Assembly: GCA_002304445.1 (NCBI GenBank)
Contig: NEVA01000004.1
Span: 1 to 64,000 of the forward strand
Reading direction: 5' to 3'
Source of the DNA: Opitutia bacterium Tous-C4FEB
Lineage (GTDB): Bacteria; Verrucomicrobiota; Verrucomicrobiia; Opitutales; Opitutaceae
Length of the DNA stretch: 64,000 nucleotides
Each line of letters opens with the position of its first letter. Position 1 is the first letter of the stretch. A program made the position numbers and the translations under genes. The notes below the pieces were generated by a model. It did not search any database. It was not told the DNA's origin and worked only from the letters and a program-made list of their open reading frames with translations. Of this stretch, positions 1 through 64,000 are shown piece after piece.

Positions 1-171
1 GCGCTTTGGAAGCGTCTACAGGCCGCAAGTCCGGCCTCAGTCTTGAACCGCGGTTTTGCGATTGTGCGGGATGAAGCGGGCCGGCCCGTGATGCGTCGAG
101 CCGACGTTAAATCCGGGCAGAATTTGGCCGCAGAGTTTATGGATGGGACGGCTAAAGTCCGGGCGGAGTAG
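1..171 (+). CDS. xseA: Exodeoxyribonuclease VII large subunit, C-terminal end (partial)
   Basis: Frame 1 reads ALWKRLQAASPASVLNRGFAIVRDEAGRPVMRRADVKSGQNLAAEFMDGTAKVRAE*, matching the XseA C-terminal 'P..vL.RGyaiv.d..G..v.....v..Gd.l...f.dG...a.v' pattern. Confidence 0.75.
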   Translation, partial: ALWKRLQAASPASVLNRGFAIVRDEAGRPVMRRADVKSGQNLAAEFMDGTAKVRAE

Positions 172-278
172 CATGGCGAGGGAGCGATGATTTCGCTTGG
201 CAGCGAGTGAGTGATAATAGTTATAAGGTTTTGGGGCGGTCCGCGCCGATTCCCGGGCAGCCTCCCCAAAACCTCCCT

Positions 279-2666
279 ATGAACTCAATAATCCCATCCC
301 TCCGGGGCGCTGCTTTGGCGCGCGCCCTGTTTGTCGTGTTGAGCGCGACCGCGCTGCGAGCGCAGACGCAAAGTGCCGCCGCGGCTCGTCCCGCCGGCGA
401 AGAAGTGATCACGCTCTCCGAATTTCAGGTCTCGACGACCGCTGACAAGGGCTACCGGGCCGGCAATTCGGTTTCGGCGACCCGCATCAACACTCCGATC
501 AAGGACCTGCCGTTCGCGATCAGTGCGTTTACCCAGCAGTTCATCACGGACATCGGGGCACGCGATCTTTTCGATGTGGTGCAGTATGCTCCTGGTGTGA
601 CGAGTGCGGGCCGCGAGTTTAACGCCGGCAACGCCGTTTACGCGATCCGCGGCTTTGACCAGTCGCCGCAGCGCAACGGCTTTGTGGGCGAGGGCTACGT
701 GGACACGGTCAGCATCGAGCGCGTCGAGGTCGTCAAGGGGCCGTCCTCGGTGCTCTACGGCCAAGTCGCTCCCGGCGGCACGGTGAACTACATCACGAAA
801 CGTCCCGGCACGAAGGCTTCGACCAAAGTCAACGTACAGGCCGGCACCGACAGTTTCTGGCGCACGTCGGTCGACGTGAATCAGCCGCTGGTGGGCGACA
901 AAGTGCTTTTCCGTTTCAACGCCGCTTATGAAAACGGCTTCGAATACATCAAGCCGGGCGAGCAACGCACCGGAATTTTCACCCCCGTGGTCACCTGGCG
1001 CATCACGGACCGGATCGCGCTCACCGTGGACTACAGTAACTTTTCCCGGCGCGAAACTCCGCCCTCCGCGCAGATCAAGCCCAACATCCAAGTTGTGGGC
1101 GTGCGGCCGGCTAACGGAATTCTGAGTGCGACCGGCGTGCTCATCAACCCGCTCGACAACAGCGATCCCGGCTTCCTGACCTACTATCCGTTGCCCCGGG
1201 ATTTCAACTATCTCTCGAACAACGATAATCGCTTCTCCGATTATGAGTCGATCAATGCGGAGCTGACCGCAAAGCTGACGGATCACTGGAGCGCCCGGGC
1301 CAACTTCAACTGGAATAAACGCCGCGTCTCCCAGAAACTGACGGGTCTTGGCGGCGTGAGCATCACCGTGCCGACGAGCTACTATCCGGCCGGGGCAACG
1401 TTGCCGATCTCGGCGGCCAATTACCTCATCGGGGCGCGGGCTTACGCCGCCGATCTCTTGCAGAATCCGAATCTCGCGCTGCTCGCACCCGAGGCCCAAC
1501 TCGGCCGCCGCAAGCGCCTCCAGGAAAATTTCGGCCAAGGCAAAGCCTCACAGGTCGAGTTTGCCGGCGACTACACCTTGGGCGGCGTGAAGGTGAAGCC
1601 GCTCGTCGGCGCGCTCTACAACGAGTCGCGCGGTTACAGCCGCTTGCGCTCCAGCACGACGGCGAATTTCTTTCCCGTGTGGGACATGAAGAATCCCGCG
1701 ACCTGGGACCGTAACACCGACTTCGATGTGGCGGCCCAGCCGTTGACGACCAATAGCCGGGCCGTCACCCGCAACCAAGCGGGCTACGCGATCGTGAACA
1801 CGAGTTTCTTTGAAGATCGGTTGAACGCCGTCGTCGGCGCGCGTTACAACAAATCCTCGGGCTCCACGGATAACTTCCTGAATCCGGCCGGCAGTCTCGC
1901 CAAGGTCTCGACGAAGAAGACCACGCCCCAAGTCGGGCTCGGTTGGAAGGCCACCCGTGACGTGATGGTTTACGGTTCCTACAGCCAATCCTACGTGCTG
2001 AACGCGGCCGCGCTCACTCAAGCGAGCGTGCCGATCGGCCCGGCGTCACCCACGACTTCCGAGGGCTACGAGCTCGGCGTGAAGACCGATTTCCTCAACG
2101 GCCGGATTTCCTCGACCGTCGCGGTTTTCCAAATCGAGCAGAAGGACCGTATTTTGAATTTCAATTCCTTCAACGCGCTGGGCGTGACGGTGATCAACAG
2201 CCTGCAGGGCACGCTCGACCGCAGCCGCGGCATCGAGGCCGAGGTCACCTGGTCACCGATGGATAACTGGCAAGTATACGCCAGCGGCGCGATGAACGAC
2301 ATCCGCGTCACCCAAGTGCCGAAGGGCGTCGAGGTATTCCTCGGCTCGCATCCCGAAGCGACCGTCAAGGCGCTCTTCAACCTCTGGACGCGCTACTCGT
2401 TCACCAGCGACGCACTCAAGGGCTGGTGGGTCGGCGGCGGCTTCAACCATACGGGCAAGAAGGCGCAGCGGACCAACAATCCGAAGCTCTTCCTGCCGGC
2501 AGAGACGCTCTGGAACTCGGCGGTCGGCTACGATTGGAAGCAGAATGGCCGGTCGATGAACCTCGCGCTGAACTGGCAGAATATGGAGGACATCGAGTAT
2601 TTCCCGGCCAACCAGCAGCGCGGTCTGCCCGGCCGCGCCGTGCTCTCGCTTACGACGAAATTCTGA
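279..2666 (+). CDS. TonB-dependent siderophore-type receptor
   Basis: ORF 207..2666; start chosen at MNSIIPSLRG (279) giving a signal peptide; plug-domain motifs (IERVEVVKGPSSVLYGQVAPGGTVNYITKRP) and C-terminal aromatic F. Confidence 0.9.
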   Translation: MNSIIPSLRGAALARALFVVLSATALRAQTQSAAAARPAGEEVITLSEFQVSTTADKGYRAGNSVSATRINTPIKDLPFAISAFTQQFITDIGARDLFDVVQYAPGVTSAGREFNAGNAVYAIRGFDQSPQRNGFVGEGYVDTVSIERVEVVKGPSSVLYGQVAPGGTVNYITKRPGTKASTKVNVQAGTDSFWRTSVDVNQPLVGDKVLFRFNAAYENGFEYIKPGEQRTGIFTPVVTWRITDRIALTVDYSNFSRRETPPSAQIKPNIQVVGVRPANGILSATGVLINPLDNSDPGFLTYYPLPRDFNYLSNNDNRFSDYESINAELTAKLTDHWSARANFNWNKRRVSQKLTGLGGVSITVPTSYYPAGATLPISAANYLIGARAYAADLLQNPNLALLAPEAQLGRRKRLQENFGQGKASQVEFAGDYTLGGVKVKPLVGALYNESRGYSRLRSSTTANFFPVWDMKNPATWDRNTDFDVAAQPLTTNSRAVTRNQAGYAIVNTSFFEDRLNAVVGARYNKSSGSTDNFLNPAGSLAKVSTKKTTPQVGLGWKATRDVMVYGSYSQSYVLNAAALTQASVPIGPASPTTSEGYELGVKTDFLNGRISSTVAVFQIEQKDRILNFNSFNALGVTVINSLQGTLDRSRGIEAEVTWSPMDNWQVYASGAMNDIRVTQVPKGVEVFLGSHPEATVKALFNLWTRYSFTSDALKGWWVGGGFNHTGKKAQRTNNPKLFLPAETLWNSAVGYDWKQNGRSMNLALNWQNMEDIEYFPANQQRGLPGRAVLSLTTKF

Positions 2667-2715
2667 TCGTCGCGCACCGTCTGCGCCTGAGCGCGGACGG
2701 TGGGTGACTGAGGCA

Positions 2716-2742
2716 GGGCGGGTCTCTGACCCGCCCTTTTTT
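2716..2742 (+). terminator. Rho-independent terminator downstream of TBDT
   Basis: GGGCGGGTC-tct-GACCCGCCC perfect 9-bp stem followed by TTTTTT. Confidence 0.8.
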
Positions 2743-2790
2743 GTGTCGTCGCGCGACGAGACCCGGAGCCGATGGCGGGCGGCGCTCATG

Positions 2791-2815
2791 AGGGCGGGTC
2801 GGAGACCCTGTCCTG
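2791..2815. repeat. GGGCGGGTC palindromic repeat copy
   Basis: agggcgggtcggagaccctgtcctg; same family as 2716, 10663, 23412, 29195. Confidence 0.6.
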
Positions 2816-2879
2816 CGTCTTCTCCGGCGGCGGCCCGGCGCTGGAATATTTTTGATTCGGTGCTACGCTCATCGGGACA

Positions 2880-3509
2880 ATGAAACTCTCACTCGCTCTG
2901 TCGCTCGCTGCGGTGGCCGTTGCCACCGGTTTCTCTTATGCCGCTATGAAAACGAATGCTTCCGAATCCACCGTGGTTCCCGCCAAAGACGCCCTCGACT
3001 GCAAGCCGGGCGAAGTTTCGGCGTGCGGGTTGCCGTCCAACGTCGTCATCGACCTCAGCAAGACGAAGGTCCAGCGCACCGATGCCGATTGGCGCGGTCG
3101 GCTCACGCCGATCCAGTATCGCGTCGCGCGGCAGCAAGGCACGGAGCCGCCGTTTCAGAACGAGTATTGGAACCACCATGAGGACGGCGTCTATTTTTCC
3201 GTGTGCAGCGACACGCCGCTGTTTGATTCGCGGGACAAGTTCGACAGCGGCACCGGTTGGCCGAGTTTCACGAAGCCGATCGAGAAAGCGTTCGTCGGCG
3301 AACACATCGACACGAGCTACGGGATGCGGCGCGTCGAGGTTCATGTGACCGTGGACGGCGCGCATTTGGGCCATGTTTTTGAAGACGGACCGCGCGCGAA
3401 AGGCGGGCTGCGTTACTGCATCAACAGCGCGTCGCTGCGGTTCGTCCCGCGCAAGGCGTATGAAGCGTGGGTGGCGAAGAATCAGGCGGGCGCGGTGGCG
3501 GCGAAGTAG
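2880..3509 (+). CDS. msrB: Exported peptide-methionine (R)-S-oxide reductase
   Basis: MsrB core [36 protein letters not shown]...[12 protein letters not shown]...[13 protein letters not shown]-terminal signal peptide. Confidence 0.9.
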
Positions 3510-3529
3510 GGGCGGGTCTTCACGAGTTT

Positions 3530-3615
3530 GTCATTGCGAGGAGGCCGTAGGCCGACGCGGCAATCCAGCTGGCGTCTCTGGTGGATCGCCGCGTCGCCAC
3601 GCTCCTCGCGATGAC
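3530..3615. repeat. Dispersed palindromic repeat (GTCATTGCGAGGAG family), copy a
   Basis: GTCATTGCGAGGAG..CGACGCGGCAATCCAGCTGG ... GGATCGCCGCGTCGCCACGCTCCTCGCGATGAC inverted arms. Confidence 0.85.
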
Positions 3616-3617
3616 GA

Positions 3618-3944
3618 TCATGGGGGCGGCGACGGGTCGAACCAGCCTTCGCTCAGGTCTCGCCACTCGGGGTTCACTTTTTCTATCAGCGCGATCTTTT
3701 TCACGCGCGAACCGGCTTTGAGCTGTTTCTCTCGGGCGATAGCGAGGGCTATGTCGCCATAGTCTTCGAAATAGACGAGCCGATCGACTTCGTAACGCTG
3801 GGTAAAACTCGAAGACGTTCGGGAGTTTTCCGGGTGTTGGTGCTGCCACGTGAGGCGCTCCAGGCTGTTGGTCACGCCGATGTAGAGCGTGCCGTTTTTC
3901 CGACTCGCGAGAATATAGACCCAGTAGGTCTTCCGGGTGCTCAT
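3618..3944 (-). CDS. Single-domain GIY-YIG nuclease family protein
   Basis: YWVYILASRKNGTLYIGVTNSLERLTWQHQ...REKQLKAGSRVKKIALIEKVNPEWRDL: GIY-YIG (YIL..YIG) core and conserved tail. Confidence 0.88.
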   Translation of the reverse strand: MSTRKTYWVYILASRKNGTLYIGVTNSLERLTWQHQHPENSRTSSSFTQRYEVDRLVYFEDYGDIALAIAREKQLKAGSRVKKIALIEKVNPEWRDLSEGWFDPSPPP

Positions 3945-3982
3945 CGCCCGGGCAGGCTGATTTTTCCCTGAACCATTTGCCC

Positions 3983-4237
3983 GTCATTGCGAGGAGCTTA
4001 ACGACGTGGCAATCCATCCGTGTGATGTCGGCGCCCATCGCGCTCTTCATCCCGATGAAAATCTGCCGTGCTATGAGGGCATGGCAGATGAGAAGGCGCG
4101 CTTTGCGCCGGAGATTTCTAGCTGGATTGCCGCGTCTCGCTCCGCGCTCCTCGCAGCGACAGGGCACGGAAATGAGGGCGCTGGCGCGCCTGAGGGGAAG
4201 TGATGGATTGCCGCGTCGCTGCGCTCCTCGCAATGAC
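3983..4237. repeat. Dispersed palindromic repeat (GTCATTGCGAGGAG family), compound copy b
   Basis: Begins gtcattgcgaggag...cgacgtggcaatcca, internal inverted copy ~4119-4163, ends tggattgccgcgtcgctgcgctcctcgcaatgac. Confidence 0.8.
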
Positions 4238-4270
4238 AGGGCTAAAGCGAGGGCGCGCGCGACGACTCGT

Positions 4271-5440
4271 TCACAGCGTCGGAAACTTCACCCACTTCGC
4301 TCCGGCTTTGCCGCTCTTCACGGCGGTCTCGATGAAGGCCATGCCGGCCAAGCCGTCGGTGATCGTCGGGAAATCGTAGCCTTCCTTCGGGGCTTTGCGG
4401 CCTTCGATGGAATCGGCGATGGCGACGGCGGCGCTGCGATAGACGTTCGCAAAGGCTTCGATGAAACCCTCGGGGTGCGCGAAGGGCGTGCGCGTCGCTC
4501 CGGCTGCGGCCGCGCTCACATAGCTGTTGCCGCGACGGTAAACTTGCTGCGGGGCGTCGGCTTTTTTCCAGATGAGCTCGTTGGGGTTCTCTTGGAACCA
4601 CTGGAGCGAGCCCTTGGTGCCGAAGACGCGGATGTTGAGGTTGTTTTCCTCACCGCTCGAAATCTGCGAGGCGAAGAGGATGCCTTTCACGCCGCCGCTG
4701 AAGCGCACGAGGCAGTTGCCGTCGTCATCGAGGAGGCGGCCGGGGATGAAGGTCGAAAGCTCGGCGCAGATCGACTCGACCTCGAGGCCGGTGATGTAGC
4801 GGGCGAGGTTATGCGCGTGGGTGCCGATGTCGCCCATGCAGTTGGAGACGCCGGAGACGTTGGGGTCCATGCGCCAGTTGGCGATTTTGCTCACGGTCTT
4901 CGCTTCGAGCGCGGTGATCGCGTAGCCCTGCGGATACTCGACGACGATCTTCATGAGCTGGCCGAGCTTGCCGCTGCGGACCCACTCGCGGGCTTCTTTT
5001 ACCATCGGGTAACCGGTGTAGTTGTGCGTGAGCGCGAAGACCTTGCCGGTCTTCTTGACGACGTCGCGGAGCTTGCGGCCCTCGGCGAGGGTGAAGCAGA
5101 GCGGCTTGTCGCACACGACGTGGAAGCCGGCCTCGAGAAACGTCTTCGCGATGGGGGCGTGGGTGTTGTTGCGCGTGACGATCGAGACGAAGTCGATGCG
5201 TTCGTCGGCGGGGAGGGCGGCCTCGGCCTTGGCCATCTCCTGGTAGGTCGCGTAAACGCGGCTCGGATCGAGGAAGAGGTCTTCGCCGGAGGCTTTGGAT
5301 TTGGCGGGATCGGAGGAGAAGCAACCGGCGACGAGATCGATCTCGCCGTCGAGCCGTGCGGCCATGCGGTGGACGGCGCCGATGAAGGCGCCACGCCCGC
5401 CGCCGATCATACCCATGCGGAGTTTGCGGTTAAGTTTCAT
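4271..5440 (-). CDS. Gfo/Idh/MocA family oxidoreductase
   Basis: Rossmann GMIGGGRGAFIG; EAGFHVVCDKPL signature. Confidence 0.9.
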   Translation of the reverse strand: MKLNRKLRMGMIGGGRGAFIGAVHRMAARLDGEIDLVAGCFSSDPAKSKASGEDLFLDPSRVYATYQEMAKAEAALPADERIDFVSIVTRNNTHAPIAKTFLEAGFHVVCDKPLCFTLAEGRKLRDVVKKTGKVFALTHNYTGYPMVKEAREWVRSGKLGQLMKIVVEYPQGYAITALEAKTVSKIANWRMDPNVSGVSNCMGDIGTHAHNLARYITGLEVESICAELSTFIPGRLLDDDGNCLVRFSGGVKGILFASQISSGEENNLNIRVFGTKGSLQWFQENPNELIWKKADAPQQVYRRGNSYVSAAAAGATRTPFAHPEGFIEAFANVYRSAAVAIADSIEGRKAPKEGYDFPTITDGLAGMAFIETAVKSGKAGAKWVKFPTL

Positions 5441-5528
5441 AGAGGAGAGCTGAGGGTCTTGAGTGCCAGTGTGCGTGAGCGAGCCGATGTTCGAACCACT
5501 TGCTTTCGCTCGCGGCTACGAAAAAAAA

Positions 5529-6611
5529 TCAAAGCGCCACCGGCTTACCCGTCGCCGCCGACTTGTAGGCGCCGTCGATGATCTTCATCAGCGCGAGGGC
5601 TTGGGCCGGGGTGTTGAGCGGTTTCTCGGTGCCTTCGAGGGTGCGGATGAAGTTCAGCGCGGAACGCGCGCGGCCCATCGTCTCGTCGGGGCTGACCACG
5701 ATGTCGCGGTTCACTTGGCGACCGTGTTCGAGGGTGTAGAGTTGGCAGTCGTCTTGTGCGGTGGAGTCGATGCCGTTGGTGCCGAAGAGGCGACGGACCA
5801 TGCCGCCGGCTTTGGAGCCTTGGAACGTCACGGAGACTTCCTCGCGTTGGTTCATCTCGGCCCACGACACGGCGAAGTTCATCGATTGGCCGGTCTTGAA
5901 GGTGATGAAGCCGTGCGCGGCGGCCTCGACGTCGGTCGTGCCTTTCTCGACATCGGGGATACCCCACGGGCCTTTGAACGCTTTGTTATCGATGTGGTCG
6001 TGGTAGGTGCGCGCGAGGATGTGCGCGGGCTCGGGGTAGCCCATGAAGTGGAGCCCAAGGTCGATCATGTGGAGGAGGTCGATGAGCGGGCCGCCGCCGG
6101 ACAGGGCCTTGGTGGTGAACCAGCCGCCGAAGCCGGGGATGCCGGCGCGACGGATCCATTTCGCCTGACAGGTGTTGATGGTGCCGACGGTGCCGGCGGC
6201 GATGTAGTCCATCATCGCGTAGCTCTCGGGGCGGGCGCGGTTGTTGAAATTAAACATCAGCGTCTTCTTCGCCTTTTCGGCGGTGGTCTTCATGACCGCC
6301 ATTTCCTTGGCGCTGAGGGCGGGGGGCTTTTCGCAGAAAACGTGTTTGCCGGCTTTGAGCGCCTGGAGGGCGAGGGGGGCGTGGAATTTGTTGGGGACGA
6401 TGATCGAGACGGCGTCGAGCTCGGGCACGGCCTTAAGCATGGCGGTGACGTCGGTGAAGACGCGGCCGATCTGGTGCTTGGCGGCGGCGCGGTCGGCGGC
6501 GGCCTGGTTGACGTCGCAGAGGGCGACGATTTCGGCGCCGGCCTGGCGGAAGCCGCTGGCGTGATAACCGGCCATGCCGCCGGCTCCGATGATGGCGATT
6601 TTGGTGCTCAT
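5529..6611 (-). CDS. Gfo/Idh/MocA family oxidoreductase
   Basis: KIAIIGAGGMAGYHASGF; KAGKHVFCEKPPA signature. Confidence 0.9.
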   Translation of the reverse strand: MSTKIAIIGAGGMAGYHASGFRQAGAEIVALCDVNQAAADRAAAKHQIGRVFTDVTAMLKAVPELDAVSIIVPNKFHAPLALQALKAGKHVFCEKPPALSAKEMAVMKTTAEKAKKTLMFNFNNRARPESYAMMDYIAAGTVGTINTCQAKWIRRAGIPGFGGWFTTKALSGGGPLIDLLHMIDLGLHFMGYPEPAHILARTYHDHIDNKAFKGPWGIPDVEKGTTDVEAAAHGFITFKTGQSMNFAVSWAEMNQREEVSVTFQGSKAGGMVRRLFGTNGIDSTAQDDCQLYTLEHGRQVNRDIVVSPDETMGRARSALNFIRTLEGTEKPLNTPAQALALMKIIDGAYKSAATGKPVAL

Positions 6612-6648
6612 AAAATCAAATGGGAAAGGTGACGGAGAAAGACGGGTG

Positions 6649-6724
6649 GCCCACGGAACACACGGACTACACGGAAAGGAAAACGGGCTCTAATTCTTCC
6701 GTGTATTCCGTGTGTTCCGTGGGC
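6649..6724. repeat. Intergenic inverted repeat (28-nt arms)
   Basis: gcccacggaacacacggactacacggaa / ttccgtgtattccgtgtgttccgtgggc, 27/28 complementary, ~20-nt loop. Confidence 0.85.
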
Positions 6725-6742
6725 AAAAGGGTTTGAAGTTGT

Positions 6743-7786
6743 TTACTGGTTTTTCTTGTCGAATTGCGCGTCGAAGATGATCGCGCTCGATGGGAAATCG
6801 ACTTTGCGGACGAAGGCGGAGGCCTCGGTGGCGCCGTGGACGCGGTCCATGCGGCTGTCTTCCCACTCGACGGAAAGCGGGCCGCGATAGCCGACGTCAT
6901 TGAGCGCTACGATGATCTCCTCGAAGTTGATGTCGCCGTGACCGAGGGAGCGGAAGTCCCAGTAGCGGCGGGCGTCGCCGAAGCTGACGTGGCCGCCGAA
7001 GACGCCGACCGTGCCATCGCCGTGGCCCCACCACACGTCCTTCATGTGCATGTGGAAAATGCGCGGACCAAACGCGCGGATGAACTTCACGTAGTCCACG
7101 CCCTGGTAGCCGAGGTGGGACGGGTCGTAGTTGAAGCCGAAACGCTTGTGGCCCTTCACGGCGTCGATCGCGCGTTGGGAGCTGGCGAGATCGAACGCGA
7201 TTTCGGTGGGGTGAACCTCGAGCGCGAAGTTCACGTTAGATTTCTCGAAAGCCTCAAGGATCGGGCCGAAGCGTTTGCCGAAGTCGGCGAAACCGGCGTC
7301 CCAGAACGCCTGTGACGTGGGCGGGAAGGCGTAGATCGAGTGCCAGATGGAGGAACCGGTGAAGCCGTTCACGACGGCGGGGAAGTCGTCGGTGCTTTGG
7401 CGGCCGGGCTTGGCGTCGAAGAAGGCGCGGGCGGCGCGACCGGCGGTGATCATCTTGCGGGCGGCGCGCTTGCGGACGCCTTCGGGATCACCGTCGCCCC
7501 AGATATCGGCGGGGAGAATGGACTGATGGCGCTCGTCGATCCGGTCGCAGATCGCTTGGCCAACGAGGTGGCTGGAGATGGCGTAACAGGTGAGGCCGTG
7601 GTCCTTCAGCAGCGCCCATTTGTCGTGGACGTATTTTTTGGAACTGGCGGCGGCATCGACGTCGAAGTGGTCGCCCCAGCAGGCGAGTTCGACGCCGTCG
7701 TAGCCCATGCTCTTGGCGAGCGGCGCGAGTTTTTCGAGGGGAAGATCGGCCCATTGGCCGGTGAAGAGGGTGACGGGACGTGGCAT
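6743..7786 (-). CDS. Sugar phosphate isomerase/epimerase (xylose isomerase-like TIM barrel)
   Basis: [37 protein letters not shown]...[12 protein letters not shown]...[10 protein letters not shown]...GPLSVEWED. Confidence 0.88.
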
Positions 7787-7954
7787 GTTTTTAGGAGGTT
7801 TTAAGGATTAAGGGGAAAGCATTAAAGGGCACCGAAAGGGCGATTCAGGGGTGACGGGCGCGCGGGCGGCAAGCGGATTGTTTTTTGGGATTTTTTTTGG
7901 GATGGAAAGCGGTTCGGGCTTCGCGCCGGCCGAGAATTGGGCCATTTTTGGAGG

Positions 7955-8752
7955 ATGTTGCGACGCGCATTTTCCAGTCTCGGTTGTCCGGAGTTCACTC
8001 TCGATGCGGCGCTCGCGTTGGCCGAAAAACACGGGCTCGACGGTTTCGAGCTGAGGGCGATCGGTGGCACGATTGACCTGCCGGGGTATCTCGCGGCGCA
8101 GTTCGGTTCGCCGGCCGCGCTCGCGGAGAAACTGGGCGAAGCGGCGGGCAAAATCTTGGCGTTGGACACGTCGTTGAAGCTTATCGGCAACACGCCGGCG
8201 GATCGGGCAGGATTTTTGGAATTTCTACCGTGGGCCGAAGCGCTGGGGGTGCCGCGCCTGCGGGTTTTCGACGGTGGCAGTGTGCTCTCGGATGACGCTC
8301 TCGCCGAGGCCGCCGAGACGGTGCGCTGGTGGCAGGCGTTGCGACGCGAGCGCGGGTGGCGGGCGGATTTGATGGTCGAGACGCACGACACCTTGTCCAC
8401 GGCGGATGCGATCCGGCGGTTCGCGCTCGCGGCGCCCGGCTGCGCGGTACTGTGGGATTCGCAGCACACTTGGCTCAAGGGCGGCGAAGATCCCCTCGTG
8501 ACGTGGCCCGCGATCCGCGAGTTCGTCGTGCACGTGCACGTGAAGGACAGCATCGACGTGCCGTCGGCGCGGCACGCGTGGACCTATGTGTTGCCCGGCG
8601 CGGGGCGTTTTCCCATCGCACCCCTGCTCGCCGCCTTGCGCGCCGATGATTTCGCCGGCCCCGTTTCACTCGAATGGGAACGCATGTGGCATCCCTATTT
8701 GCCGTCGCTCGACGAGGCGTTGACGGCGGCGACCGCGAGCCAGTGGTGGTGA
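7955..8752 (+). CDS. Sugar phosphate isomerase/epimerase family protein
   Basis: FTLDAALALAEKHGLDGFELRAIGG...LMVETHDTL...VLWDSQHTW...FVVHVHVKD...GPVSLEWERMWHP. Confidence 0.85.
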   Translation: MLRRAFSSLGCPEFTLDAALALAEKHGLDGFELRAIGGTIDLPGYLAAQFGSPAALAEKLGEAAGKILALDTSLKLIGNTPADRAGFLEFLPWAEALGVPRLRVFDGGSVLSDDALAEAAETVRWWQALRRERGWRADLMVETHDTLSTADAIRRFALAAPGCAVLWDSQHTWLKGGEDPLVTWPAIREFVVHVHVKDSIDVPSARHAWTYVLPGAGRFPIAPLLAALRADDFAGPVSLEWERMWHPYLPSLDEALTAATASQWW

Positions 8753-8767
8753 ACGGAGTTTGGCGCC

Positions 8768-9640
8768 TTAGCGCTTCGCCCCGCGTTCGCGAAACTGCGA
8801 CGGCGTCAGACCGACGCACCGGATAAATGCCCGCGCGAAGACGGTGCCGCTATGGTAGCCCACCTGCGCCGCGATGGCCTCGAGTTTACCGTCGGAGTTT
8901 TCGAGGAGTTCCTGGGCGCGTTGGACGCGGATGTAGGTGAGATGCTCCATCGGAGTGCGGCCGAGCTCGCGGCGGCAGATGCGGCGGAGGTGTTCGGCGC
9001 TGACGGCGCAGCGGGCGGCGAGCGTCGGGAGTTTCCAGTCGGTCGCGAGTTCGCGTCCGACCGTTTCCCAGAGCGCGCCGATGCGTGAATCGCTGCGCCA
9101 TGGGCGGGCGCTGCGTCGGGCGAGGCCGTGCACGAGGCTCACCCAGTGGTGGACCTGCGACGGGTCGCGGTCGCCCGACCATTCATCGCGCAGGCCGGCG
9201 AGAGCGCGGCCGATTTCGAACGCACCCTGTTTGACCAGCAACGGAGACGCGGCGCCGACCAACGGCTTGAGCCAAGAAGGTTCTTCATAACGCACCCAGG
9301 CGAAATCCCAACGCTTGCCGGGCACCGCGTGAAACGCGTTGAGCACGCGCGGCGGGGCCATGCAGAGCGAACCGGCCGTGACGCGCGCCCATTTGCCTTC
9401 GAGCAGGACCCGGCCCTCGCCTGCCAACGTGGCGAGAAAAAAACTGCCCGACGGCGCGAGTCGCACGCGGCGGTAAGGCGCGTGAACCGTGTCGAGACCG
9501 AGCCAAGCGATGCGGTGGGTCTTCAACTCCGGGCACTGCTTCACGTCGACCGCCCAACGCCGGGTGCGAGGCCCGTCGACGGTGGTTTCCTTAAATGGAG
9601 GCGAGGGCGGTTGATCCACGGCGGCAGACTCAAGCGCCAA
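8768..9640 (-). CDS. AraC family transcriptional regulator
   Basis: C-terminal double HTH: TLAARCAVSAEHLRRICRRELGRTPMEHLTYIRVQRAQELLENSDGKLEAIAAQVGYHSGTVFARAFIRCVGLTPSQFRE. Confidence 0.9.
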   Translation of the reverse strand: MALESAAVDQPPSPPFKETTVDGPRTRRWAVDVKQCPELKTHRIAWLGLDTVHAPYRRVRLAPSGSFFLATLAGEGRVLLEGKWARVTAGSLCMAPPRVLNAFHAVPGKRWDFAWVRYEEPSWLKPLVGAASPLLVKQGAFEIGRALAGLRDEWSGDRDPSQVHHWVSLVHGLARRSARPWRSDSRIGALWETVGRELATDWKLPTLAARCAVSAEHLRRICRRELGRTPMEHLTYIRVQRAQELLENSDGKLEAIAAQVGYHSGTVFARAFIRCVGLTPSQFRERGAKR

Positions 9641-9798
9641 GTTGGGGCGCGATGCACGTCAAAATCCGAAGTGGAAATTCGTCACCCGAAGGTGTGTGCT
9701 CGGCGCTTTACCTCCCGCTTCGGAAGGGCAGTTTGAGGGCTTCTCATCCTGCCGTCGAAGTACGGCGCCGTACTCACCCGTCTTTCACCTCATCTCTC

Positions 9799-10665
9799 AT
9801 GCCCAATCCCTGGACCGGAAAAGGAAACCCTTACACGCGCGAGGAAGTGCGCGAACGCCTCCGCGCCACGCTCGCCAAGGGCGACGCGATCATCGCCGCC
9901 GGTGCCGGCACCGGCATCAGCGCCAAGTTCATCGAGAAGGGCGGCGCCGATCTGATTATCATCTATAACAGCGGCCGTTTCCGCATGATGGGCCACGGCT
10001 CCACCGCCGGCATGATGGCCTACGGCGACGCCAATGCCATCGCCATGGAGATCGGCGAATACGAGGTGCTCCCCGTCGTTGAAGAAGTCCCTGTTATCTG
10101 CGGCGTCCACGCCACCGATCCGCGCCGGCGGATGTGGCACTGGCTCGGCCAGGTCAAAGAAATGGGTTTCTCCGGCGTGAATAATTTTCCCACCCACACC
10201 ATCGTCGACGGCCATTTCCGCGGCGTGCTCGAAGAGACCGGCATGAGCGTGAAAAAAGAATACGAGATGATCGCTCTCGCGCGGCGGATGGACTTGTTCT
10301 CGGTCGTCTACGTGGGCTCGCCCGAGGAGGCCATCGAGATGGCCAAGGCCGGGGCGGATGCGATCATCGCTCACGTGGGCACGACCGTCGGTGGCAGCAT
10401 CGGGGTGAAGAACGCGCTCGTGAGCTGGGATCACACGATCAAGACCACGCAGGACATCATCGACGCCGCGTCCACGATCCGGAAGGACATCTTCTTCCTT
10501 TGTCACGGCGGCCCCATCAATACGCCTGAAGACGCCGCCCGCGTCATGGCCGCGACTACTTGCGACGGCTTCGTCGGCGCCAGCAGTCTCGAACGCATGG
10601 GCGTCGAGGAGTCTCTCACGAACCTCACGCGCAAATTCAAATCTCTGAAACGCAGTCCAAAGTAG
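9799..10665 (+). CDS. Phosphoenolpyruvate hydrolase family / TIM-barrel protein (Tm-1 C-terminal-domain-like)
   Basis: KGDAIIAAGAGTGISAKFIEKGGADLIIIYNSGRFRMMGHGSTAGMMAYGDANAI...HVGTTVGGSIG; start MPNPWTG chosen over the upstream ORF start. Confidence 0.85.
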   Translation: MPNPWTGKGNPYTREEVRERLRATLAKGDAIIAAGAGTGISAKFIEKGGADLIIIYNSGRFRMMGHGSTAGMMAYGDANAIAMEIGEYEVLPVVEEVPVICGVHATDPRRRMWHWLGQVKEMGFSGVNNFPTHTIVDGHFRGVLEETGMSVKKEYEMIALARRMDLFSVVYVGSPEEAIEMAKAGADAIIAHVGTTVGGSIGVKNALVSWDHTIKTTQDIIDAASTIRKDIFFLCHGGPINTPEDAARVMAATTCDGFVGASSLERMGVEESLTNLTRKFKSLKRSPK

Positions 10666-10688
10666 GGCAGGGTCTCCGACCCGCCCTC
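10663..10688. repeat. GGGCGGGTC palindromic repeat copy overlapping stop codon
   Basis: tagggcagggtctccgacccgccct; the TAG stop is the first 3 nt. Confidence 0.7.
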
Positions 10689-10759
10689 CGCGCCCCGCGA
10701 TCATGCCGGGGCGGGTCAAAGACTCCGCCTAACTTTCAACCCCGCATCCGCCCCGCTTC

Positions 10760-11209
10760 ATGACCCCCGACGACCGCCGCTTTGTTCAAATCGCCGACGC
10801 CCTGCGCGAGCCCAACGCCTGGACCAACAACGAGTGGCTTTGCCGCCCCGATCTGGTCGCCGCCGAAAAACTCCTGCTGGTGCGCGCCAACATGGAGCCG
10901 ATGCACTGCCACCCGTTTCACTACCACCTGCACCGCGAGGAAATCATCTACGTGCTTTACGGGCGGGCCGAACAATGGGTGGGCACCGAACACCGCATCT
11001 TGAGCGCCGGTGAGATGGCGCACATCCCAGCCGGCAAGGTCCACGCGACCTACAACCCCCAAGCTGAACCGCTCGTTTTTCTCGCGATCCTTTCTCCCGC
11101 CAAGCTCCCCGCCGAATTGGCGATCGTCCCCGATCCCTTCGACGTTTCCACCCAAGAACCTTGGGCCAGTCTCCGCGACAATCTCCCTGCCTGCAAAACC
11201 CGCTTCTGA
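10760..11209 (+). CDS. Cupin domain-containing protein
   Basis: MEPMHCHPFHYHLHREEIIYVLYGRAEQWVGTEHRILSAGEMAHIPAGKVHATYN cupin motifs. Confidence 0.85.
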   Translation: MTPDDRRFVQIADALREPNAWTNNEWLCRPDLVAAEKLLLVRANMEPMHCHPFHYHLHREEIIYVLYGRAEQWVGTEHRILSAGEMAHIPAGKVHATYNPQAEPLVFLAILSPAKLPAELAIVPDPFDVSTQEPWASLRDNLPACKTRF

Positions 11210-11231
11210 CCTGCCCAATCCCAATTCTTTG

Positions 11232-11345
11232 AACCGCTAATTTTCGCTCATCCTCGCTAATCTCAGACGCCCATTCCCGCCCCGCCTTGATTCGCCGATC
11301 AGGCGAAGCTTCCGGAATCGAAAATTGAGCAAAAAATTAGCGGTT
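11232..11345. repeat. Intergenic inverted repeat
   Basis: AACCGCTAATTTTCGCTCA (11232-11250) vs reverse complement of 11326-11345 (AACCGCTAATTTTTTGCTCA). Confidence 0.7.
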
Positions 11346-11358
11346 AAAAAACTTCCCC

Positions 11359-14300
11359 ATGAAACGCCTCCTCGCCCTCGTCCTCCTCCTCGCGCTTTCC
11401 ACGTCAGCTTTCGCCGCCGCTGCGGCCGCCCCGCTCCGGGTCTTCATCCGTTCGGGCCCGAAAACTCACGGCCCGGGAGCCCACGACCACCCGCGCTTTC
11501 TCGCCGAGTGGGCCCCGCTGCTCAACGCCCGGGGCGCCGTCGCCTCCGGTGGCAACGCCTTTCCGACGGCCGAGCAACTCGCCCAGACCGACGTCCTCGT
11601 GTTTCACTCACCCAACGCCGGCGACATCGCGGCGCCGGATCGCGTTAACCTCGAGGCCTTCGTCGCCCGCGGCGGCGGCATCGTCGTGATTCACGCCGCC
11701 GCCGTCTCGAAGGACACCGACTGGTTCAAGTCCATCATCGGCGGCTCGTGGCGGCACGGCACCACCAAGTTCCTCGAGGCGCCGATGCACCTCTACTTTG
11801 TCGACCGCGCGCATCCGATCACCCGCGATGCCTCCAACTGGCAGATGGACGACGAGATCTACTATGACATGGACGTCTCGCCCGACGCCCACGTCCTCGC
11901 GACCGCCTACACGCCCAAGGCCATCGACACCGGCGGCAGGGGCAACAAAGAGGCGCAAGCCCGCGCCGCCGAAGCCGTCGCGAAGCGCAAGGGTGTCAAT
12001 ATCTACGACCACCAGCCGCAGCTCTGGACCTACGAGCGCACCGTCGCCGGTGGCACCAAACCGTATCGCGCCTTCGTCTCGATCCCCGGTCACTTCTACG
12101 AGAACTTCAACCGCGCCAACTACCGTGCGATTCTCCTGCGCGGCATCGCCTGGGCCGGTCAGCGCGCGAACCCCGACGAATTTTGCCTGCCCGCCGAGCT
12201 CGGCGACACGCTCCGTTATCCCGCGGGCGGCCCGACGCATCCCTCCAAAGCTGCCGCGAAGATTGAAGTTCACCCCGAGTTCAACCTGTCCCTCGTCGCC
12301 GCCGAGCCGCTCATCAACAAGGTCATGAACCTCGACTGGGATGAGCGCGGCCGCCTCTGGGTTTGCGAAACCCCGGAGTATCCCAACGGCCGCCGCGTCC
12401 CCAACGCCCCCGCGCGTTGGCAGGACAGCGGCTCGCTCAAGCCCTTTGTCACCGAACGCGATCCCGAGGACCGCATCTCCATCCTCACCGACACCGATGG
12501 CGACGGCGTCATGGACACGAAGAAAATCTTCGCCGACAAACTCGAGCTCGTTACGAGCTTCGTCCTTTACCGCCGCGGTGTGATCGCCGCCACCGCCCCC
12601 GACATCTGGTATCTCGAAGACACCGACGGTGACGATGTCGCCGACAAACGCACCAAGCTCTACACCGGCCTCGGCATCAACGACACCCACGCCGTCATCA
12701 ACAATCTCCGTTGGAGCCGCGATGGCTGGATCTACGCGACGCACGGTTACTCCCGGGGCGAGGTCACCGGAGCTGACGGCAAAACGAAAATGGGCCCCAT
12801 CACCTCCGGCGTGGTGCGCTTCCGGCCCGACGGTTCGGCCTTCGAGCAATACAGCAGCCGCAACGGCAACACCTGGGGCCTCGATCTTACGTGGGACGGC
12901 CAAGTCTTCTGGACCCAGCCCACGAGCGGCACCGTGTTTTTCCACACGGTTCTACCCGAGGCGATTTTGGCCAAGGGCAAGATCCCCGGCACGACCTCGT
13001 GGAAAGGCATGATCACGAACCAGAGCACGTTTCCCGCGATGACTTGGCCCGAGCAGGCCTATGCACAGATCGACCAAGTCGGCCGCTTCACCGCCGCCGC
13101 CGGTTGCGCGATTTACGAGGGCGGCGCTTGGCCCGCGCCGTGGAACTACAGTTACTTCACCGGCGAACCCACGCTCAATATCGTCCATCACCAATTCGTC
13201 CGTCGCGACGGCGTGAGCTACGACGTCGCCAAGGAAAAGGGCCGCGAGCAGACCGAGTTTATCCGCAGCACCGACCTCTGGTTCCGGCCGATCGAGACCC
13301 GCGTCGGCCCCGACGGCGCGCTCTACGTGGTCGACTTCTACAACCAAGCCGTGATCCACAACGATACCCGCGGCCCGCTGCACGGTCCGGCCAACGCCGC
13401 CGTCCGCCCGGACCGCGATCACTATTTTTCCCGCATCTGGCGAGTGCAGCACAAAGCCGCGGTCGCCCTTCCGGCCGTCACGCTCAACCGCACCGATCTC
13501 ACCGGTCTGCTCCGCGCCATCGAGACGAGCCCGAACGACCACGTCAAAAAAACCGCCCTGCGCCTCGCGCAGGAAAACTTCCCCGCCGCCCCGCAACTCG
13601 CCGCGCTTTCGCGCCCGATGGGCAGTCCCGCCCTCGCGCGCTACGATGCCGCTGCCGCCGCGACGACCGCGTCCGCGCGCGCCGCGATTTTTGCGGAGTT
13701 CGCCGCGGCCACCGATGACTGGACGCGCTCCGCCCTGATCGCCGGCGCCAAGGAAAACTCCACCGAGTTCATCGCCGCCGCGCTGGCCCCGGGAGCTTCC
13801 GGTTCCCTGGCGCCCTTCGTCGCCGCCCTTGCGCCCGCCGTGCCGCCGGCCGCCGCCGCCCGCCTCATCCAAGCCGCCGTCGCGGCCCCGGGCCCGCTCG
13901 CCTCGGCGCTCCTGCGCGGCCTCGTGGAACTGGCTGATAAGATCCCCGCGCTCGACGCCGCGACCTCGGCCGCGTTGCAAAAAATGATCGATGCGCCCGA
14001 TACGGTCGCACCCGCCCTGTTGTTGGCCGCCAAGACCGACAAATCCGGCGCGCTCGCCGCGTCCATGCAGCAAGCCGTGAGTCGTCTCCTCGCCGACTTC
14101 TCCTCGGCCGGCGTGGCCCCCGCCCGGCGCGCCGAGATCGCGCTTTCATTGCTCGCCCTGCCTTCGCACCGCGCCGATGCCCTCGCCAAAATCGGCGCGC
14201 TGCTCGCCGACTCCGTGACCCCCGAGCCGATTAAGAAGAGCCTGTTGGCCACCGTCGGCGATTTGCCCGCGGAGGAATCGGCCGAGGTGCTCATCGCGGC

Positions 14301-15747
14301 ATTCGTGCAATCGAAGTCGCCACTGGTGTTCGATCAGATCTTGAAGAACCCGACATCGGCGCGCGCACTCATCGCGGCCGTGAAGGACAACCGCATCAGT
14401 GCCGCGGCGTTTGGCCCCGGCGACATTGCCCGCTTGCGCACCCACCCCAATACCCGCGTCACCCGCGAAGCCGGCGAAGTCTTCGCCGCGATCAATCCCC
14501 CGAACCCTCAAAAGGACGAACTGATCGCGAAGCTGTTGGCCGACCTCGCGCAGCCCGGCAACCCGGCCGCCGGCCGCATGGTTTTCGCCGCCGCCTGCGC
14601 GATCTGTCACAAACTCGGCGATGTCGGCCTGCGCGACGTCGGTCCGCCTCTCGCCGGCATCGGTTCGCATCCGACCGCCGAATTGCTTGCTCACATCGTC
14701 GATCCCAACCGCCAAGTGGAGCCCAACTATTGGCAGTGGAATATCACCAACAAGAAGGGCGACGTCGCCACCGGCGTGATCGTCAACGAAAACGCCGCCA
14801 GCATCACGCTGCGCAACCAAGGCGGCGACACCGAGATCAAGCTCGCCGACATCGCCACCCGTGAAAATACCCGTCGCTCGCTCATGCCCGAGGGTTTCGA
14901 GGCCCTCGGCGCCAAGGGCCTGCGCGACCTGATCGCTTACCTCGTCGTGAATGCCAAGGCTCCCGCCACCACGAGCGCCGCGCCTGCCGTGGCCGCGCCG
15001 GTCAACGCCGTGGTCGACGCGACGCCAAAAAGCGGAGGCCGGGGCGACTTCCCGTTGCCTGAACCCACGCCCATCGTTTGGGAGCCGGGCAAAACGCGCG
15101 TGTTGATCATCAGCGGCGGCAGTTCGCATAAGTTCTCCGAGTATTTCGGCGTGATCGACGGCGCCACCCTCCGCGCCGCCGGGTTCTCCGTGAACTACAC
15201 GGAAGACCGTGACCAAGCCGCCGCCACTCTGGCCGAGGCCGACGTCGCGCTGATCAGTGTGAATCGGAAATTCTTCGACACGCCCGAATATCGGAAAGCG
15301 CTCTTCGCCTTCGTCGCCGCCGGCAAAGGCATCGTGATGCACCATCCCGGCACCTGGTATGGCTACGCGCAGTGGCCCGAACTCAACGCGCAGATCGTCG
15401 GCGGCGGCGCGCGTGGTCACGACAAGATCGCGAAGTATTCGGTCAACGCATTGAAGCCCGCGCACCCGATCATGAAAAACGTGCCGGCCAGTTTCGAAGT
15501 CGAAGACGAACTCTACTACATCAACGCCGAGCCCGACAAAATTCCGCCCGGCACGGCGCCGATCGAAGTGCTCGCCGAGACTTCGCCCTCGGTGAAATTC
15601 AAAGCTCCGCATCCTGCCGTGTGGATCACCTCGCATCCGAAAGCGCGCATCGTGGGCCTCACCATCGGCCACGACGGCCGCGTCCACGAGCTGCCCGCGT
15701 TCAAAACTCTCCTCACCAACGCCGTCCGTTGGGCCTCCGGAAAGTAG
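11359..15747 (+). CDS. Giant multidomain protein: ThuA - PVC-type membrane-bound dehydrogenase propeller - HEAT-like - cytochrome c (haem-binding) - ThuA
   Basis: Signal peptide; N-terminal ThuA-like; EFNLSLVAAEPLINKVMNLDWDERGRLWVCETPEYP and PDGALYVVDFYNQAVIHND typical of PVC dehydrogenases; CAICHK haem motif; C-terminal KTRVLIISGGSSHKFSEYFG...HPGTWYGYAQWPELN ThuA-like. Confidence 0.88.
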   Translation: MKRLLALVLLLALSTSAFAAAAAAPLRVFIRSGPKTHGPGAHDHPRFLAEWAPLLNARGAVASGGNAFPTAEQLAQTDVLVFHSPNAGDIAAPDRVNLEAFVARGGGIVVIHAAAVSKDTDWFKSIIGGSWRHGTTKFLEAPMHLYFVDRAHPITRDASNWQMDDEIYYDMDVSPDAHVLATAYTPKAIDTGGRGNKEAQARAAEAVAKRKGVNIYDHQPQLWTYERTVAGGTKPYRAFVSIPGHFYENFNRANYRAILLRGIAWAGQRANPDEFCLPAELGDTLRYPAGGPTHPSKAAAKIEVHPEFNLSLVAAEPLINKVMNLDWDERGRLWVCETPEYPNGRRVPNAPARWQDSGSLKPFVTERDPEDRISILTDTDGDGVMDTKKIFADKLELVTSFVLYRRGVIAATAPDIWYLEDTDGDDVADKRTKLYTGLGINDTHAVINNLRWSRDGWIYATHGYSRGEVTGADGKTKMGPITSGVVRFRPDGSAFEQYSSRNGNTWGLDLTWDGQVFWTQPTSGTVFFHTVLPEAILAKGKIPGTTSWKGMITNQSTFPAMTWPEQAYAQIDQVGRFTAAAGCAIYEGGAWPAPWNYSYFTGEPTLNIVHHQFVRRDGVSYDVAKEKGREQTEFIRSTDLWFRPIETRVGPDGALYVVDFYNQAVIHNDTRGPLHGPANAAVRPDRDHYFSRIWRVQHKAAVALPAVTLNRTDLTGLLRAIETSPNDHVKKTALRLAQENFPAAPQLAALSRPMGSPALARYDAAAAATTASARAAIFAEFAAATDDWTRSALIAGAKENSTEFIAAALAPGASGSLAPFVAALAPAVPPAAAARLIQAAVAAPGPLASALLRGLVELADKIPALDAATSAALQKMIDAPDTVAPALLLAAKTDKSGALAASMQQAVSRLLADFSSAGVAPARRAEIALSLLALPSHRADALAKIGALLADSVTPEPIKKSLLATVGDLPAEESAEVLIAAFVQSKSPLVFDQILKNPTSARALIAAVKDNRISAAAFGPGDIARLRTHPNTRVTREAGEVFAAINPPNPQKDELIAKLLADLAQPGNPAAGRMVFAAACAICHKLGDVGLRDVGPPLAGIGSHPTAELLAHIVDPNRQVEPNYWQWNITNKKGDVATGVIVNENAASITLRNQGGDTEIKLADIATRENTRRSLMPEGFEALGAKGLRDLIAYLVVNAKAPATTSAAPAVAAPVNAVVDATPKSGGRGDFPLPEPTPIVWEPGKTRVLIISGGSSHKFSEYFGVIDGATLRAAGFSVNYTEDRDQAAATLAEADVALISVNRKFFDTPEYRKALFAFVAAGKGIVMHHPGTWYGYAQWPELNAQIVGGGARGHDKIAKYSVNALKPAHPIMKNVPASFEVEDELYYINAEPDKIPPGTAPIEVLAETSPSVKFKAPHPAVWITSHPKARIVGLTIGHDGRVHELPAFKTLLTNAVRWASGK

Positions 15748-15751
15748 CCGT

Positions 15752-15825
15752 GTCATTGCGAGGAGCGCAGCGACGCGGCAATCCAGCTGGATCGCCACAC
15801 CCGGCTCGGCCGGGCTCGCGATGAC
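15752..15825. repeat. Dispersed palindromic repeat (GTCATTGCGAGGAG family), copy c
   Basis: gtcattgcgaggagcgcagcgacgcggcaatccagctggatcgcc...cgggctcgcgatgac. Confidence 0.85.
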
Positions 15826-15838
15826 AATTCTTTCAACT

Positions 15839-17062
15839 ATGCCCACCATCGCCGTCCTCGGCACCCTCGACAGCAAAGGCCCGGAACACGCCTTCGTCGC
15901 GGCCGCGATCCGTCTCGCCGGCCACGCTCCGCTCCTGATCGACGTGGGGAGCCTCGATGTGCCCTCGATCACGCCCGACATCGCCCGGGCTGAGGTCCTC
16001 GCTGCGCTCCCCGGCGATCACGTCGCGACGCTCGCGCGCCGCGACCGCGGTGAGTGCGTCGCGCTCATGGGCCGCGCCGCCGCCGCGCTCGTCACGTCGC
16101 TCCACGCCGCCGGCCGCATCCACGGTATCATCTCGCTCGGTGGTGGTGGCGGCACCGCCATCGCGACCGCCGCGATGCGCGCGCTGCCCATCGGCTTTCC
16201 CAAGCTCATGGTCTCGACCCTCGCGAGCGGCCAGGTCGCGCCCTACGTCGGCACCACCGACATCACGATGATGCCGGCCATCGTCGACGTCTCCGGCATC
16301 AACCGCGTCTCCCGCGCCATCTTTGAAAACGCCGCCGGTGCCATCTGCGGCATGGTCGCCGCCGCCGAAGCCCGTCGCACCGCGCCTGCCGTTTCGTCCG
16401 AAAAGCCGCTCATCGTCGCCAGCATGTTTGGCAATACGACCGCGTGCGTGACCGAGGCGAAACGCCTCCTCGAAGCCGCCGGCTACGAAGTCCTCGTCTT
16501 CGCCGCCACCGGCAACGGCGGCCGCGCCATGGAAGCCCTCATCGCCAGCGGCCTCGTCGCCGGTGTGCTCGACATCACCACGACCGAGTGGGCCGACGAA
16601 TTGGTCGGCGGTGTCCTTACCGCCGGCCCCGAGCGCCTCGACGCCACCGCCAAGGCCAAGATTCCCGCGATCGTCTCCCCCGGCTGCCTCGACATGGTCA
16701 ACTTCGGCGAACCGGCTTCCGTTCCCGCGAAATTCGCCGGCCGGCTGTTTTATCACCACAACCCGCAGGTGACGCTCATGCGCACGACGCCCGCCGAGTG
16801 CGCCGAGCTCGGCCGCATCATCGCCGAAAAGATCAACCGTTACACCGCCCCGGTCACGGTCCTGCTTCCGCTGCGCGCCATCAGTGTCATCAGCGCTCCC
16901 GGAAAACCGTTCCACTCGCCGGAAGCCGACACCGCGCTCTTCACGTCCCTCCGCCAAAACCTCCGCCCCGACATCCCCGTGATCGAGCAAGCCGTCGAAA
17001 TCAACGACCCCGCCTTCGCCCGCGCCTGCGCGGAGGCTCTGCTCGGCAGCCTCAAGGCCTAG
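15839..17062 (+). CDS. Tm-1-like ATP-binding domain (UPF0261) protein
   Basis: PTIAVLGTLDSKGPEHAFVAAAIRLAGHAPLLIDVG...GIISLGGGGGTAIATAAMRALPIGFPKLMVSTLASG; QAVEINDPAFARACAEAL C-terminus. Confidence 0.88.
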   Translation: MPTIAVLGTLDSKGPEHAFVAAAIRLAGHAPLLIDVGSLDVPSITPDIARAEVLAALPGDHVATLARRDRGECVALMGRAAAALVTSLHAAGRIHGIISLGGGGGTAIATAAMRALPIGFPKLMVSTLASGQVAPYVGTTDITMMPAIVDVSGINRVSRAIFENAAGAICGMVAAAEARRTAPAVSSEKPLIVASMFGNTTACVTEAKRLLEAAGYEVLVFAATGNGGRAMEALIASGLVAGVLDITTTEWADELVGGVLTAGPERLDATAKAKIPAIVSPGCLDMVNFGEPASVPAKFAGRLFYHHNPQVTLMRTTPAECAELGRIIAEKINRYTAPVTVLLPLRAISVISAPGKPFHSPEADTALFTSLRQNLRPDIPVIEQAVEINDPAFARACAEALLGSLKA

Positions 17063-17314
17063 GTCCCGGGGGTTCGCCTTTTTCCTTCGAGAGGGTGAGC
17101 CGAGATAATCGCCTTACACGGGTTAGCCGTCGAAGTAGGCGAATAGGCCTTGGCCGTGGTGGCTGAGCGAATGCGTGATTGTTCGACGGTGATTTGTGTG
17201 GTTTCTGCACTTCGGTCTTCCCGGGCGGCGGGCTCTTTTGCAGAGTTTGGTCGGTTCGGGTCGTGTTGCGCCGAAAGTCTCGGCGCTCATTCCCGTTTTT
17301 AGCCCCCATCACCC

Positions 17315-18043
17315 ATGCTACTCCGTATTCTTGTTCTTGCCCTGCTTGCCGTCTCGGCGCTCCACGCCGCTCCCGCCACCTCGCTCTTCGATGGCCGCAC
17401 GCTCGCCGGTTGGGAGGGCGATCTCAAATGGTGGCGCGTGCAAGACGGCGCCATCACCGGCGGCTCCACGACCGAAAAGGTCCCGAAAAATTCATTCCTC
17501 GCGACGACCCGCTCGTTTCAAAACTTCGATCTCCGCCTCAAGCTCAAGCTCACCGGCGATCCCAAGACCGGGATGATCAACAGCGGCGTGCAGATCCGCA
17601 GTCTGCGCGTTCCGGATCATCACGAAATGTCCGGCTATCAGGTCGACGCCGGCGACAAGTGGTGGGGCAAACTCTACGATGAATCCCGCCGCAACAAAGT
17701 CATCGCCGAGCCCATCGATGCCGCCGCCGCGGACGCCGCCGTGAAACGAGACGACTGGAACGATTACCGCATTCTCGCCGAAGGCCCGCGCATCCGCTCG
17801 TGGATCAACGGCGTGCCGGCTCTCGATTACACCGAGACCGATCCTGCCATCGCCCTCGACGGCAAGGTCGCCCTCCAGGTTCACAGCGGCGGCATGGCTC
17901 TGGTCCAGTTCAAAGACATCGCGATCACAGAACTCCCGCCCACGCCCGGCGCGCCGACTTGGGACAAGGTTGGTCACCCGAAACCGCGCCCGCCCGCGAA
18001 AAAAAAGAACGCCCCGCCCGCAGCCGCGCCATCAGCCAAGTAA
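17315..18043 (+). CDS. Secreted DUF1080 / 3-keto-disaccharide hydrolase family protein
   Basis: SLFDGRTLAGWEGDLKWWRVQDGAITGGST...NFDLRLKLKLTGDPKTGMINSGVQIRSLR..HHEMSGYQVDAGDKWWGKLYDESRR; signal peptide. Confidence 0.9.
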   Translation: MLLRILVLALLAVSALHAAPATSLFDGRTLAGWEGDLKWWRVQDGAITGGSTTEKVPKNSFLATTRSFQNFDLRLKLKLTGDPKTGMINSGVQIRSLRVPDHHEMSGYQVDAGDKWWGKLYDESRRNKVIAEPIDAAAADAAVKRDDWNDYRILAEGPRIRSWINGVPALDYTETDPAIALDGKVALQVHSGGMALVQFKDIAITELPPTPGAPTWDKVGHPKPRPPAKKKNAPPAAAPSAK

Positions 18044-18046
18044 ACC

Positions 18047-21000
18047 GTGCGCGCGCCCCTTCTGCTCCCGGTCGCCTTTTTCTCGGTCGCCTTCCTGCGC
18101 GCCGCCGAACCGGCCCCAGCCCCCGCGCCGCCGCGCAACATTTCCTACAACACGGTCACCACCGGCCCGCGCTCGCCCGAGGAAGAGCGACTTTCGTTCA
18201 CGCTTCCGCCCGGCTTTGAGGTCGAACTCGTCGCCGCCGAGTCGCCCGGTTTCGGCAAGTTTATCACCGTCGATTGGGATGCCCGCATGAGGCTGTGGGC
18301 GATGACCGCCCTCGAGTATCCCGTCGATGGCAACGAGCAGAAGGCCGCGTCCGATGCGCTCTTTGCCGCCGGAGGTCGCGACAAAGTCGTCGTCTTCGAT
18401 GCACCCTACGCCGCGCCTGCGCCCGGCCAAGCCGCCGTGACCACGCCCCCGCGCGTCTTCGCCGATGGGCTCGTGATGCCGCTCGGCTTGCTGCCCTACA
18501 AAGACGGTGCGCTTGTTCAATACGGCGCCGATATCCGCCACTACCGCGACACCGACGCCGATGGCCGCGCCGACCGCCATGACGTGATCCTCACCGGCTT
18601 CGGCACGCAGGACTCGCACCTCTTTCCCCATCAATTTCAACGTCAGCCCGGCGGCCAGATCTTCGCGGCGCAGGGGCTTTTCAACTACTCGAAAGTCCGC
18701 CGCCCCGACGGTCGGCCCTTCGCCGATGGCTCCACTGAGATCCCGTTTAACCAGTGCAAACTCGGCCGCTTCACCTCTGACGGCGCGAGCTTCGAAAGCC
18801 TCACGGCCGGCCCCAACAACATCTGGGGCCTCGTCACCTCACGCGAAGGCGAGACGTTTCTCCAGGAGGCCAACGACATCGGTTATCCCGTGATTCCCTA
18901 CGAGCCCGGCATCTGGGTCGCCACCGGGTCGAAGGATCGCCTTCGCCCTTATCAACCGCTGATGCCGCCGCCCCTCCCGCCGGCGCAGATGGGCGGCACC
19001 GGCCTCAGCGGCCTCGCGCTCGCCGAGGATCGCGACGGACTTTTCCGCCGCTACGGCGCGGCGGCCGCCGATGGCGCCAAGGTCTTCTTTCTGGCCAACC
19101 CGATCACCAACACGATCAACGCCGTCCGCGCCACGCCCACCGCCGACGGCGCGCGTTACCGCTACGAAAAGCTCCCCGACTTTCTGACCACCACCGACAA
19201 ATGGTTCCGTCCCGTCGCGATCCACTTCGGCCCCGATGGCGCGCTCTACATCGTCGATTGGTATAACAAAATCATCTCGCACAACGAAGTCCCGCGCGCG
19301 CACCCCGACCGCGACAAATCCCGGGGCCGCATCTGGCGCGTGCGCCACCGTGACCAGTCGCGCACGCCGCCGCCCGATCTCACGCGGCTCGACGACCGCG
19401 CGCTCCTCGCCGAGTTCGGCGGGCCCAACGCCCTCGTCTCCCGCCTCGCCTGGCTTGAGCTCACCGATCGCAAGGCCACGGCACTCGCGCCCGAGCTCGC
19501 GCAGATCGCGGCCGACCGCGCCGTCGCCAACGACCGCCGCTTCGCCGCGCTCTGGGCGCTCGAAAGTCTGGCGCCCTTGCCCGCGGCCGTGCTGGTTTCA
19601 TTGGCCGGCGATCCGGCGCCCACGATTCGCCGGCAAGCGGCGCGCCTCGCGGCGGCCCAGCCGCGGCCGGAGTCCGAGTTCCTCGCGATCGTCACGCCGC
19701 TCGTCGCCGACCCGAGTCCGACCGTGCGCGCCGCCGTGGGTGACGCGCTCCGCCGGGTGCCACAGGCCAGCCCGCGCGTGATGGCCCTCGCGGCGCAGAT
19801 GGGCGGAGCGTCGCTGGCAACCGGCGGCGACTGGGAACGCTACGACCGTGAATTTGAACGCTACCTCGCCCGTTGGGCGATGGAGCTCAATCCCGCTGCG
19901 ACCACGGCACTGCTCGATTCACCGGCCGGCCGCGCGCTCCCGCTGGAGAACCGGTTGCTCGCCACCCTCGCGCTCGGCGGCCGGCGGGCGGCACTCGGGC
20001 TTGCGGCTATGGCGCCCGACCTTGCGCGATCCTTGAGCGACGAAGAAGTGCGAATCCTCGCGGCCCATTTTGCGGAGCCCTCGGCGCGCGCCGCCCTCAC
20101 GGCTGCGCTCGATCAGGCGGGTTCGCGGGCGGTAGTTTTGCGCGCCTTGCTCGCCCTGCGCACGAGCATCGACGCCGCTCCGTTGACTCCTGCGCTGACG
20201 GCGGCCGCCAAGACACTGCTCATCAGCCCGGTGCCCGCGGAGGCGACGTTGGGTGCCCAGGTGGCCGGAGCCTTTAAGCTCGCGGCGGCGGAGCCCGAGT
20301 TGACGACGGCCCTCTCGATCGAAGTGACGAAAGACCGCCAACCGACGCTGCTCGCGGCTCTGCGGGCGTTGCGCGAATTGAGTCTCGGGTCGATCGGAGA
20401 ATTTGAGCGCTTGGCGCGCTCTGCGGAGGATCCGGCGGTCCGTGATGAAGCGCTCGCGGCCTTTGCGACGTTGCGCTCGCCGGAAGCCGTCGCGCGTCTC
20501 GTGCGGCTCCTGCCCGCGCTTACGGCCGGGCAGCGCGGGAATCTGCTCGACCGCCTGGCTGCCCATGAGGCGGGAGCGTCGGCCATTGTCGGCGGGCTGC
20601 GTGATGGCTCGATGGCGAGCGCCGATCTCGGCGTCAGCGTGGCGGAGAAACTTATGTTGAGGATGCCGGGCGATCCGGCCGTGGCCGCGCTCTGGCGATC
20701 GCATGGCGGCGATGCGCAACGCGCGCTGCGCCTGCCGGGCGGACGGGGCGATTTCGCGGAGACCCAGCTTACGCTCGCCGGGCCGTTCACCGTGGAGTGT
20801 TGGGCCAAGCTCGATCCGGGCATTGACCACCGTGACGGGTTGCTGGGGCTTTCGGGCGTGATCGATTTCAACTTTTTCGACGGCCGTTTTCGCGTGTGGC
20901 TGGGCGAGGCCAACGATGTGGTGCAGGCGAAGAAAAAGGCCGTCCCGGGGGTGTGGACCCACTACGCGGTCACTCGCGACGGCCGGGGATTTTTTCACCT

Positions 21001-21778
21001 CTATCTCAACGGCGAGCTGGAGATGTCGAGCGCCGGCCCGAGTCAGAGTGTTTTCACGGGACTGAACGTCGGGCGGAGCCGGCTGAACCCCAGCAACGGC
21101 ACGACGGCGGGTTGGCTTGCCGAGTATCGCGTGTGGAACGTGGCGCGCTCGGCCTCCGAGGTGCGCGACGCGTTTGACCGCAGTTTCGCCGGCACGGCGG
21201 TGAGCGCCCGGCCGCCGGGATTGGTCGAGCTGTTTACCGGGGCGAATTGGGGCCCGCTGAAAGGCGCGGCGCGCGTCGAGCCGACGGAGGACGCACCCGT
21301 GCTGCTCACACCGGGAGAGGCGGCCAAGCAGGAAGAGAAATTCACGCGGTTTCGCGCGTTGGCCAACGGCGCCGGCAATCGGGACCAAGGTCGGCAGTTG
21401 TTCACGTTGCTCTGCCTCACGTGCCATCAGCAAGGCGGCAAAGGCGGCCTGATCGCGCCGCCGCTCGACGGTATCGGCAACACGGGCGTCGAGGCGTTGC
21501 TGCGCAACATCCTCACGCCGAGCGCGGCGATGGAGAGCGCGTATCGCACCTACCGCGTGGTGTTGAAGGATGGCAGCGTGCGCGACGGCTTCTTGGCCGG
21601 CGACACGCCCGAGGCCGTGGTGCTGCGCACGCCGGGAGCGGAAGACCAACGCATCACTCGCGGCGAGATCAAGCAGACCTCGTATCTCAACCGCTCGCTG
21701 ATGCCCGAGGGTTTGCTCGAAGCGATGCCGCCGCAACAGGTGAGCGATCTGTTCAGCTATTTAAAGACGTTGAAGTAG
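18047..21778 (+). CDS. PVC-type haem-containing membrane-bound dehydrogenase with HEAT, LamG-like and cytochrome c domains
   Basis: GTG start 3 nt after the DUF1080 stop; PDGALYIVDWYNKIISHNEVPRAHPDRDKSRGRIWRVRH; LamG-like RALRLPGGRGDFAETQLTLAGPFTVECWAKLD; CLTCHQQGGKGGLIAPPLDGIG haem site. Confidence 0.88.
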   Translation: MRAPLLLPVAFFSVAFLRAAEPAPAPAPPRNISYNTVTTGPRSPEEERLSFTLPPGFEVELVAAESPGFGKFITVDWDARMRLWAMTALEYPVDGNEQKAASDALFAAGGRDKVVVFDAPYAAPAPGQAAVTTPPRVFADGLVMPLGLLPYKDGALVQYGADIRHYRDTDADGRADRHDVILTGFGTQDSHLFPHQFQRQPGGQIFAAQGLFNYSKVRRPDGRPFADGSTEIPFNQCKLGRFTSDGASFESLTAGPNNIWGLVTSREGETFLQEANDIGYPVIPYEPGIWVATGSKDRLRPYQPLMPPPLPPAQMGGTGLSGLALAEDRDGLFRRYGAAAADGAKVFFLANPITNTINAVRATPTADGARYRYEKLPDFLTTTDKWFRPVAIHFGPDGALYIVDWYNKIISHNEVPRAHPDRDKSRGRIWRVRHRDQSRTPPPDLTRLDDRALLAEFGGPNALVSRLAWLELTDRKATALAPELAQIAADRAVANDRRFAALWALESLAPLPAAVLVSLAGDPAPTIRRQAARLAAAQPRPESEFLAIVTPLVADPSPTVRAAVGDALRRVPQASPRVMALAAQMGGASLATGGDWERYDREFERYLARWAMELNPAATTALLDSPAGRALPLENRLLATLALGGRRAALGLAAMAPDLARSLSDEEVRILAAHFAEPSARAALTAALDQAGSRAVVLRALLALRTSIDAAPLTPALTAAAKTLLISPVPAEATLGAQVAGAFKLAAAEPELTTALSIEVTKDRQPTLLAALRALRELSLGSIGEFERLARSAEDPAVRDEALAAFATLRSPEAVARLVRLLPALTAGQRGNLLDRLAAHEAGASAIVGGLRDGSMASADLGVSVAEKLMLRMPGDPAVAALWRSHGGDAQRALRLPGGRGDFAETQLTLAGPFTVECWAKLDPGIDHRDGLLGLSGVIDFNFFDGRFRVWLGEANDVVQAKKKAVPGVWTHYAVTRDGRGFFHLYLNGELEMSSAGPSQSVFTGLNVGRSRLNPSNGTTAGWLAEYRVWNVARSASEVRDAFDRSFAGTAVSARPPGLVELFTGANWGPLKGAARVEPTEDAPVLLTPGEAAKQEEKFTRFRALANGAGNRDQGRQLFTLLCLTCHQQGGKGGLIAPPLDGIGNTGVEALLRNILTPSAAMESAYRTYRVVLKDGSVRDGFLAGDTPEAVVLRTPGAEDQRITRGEIKQTSYLNRSLMPEGLLEAMPPQQVSDLFSYLKTLK

Positions 21779-21779
21779 G

Positions 21780-23276
21780 TCAGGCCAGAATCTCGCGGAC
21801 GACGCGGGCGGGTTCTACGCCGGTGAGGCGTTGGTCGAGGCCTTGGGACTTAAACGTGAACTTCGCGTGGTCCAGGCCGAGGGTGTGCAAGATCGTCGCG
21901 TTCAGATCGAAGAGGCTCACGGGGTCGCGGACGATGTTGTAGGAGAAATCATCCGTCTCGCCGTAGACGACGCCGGGCTTCACGCCGCCGCCGGCGAGCC
22001 ACACGCTGAAGCAGCGCGGGTGGTGGTCGCGTCCGTAGTTGGTCTGCGTGAGCGTGCCTTGCGAATACACGGTGCGGCCGAATTCGCCGGCCCACACGAC
22101 GAGCGTGTCTTTGAGTAGGCCGCGTTGTTTGAGATCGGTCACCAGCGCGTAGCCGGCTTGGTCGACGTCTTGGCATTGGAGGCGGTGGTCGCCGGGGAGA
22201 TTGCCGTGTTGGTCCCAGCCGCGGTGGAGGATTTGGACGACGCGCACGTCGCGCTCGACGAGGCGGCGCGCGAGCAGGCAACTGGCGGCAAACGTGCCGG
22301 GGTTTTTTACGTCGGCGCCGTAGAGGTCGAGCGTGGCGGGACTCTCGTCGGCGAAATTCGTAAGGTCGGGCACGCTGGTCTGCATGCGGAAGGCCATCTC
22401 GTATTGGGCGATGCGGTTGAGCGTCTCGGGGTCACCATGGCGGGCGTGGGCGTGGGCGTTGAAGCGGGCAAGGGAGTCGAGCATCGCGCGGCGGGCGGAG
22501 GCGTCGACGCCGGCGGGGTTGTCGAGGAAGAGCACGGGGTCGCCTTGCGAGCGGAGGGCGACGCCGTTGTGGCCGCCGGGAAGAAAGCCTGCGCTCCACA
22601 TCCGCGTGAAGAGGGCCTGCGCGGAGGTTTTGGAGGACCACTTTGGCGTCAGGACGACGAAGGCGGGGAGATCGTTGTTCTCGCTACCGAGGCCGTAGGA
22701 GAGCCAGGAGCCGAGGCTGGCTTTGCCGGGGAGCTCGCTGCCGGTCATGAGGAACGTGCAGGCGGGGTCGTGGTTGATGGCGTTGGTGTGGACGGTGCGG
22801 ACGATGGCGAGGTCATCGACGAGCTTGGCGGTCCACGGGAGGAGTTCGCTGACCCAGGCGCCGTTTTGGCCGTGCTGGGCGAATTTGAAAATCGACGGCG
22901 CGACGGGGAATTTCGCCTGGCCGCTGGTCATCGTGGTGATGCGTTGGCCGGCGCGGATGGAGTCGGGGAGCTCGACGTTGAACTGGGAGGCGAGCCCCGG
23001 TTTGTAGTCGAAGGTGTCGAGCTGCGAAGGCCCGCCGTTCATGTGGAGGTAGATGATGCGCTTGGCGGTGGGTGCGAAATGCGGTAGGCCGGCGAGTGGC
23101 GGGTGGATGCGGGGTTGGGCGGAGTGAAGAGTTGAGGGCTGAGAGGTGAGAGCCGGGACGGAGGCGCGGAGGCGCGGGGCGAGCAGGTTCAGCGCGACGC
23201 CGCCCATCGCGAGACCGGAGCCGGAGAAGAATTGGCGGCGGGTGAGCTGGTTCAGATAGGCATGGATCGGGTTCAT
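21780..23276 (-). CDS. DUF1501 domain-containing protein (Tat-exported)
   Basis: [22 protein letters not shown] Tat-like signal; [63 protein letters not shown]. Confidence 0.92.
23122..23153 (-). repeat. 7-bp tandem repeat tract inside DUF1501 CDS
   Basis: gagtgaa gagttga gggctga gaggtga gag; encodes ..[12 protein letters not shown].. Confidence 0.7.
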
Positions 23277-23379
23277 CGGCGGGGGCGGGAGGGGTGGGAA
23301 GATGGGGAGAGGGGGAGAAGGGGAAATCTGGTGATGCGATTTCGGGGGTGACCGGGCGCTACGTGGCGGGGATCGGCTG

Positions 23380-23403
23380 GATTGCTTCTCGCAATGACAG
23401 GCT
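23380..23403. repeat. Half copy of GTCATTGCGAGGAG family repeat
   Basis: ggattgcttctcgcaatgacaggc. Confidence 0.55.
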
Positions 23404-23411
23404 TGGGCGTG

Positions 23412-23440
23412 GAGGGCGGGTCGGAGACCCTGCCCTACTT
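23412..23440. repeat. GGGCGGGTC palindromic repeat copy
   Basis: gagggcgggtcggagaccctgccctactt, 3' of the PSD1 gene. Confidence 0.7.
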
Positions 23441-23444
23441 TTGG

Positions 23445-26400
23445 TCAGTTGCGGGTGATGGTTTCGTCGAGGTTGAAGAGGAGGTTGGCGACCATCGTCC
23501 AGGCGGCGATTTCCGGGGCGCGGGCCGTGGCCTTTGGCTTTGAGGCGCCGTTGGTGAGGACTTTTTCGGCGGCGTCGGGATTTTTTTCGTAGTGGTCGCG
23601 ATGGGTCGCGAGAGCGGACGTGAGGAGATCGCGCTCGGTGGGGTCGGGCTCACGGGCGGTAACGGCACGGAAGGCGGCGGCGAGACGGGGAGCATCGGCG
23701 GAGTCGGCGGCGAGGAGATTCTCGGCGAAGGCGCGGGCGGCCTCGAATTGTTGCACGTCGTTCATGAGCGTGAGGGCTTGAAGCGGGGTGTTGGAGCGGC
23801 CGCGGCCGGTGCAGAACGTTTCGCGCGAAGGCGCGTCGAAGGTGGTGATCGCGGGCGCGGGCGCGGTGCGTTTCCAGAAGGTGTAGAGACTGCGGCGGTA
23901 GAGGGCGGGGCCGTCGTCGCGCACGTAGGTCTTGGTGTTGCTGCCGCCGAAGGCGACGGGTTCCCAGATGTTGATGGGTTGGTAAGGGCGGACCGGGGCG
24001 CCGCCGATCGTGGGCACGAGCAGGCCGGAGAAGGCGAGGGCTTGGTCACGGAGAACCTCGCCGTCGAGGCGGAGACGCGGGGCGCGGGCGAGGAGACGAT
24101 CGGAGGGATCTAGCTCAAGGAGGGCGGCGGTGACATCGGAGCTCTGGCGATAGGTGCGCGAGGTGACGATGAGGCGGACGAGGTGTTTCACGTCCCAACC
24201 GGAGCGGATGAATTCGGCGGCGAGCCAGTCGAGGAGTTCGGGGTGGGTGGGGGCGTCGCCCTGCACGCCAAAGTCGCTCGGCGTGCGGACGAGGCCGGCG
24301 CCGAAGAGCTGTTGCCAGAAACGGTTCACGGTGACGCGGGCGGTGAGCGGATTCTTCGGATCGACGATCCAGTGGGCGAGATCGAGGCGGGTGGGTCGCG
24401 GGGAAGCGGAGGAGTTGAGCGTTGAGGGTTGAGAGTTGAGAGCAGGGGATGCGAGGCGGAGGGGCGGGAGGAAGGCGGGGGTAGCGGGTTCGACGAGGTC
24501 GCCGGGTTTGTCGTATTGGCCGCGGATAAGGATGTGCGCGGGCAGCGGCTCGGAGCGTTCGCCGGAGACGAGCGTCATGGGGTAGTTGAGCTCGTAGTAG
24601 ATTTGTTCGGCGAGCAGGCGGCGGGCGGCGTGGGCGGTGGGTTCGAGGGCGGCGCGATAGGGGGCGTAGATGTATTCGCGGTGGTAGCGTTCGAGGCGTT
24701 TTTTCTCGGCGGCGTTTTGCTGCGTGCTGGAGAGGCCGATGAGATATTTTGTGTCGTGGCGGAGCGGCACGCCTTCGACAAAGCGGGCGTTGGCCTGGAG
24801 GGCGGTGTTCCAGGCGGCGCGGGAAAGCAGCGGGTCGAGGGTCGCATCGGGGCTGGTCAAGACGGCCCCGGCGCGGTCCCACCACGCGGCGCCATCGCTC
24901 TGGGTGATGCGGAGACCGGTGTAGGATTTGCCGGATTCAAGGCCGGCGTCGCAGGCGTCGATCTCGAGGCGCGCGTAGCTGACAGTGGGCGGGAGAGGGC
25001 CGATGTGACGGGTGCCGCTGGGTTGGGGACCGAAGGCGGTCGGGTCGCCCCAGACGAAGCGGGCGGTGCGCTCGTTGGTGATAAACTCGAGGCTGACGGC
25101 GCGGGGCGGTCGGGCGGGATCGGCGAGGAAATGGACGAAGGCTTTGGCTTCGGAGCGGACGAGGAGGTCGATGTCGCCCGCGGTAAATGCAATCGGACGG
25201 GAGGCGTCGCCTTCGAGGCGGAGCGCGCGTTGACCGCCGGCAAGAGGCACGTCGGGCCCGGAGCGCCACTCGCCGCGGAGCGCGGGGGTGCCGGGGCGAA
25301 AATCGGTCGCGAGGGCGAGGTCGGAGTCCTCGGCCCAAACGACTTCGTAGGTGATCGGCGTTTTTTCCAGAGTCGGGGGCGGGGATTCGGTGAGGAGCTC
25401 GGTGGTGCGGGCGGCGAGCGCGGCTTCGAGAGGACGGATCGCGGCCCCAAGTTCGTCGATGCGGGCTTGCTTGGCGGGAGTATCAGTGACGACGACGACG
25501 GGAGCGGAGACGCGGACGTTTCCGTCCCAAGGGCGGTCCGCGAGGCTCTTCCAGAAGGCGCCGAGGGCGTAGTAGTCGTGCTGGCTGATCGGGTCGAATT
25601 TGTGGTCGTGGCAGGCGGCGCACCCGGCGGTGAGCCCGAGGAAAACGGCGGCGGTGGTATCGGTGCGGTCGCCGGTGTTGCGGGCTTCGGCCTCGGCTTC
25701 GATGGCGCCGCCCTCGGAGGTGGTGAGGTGGAGACGATTGTAGCCGGAGGCGATCAGCGCGTCGAGGCGGGCGGCGCGAAGCTCGCTGCCCGGCGCGGGC
25801 GGGGCGGAGTTCGGCGAAGGGGGAGCGGAGCTGGGCGGGGGCAGGCGAAGTTGGGCATCGGGGACGAGATCGCCGGCGAGTTGTTCGACGGTGAAACGGT
25901 CGAACGGCACGTTGGCGTTGAAGGCGCGGACGACCCAGTCGCGGTAGGGCCAGATGTGGCGGATGTTGTCGAGGTGGAGGCCGTGGGTGTCGGAGTAGCG
26001 CACGGCATCGAGCCAGAAGCGCGAGAACTGTTCACCGTAGCGCGGCGAGGCGAGGAGACGGGTGACGAGGGTCTCGATCGCGGCGTGTGGATTACGATTG
26101 GAGTCGGAGAGGAAGGCGTCGATCTCGGCGGGCGTGGGAGGGAGGCCGGTCAGGTCGAGGGTGAGACGGCGGATGAGGACGGTGGGCGCCGCCTCGGGGG
26201 CGAAGGAAAGGTTTTGGCGGGCGAGTTTTTGCAGAATGAACGCGTCGAGGGGATTGGGAGAGGGCTGAGAGTTGAGCGTTGAAACTTGAGTGACGGGAAT
26301 CGCGGGGCGGGAGATGGGTTCGAAGGCCCAGTGGTTTTGGTAAACGGCACCTTGCTCGATCCAGCGGCGGATGAGGTCGCGCTGGGCGGGCTTGAGCGGG

Positions 26401-26714
26401 GGCTTGTGCGAATCGGGCGGCGGCATGATCTCGTCGGGATCGGTGCTGATGATGCGGAGCCACGCTTCGGAGTTGGCGATGTCGCCGGGCACGAGAGCGC
26501 GGAAGCCGTTGCGATCAACGGTGGCGGAGTCGAACTGGTCGAGGCGGAGCTCGGCTTTGCGGTGGGCGGCATCACTGCCGTGGCAGGCGAAGCAGTTGTC
26601 CGCGAGGATGGGGCGGATGTGCTCGTTGTAGGAGACGGGCTCGGCGGTGGCGCGGGCGATGGTGACGAGAGCGAGCGCGTAGAAAAACGGAAGACGGAGA
26701 AAAGGGGAATTCAC
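23445..26714 (-). CDS. PSD1 and planctomycete cytochrome C domain-containing protein
   Basis: YNEHIRPILADNCFACHGSD (PSCyt1), LTAGCAACHDHKFDPISQHDYYALGAFW (PSCyt2), PLTARVTVNRFWQQLFGAGLVRTPSDFG (PSD1). Confidence 0.93.
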   Translation of the reverse strand: MNSPFLRLPFFYALALVTIARATAEPVSYNEHIRPILADNCFACHGSDAAHRKAELRLDQFDSATVDRNGFRALVPGDIANSEAWLRIISTDPDEIMPPPDSHKPPLKPAQRDLIRRWIEQGAVYQNHWAFEPISRPAIPVTQVSTLNSQPSPNPLDAFILQKLARQNLSFAPEAAPTVLIRRLTLDLTGLPPTPAEIDAFLSDSNRNPHAAIETLVTRLLASPRYGEQFSRFWLDAVRYSDTHGLHLDNIRHIWPYRDWVVRAFNANVPFDRFTVEQLAGDLVPDAQLRLPPPSSAPPSPNSAPPAPGSELRAARLDALIASGYNRLHLTTSEGGAIEAEAEARNTGDRTDTTAAVFLGLTAGCAACHDHKFDPISQHDYYALGAFWKSLADRPWDGNVRVSAPVVVVTDTPAKQARIDELGAAIRPLEAALAARTTELLTESPPPTLEKTPITYEVVWAEDSDLALATDFRPGTPALRGEWRSGPDVPLAGGQRALRLEGDASRPIAFTAGDIDLLVRSEAKAFVHFLADPARPPRAVSLEFITNERTARFVWGDPTAFGPQPSGTRHIGPLPPTVSYARLEIDACDAGLESGKSYTGLRITQSDGAAWWDRAGAVLTSPDATLDPLLSRAAWNTALQANARFVEGVPLRHDTKYLIGLSSTQQNAAEKKRLERYHREYIYAPYRAALEPTAHAARRLLAEQIYYELNYPMTLVSGERSEPLPAHILIRGQYDKPGDLVEPATPAFLPPLRLASPALNSQPSTLNSSASPRPTRLDLAHWIVDPKNPLTARVTVNRFWQQLFGAGLVRTPSDFGVQGDAPTHPELLDWLAAEFIRSGWDVKHLVRLIVTSRTYRQSSDVTAALLELDPSDRLLARAPRLRLDGEVLRDQALAFSGLLVPTIGGAPVRPYQPINIWEPVAFGGSNTKTYVRDDGPALYRRSLYTFWKRTAPAPAITTFDAPSRETFCTGRGRSNTPLQALTLMNDVQQFEAARAFAENLLAADSADAPRLAAAFRAVTAREPDPTERDLLTSALATHRDHYEKNPDAAEKVLTNGASKPKATARAPEIAAWTMVANLLFNLDETITRN
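24412..24442 (-). repeat. 7-bp tandem repeat tract inside PSD1 CDS
   Basis: gagttga gcgttga gggttga gagttga gag; encodes ALNSQPSTLNSS. Confidence 0.85.
26261..26291 (-). repeat. 7-bp tandem repeat tract inside PSD1 CDS
   Basis: a gggctga gagttga gcgttga aacttga g; encodes QVSTLNSQPSP. Confidence 0.8.
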
Positions 26715-26804
26715 GGCGGGGGAGCGCGGGGGGCGAACGCAGGGAAAAGTGAAGGGAATCGAGTGGCGCAGGTCTAGGGAGATTTTGCCGTTGAGCCAGA
26801 TTGA

Positions 26805-27794
26805 TTAGCGGGCGAGACGGGTGAATTCGGGGGTGGGGCGCGCGGTGAGAGACGGGCCCTCGCGGATGAGGAAGAGCGCGGACCATCGCTCGCGGACGGC
26901 GAGGGCGAGGCCGGCATCGGGACCGAGCACGAAGAGGGCGGTGGCACGCGCGCTGGATTGGGCGCAGGTTGGGGCGATCACGCTGACGGAGGCGAGCGGA
27001 GAGGCAACGGGTTCGCCGGTGCGCGGATCGAGGATGTGGCCGTAGCGACGGCCGGCGTGCGTGAAGGAATTGTGGGCGTCGCCGGAGGTGGAGAGGGATT
27101 GGCCGGCGAGATCGAAGACGTGGGCCAGCGGAGCGGAGCCGGCGGGTTGCTCGATGGCGACGCGCCAAGGCCGGGGGCCGACGGTGGCGATGTCGCCGCC
27201 GATTTGGACGTAGTGGTCGGTGGAGCCGAGCGCAGACAGTTGGGCGGCGATGGTGTCGGCGGCGAAGCCCTTGGCCATCGAGGAAAAATCAGCGGCGAGA
27301 TCGGCGGACGTTTTTCGCAACGCGGGCGGGAAGGCGCGACTTTCGAGGCGACGATACCCGATGCGGGCGCGGGCGGCGGAAATTTCGGCGGCGGAGGGCG
27401 GCGGGCCGGAGCGGCGTTGCGGACCGAAGCCCCACAGATCGATGAGCGGGAAAATCGTGGCGTCGAAGGCTCCGCCCGTGAGGACCGAGAGCGCGCGGCA
27501 ATCGGTGGCGACGCGGGCAAGCTCGGGCGAGACGGTGATCCAATCGGTGGTGCGGGCGGTGTTGAAGCGCGAGAGTTCGGAGTTGGGGCGGTAAGTGGAA
27601 AACTGTTGTTCGAGGCGTTCGAGGGTGGCCGAGATGCGGGCGGTGAGGGTGGCGGGATTGAGCGGTGGAGCAGGTTGGAGGAATTTCACGGTCCACGTCG
27701 TGCCGAGGGCGCGGCCGGTGAGGGCGACGGGTTCGGCGGCAAACGCGCGCGTGGCGGTGAAGAAAAAAATGAGCGCGACGAGGCGGAGGATCAT
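26805..27794 (-). CDS. apbE: FAD:protein FMN transferase
   Basis: ALGTTWTVKFLQP...GAFDATIFPLIDLWGFG...DFSSMAKGFAADTIAAQL...GGDIATVGPRPWRVAIEQP...HILDPRTGEPV. Confidence 0.92.
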   Translation of the reverse strand: MILRLVALIFFFTATRAFAAEPVALTGRALGTTWTVKFLQPAPPLNPATLTARISATLERLEQQFSTYRPNSELSRFNTARTTDWITVSPELARVATDCRALSVLTGGAFDATIFPLIDLWGFGPQRRSGPPPSAAEISAARARIGYRRLESRAFPPALRKTSADLAADFSSMAKGFAADTIAAQLSALGSTDHYVQIGGDIATVGPRPWRVAIEQPAGSAPLAHVFDLAGQSLSTSGDAHNSFTHAGRRYGHILDPRTGEPVASPLASVSVIAPTCAQSSARATALFVLGPDAGLALAVRERWSALFLIREGPSLTARPTPEFTRLAR

Positions 27795-29056
27795 GGGCCG
27801 ACTTGAACCCAGCGGAGGACGGTGAGGTGGTGCGCGTGGAGCGCGACGGCGAGGGCGACGAGCGCGAGGGCGGCGTAGTCGCGACGGGAAAAACGATCAG
27901 TGGGGCCGCGGGCCCGCACAAAGTTTAACAGCGCGCCGGTGGGGCAGCCGAAGCGGCAATAGGCTTGGGGCACGAAAAACGAGGCGATGAGGCCGACGGC
28001 CGCGACGGCCAACGTGGCGACGCCGGCGGAACGGATGACGTAGGCGGCGAACGGTTCGAGTCCGGCGAGATCGAAGGGGAGGGCGAGTAGCGCGACGGCG
28101 AGCGTGAAGAACACGAGGGCGAAGGGCAGATATTCGAGTCCGCGGATGACGGACGCGGAAAGGGTGATTTGAAAGCGGGCGGGGCGGTAGTGGCTGAGGA
28201 GTTCTTGGGCCGCGCCGTGGGGGCAGACGTGGTGGCAATAAAGCGGTTTGCCGGTGGCTAGAGGCACGAGCAGGGCGGCGGCGGCGAGGAGCACGAGGCC
28301 GGGGGCAGTGGTCCACGGGATGCCGGAGCGAGTCCAACCGACGAGGAGTTTTTGGGCGAGGAGATCGCCGGCGATGAGGCCGACATAGACGATGAGCACG
28401 AACTGGTAGGGGCGCTTCCAGCGGTGGCGAACAGCGGGCGGGCCGAACGCCATGAAGCCGGCGGCGCCGATCACGGCGAGCAGGGCGTAGTCGCGCCACG
28501 AGAAACGAAGCGGGACGCGCGCGGCGAGTTGGTCGCGGCTGAGTTGGAGGCGGGCCTTGACGCTCTGCGCGATGGCCATGCTCGTCATGGTGGAGCCGGA
28601 GACGCCCTCGATGCCGGCGGCTTTCAAGTCGAGCGCGGCGGCGGCGTCCCAAGTGAGGCCGTTCCATTTTTTGAGGAAACGGCGGTCGACGGTGATGTCC
28701 TTGATGTAGCTCTCGGTGTCTTCGGAGGAATGGATTTTCAGGCCGAGGATTTTCCAATCGCGGTCGAGGACGACGAGAGCATCGGTGGTGCCGGCGTAGC
28801 CGATAATGTCGCGGCACGCGGGCTGGGTGCGGACGACGTAGCCGAGTTCGCGGCCTTCGCGGTCGAGGGCAAAGAGGCCGTCGCGCGCGGAGTCATCGGG
28901 CCGGAGCGTTGCGGCGCCGGGCAGGAAGGAAACAATTTCGGCGGCAGTGACAGGTGAGTCACCTTGGATGCGCTGGCGCACGGCGACATCGCGGATGACC
29001 CACGCGATGGTGGCGACGACGGCGAAGCGGTAGAACTGGAGGGCGAAGGCGCGCAC
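27791..29056 (-). CDS. FMN-binding / 4Fe-4S NosR-like membrane protein
   Basis: FMN_bind domain with EGVSGSTMTSMAIAQSVK flavinylation motif; multiple TM segments; YCHHVCPHGAAQEL and YCRFGCPTGALLNF Fe-S motifs; 4-nt overlap with apbE. Confidence 0.85.
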   Translation of the reverse strand: MRAFALQFYRFAVVATIAWVIRDVAVRQRIQGDSPVTAAEIVSFLPGAATLRPDDSARDGLFALDREGRELGYVVRTQPACRDIIGYAGTTDALVVLDRDWKILGLKIHSSEDTESYIKDITVDRRFLKKWNGLTWDAAAALDLKAAGIEGVSGSTMTSMAIAQSVKARLQLSRDQLAARVPLRFSWRDYALLAVIGAAGFMAFGPPAVRHRWKRPYQFVLIVYVGLIAGDLLAQKLLVGWTRSGIPWTTAPGLVLLAAAALLVPLATGKPLYCHHVCPHGAAQELLSHYRPARFQITLSASVIRGLEYLPFALVFFTLAVALLALPFDLAGLEPFAAYVIRSAGVATLAVAAVGLIASFFVPQAYCRFGCPTGALLNFVRARGPTDRFSRRDYAALALVALAVALHAHHLTVLRWVQVGP

Positions 29057-29194
29057 GGGGGACGCCCAGTAGGGTGGATTTTTGACCTACCCTCGATGGA
29101 AAACTGAATCGAGGGCATCACTCCGCCTTGGTTTAGCGGCGACGGGTGAGCCTTCGCTAAAAGCTCAGTAGTTCGTCACCGCACCGTCGTGCGC

Positions 29195-29220
29195 TAGGGC
29201 GGGTCGAAGACCCCGCCCTA
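29195..29220. repeat. GGGCGGGTC palindromic repeat copy overlapping stop codon
   Basis: tagggcgggtcgaagaccccgcccta; TAG stop of the minus-strand gene lies in the palindrome. Confidence 0.7.
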
Positions 29221-31515
29221 CTTGGTGGAGAGGACTTGGATGGCGTCGAGGTGGACTTGGCCGTCGGCGGTCGCGGCGTCGACTTCGACGGCGGCGGGTT
29301 GGGCGGCTTTGAAGTCAAACGTGCCGAGCGAAACCCAGTAGTTGTCGATCGTGGCGGGCTTGCGTTGGTTCACGGTGACGGAGGCGGTGCCGCCGGCGTG
29401 GCGGACGACGAGGGCGGTGTTGCTCGCGCGGTTCTCGTGCGGGGCGGTCGCAAAGCGGACTTCGTAGCGACCGTCGGCGGGGACGGTGAACGGGAACGAA
29501 GCGCTTTGGCCGGCGCCGCGGGCGTGAACGTAGTCGGGGCCGATGTGATCGAGGTTGGCCGAGGCGGTCCATTTGCCGCTGAGTGTGGCGGCTTTGTTAT
29601 CGACGACGATGCCCTTGAGAGAGGGGATACTGACTCCGAAGTTCCCGCCGCCGACGTCGATCACGGCGCCGGGAGCCGCACCGGAGATCTGGAACGGCGC
29701 TTCGAGGCTGGCGCGGCGGGCGCGGCCGGGGAGTTGGAGGAGGCTGTCGAGCTCGCTCCAGTATTTCGAATACACCTCGCGGGGGGTGGCGCCGCGCTGG
29801 ACGGCGATGGCAGCCGCTTTGCCGACGACTTCGCCCATCATGCCGATGGTTTTCATGACGCGGACGGTACCAAGGGCTTGGTCGGTGACGCTGATATTGC
29901 GGCCGGCCATGAAGAGATTCTCGATGTTTACCGAGTAGAGGCAGCGGTAGGGAATCGGGTAGCCGAAATCGCGGTCGATGCGGCGGTCGTGCTGGGCGAC
30001 GGCGATAAAGGGATTGTCGGGGAATTTGGCGGCGTATTCTTTGCGCGGGAAGTGGAGGTCGATGCTCCAGGTGCTGGGGACGCAGCCGTCGGGAAACTCG
30101 CGTTTGGTGATGATGTCCTCGTGGGTGAGGACGACGTCGCCCATAATGCGGCGGGATTCGCGAGTGCCGCCGATGTAGGCAACCCAGTCGAGTTTGGCGT
30201 TGGGATGCTCGGCCTTGCCGTCGCGGTTCTTCATCGCGTTGAAGGCCCCGAAGACGGCGCGGAGATTCCAGTCGCGGATCAGTTCAAGATCGTTGATCGG
30301 GTGTTTGCTGAAGCCGCTCTCCCAAAACCACTCGCCTTTGTTTTTCTGAGCCATGTCGCCTTTGCCGGTTTTCGTGTAAGGAAAGTCGTCCATGGTGAGG
30401 TCGAGGGCCCAGGGCGTCTCGGGGAAGGTGCGGGGGGCGGTGTCGTGGGACCAGACCCACATGTTGGACATGCCGAGGAGGTCTTTGAGTTCGATTTCGT
30501 ATTTGGCGCCGGCGAGGGCGGCGAGCGTGCCGTGGCCGGTGCAATCAACAAAGAATTTGCCGCGGAAGGTTTTGCGGTGGCTGTCGCGGGTGTTGAGGGT
30601 GGTGACGGAGTCGATGCGACCGCCGACGGTGGTGGCGGCGTAAACGTGCTCGTTGAGGAACAGGGAGATGTTTTTCTCGGAGCGGATGAGGGCTTCCTTT
30701 TTGGCGTCGCCGAATTCCTCGAAGGTGCCGGGGGAATTTTTGGCGCGGTCGGCGAATTCTTCGACCATTTCGCCGATGAGCGGATATTTGCCGCGGCGGA
30801 CGAGGCCCATGGCCCAGACGCGGATTTCGGAGGAGCCGTTGCCGCCGAGGACCGGGCGGTTTTGGACGAGGGCGACTTTCAGGCCCATGCGAGCGGCGGA
30901 GATTGCGCTGCCGAGTCCGCCGTAGCCGCCGCCGACGACGACGAGATCGAAATCACCGGCGGACTCGGGCGCGGCGGGGAGATTGAGGGCGGCGAGTCGC
31001 CAGGCGGAGAGCGGGGCGGAATCGCTCGGCGGTGGGGGTGAGACGAGGTCTTTGGTGAAGAAGATCGCGTCGCACCGGCCGTTGAAGCCGGTGAGATCGC
31101 GGAGCGCGAGGGTGGCGGCGGGGGATTTGATCTCGACGGTGCCGCCGTCGTGCCAGAACCACGCGGCGCTCTTGGTGCCGAAGGTCTCGGGGAGAGCGGT
31201 GCCGTTGATGAGAAGTTGGAATTTGCCGGGGGCGCCGGGAGCCTTCCACTCGGCGACCCAATCTTTGGTGCGGACCCAGACGCGGTACGTGCCGGCGGCA
31301 GGAAACGTGACGGACGTGGTGGCATCCTTCACCGGTTGGCCGAGGCCATGGGCGATGAGATAAGGCGAGCCCATGATATCGATGAACTGCGTGTCGAGGG
31401 ACCAACCCCCGGAGGAAGCGAAGTTTTCGGCTTCGACGAAGAGTTGGTCGGCAGCGCGGGTGGCGGGGGCGAAGGCGAGGAGGAGGGCGGGGAGGAGGGC
31501 GAGGCGGAGTTTCAT
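29218..31515 (-). CDS. Secreted FAD-dependent oxidoreductase (FAD_oxidored type)
   Basis: DFDLVVVGGGYGGLGSAISAARMGLKVALVQNRPVLGGNGSSEIRVW; signal peptide; extra N-terminal and C-terminal beta-rich domains. Confidence 0.88.
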   Translation of the reverse strand: MKLRLALLPALLLAFAPATRAADQLFVEAENFASSGGWSLDTQFIDIMGSPYLIAHGLGQPVKDATTSVTFPAAGTYRVWVRTKDWVAEWKAPGAPGKFQLLINGTALPETFGTKSAAWFWHDGGTVEIKSPAATLALRDLTGFNGRCDAIFFTKDLVSPPPPSDSAPLSAWRLAALNLPAAPESAGDFDLVVVGGGYGGLGSAISAARMGLKVALVQNRPVLGGNGSSEIRVWAMGLVRRGKYPLIGEMVEEFADRAKNSPGTFEEFGDAKKEALIRSEKNISLFLNEHVYAATTVGGRIDSVTTLNTRDSHRKTFRGKFFVDCTGHGTLAALAGAKYEIELKDLLGMSNMWVWSHDTAPRTFPETPWALDLTMDDFPYTKTGKGDMAQKNKGEWFWESGFSKHPINDLELIRDWNLRAVFGAFNAMKNRDGKAEHPNAKLDWVAYIGGTRESRRIMGDVVLTHEDIITKREFPDGCVPSTWSIDLHFPRKEYAAKFPDNPFIAVAQHDRRIDRDFGYPIPYRCLYSVNIENLFMAGRNISVTDQALGTVRVMKTIGMMGEVVGKAAAIAVQRGATPREVYSKYWSELDSLLQLPGRARRASLEAPFQISGAAPGAVIDVGGGNFGVSIPSLKGIVVDNKAATLSGKWTASANLDHIGPDYVHARGAGQSASFPFTVPADGRYEVRFATAPHENRASNTALVVRHAGGTASVTVNQRKPATIDNYWVSLGTFDFKAAQPAAVEVDAATADGQVHLDAIQVLSTK

Positions 31516-31550
31516 GTGGGGAAAGGGAATAAGGAGACGGGGGAATTTTT

Positions 31551-31583
31551 TAACCGCGAATGGTCGCGAATGAACACGAATTC
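31551..31583. repeat. Dispersed repeat-like 'CGCGAATGAACACGAAT' tract
   Basis: taaccgcgaatggtcgcgaatgaacacgaattc in the 5' region of the FAD oxidoreductase. Confidence 0.4.
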
Positions 31584-31590
31584 GGGCGGT

Positions 31591-34062
31591 CTAATCGTAG
31601 GTGAGCTGGGCGGTGGCGGTGGCGGGGGATTCGGCAACGGTGCGGAGCCAGTAGGCTTGATAAGAGGCGGGGAAGTTGTGGGTGGTCGTTTGGCCGGCGG
31701 CGACTTCGAAACTACGGTACGTGACCCATTGGCCGTTGCCGGTGAGATCGACCTCGACGCGGATGCGGACGGGCTCGGCCGAGGTGTGCGAGAGCGAAAT
31801 CTTTTTCCGATCGTAGCCGGTGAGAAGGTAAGGTTCGGAGGGTGCCCCGGCTTGGACCGCAGTCTCTTGCCATGGGCCACCGATGCCGACGGGTTTACCG
31901 AGGCTCCAGAGATCGTCGACGGAACCGGCCCAGACGGCGGCCTTGCCGTCGGTGGAGCGGATGACGTGGGCGTTGGTCGCGGAGGCATCGGCGTCGAGGC
32001 CGGTCATGACGAAGAGCCCGCGCCAGGTGGCGTAGTCGTGGATATGGCGGTTGTGCGTGGCGACGGCGCGGACCTTGGCGACGCCGCCGGCGTTTTCGGC
32101 GGGCAGTTCGAAGAACGTGCCGCCGGTGTTGAGGAGATCGCGTTCGGTGCAGACCTCGCGAACGGTGCGTTCGAAGCCGTGGGGCCCGGTCGGGGCGACG
32201 TCGGCGCGGCCGCGCGGGAGGCGCCAGCGGCGGTTTTGTTCGTCGGTGTAGATGATGGAGGCGGCGTCGAAGGTGACGGCGTCGCGAGGGATGGCGACGT
32301 TGGCCTGCATCCAGGCGGCGGCTTCGGGTTCGGCACTGGCGCGCAGGACGAGGTCCGGACCCATTTCGTAAAATGCGTCGCCGACGGCGAGGCCGAGGGT
32401 TTTCTTCCCGGCGCCGCGGGCATGGAGGAGGCCGCCGAGGGGCTTGGGCGTGGTCGGGGTGGCGAGGGCGTGGAAGAGGGGCGGAGTGGAAGGCTGGGAG
32501 CTAAGCGTTGAGAGCTGCGCGTTGGCGGAACGAGCATCGCGATTGCGGTAGGTGAAGGTGGCGGTGGCGTGAGCGCAGTCGCGGGAGGCTCGGACGCGGA
32601 CCCAGGCGCCGGCCTCGGCGGCGGTGAATTCGGTGGCGACGTAGCCGGCGGCGGGAACTTCGATGCGGCGGAGTTCCGTCCAGGTGTTGTTGCCGGTATG
32701 GTCTACCTCGAGGGTGAAGGTGACGGGCTCGGACGCATCGTGGGCGAGGTGGAGAAGGCGGTGATCAAAGCCCGAAAAGAGGAAGGCATCGGAAGGGGCG
32801 TTGGCGGTGACGGCCTCGTCTTGCCAGACGGCTCCGCGGCCGATGGGCGGGCCGAAACGATCAAGCTGAGCAGGGTCGATAAACCACAGGTTGGACTGGG
32901 ATTGGCCGGGGGCGGCGAGCTTACCTTTGGCGCGGCGTTTGTTGAGGAATTCGCTTTTGGCGGTGTCGTCGGTGCCGAGGACGAGCTTGTCGCCCCAGCG
33001 GGCGAAGTCGCCGACGACCTTTAGGTAATTGGAGCGCGGGGCGATGCCGGCGGAGTGGGTGGAATCGAAGTTTTTGGGGAAACGCCAGAAGGCGCCGTGC
33101 ATCGTCATGAGCAGGTCGTTTTCCCCAATATCGCGGATGCGGGGCCACTCGGTGTTCCAACCGTGGGCGCCGTCGTAGCTGTGGCTGGATTTCGGGAGGC
33201 GGTAGCTGTGCCAGGCGGAATCGCGGCGTAAAGCCGCTCCTGCCGGGGAGGCGTCTCGCACCATGAGAATGAGCGAGCGGTGGTCCCAGCCGATGGACCA
33301 GATGGGATCGGTGGCGGGATTCGGATTGCCGGTGAGGCCGCCGGGGCCGGTGACCTCGGTGAACTGGTTGCGCCGGATGACGGTCCACGTGTCGGATTTG
33401 CCGTCCCATTCGGCGAGAGCGCCGCTGGGGATATCGGGGTGTGTGCGCGCGAGCGGGGAGTTTTCGCCGTTGTTGGCGTAGACGAGCACGCCTTGGCCGG
33501 AATAGAGACCCTTGCCGTGGTAGCCGGGCAAAGCCGCGCGGCGGAACGGTTCCTTCACCTGTTCATCGCGGAACAATTCCGTCACGGCGAGGGTGTGGAC
33601 ATCGACCTCGTAAAAGCCCTCCTCCATGGAGGCCGTGTAAATCTTGTTGGCGGGATCGGTGAGATGGCGGGCATTGCCGGTGGGGCGGCCGAACATGGTC
33701 GAAAACGGAATCGCGCGGACCTGGCCTTGGGCGTCGACGGCGTAGGGGCCGATGAAGAGCTGTTGGGATTCGCGGTGAATGAAGCGGTTGGCGGGAGTGC
33801 CGCCGATGCTCTCGGGGTGGATCGTTTGGCGGAGGGCGGAGTCGATGGAGTAGAGTTTGTCGTCGGAGCCGCGGGGCTGGTGCGGTGAGTAAGTGACGAC
33901 CCAGAGTTTATCGGCCCACGGGACGACGGCGCCGGTGCCGCATTCGCCCTGCGAGTTCCACATCGCGAGGTGCGGGTAGATCCCGCTGAGGGAGGCCGGC
34001 GGCGGCACGGGTGCGGCGGTGGCGAAAACGGAGGTGAAGGCGAGGGTAAGCAGGCGGCGCAT
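31591..34062 (-). CDS. Secreted hypothetical protein with internal duplicated module
   Basis: Signal peptide; GPPIGRGAVWQDEAVTANAPSDAFLFSGFDHRLLHLAHDASEPVTFTLEVDHTGNNTWTELRRIEVPAAGY and GKPVGIGGPWQETAVQAGAPSEPYLLTGYDRKKISLSHTSAEPVRIRVEVDLTGNGQWVTYRSFEVAAGQ. Confidence 0.75.
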   Translation of the reverse strand: MRRLLTLAFTSVFATAAPVPPPASLSGIYPHLAMWNSQGECGTGAVVPWADKLWVVTYSPHQPRGSDDKLYSIDSALRQTIHPESIGGTPANRFIHRESQQLFIGPYAVDAQGQVRAIPFSTMFGRPTGNARHLTDPANKIYTASMEEGFYEVDVHTLAVTELFRDEQVKEPFRRAALPGYHGKGLYSGQGVLVYANNGENSPLARTHPDIPSGALAEWDGKSDTWTVIRRNQFTEVTGPGGLTGNPNPATDPIWSIGWDHRSLILMVRDASPAGAALRRDSAWHSYRLPKSSHSYDGAHGWNTEWPRIRDIGENDLLMTMHGAFWRFPKNFDSTHSAGIAPRSNYLKVVGDFARWGDKLVLGTDDTAKSEFLNKRRAKGKLAAPGQSQSNLWFIDPAQLDRFGPPIGRGAVWQDEAVTANAPSDAFLFSGFDHRLLHLAHDASEPVTFTLEVDHTGNNTWTELRRIEVPAAGYVATEFTAAEAGAWVRVRASRDCAHATATFTYRNRDARSANAQLSTLSSQPSTPPLFHALATPTTPKPLGGLLHARGAGKKTLGLAVGDAFYEMGPDLVLRASAEPEAAAWMQANVAIPRDAVTFDAASIIYTDEQNRRWRLPRGRADVAPTGPHGFERTVREVCTERDLLNTGGTFFELPAENAGGVAKVRAVATHNRHIHDYATWRGLFVMTGLDADASATNAHVIRSTDGKAAVWAGSVDDLWSLGKPVGIGGPWQETAVQAGAPSEPYLLTGYDRKKISLSHTSAEPVRIRVEVDLTGNGQWVTYRSFEVAAGQTTTHNFPASYQAYWLRTVAESPATATAQLTYD
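32483..32525 (-). repeat. Degenerate 7-bp tandem repeat tract inside secreted hypothetical CDS
   Basis: gagtgga aggctgg gagctaa gcgttga gagctgc gcgttgg; encodes NAQLSTLSSQPST. Confidence 0.6.
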
Positions 34063-34188
34063 GGGAATGATCGAGGCTTCAGATGAGCGGGGTGATAGCG
34101 CGCAAATTACCGGGCAACACCCCGAGAATTTGACGCACGTCGAAAACGGCCCGGGCGCCTCGGAGAGGCGTCCCTAAACGTGGGGCCC

Positions 34189-37131
34189 TCAAAAGCGCAG
34201 GGTCGTGGTGACGGAGTATTTGCGCGGGGCGTTGAACCATTGGGCGTAGCGAAGAGTCCCGTTAGTGCTGCGAATCAGGAAGAGGGTGCGGTTGGTGTCG
34301 AGCACGTTGGCGACGTTGAGTTGGATCGAGGCGCTCACCCATTTGGTGGGGCGGAAACGGTAGACGGCGAACGCGTCGTGGAGCGTGCGGTCGGGGAAAT
34401 AAAACATCTTCCGCTTATTTCTGTCGGCGAGGTCATTATACATGTAGGCGCGGTAGTTCTGCTGGTAGCTCGTGCTGAGACCGACGACGAGGCCGCGCAA
34501 CATCCCGCGATCAAATTGGTAGCGGTTGATGACGCTGTAGGCGCGTTCGGCGTAGCCGACCGTAGCTTCGCCGGCGCGGCGCACGATGAGGGTGCCGCCG
34601 GACGGTGAAACAAAGCCGAGTTGATGATCCGTGATGGGCAGGCCGTTGGCCGTCGTGCCAACGCCGGGGGTCAGAAGGCCGAGGGTTTGGGCATTGAGAA
34701 TCTGGCCGGATTCGATGTCGAGTTGGGCGAAGTAGAGACTGGTCGGGTCCTTGAGCATCGCGATCGAGAGCGGGATCTGGGCCGAGGTGAGATCCAGCGG
34801 ATCGGAGGGAACGAGCAAGGGCGCGAGGGTGGTGCCGGTCTTGATCGCGACGACCTGCTGGCCGCCGACCGTGGTGGTGTTGAACTGGTCGTTGTAAAAT
34901 TGGGGGACGGTGACGTTGGACCGCTCGCTGCCGTTGGCGGTGGCGAAGTTGAGGCGCACCTCCCAGCCCTTGAGCGGGCGGGTGGAGAGGGTGACATTAT
35001 AGCCGTCGGAAGTCTTGCTGTAGGTGTAGGCGTTGCCACCGAAGCGGCCGTTGATGCCGTCGGGGTCCACGTCGTTGCGGTTGGGCAAGCCGGCGGTGAA
35101 GTTGAGCGCTTCGGAGATGTAGTAATTGAAATTACCGGAGATGCGGTTGTCGAAGAGGCCGAACTTTAGGCCGATGTCCTTGCTGGTGCCTTTGCCGGGA
35201 GGGAGCGGTTGGTTGTAGATATCGCGGGTGGTATCGAAATTGATTTTGGCGTTGGTGGAATAGTTCACGGAGCCGCGCAGGCCCTTGATGCCCGTGTCGA
35301 AAACCGCGCCGGTCGTGAGGCTGTCGTAAGTGATGGGCCCGCGGAGCAGGCCGGTCTGCACGCGCTTGGCGACGGCTTCTTCGGAGCGGTAGCCGACCAT
35401 GGTGTCGATGCGTTCTTTCCACCAAGAGCTGAAGGCGCTGAAGCCGTAGCTGGTCTCGCGGGTATCGTCGTAGCCGTAGACGCCGGTGCTGACCGAGGTC
35501 TGGCCGGTGGTGGCGTTGATGGGACCGGAAAGCCCGAGGGGATTGCCGGCGGTCTTGGGCACGGCGTAGGGATAGACCATGGGCGAGAGCTTGTAGGTCT
35601 TGCCGTTCGGGTGGACGAGGGAATCGGCAAACCAAGAGATGTTGCCGAAGAGGTTTTTGGGGAACGCTTCGACCCAGACGGAAGGCATCACGTTGCGACC
35701 GGAATCGGTGTTGGTGATGCGGGCTGGGTCTTGGATGATCTTACCGCTGCTGTCGGTCTCATAGAAACGCCACGCTTCGGAATTCACCCACGAGAACATA
35801 TCTTGGTAAAAGGCGCTCGCCTGATGCGTGCCCCAACGACCGAGGTTTTTTTGATAAACGACCGAACCCCGATAGCCGCGGGCGCCGGTCCAGAACGGCG
35901 CGTCGTTGAGGGTTTGGTTCATGGCCCATTTGGTGCCGATGGCGCCGGTGGCGGGATCGGTGTAGAGATTGCCTGTGGCGCCCGGGGCGAAAACGCTCGT
36001 TGAGCTGGGGTTAAGGCTCTGGTTGACGCGGGCATCGTGGCCGTAGCGCAGCTGGACGGCGAGGCCGGGGGCGAGCGTTGCCTCGGCGACGACGGACTTG
36101 AGCTCGTTAAAATAGGCATCGCGGCGGTAGGGCCCGATTGCGGAGTCCACGGTGGTCAGGTCGAACTTGCCGTCGGTGAGATTGCGAGACTCGGGGAAGG
36201 CGGCGAGGTAACGAGAGTTTTGGTTATCCACGCGCTCGCCGGTGGGCAGGAGGAGCGTCAGCGGAGCGCGGACAATCACGGCCTGCGCCAAAATGGAATC
36301 GCGTCGGTAATCGCGGTATTCGCCGCGGAACTCGAGCCATTTCAATGGGCGGAACGTGGCGGTGACATGAAGGCCCTTGGTTGCCTGGCTGATGTTGGGG
36401 CGGAAGTATTTGGTGTCGCCCTTTACGGCGTTGAGGCGCACGGCGAACATCCGGTTGCCCGCGTTGGCGTCGACGGTGTAGCGCAGCGAGCCCTCGGAGT
36501 CGGCGGTCGCGTTGAGGGCCAGCGAGCGGCGGTTGAGGTAAGCGCGTTTGGAGTTGCTGGTCACCACGCCGCCGGCGTCACCGGAGCCGAAGAGGAGGGA
36601 GTTGGAACCGCCGATGGCTTCGACGCGCTCGATATCGAAGGAGTCGAGCAAGGTGGTATCGGAGCGGAGAAATCCGTCGCGACGGGGATTGTTAATCTGG
36701 AGACCGCGCATCGACATGCTCTTCGGATCCTGACGGTCGCCCTCGAGATTGCCGCGCACATCCTCGTTGCCGGAGCCGATGATGGCGGGGCCGAGGCCGC
36801 CGAATTTGGCGAGCATTTCGGTGGCATCGACGATCCCGAGCTCGTCCATGAGCTGGCGGTTGAAAACTTTGGCATCGAGGGGCGTCTTGCTCAGGGGCGT
36901 GTTGGTGCCGGTGACGGAATTGGTGTTGGTGGCGTCGTAGGTATCGTTGGCGTCGGCGGTGACCTGGAACGTGTTTAACGTGATTGCCTCCTCTTTCGGA
37001 GCGACGGGGGTTGTCGCCGTTTTAGCACCCGCGGCGGGCGCGACTTGGGCAGAGAGCGAGGCGGTGGCGGCGAGGGTGGCGGCCAGCACAAGGATCGAAA
37101 CGGGGACGCGCTGAGACAAGGGTAGTTGCAT
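34189..37131 (-). CDS. TonB-dependent receptor
   Basis: MQLPLSQRVPVSILVLAATLAATASLSAQ signal; plug-like IERVEAIGGSNSLLFGSGDAGGVVTSNSKR; C-terminal ..YSVTTTLRF. Confidence 0.88.
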   Translation of the reverse strand: MQLPLSQRVPVSILVLAATLAATASLSAQVAPAAGAKTATTPVAPKEEAITLNTFQVTADANDTYDATNTNSVTGTNTPLSKTPLDAKVFNRQLMDELGIVDATEMLAKFGGLGPAIIGSGNEDVRGNLEGDRQDPKSMSMRGLQINNPRRDGFLRSDTTLLDSFDIERVEAIGGSNSLLFGSGDAGGVVTSNSKRAYLNRRSLALNATADSEGSLRYTVDANAGNRMFAVRLNAVKGDTKYFRPNISQATKGLHVTATFRPLKWLEFRGEYRDYRRDSILAQAVIVRAPLTLLLPTGERVDNQNSRYLAAFPESRNLTDGKFDLTTVDSAIGPYRRDAYFNELKSVVAEATLAPGLAVQLRYGHDARVNQSLNPSSTSVFAPGATGNLYTDPATGAIGTKWAMNQTLNDAPFWTGARGYRGSVVYQKNLGRWGTHQASAFYQDMFSWVNSEAWRFYETDSSGKIIQDPARITNTDSGRNVMPSVWVEAFPKNLFGNISWFADSLVHPNGKTYKLSPMVYPYAVPKTAGNPLGLSGPINATTGQTSVSTGVYGYDDTRETSYGFSAFSSWWKERIDTMVGYRSEEAVAKRVQTGLLRGPITYDSLTTGAVFDTGIKGLRGSVNYSTNAKINFDTTRDIYNQPLPPGKGTSKDIGLKFGLFDNRISGNFNYYISEALNFTAGLPNRNDVDPDGINGRFGGNAYTYSKTSDGYNVTLSTRPLKGWEVRLNFATANGSERSNVTVPQFYNDQFNTTTVGGQQVVAIKTGTTLAPLLVPSDPLDLTSAQIPLSIAMLKDPTSLYFAQLDIESGQILNAQTLGLLTPGVGTTANGLPITDHQLGFVSPSGGTLIVRRAGEATVGYAERAYSVINRYQFDRGMLRGLVVGLSTSYQQNYRAYMYNDLADRNKRKMFYFPDRTLHDAFAVYRFRPTKWVSASIQLNVANVLDTNRTLFLIRSTNGTLRYAQWFNAPRKYSVTTTLRF

Positions 37132-37248
37132 GGTTAAAACGGGCCGGGGCGAACCAGACAGGTGGGGTGAGCGGTGGTAACAGGCGAAGAACGCCCGGTG
37201 AAGAGGCCAAAGGAAACAGCCCAGACCACCGCCGAACAATCCCCAATC

Positions 37249-37266
37249 TGGTGAATCCGTTCACTG
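37249..37266. promoter_or_regulatory. Candidate operator upstream of TBDT
   Basis: TGGTGAA-TCCG-TTCACTG, core inverted repeat GTGAA-N4-TTCAC, ~120 bp upstream of the start codon. Confidence 0.5.
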
Positions 37267-37476
37267 CAGCCTTCGGCGGGAGCACGCTGCCAAACCGAGG
37301 GATGGCCTAGACCGGAGGGTGAACGGCGGCCACCAGAGCCACCCTCCGAGTGACGGCGACGACTTTTGGTCACGTTCACTCCCTGCTCAAAGCGACCAAG
37401 CGAACCGGAAGCGAAGGAACGAATGAATAGGATCGGCGCGCATCTGCCGCGCGATCACGTGCCGGATTGAGCGGAA

Positions 37477-39756
37477 TCAGTAGGCGGAGACGCGGAAGAG
37501 GGCGGCGGGGGCGCCGCTGGCGGGTCGGGTAAGCTGGACGGTGAGGCGACGCGTGCGTACGGGCGCGGCGAGCGTGAACGCGGCTTGGCTGAGGTGTTGC
37601 TCGCGGATCTCGCCGACCACGCGGCCGGTGTCGTCCAGGACGCGGAGGGCGGGGACGCAAAACGGCGCGACGGTCTCGGGATTCAGCATGAGCACGGTTT
37701 CGAGCGGGTGGTCGAAGTCGGCGTCGAGGTCGAATTCGAGGCGGGAGATTTCAACGGGCTCGGACCATTCGAGCGTGAGCGTCGGCGCGGTGTCGGCGAG
37801 CGCGGCGAGCCAGACATTGGGCTGGTTGGTCGGACGGCTGAAACCGTTGCGGAGATTCTCCGGAGCGAAGAGCGCGATGGCAGGCTCGACGCGGAGCGCG
37901 AAATTTTTCCCGCCGGGGCGGCGCTGGGGAATCCAGAACTCGAAGCTCTCGATGCCGGTGCCGGGCGGTGGCTCTTGGCGCGGGGATTTGGCGACGGCGC
38001 GGTTGAATTTTTGGGTGACCGAGAGGACGCCGGTGAGGCGTTGATCACTGAGGTGCGCGGTGATCGCCGGATTGGCGGCGAGGCACACGAAGGCGTAGCG
38101 CGGGGCGTCGATCGCGGCAGGGAACGTGAGCGTGACGGTTTGCGCAAAGCCGGCAATGAGCGGAACGCGGAGCGTGGCGAGGGTGACGTCGGGCGTGTGG
38201 TTATTGAGTTTTGAACTCACGCGGAGTTCGGCGACGAGTTCGGTAGCGGTGGCGACGTCGAGGGTGAACGTGACAGCGGGCATCGGGCCGGGTGCAACGG
38301 GGAGGAGCATGGCCCAAGCGTCGGTGAGCGGAAGACGGTCGGAACCGGCGGGGAGTTCGGAAAGCTGATACGTGGACGACGCAGTGAGCGTGGCGTGCGA
38401 GACGAGGTCGGCGGTGTCGTGGAGCGCGACGCCGGGGATGAATTGACCGGCACGGATGAGACGGCGTTGCAGTTCCGCCATGCGTGCAGGAGCGACGAGA
38501 TCGCGCGGGGCGAGACCGTCGCGCGCGCAGAGGGCGGCGGCGAGGCCGACGGCTTGGCCGCTGTGGGCGCAGGTGGCCATGACGCGGGTCGAACCGAAGG
38601 CGATGTGCGTCGCGCTGGTGATACGGCCGGCGAAAAAGAGGTTGGTGATGTTGCGCGAGTAGAGGCTGCGGTAGGGAATCGGAAAAACGCCCTTGGCGTG
38701 CCATTGCTGACAGCCGGGTTTCGGGCTGTAGACACCCGCGGGAGGATGGAGATCGATGGACCAGCCGCCGAAGGATACGGCGTCGGGTTGCGGGCGTTGC
38801 TCGATGAGGTCGCGTTGGGAAACCATGAAATCGCCCTCGAAGCGGCGGCTCTCGCGTTTGCCGGGGATGGTGCCGACCCATTCGAGGGTGAGATTGGCGG
38901 CCTCGGGGAATTTGTCGGAATTTTTGATGTAGTGCCAGACGCCATAGGCGACTTTCCAGAGCTCCCACTTGATCTCTTCGGTGTCGTGCACGGTGTCGCG
39001 GAGCCCGCCGTATTCGATCCACCAGAGGCGGCAGCCAAACTCGGCGGCGTTAAAATCGCGGAAGCGCGGGACCTGCGTGATATCTTGGAGTGCGTAGCTG
39101 GGCGGCGTGAATTTCACCGGACGGCCGGTGTCTTTGGAATAAAAGTAGATCGAGTGACCGAGCAGCTCGGCATTGGCGACGGCGGGCGCGAAGGCCTCGT
39201 CGAACTCGGCGGCGGCTTCAGCGCCGATGCGGAACGCGGCGCCGGCGAGGAAACCGACGATCCCGTCACCCGAGGCGTCGACGAAGAGCGGAGCGGTGAT
39301 CTCGTAGCTCGTGGAATTTTGGGAATTGAAGGCGCGGACGGCGCGGATCGTGTCGGGGCCGGACTTTTCCAGGTCGTGAACGGCGGTGTTGAGCAGGAGC
39401 GTGAGGCTTTTCTCGGCGATGGTTTTTTCGAGGAGAATGGTATCCCAGATGAGCGGGTTGCCCTCGGGATTGCGGTATTGGTTCTCGAGGAGGAATTCGT
39501 CGATCACGCCGCCCTCGCGGGCCCAACGGTTATTGTTGCCGAGATGGGAGGTGGCGCCGAGGACCCAAAGCCGCACCTCGCTGGAGGCATTGCCGCCGAG
39601 GACGGGGCGGTCCTGCACAAGGACAACCTTGAGGCCGGCGCGGGCGGCGGTGATGGCGGCGCAGGTGCCGGCGAGACCGCCACCGACCACGACGAGATCG
39701 GCGGAGAGATTTTTTTGGTTGAGCGCGCGGTGCGCGACGGGAGGGGAGACGATCAT
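37477..39756 (-). CDS. FAD-dependent oxidoreductase (FAD_oxidored type)
   Basis: SADLVVVGGGLAGTCAAITAARAGLKVVLVQDRPVLGGNASSEVRLWVLGA. Confidence 0.9.
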   Translation of the reverse strand: MIVSPPVAHRALNQKNLSADLVVVGGGLAGTCAAITAARAGLKVVLVQDRPVLGGNASSEVRLWVLGATSHLGNNNRWAREGGVIDEFLLENQYRNPEGNPLIWDTILLEKTIAEKSLTLLLNTAVHDLEKSGPDTIRAVRAFNSQNSTSYEITAPLFVDASGDGIVGFLAGAAFRIGAEAAAEFDEAFAPAVANAELLGHSIYFYSKDTGRPVKFTPPSYALQDITQVPRFRDFNAAEFGCRLWWIEYGGLRDTVHDTEEIKWELWKVAYGVWHYIKNSDKFPEAANLTLEWVGTIPGKRESRRFEGDFMVSQRDLIEQRPQPDAVSFGGWSIDLHPPAGVYSPKPGCQQWHAKGVFPIPYRSLYSRNITNLFFAGRITSATHIAFGSTRVMATCAHSGQAVGLAAALCARDGLAPRDLVAPARMAELQRRLIRAGQFIPGVALHDTADLVSHATLTASSTYQLSELPAGSDRLPLTDAWAMLLPVAPGPMPAVTFTLDVATATELVAELRVSSKLNNHTPDVTLATLRVPLIAGFAQTVTLTFPAAIDAPRYAFVCLAANPAITAHLSDQRLTGVLSVTQKFNRAVAKSPRQEPPPGTGIESFEFWIPQRRPGGKNFALRVEPAIALFAPENLRNGFSRPTNQPNVWLAALADTAPTLTLEWSEPVEISRLEFDLDADFDHPLETVLMLNPETVAPFCVPALRVLDDTGRVVGEIREQHLSQAAFTLAAPVRTRRLTVQLTRPASGAPAALFRVSAY

Positions 39757-39839
39757 CGGAGAGGAGAAAACGGTGCGAGAGTGCTGAAATTAGAAGCGTA
39801 GTGGCTTGCGGAGCGCATCAGATGCGTCAGCATCATGGG

Positions 39840-40091
39840 ATGAGAACCACTCTGGATTTGGATGAGGATGTGATGCTGGCGGCGAAGGAACTCGCGGCGC
39901 GTTCGAAGCGCTCGGCGGGCAAGGTTATCTCCGAGGTTTTTCGGCGGGGGCTGCACGCGGGTGAAGCACCCGCGCCGACGCGGCGCACGCGGACCAACGT
40001 CGCGGCGGGCTTCGAGGTGTTGCCGGCGGGCGGGCGGGTTGTAACCGCAAGGCTCGTAAGCAAGCTGAGGGAAGAGACCGAGACGCGATGA
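39840..40091 (+). CDS. Ribbon-helix-helix antitoxin (VapB-like)
   Basis: MRTTLDLDEDVMLAAKELAARSKRSAGKVISEVFRRGL; overlaps PIN gene by ATGA. Confidence 0.8.
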   Translation: MRTTLDLDEDVMLAAKELAARSKRSAGKVISEVFRRGLHAGEAPAPTRRTRTNVAAGFEVLPAGGRVVTARLVSKLREETETR

Positions 40092-40516
40092 GTGCGTTGC
40101 TTGATATAAATTTCCTGATCGCGTTGTTCGATGCGGCACATGTGCATCATCGGCGCGCGCATGGTTGGTTGATCGAGCACAGATCCGAAGGCTGGGCAAC
40201 CTGCCCTCTGACGGAGAATGGCTGTATCCGGATTTTGGCTCAGCCGAGTTACCCGGGTGGCTTGCCGCTGCCCGAAGCCGCCCGCCGTTTGCGTCTGGCG
40301 CGTGCGGCCAAGGACCACACGTTCTGGCCCGACGACGTGTCTTTGTGCGATACCAAGCATTTTGATCTCACCCGGATTTCCAGTGCCAAATTGTTGACCG
40401 ATGTCTACCTGCTGGCTCTCGCCGTGAAACAGGGCGGAAAGTTGGTGACCTTTGACCGCGGAATCCCAATCGGGGCAGTCCCGGGCGCGACCCAACAGCA
40501 TCTCGTCACACTTTGA
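40088..40516 (+). CDS. PIN-domain toxin (VapC family)
   Basis: MSALLDINFLIALFDAAHVHHRRA...TENGCIRIL...LTDVYLLALAVKQGGKLVTFDRGI conserved acidic residues. Confidence 0.88.
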   Translation: MSALLDINFLIALFDAAHVHHRRAHGWLIEHRSEGWATCPLTENGCIRILAQPSYPGGLPLPEAARRLRLARAAKDHTFWPDDVSLCDTKHFDLTRISSAKLLTDVYLLALAVKQGGKLVTFDRGIPIGAVPGATQQHLVTL

Positions 40517-40542
40517 TTGATGGCTGCAGGCGGGGTGCATGA

Positions 40543-41826
40543 TCAGTTCGGGCTCGCGGTGACGGCACCGGCGCGGCGGCGGAGTTGCCAGGCGAGCATC
40601 CAGGCGAGCGGGTGCAGGAGCAGCATGAAGGTGAAGGCGGGGTCGTAGGACGTGTTGGTCACGAGGGAGCCGACAGCTTTGTTCATCATCAGGCCGCCCA
40701 AGGAACTGCCGGCGGCGATCACGCCGAAGGCAAACGCGAGCGAGCCGCGCGGGACCAGGTCGACGACGAGCGCGCTGAGGTTGATGAGCCACGCAAGATG
40801 CGCCAGCACGGCGGCCATGCCGAAGGCGAGGACGAGCCACAAGGCGTCGACGTGCGGGATCATCGCGCCGAGGGGGACGAGAGCGGCGCAGCCGAGCATG
40901 ATCCACAGCCGGCTGCGGACGGGAGTGGTGCCGCGCGCGATGAGCAGGCCGGAGAGCCAGCCGCCGGCGAGGACGCCGACATCGGCGGCGAGGTAAACGA
41001 CCCAAGTGACGCTGAGGGATTTCTGGTCGAGACCGCGTGCGTCGTAGAGATATTTGGCGAACCAGAACTGGAAGAAATACCAGACGGGGTCGGTCAACAT
41101 GCGGGCGAAAATGAGGAGCACAACCTCGCGGCGGAACAGGACCTGGTGCCATTTACCCCAGTCGGCGGCCGGAGCGGAGCCGGGCGTTTGGGCCGAGGCC
41201 GTGGCGGCCTGACCGGACTCGATCAAGGTACGTTCTTCGGCGGAGAGGCGGGGGTGTTCGCTGGGGCGGCGGTAAAGCCAGAGCCAAGGGATCAGCCAGA
41301 GGAGGCCGGCCGAGCCGGTGACGATGAAGGCGGCTTGCCAACTGTGCCACGAAGCGAGGCCGACGATGAGGACGGGCGCGAGGGTGGCGCCAACGGTGGC
41401 CCCGAGCGTGTAAATGCCGATGGCGAGGCCACGTTCCTTGGCGGGGAACCACTCGGAAACCGCCTTGGGCGCGGCGGTCCAGTTGCCCGCCTCGCCGAGC
41501 CCGAGGAAGAAGCGGCAAACGCCGAGCGACATGGCGGAGCGCGCGAAGCCGGTGAAGATATTGGCGATGGACCACCAGCCGACGAATATGGCCAGACTTA
41601 TGCGGACGCCGAAGCGGTCCACGATTTTGCCCGAGAGGATGAGCGCGACGGTGTAGGCGATGAGAAAGGCGTTGAGGACGGAGGCGTAGTCTTCGTTGGA
41701 GAGGTTGAGCTCTTTCTGAATGGTGGGCGCGAGGATCGAGAGCGCCTGACGGTCGATGTAGTTGAGGACAGAGGCGAAAAAGATCAGGCCGACGATCCAC
41801 CAGCGGAGGTGTGGGATTTTTTTCAT
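40543..41826 (-). CDS. MFS transporter (hexuronate/sugar acid-type)
   Basis: RWWIVGLIFFASVLNYIDRQALSILAPTIQKELNLSNEDYASVLNAFLIAYTVALILSGKIVDRFG; 12-TM pattern. Confidence 0.9.
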   Translation of the reverse strand: MKKIPHLRWWIVGLIFFASVLNYIDRQALSILAPTIQKELNLSNEDYASVLNAFLIAYTVALILSGKIVDRFGVRISLAIFVGWWSIANIFTGFARSAMSLGVCRFFLGLGEAGNWTAAPKAVSEWFPAKERGLAIGIYTLGATVGATLAPVLIVGLASWHSWQAAFIVTGSAGLLWLIPWLWLYRRPSEHPRLSAEERTLIESGQAATASAQTPGSAPAADWGKWHQVLFRREVVLLIFARMLTDPVWYFFQFWFAKYLYDARGLDQKSLSVTWVVYLAADVGVLAGGWLSGLLIARGTTPVRSRLWIMLGCAALVPLGAMIPHVDALWLVLAFGMAAVLAHLAWLINLSALVVDLVPRGSLAFAFGVIAAGSSLGGLMMNKAVGSLVTNTSYDPAFTFMLLLHPLAWMLAWQLRRRAGAVTASPN

Positions 41827-41956
41827 TGGTGGGAGGGGAGGAAGTGGCGGGGGCCCGGGCGACGGACTCGCCCCGGGCGTCGAAGGCGATGACGGTTAAG
41901 GCAGGTTTTTTAGATGGCGAGGTTCGCCTCGTCGGCGGAGGCAAACAACCGACGCG

Positions 41957-41974
41957 GTGGTGAAGTCGTTCACC
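41957..41974. promoter_or_regulatory. Candidate operator upstream of MFS gene
   Basis: TGGTGAA-GTCG-TTCACCA, perfect 7-bp arms. Confidence 0.6.
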
Positions 41975-41993
41975 AATTTTTGGCGCCGCGGTT

Positions 41994-44858
41994 TCAACGT
42001 TGGAGGGTCGCCGGGCCGGAGGATTGTTTTTCACCGGAAAGCGTCACGGCCTGCACTTCGAAATCGAAGGCGGTCGCGCCGGCCGGCACCGGGACGGTGA
42101 ATTCAAACGGGTAGGTCGAATCGGTGAGCGTGGCCTTCTGGGCGCCGATGGCGTAGCTGAGCGTCACTTCCTTAAACTTCGAGTCGTCGGCTTGGAGATA
42201 GACGAAGGCCGTGGTCGCGGCAGGACCGAAGTTAAGGATCATGGCCTGCGTACCGCCAAAAGGCAGTTCGACGTGGTCGCGGCGCCACGCATCGGCGGCG
42301 CGGGCGCCCACGAGACGGTCTTGGAATTTCGACGTGACGACGAGGCCCTCGACCTCGACGGCGGTGAGCCCCATCGGCGGCACGGTGACGGTGAGCCGGC
42401 CGTCGCGCAGCGTCGTGGCCGAGCCATCGCTGAAGACGCGCGTGCGAAAAGTCTGGCCGGCGAGTTGCGGAAGGAGCGTGGCGTTGAGCGCGATCTCGGT
42501 GGTGACGGGTTCGGTGGATTGGTTGGTGAACGCGAGGTAGAGGCGGTCGCGGCCACGGGCAACGAGGGTGTTAAGCTCGACGGAGCCGCTTTTGATCAAC
42601 CGGCGGGGCAGCCAGAGCACGGCATCATCACGGTCGAAGAATTTTCCCGGGCGGTCGCCGTAGAATTTACTCTGCAGGTAGGCGTAGCCCTCGATGAAGT
42701 GTGCGGGGAAATCGATCTTGCCGCCGGACCGCGCGAAGGTGTCGGTGACGAGGAAGTCGACGAGGATGCTCATGTGCGGCCAGATGTGATTGTAGTGAAA
42801 TGAATTCACGCTGAGCGCCTTGTGCTCACGCAGCGGATAATCGGCGCGTTCGTAGATCGTGGTGCGGGCGGTGTTGATGTGGTAGCCCGGGAAATTGCGG
42901 TAGCGGCCGACGACGGCGGAGCGCGCGACATCGTGGAGCAGTGAATCGCCGGTGAGTGCGGCGATGCGGAGCATCCACGGGGCGTAGTTGGCCATGAAGA
43001 TGGCGCGGTGCCCCGACATCGTGCCCGATGATTCGGGCGTGAGGCCGATTTCGGAGAGTCGCCACGCAGGCACGGTTTCCTCGGGGGCGGTCATCTGCGT
43101 GTGGCCCTTGCTCTTGAGATACCAATAGAGCGGGGCCTTGCCGCCGGGATTGACGGTCACGTCGACTGCGGGAATGCGCGGCGCCATCCAGGTGAACATC
43201 GTATACTGGCGGGCGCCCTGACGCGCGGCCTCCAGGTAACGCCGGTCGTTGGTCGATTCGTAGAGCTGGAGCAAATCGATCCACTTCGGTGTAAACCCGG
43301 TCCAAAAAAAGAGCCCCTGCGCGGTGAATCCGGTGACGGGCGAGGTCACCAGTTCCTGGAGGTAAGCGTCGGCGCCGCGGCGGGCGGCGGCGAGAAATCG
43401 TGCATCACCGGTCCCGCGGTAGAGCGCGAGCTGGTTGGGCCAGGTGCCGCCTTCGGAAACGTCGTCGAGGTTGAGCGTGCGGTTTTTTCCGAGCATGCGC
43501 TCGGCGAGCTGACGGAAAACCGGGGAGGCGCCGTGGGTCATGCCGTAGAGCGTGGCAAGTTCGCTGACCGGCGCGCAGGGGCCGAGCAAGGCGCGCGAGG
43601 GGCTTTGGATTTTTTGTTTCGGGTCGAGCGAGAAGAGGAATTTTTCGCGCGAGAGCATGAATTCGAGGATCGGGTAGGCACGCTTTTGAAAGATCTCCTC
43701 GTCGTCGGTGATGAGCGCGAGGTTGAGGGGATTGAGCGAGGAAACGTTCTTCACCGCGCCGGGGACGTCGGTTGAGTAGGCGCAACCCTTCAGCTCTTCG
43801 ATGAACCAACTGTAATGGCTCATCCCGTAGTCGATCATGTTGTCCAAGGTCTCGTTGAGCGAGGCGATGGCGTTGCGGCGGTGGTCGCGAAAACCGTAGA
43901 GGCGGCGGGCGAGGGTCTCGTAGGCCACGGTGACGTCGCCCGCGCCGGCGAAGAGACGCACCTTAAAGGAAAAGGCTTGGCCGGGCGTGCGTTTCGATTC
44001 GGCACCCCCGAGCGCCGGGGCGAAGATCATCGGCTGCGCTTGGCCCGCGGGGTTGCGCAGGGCGACGCCGAAGCGGCTGTTGTCGAATAGCGGCAGCGGC
44101 GAGAAAGGCAGTTCATCGGCATCGGCCACCACGCCGAGGGTGACGTTGCCCGTGCGCACAAACGTCGCGGGTAGGGAGCACTGGAAGGCCAGCGTGAGGT
44201 AGGAGCGGTCGGGGAACCGCTTTCCCTGCCAGATGAAGGGCTGCCAACTTTCGGCGAGTTCGGCGGCGGCAAACGCGGGGGCGCCGGTGTAGCCCACGGA
44301 GAACCAAGCGGCGCGTTTAGGCGTGAGGGTGAAGGCGAGGATGGGCTCGGCGTCGCCGGGCGGCAAGGTGAGCGTGGCGGCGAGGGTGAAGTCGGCGTGC
44401 TCGGCGAAGGCGAAGCGGAGCGCGTCGCCTTCACGCGTGACGGCGGTGGCTCGGACCTGCGTGGTCGGTGCGGCCGCAAACACGTCGGCGGTGCGCTGCC
44501 GCGTGTCGCCGTCGAGAATCCGGTCGTCGAAGCCGTCGCCGCCCTGTTCGTTGGAACGTTTCACGGACTTGAGCGCGGCGCCGCCGGACTTTGCCGGCGT
44601 TTGCCAAGTGACGAGATTATAGGAGACGCGCGGGATATTGCCCGGCCGCATCGCGGGCTTGGGATCGACGGTGGCCATGAGCACCACGAAGTCGCCGCGG
44701 AAGGTCCACGAACCGGCATCCTTCGCGGTGAGTTGCACGGCGCCGTCAGCCGCGGGTGCGACGGAATAGCGATCGTTGGCGAGCGGCTGCGCGGAGAGGG
44801 TGGCGAGGAGCAGGGGGGCGAGCAGCCACCGGAGTTTCAAAAGCAGATACGTTTTCAT
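41994..44858 (-). CDS. Secreted hypothetical protein, possible carbohydrate-active alpha-barrel
   Basis: ORF to 45164 but start at MKTYLLLKLRWLLAPLLLATLSAQ (44858) overlaps upstream stop by ATGA; helical-rich ELKGCAYSTDVPGAVKNVSSLNPLNLALITDDEEIFQKRAYP. Confidence 0.7.
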   Translation of the reverse strand: MKTYLLLKLRWLLAPLLLATLSAQPLANDRYSVAPAADGAVQLTAKDAGSWTFRGDFVVLMATVDPKPAMRPGNIPRVSYNLVTWQTPAKSGGAALKSVKRSNEQGGDGFDDRILDGDTRQRTADVFAAAPTTQVRATAVTREGDALRFAFAEHADFTLAATLTLPPGDAEPILAFTLTPKRAAWFSVGYTGAPAFAAAELAESWQPFIWQGKRFPDRSYLTLAFQCSLPATFVRTGNVTLGVVADADELPFSPLPLFDNSRFGVALRNPAGQAQPMIFAPALGGAESKRTPGQAFSFKVRLFAGAGDVTVAYETLARRLYGFRDHRRNAIASLNETLDNMIDYGMSHYSWFIEELKGCAYSTDVPGAVKNVSSLNPLNLALITDDEEIFQKRAYPILEFMLSREKFLFSLDPKQKIQSPSRALLGPCAPVSELATLYGMTHGASPVFRQLAERMLGKNRTLNLDDVSEGGTWPNQLALYRGTGDARFLAAARRGADAYLQELVTSPVTGFTAQGLFFWTGFTPKWIDLLQLYESTNDRRYLEAARQGARQYTMFTWMAPRIPAVDVTVNPGGKAPLYWYLKSKGHTQMTAPEETVPAWRLSEIGLTPESSGTMSGHRAIFMANYAPWMLRIAALTGDSLLHDVARSAVVGRYRNFPGYHINTARTTIYERADYPLREHKALSVNSFHYNHIWPHMSILVDFLVTDTFARSGGKIDFPAHFIEGYAYLQSKFYGDRPGKFFDRDDAVLWLPRRLIKSGSVELNTLVARGRDRLYLAFTNQSTEPVTTEIALNATLLPQLAGQTFRTRVFSDGSATTLRDGRLTVTVPPMGLTAVEVEGLVVTSKFQDRLVGARAADAWRRDHVELPFGGTQAMILNFGPAATTAFVYLQADDSKFKEVTLSYAIGAQKATLTDSTYPFEFTVPVPAGATAFDFEVQAVTLSGEKQSSGPATLQR

Positions 44859-45982
44859 TTTTTGGAAAAGACCGAGAGATCCCATTGATCGCGCCAGCGG
44901 ATGACCGGGCGGTCGCCTTCGAATTCGATCGGGAGCCAGATGTAACCGGATGTGATCGGATTCTGCGGCACATTGATGTCGAACATGGCAATCCACGCGT
45001 CGCGGCGGCCGGCGACGGGGTAAACAAACGTGCTTTGTCCGCCGAAGGTTTTTTCGGGGCCAAGATGGTTGTGGGGATTTAGGCCGCGGACGGGATTGCC
45101 AAGATTTTGGTAGGGACCGGTGACCCGGTCCGCCACAAACATGCGGGCGGCATTGGGCGCCCAACCGCTGCTGTCGGAACCGAGGAAGTAGATTTTGTTG
45201 CCGCGGCGGAACAGCGCGGGGGCTTCGGTTTTGAGGGTGACCCCGGCCAGTTCCACGTAGTCACCCGCCGGCCGCAAGCCGTCGTCGGACATCCGGCCGG
45301 CAACGTGAACCTTGTCGGGCTTGCGCACGCCGAGGTGGTAGATCGAACCGTCGGTGTCGGCAAAGATGGTGAAATCGCCGGTGCCGAACCGGCTGTTGCC
45401 GCCGAGAAAACGACCCTGGTAGTGGAACGGTCCCGTTGGTTCCGTCGCGGTCGCCACGCCGACGTAGGCAAAATCTACGCCGGATTTTCCGCCCTGAGAT
45501 TTGGGCGGGTAGAGTTTAAAATAGAGGATAAATTTTTTCGTCGCGGCGTGATAGATGACCTTGGGCCGATCGAGAATGGAGGCGTCGGCCAGCTCGGGAT
45601 GCGCCCCCGGCGCGAAGACATCCAGCACCAGCCCGGTATCCTGCCAGTTGAGCAAATCGTCGCTGACGTAGCAGCGGACGCCGGCCTCGTTTTTCTCGGA
45701 CTCGGTTTTACCCGCGATCTTGTGGGCTCCATACCAATAGTGGCGGCCACCGAAATCGAGGATGCAGAAGCCATGGGCGTTGAGGTGCGTGCCCTGAGTG
45801 TCGGCCCAGGGTTGGCCCGGCCGAAACTGGGTGTGTCGTTGGGGTTTGCTTTCGGTGCACAACCCGATTGCGCCGATCGTGAGTGTCGCGGCGACGACTC
45901 CCAACCGAAGCAGAGAACCGAAGAAACCGGCGCGGGCGCGACCGAGGCCGGCAGCGGAGAGGAAGGCTAGGGGAGACGGCAT
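44855..45982 (-). CDS. GH43-like five-bladed beta-propeller glycosidase family protein
   Basis: TQGTHLNAHGFCILDFGGRHYWYGAHKI...VRCYVSDDLLNWQDTGLVL...DRPKVIYHAATKKFILYFKL. Confidence 0.75.
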   Translation of the reverse strand: MPSPLAFLSAAGLGRARAGFFGSLLRLGVVAATLTIGAIGLCTESKPQRHTQFRPGQPWADTQGTHLNAHGFCILDFGGRHYWYGAHKIAGKTESEKNEAGVRCYVSDDLLNWQDTGLVLDVFAPGAHPELADASILDRPKVIYHAATKKFILYFKLYPPKSQGGKSGVDFAYVGVATATEPTGPFHYQGRFLGGNSRFGTGDFTIFADTDGSIYHLGVRKPDKVHVAGRMSDDGLRPAGDYVELAGVTLKTEAPALFRRGNKIYFLGSDSSGWAPNAARMFVADRVTGPYQNLGNPVRGLNPHNHLGPEKTFGGQSTFVYPVAGRRDAWIAMFDINVPQNPITSGYIWLPIEFEGDRPVIRWRDQWDLSVFSKK

Positions 45983-46018
45983 GATCTTTGGAGCAGCACG
46001 TTGGCCGGCGAATTCAAC

Positions 46019-48346
46019 TCAGAAGCGCAGTCCCGCGGTGAGTCGCACGGTGCGGCCCTCGGGATAGTAGGCAGCCGTGGTCATCTCTTTTTCGTCAAGA
46101 AGGTTGTTCACGTTCAGTGACAAATCGAGCCGCGAGCCGTTCTTAAATCTCTTGAACGCGTAACCGATCACCGCGCTCCACTCGCTGACCTCTGCGTTGA
46201 AGAACGGCAGCGTAATCGCGGTGGCGGTGGCGCTCGGTCCGATGCGCATGTATTCCGCCGCGTACTGATAGGTCAGACCCAAGCGCACCCCGGCGAGGAG
46301 ACCTTTGCGGATACTGTAGCGCGCGGCCATCGAGTAGGTGCGGGCGGGCGCATTCTGCCCGCCGAGCGGGCGCGTGCCGATGAGGCTGGGCGTGGTGGCG
46401 TGTCTTACGATACGCACGTCCGTCCAAGCGATGTTGGCGAGTAGCGTGAGGTTTTCGGTCACCTTGCCGCCGACGTCGAAACTCATGCCGCGCGAGCGGG
46501 TGGCCGCGCCCGGGATAGAGCGTGGGAGCGAGAGATCGAGGCCGCCGGGGTTCTCCGGATTGTTGGTAACCTGATTGTCCTGCTCCACGTCGAAAAACGC
46601 CAGGGTGTAGGAAAAGCGGTCGTTAAGCAGCACCCCCTTGAACCCCAATTCGACGCCCGCCGATTCTTGGTTGCCCAACAGTTGCCCCGTGTTGGCGTCA
46701 AACTGCGGCGCGGGATTGAAGCCGGTCGCGATGTTACCGTAGGCGACCACCTGACGCCCGAGGACCCGGTAATTCAGGCCCGTGCTATAAGTGAACTTCG
46801 CCTTGTTGCCGTCGGCGGTGCCGACCGTGAATTTCCCCCAATCCTGGCGCGCGGATCCGGTCCAGAAGAGGCGACCATTCATCAGCTCGATGGTGTGGTT
46901 GAGCAGGCTGCCGTAATAGAAGCGCTCGTTGAAAGACCGCGCCACGGTCCAAGTTTTGGAATCGAACTGCGGATTTGGGTAGTAGCCGGACACGCCGGGA
47001 TTAAACGGATCGGGGTTTTTCCAAGCGTTCAACTGGGCGGTGGTCGTGAGTCCCAGCGCGTTGAGCGCGGCGTTCAGGGGTGCGCCATTGAGCGCCCAGG
47101 TTCCCTGATCGTTGTTTTGGAAGAACGTATCGAAAGTCACGAGGGTGCGCTGGCTGATTTGGGTGTTCCATTTTTTCGTCAGGTCGATCTGGAAGCCTTT
47201 TTCCACGTAATCGATCGTCTGATAGGCGCCAGCCCGGTCCCCGGTCCAGATGCCGCGCGACGTATCGAGCCAGACGCCGGTAAGCGAGTTCAGCACGGTC
47301 TGGCGCGCCGCGGTGGGATTGGTCGCCCAAGTGGCCGGGGTCGAAGTGCCGTCCTTCAGGAAGGCCCTGGTGGTGTAGGCGAAATTGGCCCGCAAATTCA
47401 GATCCGGACTGATCCGGTGCTCCATCGTTAAGTAGCTGGAGTCGGCCTTACGTTTGACGACGTTATGGGCTCCGTTGACGTTGAACTGGGCGAGCCTTTT
47501 CCCGAGCACTTGGTCGGGCATGTAGAAGACCGAGCCCTCCGTGATGGTCTGGGGACCGCTCACCCGGGTCCAGCGGGTGAAGGACTGCCCGCCTTGCATG
47601 ATGCGGTTGGTGTATTCGTGCTCGAGGGTGAACAGCGTGTTCGGCGAGAGCTTATAGGTGAGTGATCCGGAAAGGTTGGTCGTGCGATTATACCAAAAGT
47701 CTGTCGGGCGCTCGAAATCGTAGTGGGTCGCATCGACCCGATAGAAGAGTTTGCCGGGAATGATCGGCCCGGTGATGTCGCCGGAAATGCGCTGGTGGTC
47801 GTAGGAACCGGTCACATAGCTCAGGCCCGAGGCAAAGCGAGTCCCGGGTTTCTTGGAAATAAAGTTGATGACGCCGCCCGGAGAGACGCGGCCGTAGATC
47901 GCCGACTGAGGGCCCTTGATCACTTCCGTGCGCGCAATGCTGTTGGAGTCGGGCGCCTGCGTGCGGGCAAAGCCGTTGCGGAAATAAGGCACGGTGAAGC
48001 CGCGCAGCCGCGTGCCGCCGCCGCCGCCGGCCGCAGGGTCGCCTGCGGCCATGCCGGAGATGAAGGGGGCCTGTTGGTCGAGATCGAATAGTTGGAACTC
48101 CCTTACGAATTCCTCGGTGAGGACAGAGATGGAGAACGGCAGGTTGATGAGGTCGGTGGCGATGCGGGTGCCAGCGGCGCTTTCCGTCGCGATGAAGCTA
48201 TCGTCTTTGGCGGTGTTGACGCGAAATTCGCCCAACACGTAGACCTCTTCGGCCGCGGGTGTCGACGGGTTTTGGGCGAGAGCAACCGCAGCGGGGACGA
48301 GGGTGCCCATTAACAGATGCTTTAGAGCGGAGGTCGGGATTTTCAT
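46019..48346 (-). CDS. TonB-dependent receptor
   Basis: MKIPTSALKHLLMGTLVPAAVALAQ signal; IARTEVIKGPQSAIYGRVSPGGVINFISKKPG; C-terminal ..RTVRLTAGLRF. Confidence 0.9.
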   Translation of the reverse strand: MKIPTSALKHLLMGTLVPAAVALAQNPSTPAAEEVYVLGEFRVNTAKDDSFIATESAAGTRIATDLINLPFSISVLTEEFVREFQLFDLDQQAPFISGMAAGDPAAGGGGGTRLRGFTVPYFRNGFARTQAPDSNSIARTEVIKGPQSAIYGRVSPGGVINFISKKPGTRFASGLSYVTGSYDHQRISGDITGPIIPGKLFYRVDATHYDFERPTDFWYNRTTNLSGSLTYKLSPNTLFTLEHEYTNRIMQGGQSFTRWTRVSGPQTITEGSVFYMPDQVLGKRLAQFNVNGAHNVVKRKADSSYLTMEHRISPDLNLRANFAYTTRAFLKDGTSTPATWATNPTAARQTVLNSLTGVWLDTSRGIWTGDRAGAYQTIDYVEKGFQIDLTKKWNTQISQRTLVTFDTFFQNNDQGTWALNGAPLNAALNALGLTTTAQLNAWKNPDPFNPGVSGYYPNPQFDSKTWTVARSFNERFYYGSLLNHTIELMNGRLFWTGSARQDWGKFTVGTADGNKAKFTYSTGLNYRVLGRQVVAYGNIATGFNPAPQFDANTGQLLGNQESAGVELGFKGVLLNDRFSYTLAFFDVEQDNQVTNNPENPGGLDLSLPRSIPGAATRSRGMSFDVGGKVTENLTLLANIAWTDVRIVRHATTPSLIGTRPLGGQNAPARTYSMAARYSIRKGLLAGVRLGLTYQYAAEYMRIGPSATATAITLPFFNAEVSEWSAVIGYAFKRFKNGSRLDLSLNVNNLLDEKEMTTAAYYPEGRTVRLTAGLRF

Positions 48347-48445
48347 TGGGGATACGGATTGGAGTGATGAGGCGGAACAGGGATTCGCCTGACAGGGCAA
48401 AAGGACTGAGGCTGGATTTCCCTGCTGCCGATGCGATTGCCGTGG

Positions 48446-48466
48446 CTTTGAAACCCTTCAATTCGA
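48446..48466. promoter_or_regulatory. Candidate LacI-family operator upstream of TBDT
   Basis: CTTTGAAACCCTTCAATTCGA, 20/21 identical to 58484-58504. Confidence 0.7.
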
Positions 48467-48536
48467 AAGTCACCTCGGAGAGCGGCGGGCGGACGAATTG
48501 ACGACGTGCTCGCAACCCGAACCAACGGCGCGGTGC

Positions 48537-49949
48537 CTACACGCCCCAACCGGCGCGGTAGTCGTAGCCGGGGCCGGCGAAGATGTTGCAATCCGGGCGA
48601 TTGGGGAAACGGCCGGCGGCGGTATCCCACTCGAGGCGGGCTTGGGCGCGTTGGGCGGCGACGCCGAGCAACACGACCTCGGTGAGGCCGGCGGCGTAGT
48701 CGAAATCGGAGCCGCACTTGGGGCCGCCGCGGATCGCAGCCGTCCACTCGGTGAACGGTCCGCCCGCGACGCGCGGGATGGATTTCGGCGGCAGCGCCCC
48801 CGCCATCGCCTGCATGCGCGCCTCGGGCAGGAGGCGGCACGAACCGCTGTGCGAAGTCACGCTCATGATACCCTTCGTTCCGTAGAAGAGACTGCCCCCG
48901 CTCTCGGAGAGTTTGAAACCGGGGACCGGTAACGGCGGTTTCATCGTGCCGTCGAACCACTTCATTTCCACGGGACCACGCCCGCCGCGCGCCGGGAATT
49001 TCCATGTCACCGCCGTCGAGGCCGGGAACGTTTTTGCAAACTGCTTCGTGGTGGCGGCTTCCACGCTCGAGGGTGAACCGAGATCGAGCGCGTAGAAAGG
49101 CGCGTCGAGTTGGTGGCAACCCATGTCGCCTAGGGAGCCGGTGCCGTAATCGGTGAATCCGCGCCAGAAGGACGGCACGAGTTCCGGACGGTAAGGACGC
49201 TGCGGCGCCACCCCGAGCCAGCGATCCCAGTCCAACGTCGTTGGCACGGGCGTCTCTTTGGGATTCGCGTCGGGATCGAAATCAGCCGGGTAAAACCAGG
49301 GTGTGCGCGGTCGATCCGTCCACGTGTGCACGGTGTGAACCTCGCCGATCAGCCCGGCCTGCACCCACTCACGGGCGAGGCGGATGCCCTCGGAGGCGCG
49401 GCCTTGGTTGCCCATCTGGGTCACGACGCCCGCGGCTTTAGCGGCGGCATGGAGGCGCCGCACTTCGTTGAGGCAACGGCACATCGGCTTCTCGACGTAG
49501 ACGTGCTTCTTCGCGGCGATCGCGGCCATCGCGATGGGAAAGTGCATGTGGTCCGGAGTCGCGATCGCCACGGCGTCGATCTTGTCCGTCATCTGCTCGA
49601 ACATCACGCGGAAGTCCTTGAACCACTTGGCGTCTTTCAGCCGGTCGGTGTCAGGCCCCGGTTTCTTGCCGCCGGCGATTCCGGCGCGACTGCGTTTTTC
49701 ATCCACGTCGCACAGGGCGACGAATTGCTCGCCGGCGAGACCGGCGATCGCAGCGCCGCCACGGCCGCCCACGCCGACTTGGGCGATGCGCAGACGCTCG
49801 TTGGGCGAGCGCGAGCCTTGGCCGCGCAGGCCGTGCGGCAAAATCAGGACGGAGCCGAACGCGGCCGCCGTCGCCAGAAACTGGCGACGCGTCGACGGAG
49901 AGGGCGGAGACGATTGCGCTGGGGAAGACGGGGGTAAATTTAGGCTCAT
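48537..49949 (-). CDS. Tat-exported Gfo/Idh/MocA family oxidoreductase
   Basis: STRRQFLATAAAFGSVLILPHGLRG Tat-like signal; RIAQVGVGGRGGAAIAGL; AAKKHVYVEKPMCRCLNEVRRL. Confidence 0.9.
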   Translation of the reverse strand: MSLNLPPSSPAQSSPPSPSTRRQFLATAAAFGSVLILPHGLRGQGSRSPNERLRIAQVGVGGRGGAAIAGLAGEQFVALCDVDEKRSRAGIAGGKKPGPDTDRLKDAKWFKDFRVMFEQMTDKIDAVAIATPDHMHFPIAMAAIAAKKHVYVEKPMCRCLNEVRRLHAAAKAAGVVTQMGNQGRASEGIRLAREWVQAGLIGEVHTVHTWTDRPRTPWFYPADFDPDANPKETPVPTTLDWDRWLGVAPQRPYRPELVPSFWRGFTDYGTGSLGDMGCHQLDAPFYALDLGSPSSVEAATTKQFAKTFPASTAVTWKFPARGGRGPVEMKWFDGTMKPPLPVPGFKLSESGGSLFYGTKGIMSVTSHSGSCRLLPEARMQAMAGALPPKSIPRVAGGPFTEWTAAIRGGPKCGSDFDYAAGLTEVVLLGVAAQRAQARLEWDTAAGRFPNRPDCNIFAGPGYDYRAGWGV

Positions 49950-49977
49950 GAGCAAGGAATGACGTTTTCCGGTGCGG

Positions 49978-51330
49978 CTAAGGTGCGGAGCGACGCGCAA
50001 GAATCTCCTGCATCCAGCGGCGCGTCGCCACCGTCGAAGGACGGTCTTCGAGATACTCGACGTCGACGTGCACGTGGGCGCCGAGATTAGCCGGGGCGGC
50101 AAACCAGGGACGTCCGCGCAACCGGGCGGCGCGTTCATCCCAACCGATTCCAACCTTATTCCAGCCGGCGCCGTCGGCAGGTTTCCATGGCCGGCCGGGG
50201 TTGGTGCCGACGAACCCCCGCCACAACGAAGCGATCCGGTCGTCGCGCAGCGCGAGGTAGTTGGCGGCGTATTCACCGCGCGAGAAGCCGACGAAGAAAA
50301 TCGCGCCCGCGTCGCCGCCGAATTTCTCGCACACCGCGCGCACCGCCGCGACGCAGTAATCGGCAGCTTTGTCGATGTCGCCCCAGCCATCAATCTGCTC
50401 GCGTTGTCCGTCCACGCTGATGAACGGCAGATTGAGGGTGATGAATTTTTCGCCGCGCGCCAAACCGTAGGCCATGGTGCCCTGATTGGTGTAGCCGGTT
50501 GAGTGACAAAACTTGTGGTAGAAAACGTTGCCGGTGTATTCGACGATGACCGGGTAGTTCGCGCCCGGTTGCCACTCGCGGGGCAGGGTGAGCACGTGGG
50601 TGACACTCGTCTTTTCCCAACCCGGCAACTGCTGATACACGCGCCGCCCGGGACCGGGCGCATCGCGGGAGATGTCGGGCACCAGCACCCGGCGCGAGAC
50701 ATCGGGTCGTTCGGCCGGCGCATCCCCCGTCGCGCGAAGGCTCCGCACACGAAGCGAGGGCGTGACGCGACTGTCGCCGACGACGAGTTCCAGCCAGCGG
50801 ACCGAGGCCGGATTTGTCGCCGGGGTGTAGACATCTTTCCCGGGATAACGGGTGTGGAGGTCGATCTTGAATGTCCCGCGTTGCCCCGGGGCAAGCGTCT
50901 CGCGCCCGGCGGTGGGACCGCCGTCGGGCGTAAACGTGCTCACGCCGCCCCAGCCCTGGCCCGACCGTGCCCAAAACGTAAAACGCATCGGCTTGTCGCC
51001 GGTGTTTTCGATGTCGGCTTCGACGAAGCGAAAGCGCGAAAGGTCCTGCGATTTCTCCGGCAAAGGAAAGACCACGCCACTGTCTGAGGCGGGCACGGTG
51101 CCCTTGATGTTCAAGGCCCCGTCCGTCACGGCAATCGTCACGCCGCGCGCCGTGAGTTGCGCCGGATCAAATGAGCGGCCGAAATCAAATAGCTCCGCGG
51201 CCGGCGCAGCGACTGCGGCGACGAGAAACGAAAAGGCACCAAGGCCCCAGTGCAGGAGCTTCGAGACTGAGTGCTTCTTGAAGTGATCGGGGTTGGCTTT
51301 CATGCGTCCGCGGGAGGATTGATTCATCAC
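49978..51330 (-). CDS. Secreted alpha/beta-hydrolase-fold esterase with N-terminal beta-rich domain
   Basis: VTHVLTLPREWQPGANYPVIVEYTGN...AIFFVGFSRGEYAANYLAL (GxSxG nucleophile elbow); ATGA overlap with upstream gene. Confidence 0.7.
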   Translation of the reverse strand: MMNQSSRGRMKANPDHFKKHSVSKLLHWGLGAFSFLVAAVAAPAAELFDFGRSFDPAQLTARGVTIAVTDGALNIKGTVPASDSGVVFPLPEKSQDLSRFRFVEADIENTGDKPMRFTFWARSGQGWGGVSTFTPDGGPTAGRETLAPGQRGTFKIDLHTRYPGKDVYTPATNPASVRWLELVVGDSRVTPSLRVRSLRATGDAPAERPDVSRRVLVPDISRDAPGPGRRVYQQLPGWEKTSVTHVLTLPREWQPGANYPVIVEYTGNVFYHKFCHSTGYTNQGTMAYGLARGEKFITLNLPFISVDGQREQIDGWGDIDKAADYCVAAVRAVCEKFGGDAGAIFFVGFSRGEYAANYLALRDDRIASLWRGFVGTNPGRPWKPADGAGWNKVGIGWDERAARLRGRPWFAAPANLGAHVHVDVEYLEDRPSTVATRRWMQEILARRSAP

Positions 51331-52895
51331 CGAGGATCCTCGGCTTGGGTCGGAGTCGAAGAGCTCTTGTAGTTGTTGAGAGATTTTCGAAAGGCTTCCG
51401 CCCTCTGGGTGATCGTTTCCGGCAGAGGGAAGCTATCCGTGCGAAAGGGTTCAGCCGGGAGTCCGGCCGCGTTGTAGAGGTTTGCTAAGGTGAAGTTTTT
51501 CCAGGCATACCGAACGTAGCTGGGCTGGCTCACCTGCGGACTGCTGACCACCACCGCGTGGCCTTTGATGACGGCTTTAGCCGCGACAAACCTTCCATCG
51601 GAGCCGGCCACTTCGAAGCCAACCACTTCTCCCGCCGGGGCGCGGAACGCTTCTGGATCTGCGCCGGGTTCGAGCTTGGGCGTTCGATTCATCACGACTT
51701 CGCCCGCTTCGAGTCCGTCCGCTTGTAGAAAGTGAACCACCGCTTGGCCCGTCGCAAATTCCACCCGGTTGAACCGCGGCCCGGCCGCGATCACCGATTT
51801 TCCTTCGGCGCGCAGGGCAAGGCGGGCCAACCGCTCGCCGAGATCCAATTTTTGCCGAGGATGGATGTCGCCAAATTCTCCCCGATCGAGCGCCACCGCC
51901 ATGCCCGTGTTGGGCAGGGCCCGGCTTTTGTCCTGCGCCTCGCGCACCCACGCCCACGCTTCGCCGGACTTGTCGCTGGAGAACGGGAACGAGGCCAATT
52001 GCACCCAGTAAAAGGGAATGTCACCCAGCCCCCACTGCTCCCGCCAGCGCACAATCAGTTTTGAAAACAGCGCCTGATATGGCTTCGGATCGTGACCACC
52101 TGACTCGCCCTGATACCAGATGACCCCTTTGATGGGAAACCGCTGCAGCGGGGCAATCATGCCATTGTAGAAGACCGAAGGGTTCTTGGGATTCGTCAGA
52201 GCGTTCAGGCGTTTGGAGTCCGGCGATACTTCGCGCAGGGCCTGGTCGTCGAGCCAGGCTTCGACGGAGGTGGCGCCTTGGGCCGAGTGGATGAAGCCGA
52301 TCGGCACGCCCAGTTCCCGCTGCACGGCATGGCAAAAATAATATCCCACGGCGCTGATCTCTCCCGAATTGGTTGGGTCAGCCGCGCTCCAACCATCCAT
52401 GGTCGTCGTCTTCACCCGCTGGACCTCACGTTGTGGCGTTTCGGCGGGCGTCACCTTCGCCTTAAAGACTCGGACCCGTGGATTCCCGAAGCTCTGGGGA
52501 GCCCTCGCGTATTCGGGCATGCTTTTCAAAGCCATGCCCATATTTGACTGACCGGAGCCCACCCACACGTCGCCGATCATCACGTCTGACAGGGTGAGCT
52601 TTTGCGGACCTACGACCTCGATCGTATGCGGACCGCCCGCGGTCATGGCCGGTAACTGCACCTCCCACATTCCATCACGAACGGTGCTGCGTGCTTCCTG
52701 ACCGGCAAACCTCACCACCACCTCCGAGCGATCCGCGCCCGTGCCAAAAATACGGATCGGCTGATTCCGCTGCAGAACCATGTGGTCCGAGAACAAACCG
52801 TTCAGCGCAAAATCCCCCGCCTGCAGATGCCCGGCAGAAAGCGTAAACAACAACGTCAGAAATGGGCCGATTCGCTGCAGGTATTTTTTCATCAT
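51327..52895 (-). CDS. Sialate O-acetylesterase (SGNH-type)
   Basis: NGLFSDHMVLQRNQPIRIFG; VWVGSGQSNMGMALKSMPEY; VIWYQGESGGHDPKPYQALFSKLI. Confidence 0.92.
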   Translation of the reverse strand: MMKKYLQRIGPFLTLLFTLSAGHLQAGDFALNGLFSDHMVLQRNQPIRIFGTGADRSEVVVRFAGQEARSTVRDGMWEVQLPAMTAGGPHTIEVVGPQKLTLSDVMIGDVWVGSGQSNMGMALKSMPEYARAPQSFGNPRVRVFKAKVTPAETPQREVQRVKTTTMDGWSAADPTNSGEISAVGYYFCHAVQRELGVPIGFIHSAQGATSVEAWLDDQALREVSPDSKRLNALTNPKNPSVFYNGMIAPLQRFPIKGVIWYQGESGGHDPKPYQALFSKLIVRWREQWGLGDIPFYWVQLASFPFSSDKSGEAWAWVREAQDKSRALPNTGMAVALDRGEFGDIHPRQKLDLGERLARLALRAEGKSVIAAGPRFNRVEFATGQAVVHFLQADGLEAGEVVMNRTPKLEPGADPEAFRAPAGEVVGFEVAGSDGRFVAAKAVIKGHAVVVSSPQVSQPSYVRYAWKNFTLANLYNAAGLPAEPFRTDSFPLPETITQRAEAFRKSLNNYKSSSTPTQAEDPR

Positions 52896-53018
52896 GAAAT
52901 TTATCAAGATTCGACGCCTTCTAGGCCGCCTACGCTGGCACGTCTACTGTAGCGCCGCGCGCGAACTTTGGGCCATGCCATCATGGTTGCATGCGGAACG
53001 AAAGGTTACGGATGAGGA

Positions 53019-53970
53019 TTATGCGAACAGCGCGGTCACCGGCCGGCCCTTGTCCGCCACGGTGAAAGGCCGGCCAGAGGGCGAATGCTCGATGTGGCCT
53101 ATGTCCATGCCGAGGGCCATCGCCACCGTCGCGTTGAGATCGGGCATGGTGACGGGATTCTCCGCGACATGTTCGCCGATGGGGTCGGACTGGCCGTGGA
53201 CATAGCCGCCCTTTACACCACCGCCGGCCAGCCACCACGTAAACACACCGGGATGATGCCCGCGCCCGGCGGTGACGGTGCTGATCTGCGGGGTGCGGCC
53301 GAACTCCGTCGCCATGACCACGAGGGTGTTCGCGAGTAGCCCACGCTGATGAAGATCCCCCAACAGCGCGGCCATCGTTTGATCTACGGACGGCGTCATG
53401 AGGCGCATGGATTTGATCTGATCGTTGTGGGTGTCCCAGTTTTGATCGTCCTCCACCTCGATGAAGCGCACGCCCGCCTCGACCAGTCGGCGGGCCAGCA
53501 GGCAGCCCTTGCCAGTCCCATACGATCTTGCTCCCGTCGGAGCGGCCGGCACTGGCACGCAGGGTTTTGAGTTTTCCGGCGGCGAATAAATTCGCGGTGC
53601 GCCCGGCACCGTAACCCCGATCAACCGTTGGGTCGAAGCCGTCCTCGACGTGCTCCGCTGAAGTTTTCGCGGCGGTGTCCTTCACACCCCAGGTCAGCAC
53701 GTTGTAGAGCGAGCCCGTATCGTTCAGTCTCAATGCGGCGTCGGGAAACTTCCCCCATCGCATGTCAATATTCGGATTCGCCCGGGCGGCCAACACGGCT
53801 ACGACCGGGGAAAACCGCGCGATGGCGCCGTCGGACATCGTGACTTCCATCTCGCCCGAGGGGGTGACGGTGAGCCGCGCGGCGGGCCCGACTACGGGCG
53901 GTTCGGCGGCGAAGGCGACGGAGCTGCAGATGAGGAGAGCGAGCGCGAGCAAGCGGGAGGTGGCATTCAT
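53019..53970 (-). pseudogene. Chimeric deletion scar: N-terminus of a paralog of the 41994..44858 protein fused out of frame to a DUF1501 C-terminus
   Basis: MNATSRLLALALLICSSVAFA...YNVLTWGVKDTAAKTSAEHVEDGFDPTVDRGYGAGRTANLF...DGSKIVWDW, then frame change into [31 protein letters not shown]...[37 protein letters not shown]. Confidence 0.75.
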
Positions 53971-54029
53971 AAGGGAGTTTTCGATGGATTGAGGCAGGGA
54001 CGTGCGGTGACGGAGAAAGGAGGGGAGGT

Positions 54030-55580
54030 TCAGTTGGAAGAGGACACACTGCGGTAGCTGGGCCCGAAGTTCAGAGCACGCACCGTGAGCGGTGCGGTGC
54101 CGCGGTTGGCCAACGCCACCCACTGCACCTCGCCCGCGACGGAGGTCTCCTTCGCGTTGAGGTGCCAGTCGTTGTTCACGCTGGTGTTGCCCTGCGCATC
54201 CACGTTTGCGTGGAAAAACGGTTCGCGCTCCGGCACTTGGTCGGGCTCGAACACGCACACGCTCACCATGGCGCGACCACCGGCGGTCAGCGGCGGCGTG
54301 AAACGTCCGATCCAGATCAGTTCGCGCTCGGCCACGAGCCAAGGCTCCGGCCGACGGTTGGCCGGGAAGGCGGTCGCGGTGCTGACCTCGCGGGCGAAAC
54401 CCGCGCGCAACCCCGCCGCGACGCTGCCGCCGACGCCGAAGACCTGCGCGTCGGCCGCTCCGAACGTGGCCGTGAGCTCGGAGCCCGCGGCGAGCGTCGC
54501 GCGAAAGCTGAAATAGCTGGGGAATTCTCCGCGCGTCGCGAGCGGCACGGCGGCGGGCAACGCCACGCGCGTGTCGCGGCCCGGGCCGATCTTCGCCGGC
54601 TTGCCCGTGAGCAGCGCGTGCGTGGGCGCGGCGGTCAACAGGCGCGCGGGCCGGTAGACGCGCACGTAGTCCACCGCCATGTAGGTGCCGTGCGCCGCGT
54701 CCGTCAGTGGCGTCCACGACTCCGGCCAAGGCAGGTTGCTGAAAACGATGTTCATGCGGTCGCCGGTGTAGCCGCCGAGATACGACCAGTCGTCTTGCCC
54801 AAACTTGCCGTAGGCCTCCCGCTCCACGTTCGGAAACCATTGCGCGAACTTGCCGACGCCGGTGCGGTATTGGTCGTGGTAACGCGCGTGGGTTTGGCCG
54901 CGCCACACCTCGCGGCCGTCGAGGAAATAGATCATCTCGTGCTCCCCATACCAGAGCGCCCACGTTTGATACTGGTCAAAGGGATGCTCCACCGAAATGC
55001 CCTGCGCGACGTGGCCGCTTCCGCCTTTCGCGTCCTTCGCGTAGGCTTGGGTTTTCCAGTCGTGCCACGCGATGTGCCCTCGCCCGACCGCACCGGAGGC
55101 GCGCGCGTCCTGCCGCGTCTCGACGATGTCGATCTCGTAGCGGTCGCCGATACCGTCGCGCTTGCCTTCGATGCACGTCATCCAAAACGCGTTGTTCACG
55201 CCCGTAGCCTGACCGGGTTTGAAGCGGACCTCGATGAGCGTGTTGTTCTCGATCGTGGCGCGCGTGTAGACGAAACCGGCGGTCCACTTCGACCGGCGCT
55301 GGCCCGACGCGCGCTCCTCCTTGCGCACGTGCAGCCGCAGCTCGCCGTCGCGCACCTCGAGATTGTCCGGCCCACGCGCGGTGTCGCGCGAGAGGCTTTT
55401 GTCGTAGGATTGCGATTCCCACACAGCCGGATCGAGGCGCGTGCCTTCGAACTCGTCGGCGAAGACCAGCGCCAGCGACTCGTTGAAGGGATTGGCAGAT
55501 GGCGCGGCACCGGCCAACGGCAGACCGCAGCACACGAGGACGATGGGCAGCAGGTGCGTGAGGCGGGGGAATAGTTTCAT
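54030..55580 (-). CDS. GH16-like glycoside hydrolase
   Basis: Signal peptide MKLFPRLTHLLPIVLVCCGLPLAGA; FADEFEGTRLDPAVWESQSY; catalytic-type motif EIDIVE (55119-55136); MAVDYVRVYRP. Confidence 0.85.
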   Translation of the reverse strand: MKLFPRLTHLLPIVLVCCGLPLAGAAPSANPFNESLALVFADEFEGTRLDPAVWESQSYDKSLSRDTARGPDNLEVRDGELRLHVRKEERASGQRRSKWTAGFVYTRATIENNTLIEVRFKPGQATGVNNAFWMTCIEGKRDGIGDRYEIDIVETRQDARASGAVGRGHIAWHDWKTQAYAKDAKGGSGHVAQGISVEHPFDQYQTWALWYGEHEMIYFLDGREVWRGQTHARYHDQYRTGVGKFAQWFPNVEREAYGKFGQDDWSYLGGYTGDRMNIVFSNLPWPESWTPLTDAAHGTYMAVDYVRVYRPARLLTAAPTHALLTGKPAKIGPGRDTRVALPAAVPLATRGEFPSYFSFRATLAAGSELTATFGAADAQVFGVGGSVAAGLRAGFAREVSTATAFPANRRPEPWLVAERELIWIGRFTPPLTAGGRAMVSVCVFEPDQVPEREPFFHANVDAQGNTSVNNDWHLNAKETSVAGEVQWVALANRGTAPLTVRALNFGPSYRSVSSSN

Positions 55581-55624
55581 GGGAAGCGGAGGGACGGAGC
55601 GCCGAAGTTTTGGTGACGGATGGG

Positions 55625-58123
55625 TCAGTTCGCGGTCAGCTTCAGCGACGCATCGAGCGCGTAGGTGCCCTTCGCGACGGTATCGAACTCGATGACGTGC
55701 TCGCCATAGCGGACCTTGCACCGCCCACCGACGAGGGAGGTCACTGCCGCTTTCAGCAGCACGCCGTTCTTCCAATGGATATCCACGAGGAAGGCGCCGC
55801 GGGCGCGCAGTCCCTTGATGTGGCCCGTGCGCCACGTTTCCGGTTTGGCCGGGAGCAGGTGGATGCCGTTGTCATGGCTTTGCAGGAGTAGTTCGGCCAT
55901 GCCGGCGACCACGCCGAAATTTCCGTCGATCTGGAAACACAAGGTGCTTCCGCCTTGGCGCGAGTGCGTGCTGAACAGATTCCCGAGCAGGAATTTTGAC
56001 GCGAAGGAGTCGAGCAGCTCCGTGGCCAGCTTGGCATCGCCGAACCGGGCCGCGAGGCACAGGTGCCAGGCATTTGACCAGCCGGTCAGCATGCTGTCCT
56101 GCGCGAGCCGGCGCTGCTGTGACGTGCGGGCCGCCTCGAACAGGGCGGGATTGGACGTCCGGGTAATTTCGTATCCCGGATAAACCGGATACAAATGGGA
56201 CAGGTGCCGGTGGTGCGGCTCGGGCTCTTCAAAATCCTCCAGCCATTCCTGGAGTTGCCCGTGCCGGCCGATTTTGAACGGCGACAACCGCGACCGCGCC
56301 GCCTGGAAATCCGTCGCGAGCGGGGCATCGACGCCGAGGATCGCCGACGCCTGCACGGTGTTGGCGAACAGCTCGCCAATGATAGCGCGCGACATGGTTG
56401 TCCCCAAGGAGGCTGAGCCCGGCTTGGCCACGCCATTCTCACGGTAGGTGAACGTATTTTCCGGGGAATACTCCGGCAGGCCGTGAACCAGATAGTTTCG
56501 GCCCGGATACTCGAAGAGGTTATCCAGATAAAACAGCGCCACCTCTTTCATGTAGGGGTAAGCGACCTTGCGGAGATACTTCCGGTCCTGCGTGAACAAA
56601 TAGTGTTCCCAATAGTGCTGCGCGATCCAGCCCGGGAACGAGGTCCAGTCCCCGGATTGGCTGGCCCGCAGGCCCCATTGGGACATGCCGCCAAACGTGA
56701 CCCCCCGCGCGCCGTAGTTGACCTCGGCGTAAGGCTTCACCTCCGCCAAGCGGGGCGGGAAGAAATCGAGCAGCACCCGGTGCGCCTCAGGGTGGTTGGT
56801 CACATCCGCCGCCCAGTAATTCATCTCCACATTGATGTCGCTGGTGTGATGTCCCTTCCACGGCGGCAGCAGCGAATCGTTCCAGATTCCCTGCAAGGCA
56901 GGCGGGAGCGTGCCCTCGCGCGAACTGGCGATCATGAGGTAGCGGCCGAAGTTGAAGAGCAGTTTGAACAGGTCGCTGTCGCGGGGTGCCCCGCGCAGGC
57001 GGGCATCCGTCACTCCGCGCTGAAAAGCCTGCACGCGCTTGTCGGTCGGAAGGTGGGACGCAGGGCCCTTTTCCAGGGAAAAATCAACCCGGTTGAACAG
57101 CGGTTGGTAGTCGTTCAGGTGGCGCTGCAAGAGTTCTCCATAAGAGACGCCCGCCAGTCGCTTCAGGTGGGCGGCCGCCTGCCGGTCGGGATCCTCGCCT
57201 TTGAAATCCGTCGCGGCGGTGATCAAAATGAGGGCCTCGTCGGCAGCCTTCACCCTAAAACCGGCCGGGAGCGCGCTGACCTCGCCGTTCTTCGCCGCCA
57301 GTTTAAAGTGGGCGGAAAATCGGACGCTCGCCGGCGCCGTGGCCCCGTTGAAGCTGAAATGATCGGGCCCCAGCACGGTGACGACGGGTTGCCCGGGCGG
57401 CGGCAAATCTTTGAAGAACCGGGATTCGACGCTCGGGTGCCACCGATACTCGTCGCCGTCGGTGTTCTCGCGGCGATGCATGCGGCTGGAGAAGGAGATT
57501 TTCCCGGGCTGGTCGGCCGAGATTCTGACCACGATGACCTGGTCCGGAAAGCTCGTGAACGTCTCCCGTTTGTAGGTCACGCCGTCGACGGTGTAGCGGA
57601 CGGTCGAGACGGCGGTCTCCAGATCAAGCTCGCGCCGATAGTCGCGGGGGATCGACTCCGTCGAGCCAAAGTGAAGATAGAGATCCGCGAGCGGGTTGTA
57701 GATCTCGCCACGGAAACTGCCCTCGACGGTTTTCTTGGTGATCGTCGCACCGGGCGGGATGCCGGCGTTCGCGGGGGTCACTTTGCGGACCTGATCGTAT
57801 TTCCCCTCGAGCGCGAGTTGGCGCTTCCGTTTGTTCACATGGACGAATTCCGAGGAGAGCGTGGTCTCGGGAGACTTGGTCGCGGCCCAGATCGTCTCCT
57901 CGTTGAGGCTGATTTTTTCCCGTTCGATGCCACCCCAGACCATCGCGCCTAACCGGCCGTTGCCCAAAGGCAGCGCCTCCTCCCATTCGCGGGCCGGTGA
58001 CTTATACCAAAGGGTGTTCGAGCTATCTTTCGCGGGCGCCTGGGCGCTGGCGGAGATGCCCGTTAGGGTGCACGCGAGCAGTCCGAGCGGAAGCAAGCGG
58101 GTGAGGGAGGAGGGGAATTTCAT
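55625..58123 (-). CDS. Glycoside hydrolase family 95 (alpha-L-fucosidase/galactosidase)
   Basis: LWYKSPAREWEEALPLGNGRLGAMVWGGIEREKISLNEETIWAA; LPPALQGIWNDSLLPPWKGHHTSDINVEMNYWAADVTNHPEA; GNFGVVAGMAELLLQS. Confidence 0.95.
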   Translation of the reverse strand: MKFPSSLTRLLPLGLLACTLTGISASAQAPAKDSSNTLWYKSPAREWEEALPLGNGRLGAMVWGGIEREKISLNEETIWAATKSPETTLSSEFVHVNKRKRQLALEGKYDQVRKVTPANAGIPPGATITKKTVEGSFRGEIYNPLADLYLHFGSTESIPRDYRRELDLETAVSTVRYTVDGVTYKRETFTSFPDQVIVVRISADQPGKISFSSRMHRRENTDGDEYRWHPSVESRFFKDLPPPGQPVVTVLGPDHFSFNGATAPASVRFSAHFKLAAKNGEVSALPAGFRVKAADEALILITAATDFKGEDPDRQAAAHLKRLAGVSYGELLQRHLNDYQPLFNRVDFSLEKGPASHLPTDKRVQAFQRGVTDARLRGAPRDSDLFKLLFNFGRYLMIASSREGTLPPALQGIWNDSLLPPWKGHHTSDINVEMNYWAADVTNHPEAHRVLLDFFPPRLAEVKPYAEVNYGARGVTFGGMSQWGLRASQSGDWTSFPGWIAQHYWEHYLFTQDRKYLRKVAYPYMKEVALFYLDNLFEYPGRNYLVHGLPEYSPENTFTYRENGVAKPGSASLGTTMSRAIIGELFANTVQASAILGVDAPLATDFQAARSRLSPFKIGRHGQLQEWLEDFEEPEPHHRHLSHLYPVYPGYEITRTSNPALFEAARTSQQRRLAQDSMLTGWSNAWHLCLAARFGDAKLATELLDSFASKFLLGNLFSTHSRQGGSTLCFQIDGNFGVVAGMAELLLQSHDNGIHLLPAKPETWRTGHIKGLRARGAFLVDIHWKNGVLLKAAVTSLVGGRCKVRYGEHVIEFDTVAKGTYALDASLKLTAN

Positions 58124-58180
58124 GAGAGCCAGAGTGGAAGGGACGGCCGGTAAGCGGTTCTTTTCATCGGGAGGCGCTTT

Positions 58181-58369
58181 TTATCTCACCACCGGGACGA
58201 TGACGCATTTACCTTCCCGCGTGGCGGCGACCGCCGCCATCACGCCGGAAGCTATGCCGCCATAAACGCACACGTCGGCGAGGGCGGGAATAGCCGGTTG
58301 CGGCTGAGCCAGCGCCAGTACCGGCAAAGATACTCCGGCGATCCGGGTGATAAAATTTAGGTTTCTCAT
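58181..58369 (-). pseudogene. Truncated FAD-dependent oxidoreductase N-terminus
   Basis: 62 aa: signal-like N-terminus then DVCVYGGIASGVMAAVAATREGKCVIVPVVR*, i.e. Rossmann beta-alpha-beta only. Confidence 0.7.
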
Positions 58370-58483
58370 CAGATGGGTCGCGCAGAGGGATGGCTGCTTA
58401 CGGCGGACGTGGGTTACGCTGATCTACGGGGTGGGGACAGATGGGAGGATTAGTCGATGCCAAGAAAGCGGCTACCCTCCTCT

Positions 58484-58504
58484 CTTTGAAACCGTTCAAT
58501 TCGA
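58484..58504. promoter_or_regulatory. Candidate LacI-family operator in divergent lacI/GH95 intergenic region
   Basis: CTTTGAAACCGTTCAATTCGA with TTGAA-ACCG-TTCAA inverted repeat. Confidence 0.7.
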
Positions 58505-58559
58505 GGGATTGCCTTCGGAGGGATGGGCGATTGGCCTAAGCGATCGTCTCCGCTCTGCC

Positions 58560-59687
58560 GTGATCACCCTGCAACAAATCGCCCGTGCCGCCGACTGCAG
58601 TCTCGCGACGGTTTCCTATGCGCTGCGGGACGATACCCGCATCCGGCCGGAGACGCGGATGCTGGTGCAGAAAGTCGCCGCGCGGCTGGGCTACCGGCCA
58701 AATCCCCGTTTCTCGGCCTTGATGTCGCACATCCGCAACTCGCGGCCCGTCGCGGCGGGAGAACGCATCGCCTTTGTCTGGGTGCACACGTCGCGGGCCG
58801 AGTCGGCGAAGGACCTGTTCCTACAACGCGTGTTTCTGGGGGCGAAGGCGCGGGCGGAGGCGTTGGGTTATGGGCTGGAGCAATTCTGGACGGCGGAACG
58901 CGGCATGACGGACCGGCGCCTGTCGCAGGTGATAAAGTCGCGGGGAATCGTGGGCGTGCTGTTGTCGCCGGTGATCCATGAAGCCGAGGTGACGCTGGAT
59001 TTGGAGTGGAACTGTTTCGCGCCCGCCGTGATCGGTAGCGCCCGCTGGAGTCCCGAGCTTCATCACGCCGGACACCACCATTATCTCGCGATGCGCCTGA
59101 CGCTCGAGAAGCTGGCCGCCGCGGGTTGCCGCCGCCCGATGGCGATCATTGAAGCCGGGGTCAACGAGCGTGCCCGCCGTGCATGGGAGGCGGCGTTTTC
59201 GGTGTTTCATCCGAACCGCGCGACGGCGGCGGAGTTGTTGCGGGTGGGCCTGCCCGAGGATCGTCGCGCCTTGGCCCGCCTGATCGAGGTGAACCGGCCC
59301 GATGCAATCGTGGTGAGCGACCACGCCACCTTCGAACAGTTTCGGGCGATGAACGTCGATGGATCGGCGCATCTGCCGGTCTTCAATTTGCACTGGTTGC
59401 CGTCGTCGCCGGAGATCGGCGGGGTCGACCAATCCTACGACATGGTGGCGGCCAACGCTGTGGATTTGGTCGTGAGCCAACTCAACAGCAACGAGACCGG
59501 CGCGCCGGCGTGGCCGCGGATGCTGCTATTTCCCGGCCGGTGGGTGGAGCCAGTGCTGCGGCGCGCCGATGTGCCGAAAGTGCCCGTCGTCGCGAACGCC
59601 GCGAGCTCCGGGCCGATCCCACACCCGCGAAAGTCGCGGCCCGTCAAAAGAGATCAGGGCGCGAGCGTCGCCGGACGTAGGCCGTAA
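58560..59687 (+). CDS. LacI family transcriptional regulator
   Basis: GTG start VITLQQIARAADCSLATVSYALRDDTRIRPETRMLVQKVAARLGYRPNP HTH; periplasmic-binding-like core. Confidence 0.9.
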   Translation: MITLQQIARAADCSLATVSYALRDDTRIRPETRMLVQKVAARLGYRPNPRFSALMSHIRNSRPVAAGERIAFVWVHTSRAESAKDLFLQRVFLGAKARAEALGYGLEQFWTAERGMTDRRLSQVIKSRGIVGVLLSPVIHEAEVTLDLEWNCFAPAVIGSARWSPELHHAGHHHYLAMRLTLEKLAAAGCRRPMAIIEAGVNERARRAWEAAFSVFHPNRATAAELLRVGLPEDRRALARLIEVNRPDAIVVSDHATFEQFRAMNVDGSAHLPVFNLHWLPSSPEIGGVDQSYDMVAANAVDLVVSQLNSNETGAPAWPRMLLFPGRWVEPVLRRADVPKVPVVANAASSGPIPHPRKSRPVKRDQGASVAGRRP

Positions 59688-61150
59688 GACTGCTCCCACC
59701 ACGCGAGGCGCTCGAGATCGGTGGGCTCGGCTTGGCGGAGGCGGGCTTGCCACTTGCGTTGGTAGTCGGCGCGTTTGGATTGCTGGATGTCGGCTTTGGT
59801 CGGCTCGGTGGCGGGATCCGGGAGGGCGCCGCGGTCGCCGGTTGAAATTATCCACTCGTCGAGGGCGCGGCGAAGTGTGGCGACGGTCGTATGATGGGTG
59901 GGTGCGGTGGCGACGTCGTGGAGGCCGGCGGGGTCGCGGGCGAGATCGTAAAGCTCGATGACGGCGCGGGTAGGCTGACACCAAAGGTCCTGGAGGGCGT
60001 CGAGTTTTCCGTCTGAGTGGAGAACCCGGAGGAGCGGCAGGCCGGGGTAGCTGTCTTCTTTGTAGCCGGACCAGTTGAGGTGGGAAATCTCAGGGAAGAA
60101 ATTCCGGACGAGTAGGTGGTCGGGCGTGATCACGGCGCGGATGCGGTCGTAGGCGTCGCCACAACGGTCGCGGGCGGCGAAAATCTGCGGGCGCTCGGGG
60201 AAGTTGGCGTCGAGCAGCGGACGGCCATCCATCCACGCCGGCACGGACAGACCGGCGCGGGCGAGTGCCGTGGGGGCGAGATCGATGAGGCTGACGAGGC
60301 GGGACTCCACGCTGCCCGGCGTGAGGCCGGGACCGCGGACGAGGAGCGGGACCTGCAGCCCCTCGACGGTGAGCCACTGTTTGCCCCAAGGCATAGGGCG
60401 GCCGTGGTCGGCGAAGAAAAACACCAAGGTGTCTTCGAGCACGCCGGCGGCTTCGAGCTGGGCGAGGATGGCGCCGACGCGTTGGTCAACGGTTTCGACG
60501 CTGCGTTGGTAAGCATACCAGTCGCGGCGGAGCAACGGGTGCTCGGGGTAATTGGGCGGGATTTTCATGGCGGCGAGCGCGGCGGTGTCGTAGGTCGCCG
60601 GGATGGGGAACGGGCGGTGGGGCTCGGTGATCTGGAACTGGGCGAAAAAAGGCTGGCCGGGGCGACGCTGACGCCAGTCGTTGCCGTCGAACATCTGCGC
60701 GGGATCGTGGGTGAAATTGTAATGGGTCTTGGCTTTGGTGATGACCCGGCCGTTGCGCATGGCACCGGGTGCGGCGGCGTTGGTGACGAACCAGCCGGCC
60801 TCGCGGAGCAGCTCGGGGAGGTGGCGATAGGGCGGGGGCAGCGGTTGCGGACGCTCGACGTCGTGGGCGTGAAGGCCGGTGATGATCTGCGAGGTGCCGA
60901 GAATAAACGCCGAGCGCGATGAACTGCAGACCGGGGCGGTCGCGTAAGCGCGGGTGTAGCGTCGCCCCTCGGCGGCGAGCCGGTCGAGGTGCGGGGTTTT
61001 GACGTCGCGCACGCCGTAGGCGGCGGTGTCGGGCGACATGTCGTCGGCGATGATCCAGACGATGTTAGGCGGCGGCGCGGCGGCGACGGCGAGCGACGCA
61101 CCGAAGCAGAGCGCAACGAACCACCGGTGCAGCGGCGCGATGGTTTTCAC
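59654..61150 (-). CDS. Sulfatase (S1-type arylsulfatase)
   Basis: PPNIVWIIADDMSPDTAAYG; active-site APVCSSSRSAFILG; VFFFADHGRPMPWGKQ; GTG start 61150 overlapping the GH2 stop. Confidence 0.92.
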   Translation of the reverse strand: MKTIAPLHRWFVALCFGASLAVAAAPPPNIVWIIADDMSPDTAAYGVRDVKTPHLDRLAAEGRRYTRAYATAPVCSSSRSAFILGTSQIITGLHAHDVERPQPLPPPYRHLPELLREAGWFVTNAAAPGAMRNGRVITKAKTHYNFTHDPAQMFDGNDWRQRRPGQPFFAQFQITEPHRPFPIPATYDTAALAAMKIPPNYPEHPLLRRDWYAYQRSVETVDQRVGAILAQLEAAGVLEDTLVFFFADHGRPMPWGKQWLTVEGLQVPLLVRGPGLTPGSVESRLVSLIDLAPTALARAGLSVPAWMDGRPLLDANFPERPQIFAARDRCGDAYDRIRAVITPDHLLVRNFFPEISHLNWSGYKEDSYPGLPLLRVLHSDGKLDALQDLWCQPTRAVIELYDLARDPAGLHDVATAPTHHTTVATLRRALDEWIISTGDRGALPDPATEPTKADIQQSKRADYQRKWQARLRQAEPTDLERLAWWEQSYGLRPATLAP

Positions 61151-63708
61151 GGGGCGAGCGAAGGTAGCGAGACAGGAGCCGACGGGGTGGAGTCGCCGTG
61201 GGCGTTGAGCGCGATGGCGGTGAAGCGGGTGGCGGCGGCGGGCACCTTGATAATCACGGGGCCGGGCGCGGCGGCGTTTACGAGCATCGAATCGGCCGCG
61301 GTGGGGCCCCAACTCAGGCGGTAGGCGATGGCTTTCTCAACGGGAGTGAAGCGCACGGCGACGAGAGCGGCACTGCGCACGACGCCGAGAATGACGGGCG
61401 CGGCCGGCGGCCGGCCTCCGTCGGGGGTGACGGTGAACTCGGCCGACCACGCACCGGGCGCGCGGCCGGTGGGCTCACGGCGTAGCCGACCGTAGTAGGT
61501 CGTGCCGTCAACGAGGCCGCGCACGGCGGTTGCGCCCTTCATGGTGACGGTGAGCTTCTCGGTGTAGCGGCCGGGAGCGGTGCCGTATTCGAGGGCGAAG
61601 GCGGTGTCGTCGGGCTGCTGGGAGTAGGCGATCCAGAAGCCGCCGGTGATTGGATAAGCGCGGATGATCCTGGGCGCGGACGTGGCGGTGGGAGCGGGAA
61701 TGGGGGCAAGGTTGCTGTTGCTCTGGGTAGCGAACTCGTGCGCGACGTAACCGGTGGGACCGACGAGGGTGACGACGAGGTGGTCGAACGGGCCGGAGGG
61801 CTGGCCGGCGAGTTCAAATTTAAGATCGGCGGTGCCCGGGGTGATGTCGGGCAACGCGCGAACACCGCCGCCCAGCGTCGTGCCGTTGCGGGCGCGCCAC
61901 TCCCAGAGGAGGTGGTAGCCGCGGAGGGTGAAGGACGGGAACTCGTCGGCGCGGCGGGGCGAGAGCGTCGCGGTGGTGCCGAAAGCGCGCAGAGTCCGGA
62001 CGGGGCTGTGGAGGCGGGCGATGTCGCGGGCGGCTTCCTTGGGTTGGCGCCATTGGTCGACGATGCCCCAAGAGCGGAGTTGGCCGGGCTCGGAGCCGAC
62101 GTAGTCGCTCCGGTAATCGTTAAACGTCCAAAGCGCGGCACCGATCAGGTGGGGAAAGCCGGCGAGCGTGGACCATCGTTCGTCGAGCGCGGGGATGCGC
62201 GAGTTGAGGGGTTCGCCGAACTGGCGCACGCCGAACTCTGCGAGAAAGATCGGACGACCGGGCCATTTGGCGGTGAGGGTGGAGACCACCAGACCCGGGT
62301 CGGCGCTGTAGGTGTTTTGGAAAATGAGGTCGGAGTCGGTGATGGGATCGTTGGCGGGGCCGTAGTCTGGGCGGGCGCCGGTGAAACTGACGTAGGCGTG
62401 CAGGCGGTGCGGATCGAGTTCGCGGCGGGCGTAGTCGATCATGGATTTCACAAACGGGCGGTGATTCACGAGTTCGTTGCCGGGGCTCCAGCCGATAATC
62501 GAAGGATGGTTGTAGTCGCGCTCGATCAGCTCGCGAAGCCAGAGCTTGGTGCGGGGGTTGTCGGGGATGACGTTGGGGTCGCCTTCGCCCCAAAGAGGAA
62601 TCTCGGCGAAGATCATGACGCCCTTTTCATCGAGGTAATCGAGGAGGTTGGGCGCACTGGGGGCGTGCATGATCCGCATGAAATTGCCGCCGTAGCGTTT
62701 CATGAGATCGACATCGAGGCGGACCAAGTGCTCGGGCTCGGTGTTGCCGTAGGCGCGGTGGTCGTGGACGCGGTTGAAGCCCACCAAGCGGACCTTCTCG
62801 CCGTTGAGGTAAAGGCCGTCGGGTTTGATTTCAACGCGGCGGATGCCAAAGCGGGTGCGGTGGGTGGCAGGGGTCGGGCCGGTCGGTGCGAGGGAGATCG
62901 CGGTAGAAAGGGCATAAAGTTCTGGGTGGTCGAAATGCCAGAGCCGCAGGGCGGCGGTGGGCACGGTGAGCCGGGCGCGGGCGAGAGTGGTGCCGGCGGC
63001 GGGGACGCTGACCGCGGTCTCGACGCGGCCGACGCCCGGGACCTCGGTGGCGAGGCGGACAGCGGCGGGAGCGGCGGCGGCGTTTTCCAGTTTATACTCG
63101 ATGAAAATCTCGGCGGTGCGCGCGGCGAGGTCGGGCTCGGCGCGGACGTGTTGCCGCACGAGCCGCGCGGCGTGGTGCGAGGTCAGGGTGACGCTGCGGC
63201 TGATGCCGCCCCAAGCCCACCAGGCACCGCGGCGAAAGGTGTTGTCGGCGCGGACGGTGACGACGTTGGGCGCGTCGCGGCGCACCCGGTCGGTGATGTC
63301 GAAATCGAACGGCAGATAACCCCCGTCGTGGCGGCCGAGGGAGACGCCATTGAGAAAAACCTCGGCCGATTCGTAGACGGCGCCGAAATTGAGGCGCACG
63401 CGGCGCCCGGTCCACGCGGAAGGCACGGCGAATTCGCGCCGATACCACGCGGCGCCGATGTGTTGGGCGTAGGCGTTGACGGTATCCCAGTTGCCCGGGA
63501 CGGTCAGGCGATCCCAGCCGGCGACGCCGGGTGCCGCGGCGAGGGCCGGATCGACGGTGAAGGCCCAGATGCCGTCGAGGGACAGCGGCGCCTCAACGGG
63601 CGGGGCGACGGCGGTTGCGGGCGAAACGGTGGCGTCGGCGGCACGGAGCGGGAGGGCGGCGAGGGCGATCCACGCGGCGAGGCCGCAAACAAATGGGCTA
63701 AGTTTCAT
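61147..63708 (-). CDS. Glycoside hydrolase family 2 protein
   Basis: WDRLTVPGNWDTVNAYAQHIGAAWYRREFAVP; FNRVHDHRAYGN; VMIFAEIPLWGEGD; IIGWSPGNELVNHRPFV; IFLAEFGVRQFG. Confidence 0.93.
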   Translation of the reverse strand: MKLSPFVCGLAAWIALAALPLRAADATVSPATAVAPPVEAPLSLDGIWAFTVDPALAAAPGVAGWDRLTVPGNWDTVNAYAQHIGAAWYRREFAVPSAWTGRRVRLNFGAVYESAEVFLNGVSLGRHDGGYLPFDFDITDRVRRDAPNVVTVRADNTFRRGAWWAWGGISRSVTLTSHHAARLVRQHVRAEPDLAARTAEIFIEYKLENAAAAPAAVRLATEVPGVGRVETAVSVPAAGTTLARARLTVPTAALRLWHFDHPELYALSTAISLAPTGPTPATHRTRFGIRRVEIKPDGLYLNGEKVRLVGFNRVHDHRAYGNTEPEHLVRLDVDLMKRYGGNFMRIMHAPSAPNLLDYLDEKGVMIFAEIPLWGEGDPNVIPDNPRTKLWLRELIERDYNHPSIIGWSPGNELVNHRPFVKSMIDYARRELDPHRLHAYVSFTGARPDYGPANDPITDSDLIFQNTYSADPGLVVSTLTAKWPGRPIFLAEFGVRQFGEPLNSRIPALDERWSTLAGFPHLIGAALWTFNDYRSDYVGSEPGQLRSWGIVDQWRQPKEAARDIARLHSPVRTLRAFGTTATLSPRRADEFPSFTLRGYHLLWEWRARNGTTLGGGVRALPDITPGTADLKFELAGQPSGPFDHLVVTLVGPTGYVAHEFATQSNSNLAPIPAPTATSAPRIIRAYPITGGFWIAYSQQPDDTAFALEYGTAPGRYTEKLTVTMKGATAVRGLVDGTTYYGRLRREPTGRAPGAWSAEFTVTPDGGRPPAAPVILGVVRSAALVAVRFTPVEKAIAYRLSWGPTAADSMLVNAAAPGPVIIKVPAAATRFTAIALNAHGDSTPSAPVSLPSLAP

Positions 63709-63792
63709 GGGGGAGAAGATCGGACGGGTTCGGACAGAAAAACGGCGGGCTAGCACGAAGGCCAGCCCGCCGGATAAAACGAGCGAGGCTGA

Positions 63793-64000
63793 TTAGAACT
63801 TGGTCGTCGCCGAGAGCGTGAACTCACGCGGCGCGCCATAGACCCGGTTGCCGGTGTAGTAGGTCTGGTTGCGGAGGTTATCGACTTGAAGTTGGAAATC
63901 GACGACGCGGCCGCGGACCTTGGTGGCGTAGCCGAGTGTGAGGTCGAACACCGTATAACTGGGGAAGATCAAGCCCCAGGCGGTGTTGTCGGAGGCGGGG
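63793..64000 (-). CDS. TonB-dependent receptor, C-terminal end (partial; continues past window)
   Basis: Minus strand ends ...VYGAPREFTLSATTKF*, typical TBDT terminal strand. Confidence 0.75.
   Translation of the reverse strand, partial: PASDNTAWGLIFPSYTVFDLTLGYATKVRGRVVDFQLQVDNLRNQTYYTGNRVYGAPREFTLSATTKF

Follow-up and report, generated by a model that had tools for sequence, protein, structure and literature searches.

A single-domain GIY-YIG nuclease family is the likely partner of CGTC-tagged REP palindromes

A family of small GIY-YIG nucleases is likely the partner of the CGTC-tagged REPs, the palindromic repeats that were reported in 2013 without a dedicated transposase. We consider it fairly probable that these single-domain proteins are dedicated, sequence-specific partners of the repeats, that gene and REPs are mobile, and that gene-less REP dimers are their non-autonomous relatives. 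Few repeats are commoner in bacterial genomes than REPs, and RAYT is the known enzyme of their GTAG-tagged half.

In 2013, Di Nocera et al. (PMC3733652) assigned most REPs to two super-families, one tagged GTAG and the other CGTC. The CGTC REPs described there often carry TGTC or CCTC as their tag, with a stem of 8-9 bp that starts with AT, a loop of 4-5 nt and a CCA-like tail, and they take in the Neisseria dRS3 repeats (CGTC-1) and the Rickettsia repeats RPE-4 and RPE-6. A dedicated transposase was apparently absent for this super-family, GIY-YIG is not mentioned in the paper, and the Verrucomicrobia/PVC group is listed with GTAG repeats, not CGTC repeats. Our searches of papers for GIY-YIG proteins linked to REPs returned nothing relevant.

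The case studied here lies in a stretch of 64,000 nucleotides from Opitutia bacterium Tous-C4FEB (the window), where a GIY-YIG nuclease-family gene of 108 aa, recognized as an ORF with a Pfam match, occupies positions 3618-3944 of the minus strand. It is the only stand-alone GIY-YIG gene of the whole genome, the second PF01541 match falling inside a 529-aa frame. An earlier note on this DNA had described the gene as bracketed by palindromes; the coordinates hold, but the end of this minus-strand gene that lies 2 nt from the left palindrome is its 3' end, the stop and not the start. Two REPs of ~35 nt each, joined tail to tail, form the left palindrome (3530-3615), a dimer whose left half is monomer A (3530-3567, plus strand), with a TGTC tag, an ATTGC...GCAAT stem and a CCA tail, and whose right half is monomer B (3582-3615, minus strand), its GTC tag adjoining the nuclease gene at its 3' end. 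Three copies make up the right compound (3983-4237): monomer C (3983-4016, plus strand, CGTC tag), 38 nt upstream of the ATG; the degenerate monomer D (4123-4160, minus strand), which reads GTCGCTGCGAGGAG; and monomer E (4204-4237, minus strand, TGTC tag), at the outer edge of the inserted segment. Copies with no adjacent gene had also been claimed, and they are indeed a gene-less dimer of the same family between two ORFs (15752-15825; plus strand 15752-15785, minus strand 15791-15825) and, from a repeat search of the window, a truncated gene-less monomer (23381-23398, minus strand).

With up to two mismatches, GTCATTGCGAGGAG has 7 occurrences in the window where 0.74 would be expected, and 0 of 100 shuffles reach 7. 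Across the whole genome, the 14-mer tag-and-stem pattern with at most one mismatch gives 41 copies against 1 for a reversed-pattern control, and full two-arm repeats number 25 against 0. The window copies read TGTC- or CGTC-ATTGC...GCAAT-CCA, with arms GTCATTGC..GCAATCCA, and resemble the CGTC REPs of Di Nocera et al. in the CGTC/TGTC tag, the AT-start stem, the C-rich, CCA-like tail and the occurrence of dimers. Around family genes in general, GTCAT follows a T or a C in 243 of 262 repeats, full window copies having TGTC or CGTC, and 241 of 262 tails start with C; as the detector included AT, the AT start of the stem is circular for the survey, though not for the window copies. Many stem-arm spacers measure 7-9 nt and others 13-45 nt, so that spacers in the survey often exceed the published loops, and the window monomers combine a short perfect stem with a weak fold. 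Folded as single-stranded DNA, the left dimer reaches -35.7 kcal/mol (z=-7.3 against shuffles), and none of three monomers folded better than shuffled sequences. Judged by tag, stem and tail, the window repeats are confirmed as CGTC-type REPs.

A homolog scan of 84,980 species yielded 80 loci in ~20 phyla, from Patescibacteria to Proteobacteria, chosen by protein similarity alone and encoding single-domain GIY-YIG nucleases of ~95-110 aa. REP density in these loci, measured with a generic detector, was 8.54/kb within 100 nt of the gene, 4.5/kb at 100-200 nt and 0.16-0.25/kb beyond 800 nt, and three permuted-tag controls gave 0 repeats within 300 nt of family genes. Where enough flank was available (n=69), a REP lay within 300 nt in 62 loci and on both sides in 47, compared with 7.3% and 0.19%, respectively, at random positions in the same loci; by eye, the seven loci missed by the detector mostly hold tag or tail variants. 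Because perfect stems frequently measure no more than 5 bp, a stricter detector with a 6-nt stem overlooked most of the REPs and was replaced. No REP was detected at 25 of 72 extra paralogues. Two detector-negative Sinorhizobium loci (L337 and L339) hold, by eye, flanks of the form CTCATTCCTGTG..CACAGGAATCCAG, with a CCTC-like tag, a variant that Di Nocera et al. (PMC3733652) allow for CGTC REPs.

The enrichment of the nuclease beside the repeat that the note had proposed to look for is thus found across ~20 phyla, and it bears on the simplest alternative, namely that REPs mark insertion-prone intergenes in which the gene landed by chance. REPs are indeed intergenic and clustered, and the intergene concerned in the window genus also took a RAYT element. 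Such hitchhiking is nevertheless effectively refuted by the scarcity of both-side REPs at other ORFs of the same loci (6 of 632, against 47 of 69 family genes; Fisher P=2e-49), by their absence from distant GIY-YIG genes (0 of 24 bracketed) and by the co-variation of protein and repeat stem across phyla described below. Within the order of the window, REPs bracket the closest homologs in six of six cases, L055 and L062 included, in contrast to more distant GIY-YIG homologs, and at least five ATTGC repeats occur in 5 of 5 genomes with a close homolog versus 3 of 127 others (P=1.8e-7, the repeats flanking the gene being counted). The commonest nearest-neighbour layout (25 of 47) has tails toward the gene and tags outward, which places the gene in the loop of a REP dimer. 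Left and right stem types match in 36 of 47 loci, against 14.5 after shuffling (maximum 22), and even copies more than 1.5 kb from the gene match its stem type more often than shuffles (0.39 vs 0.18, P<2e-4).

Empty sites in relatives, which the note had suggested seeking, were found in the two genera covered by the comparison, that of the window and that of genome G080. The segment absent from window congeners (3519-4270, without strand) fills the intergene between an msrB-like gene (2880-3509) and a Gfo/Idh-type oxidoreductase gene (4271-5440), and within the window genus only the window genome carries the nuclease unit there. At least six congeners lack the unit at this site; five more distant ones have a short intergene with a terminator-like hairpin only, and G132, whose oxidoreductase is 94% identical, has a short intergene with GTAG-type repeats and no RAYT gene. 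In G139 (94%), the same intergene holds a RAYT gene (NF047646, PF01797) bracketed by GTAG-type repeats (L065:504-1500, equivalent to window 3510-4270). One intergene has therefore received both kinds of REP unit.

This coincidence of place gives some footing to the idea that the GIY-YIG gene is cargo of a REP-bounded unit moved by RAYT or another transposase, which we nonetheless regard as quite unlikely. None of the 80 family genes has a GTAG-like repeat within 100 nt (0 hits), CGTC repeats flank no tyrosine transposase gene in the survey of Di Nocera et al. (PMC3733652), and a cargo gene would not co-vary with the repeat stem.

The edges of the unit are sharpest in G080, where the alignment of two gene copies from separate places spans exactly 370 bp, running from GTCATTCTG to CAGAATGAC(A), and stops there. 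The unit is absent at both sites in congeners, and the same boundaries are seen again at further loci of G160, G162, G150 and G152; at one of the sites (L055), G160 and G144 hold gene-less REP copies instead of the unit. Repeats at L055 and at the other locus (L062) are of the type GTCATTCTG..., unlike the window type. No target-site duplication was evident by eye at these two sites, whose congeners are too diverged for base-exact empty sites. The G080 pair differs by a dN of 0.14 and a dS of 1.25-1.7, which indicates purifying selection on the protein. In fifty genomes, matches to the family gene number up to 11 per genome. Together, tag-exact edges, multiple copies and empty sites show that the gene travels together with the repeats; gene and flanking REPs behave as a mobile unit with discrete edges at the GTC tags. 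REP copies that carry the sequence immediately within the left end of the G080 unit may be its internal-deletion derivatives, but only 1 of 10 G080 stretches gave a ~82-bp dimer. In Azospirillum lipoferum 4B, plasmid AZO_p3 (L335) carries a family member with REPs inside the suf operon, between sufB and sufC.

The stems of REPs around family genes are mostly ATTGC, ATTCT or ATTCC, and their type follows the protein. On a tree of 85 proteins, REP type changes 8 times against 29.9 after shuffling (0 of 200 shuffles as low), and, once the motif columns are left out, 14 times against 30.0 (minimum 25); many nodes of the tree are weakly supported and its resolution is poor, so the phylogenetically independent contrasts behind these counts are few. 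The association is also visible within G080 alone, where a KAGSR protein occurs with ATTGC repeats and two KGWLR proteins with ATTCT repeats. Among the training loci, Gly at residue 78 goes with ATTGC in 45 of 45 and Trp with ATTC[C/T] in 31 of 32; read from the repeat side, Gly78 is found in 45 of 46 ATTGC proteins and Trp78 in 31 of 34 others. Hold-out loci paired Gly78 with ATTGC in 7 of 7 cases, which brings the overall count to 52 of 52, and Trp78 with C at that stem position in 65 of 72. In an AF2 model, residue 78 sits in the turn between the last two helices. The residue-78 rule thus tracks the repeat stem, with exceptions. A two-residue code that added position 82 was near perfect in training and failed in the hold-out loci, where 13 of 14 proteins of the window phylum predicted to have CT had CC, and only residue 78 was kept. 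Rhizobiales proteins with Trp at the position-82 equivalent pair with ATCCT stems.

These features also bear on a regulatory reading, in which the REPs would be terminators or RNA hairpins that insulate or autoregulate a small gene. REPs commonly lie just past gene ends (PMC3733652), and 7 of 70 intact genes have an xxTGAC tag at their stop codon or next to it. Such a bracket, which we hold to be very unlikely, would account neither for the sharp edges of the unit and its empty sites nor for the agreement of stem type between the two sides or the residue-78 co-variation.

PF01541 (E=1e-10) was the sole domain found in the window protein by profile search, which returned no HUH/Y1 transposase domain. 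Y10, Y21, E72 and N91, invariant across 86 family members, are intact in it, as are G23 and H35, the latter followed by a 4-residue insertion, and residue 78 is Gly, as expected for an ATTGC-type protein. Position 31, which a hand alignment with I-TevI R27 and UvrC R42 leads us to take as the catalytic Arg, is Arg in 84 of the 86 and Leu in two, the window protein and that of L145. By its sequence, the window copy is probably impaired and may be inactive as a nuclease; it is also, given the replacement of the catalytic Arg by Leu, probably an old or decaying member of the family. The AF2 model (pLDDT 86) has PDB 1ZG2 as its top match and Slx1 next. The UPF0213/YhbQ-like GIY-YIG proteins (PDB 1ZG2, 1YWL) are the nearest solved structures by sequence and fold, although they are more distant, and the distant GIY-YIG homologs examined had no REP brackets. 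The proximity of Slx1, a branched-DNA nuclease, to the modelled fold hints faintly at a structured substrate. A spurious 237-aa ORF (3520-4233, minus strand) crosses the repeats and yields repeat-derived peptides (ARSVATRR..), a likely source of false annotation.

A homolog in N. gonorrhoeae is 48% identical to the window protein (E=2e-25) and has dRS3-type repeats on both flanks. It is probably Ssn, reportedly the subject of work by Chenal et al. in Nat Commun in 2025, which is said to be a stand-alone GIY-YIG site-specific ssDNA nuclease of Neisseria that acts on the multicopy repeat NTS; that work reportedly emphasizes natural transformation and tool use. On the strength of this identity and these flanks, the window family very likely contains Ssn, which it resembles in being stand-alone and of similar size and in having a multicopy genomic repeat as its putative recognition sequence. 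The kind of enzyme may therefore be known already, and the word "undescribed" in the earlier note is uncertain, since the Neisseria member Ssn has reportedly been characterized. The gonococcal record examined (L334, NZ_CP119140.1) is 2.17-Mb and chromosome-sized, and was deposited as a plasmid.

Ssn brings to the fore the strongest rival, in which the protein is a site-specific ssDNA nuclease that reads the repeats as landmarks, limiting or steering DNA uptake and recombination without mobilizing them; the repeats would spread otherwise, and control or co-travel would keep the gene near its sites. The gonococcal homolog fits, its dRS3-type flanks belonging to CGTC-1 (PMC3733652), and stem co-variation requires recognition only, not mobilization. 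REP-rich genomes without a detectable gene fit as well; the note had regarded such genomes as grounds for refutation, and they exist in part, namely G131 (66 repeats) and the congeners G132, G134, G135 and G139 (13-38 repeats), most of these assemblies being incomplete MAGs. The repeats thus persist without need of the nuclease gene, and gene-less dimers in such genomes could be remnants. Tag-exact edges, multiple copies per genome and empty sites speak against this reading, as they show the gene moving with the repeats, and we consider it rather unlikely. Landmark and mobilization roles are compatible.

Under the favoured reading, that of a dedicated and mobile partner, the protein would bind the REP in single-stranded or cruciform form, contact the stem through the turn that holds residue 78, and cut at or near the GTC tag; host replication or repair would then copy or move the REP-bounded DNA, and gene-less REPs would be mobilized in trans. 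From the fold, the conserved active site and the sequence co-variation we infer that the family may cleave the REP hairpin. Indiscriminate cutting of duplex DNA is unlikely, because genomes carry dozens of intact sites. Transposition by the family is likewise something we infer; GIY-YIG enzymes are not known as transposases. More tentatively, with somewhat less than an even chance, CGTC REPs and GIY-YIG genes would form one ancient mobile class, in which a hydrolytic nuclease and not a transposase spreads units and gene-less palindromes, its specificity set largely by the residue-78 turn.

The closest parallel is the RAYT/REPtron, which likewise consists of a small single-domain gene bracketed by inverted REPs, with dispersed gene-less REPs that persist in genomes without the gene, whereas its enzyme is of the HUH/Y1 type and its tag GTAG, against a hydrolytic GIY-YIG fold and a CGTC tag here. 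The RAYT-like role proposed in the note stands in part, as a mobile partnership of nuclease and repeat, given the bracketing and the empty sites, but the window protein itself, with Leu at the catalytic Arg, may be inactive. Insertion sequences and MITEs also pair an autonomous gene-bearing copy with short gene-less inverted-repeat copies; unlike them, the present unit is without a DDE/HUH transposase, showed no target-site duplication and has ends that are themselves palindromes. With a partner family beside CGTC REPs, including the dRS3-type repeats of Neisseria, the gap of the missing enzyme becomes directly testable. The Gly/Trp switch that tracks the stem lends itself readily to testing specificity by mutation and may be of use in predicting the targets of small sequence-specific nucleases.

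A phage origin of the family was considered and rejected: 50,697 phage records gave no match at E<1e-8, and IMG/VR gave many matches without REPs, the overlapping viral scans having been de-duplicated by contig before counting. Plasmid p1 of Planktothrix agardhii (L338) carries a family member in a defence region, with an MmeI-type restriction enzyme on one side and DISARM drmA on the other.
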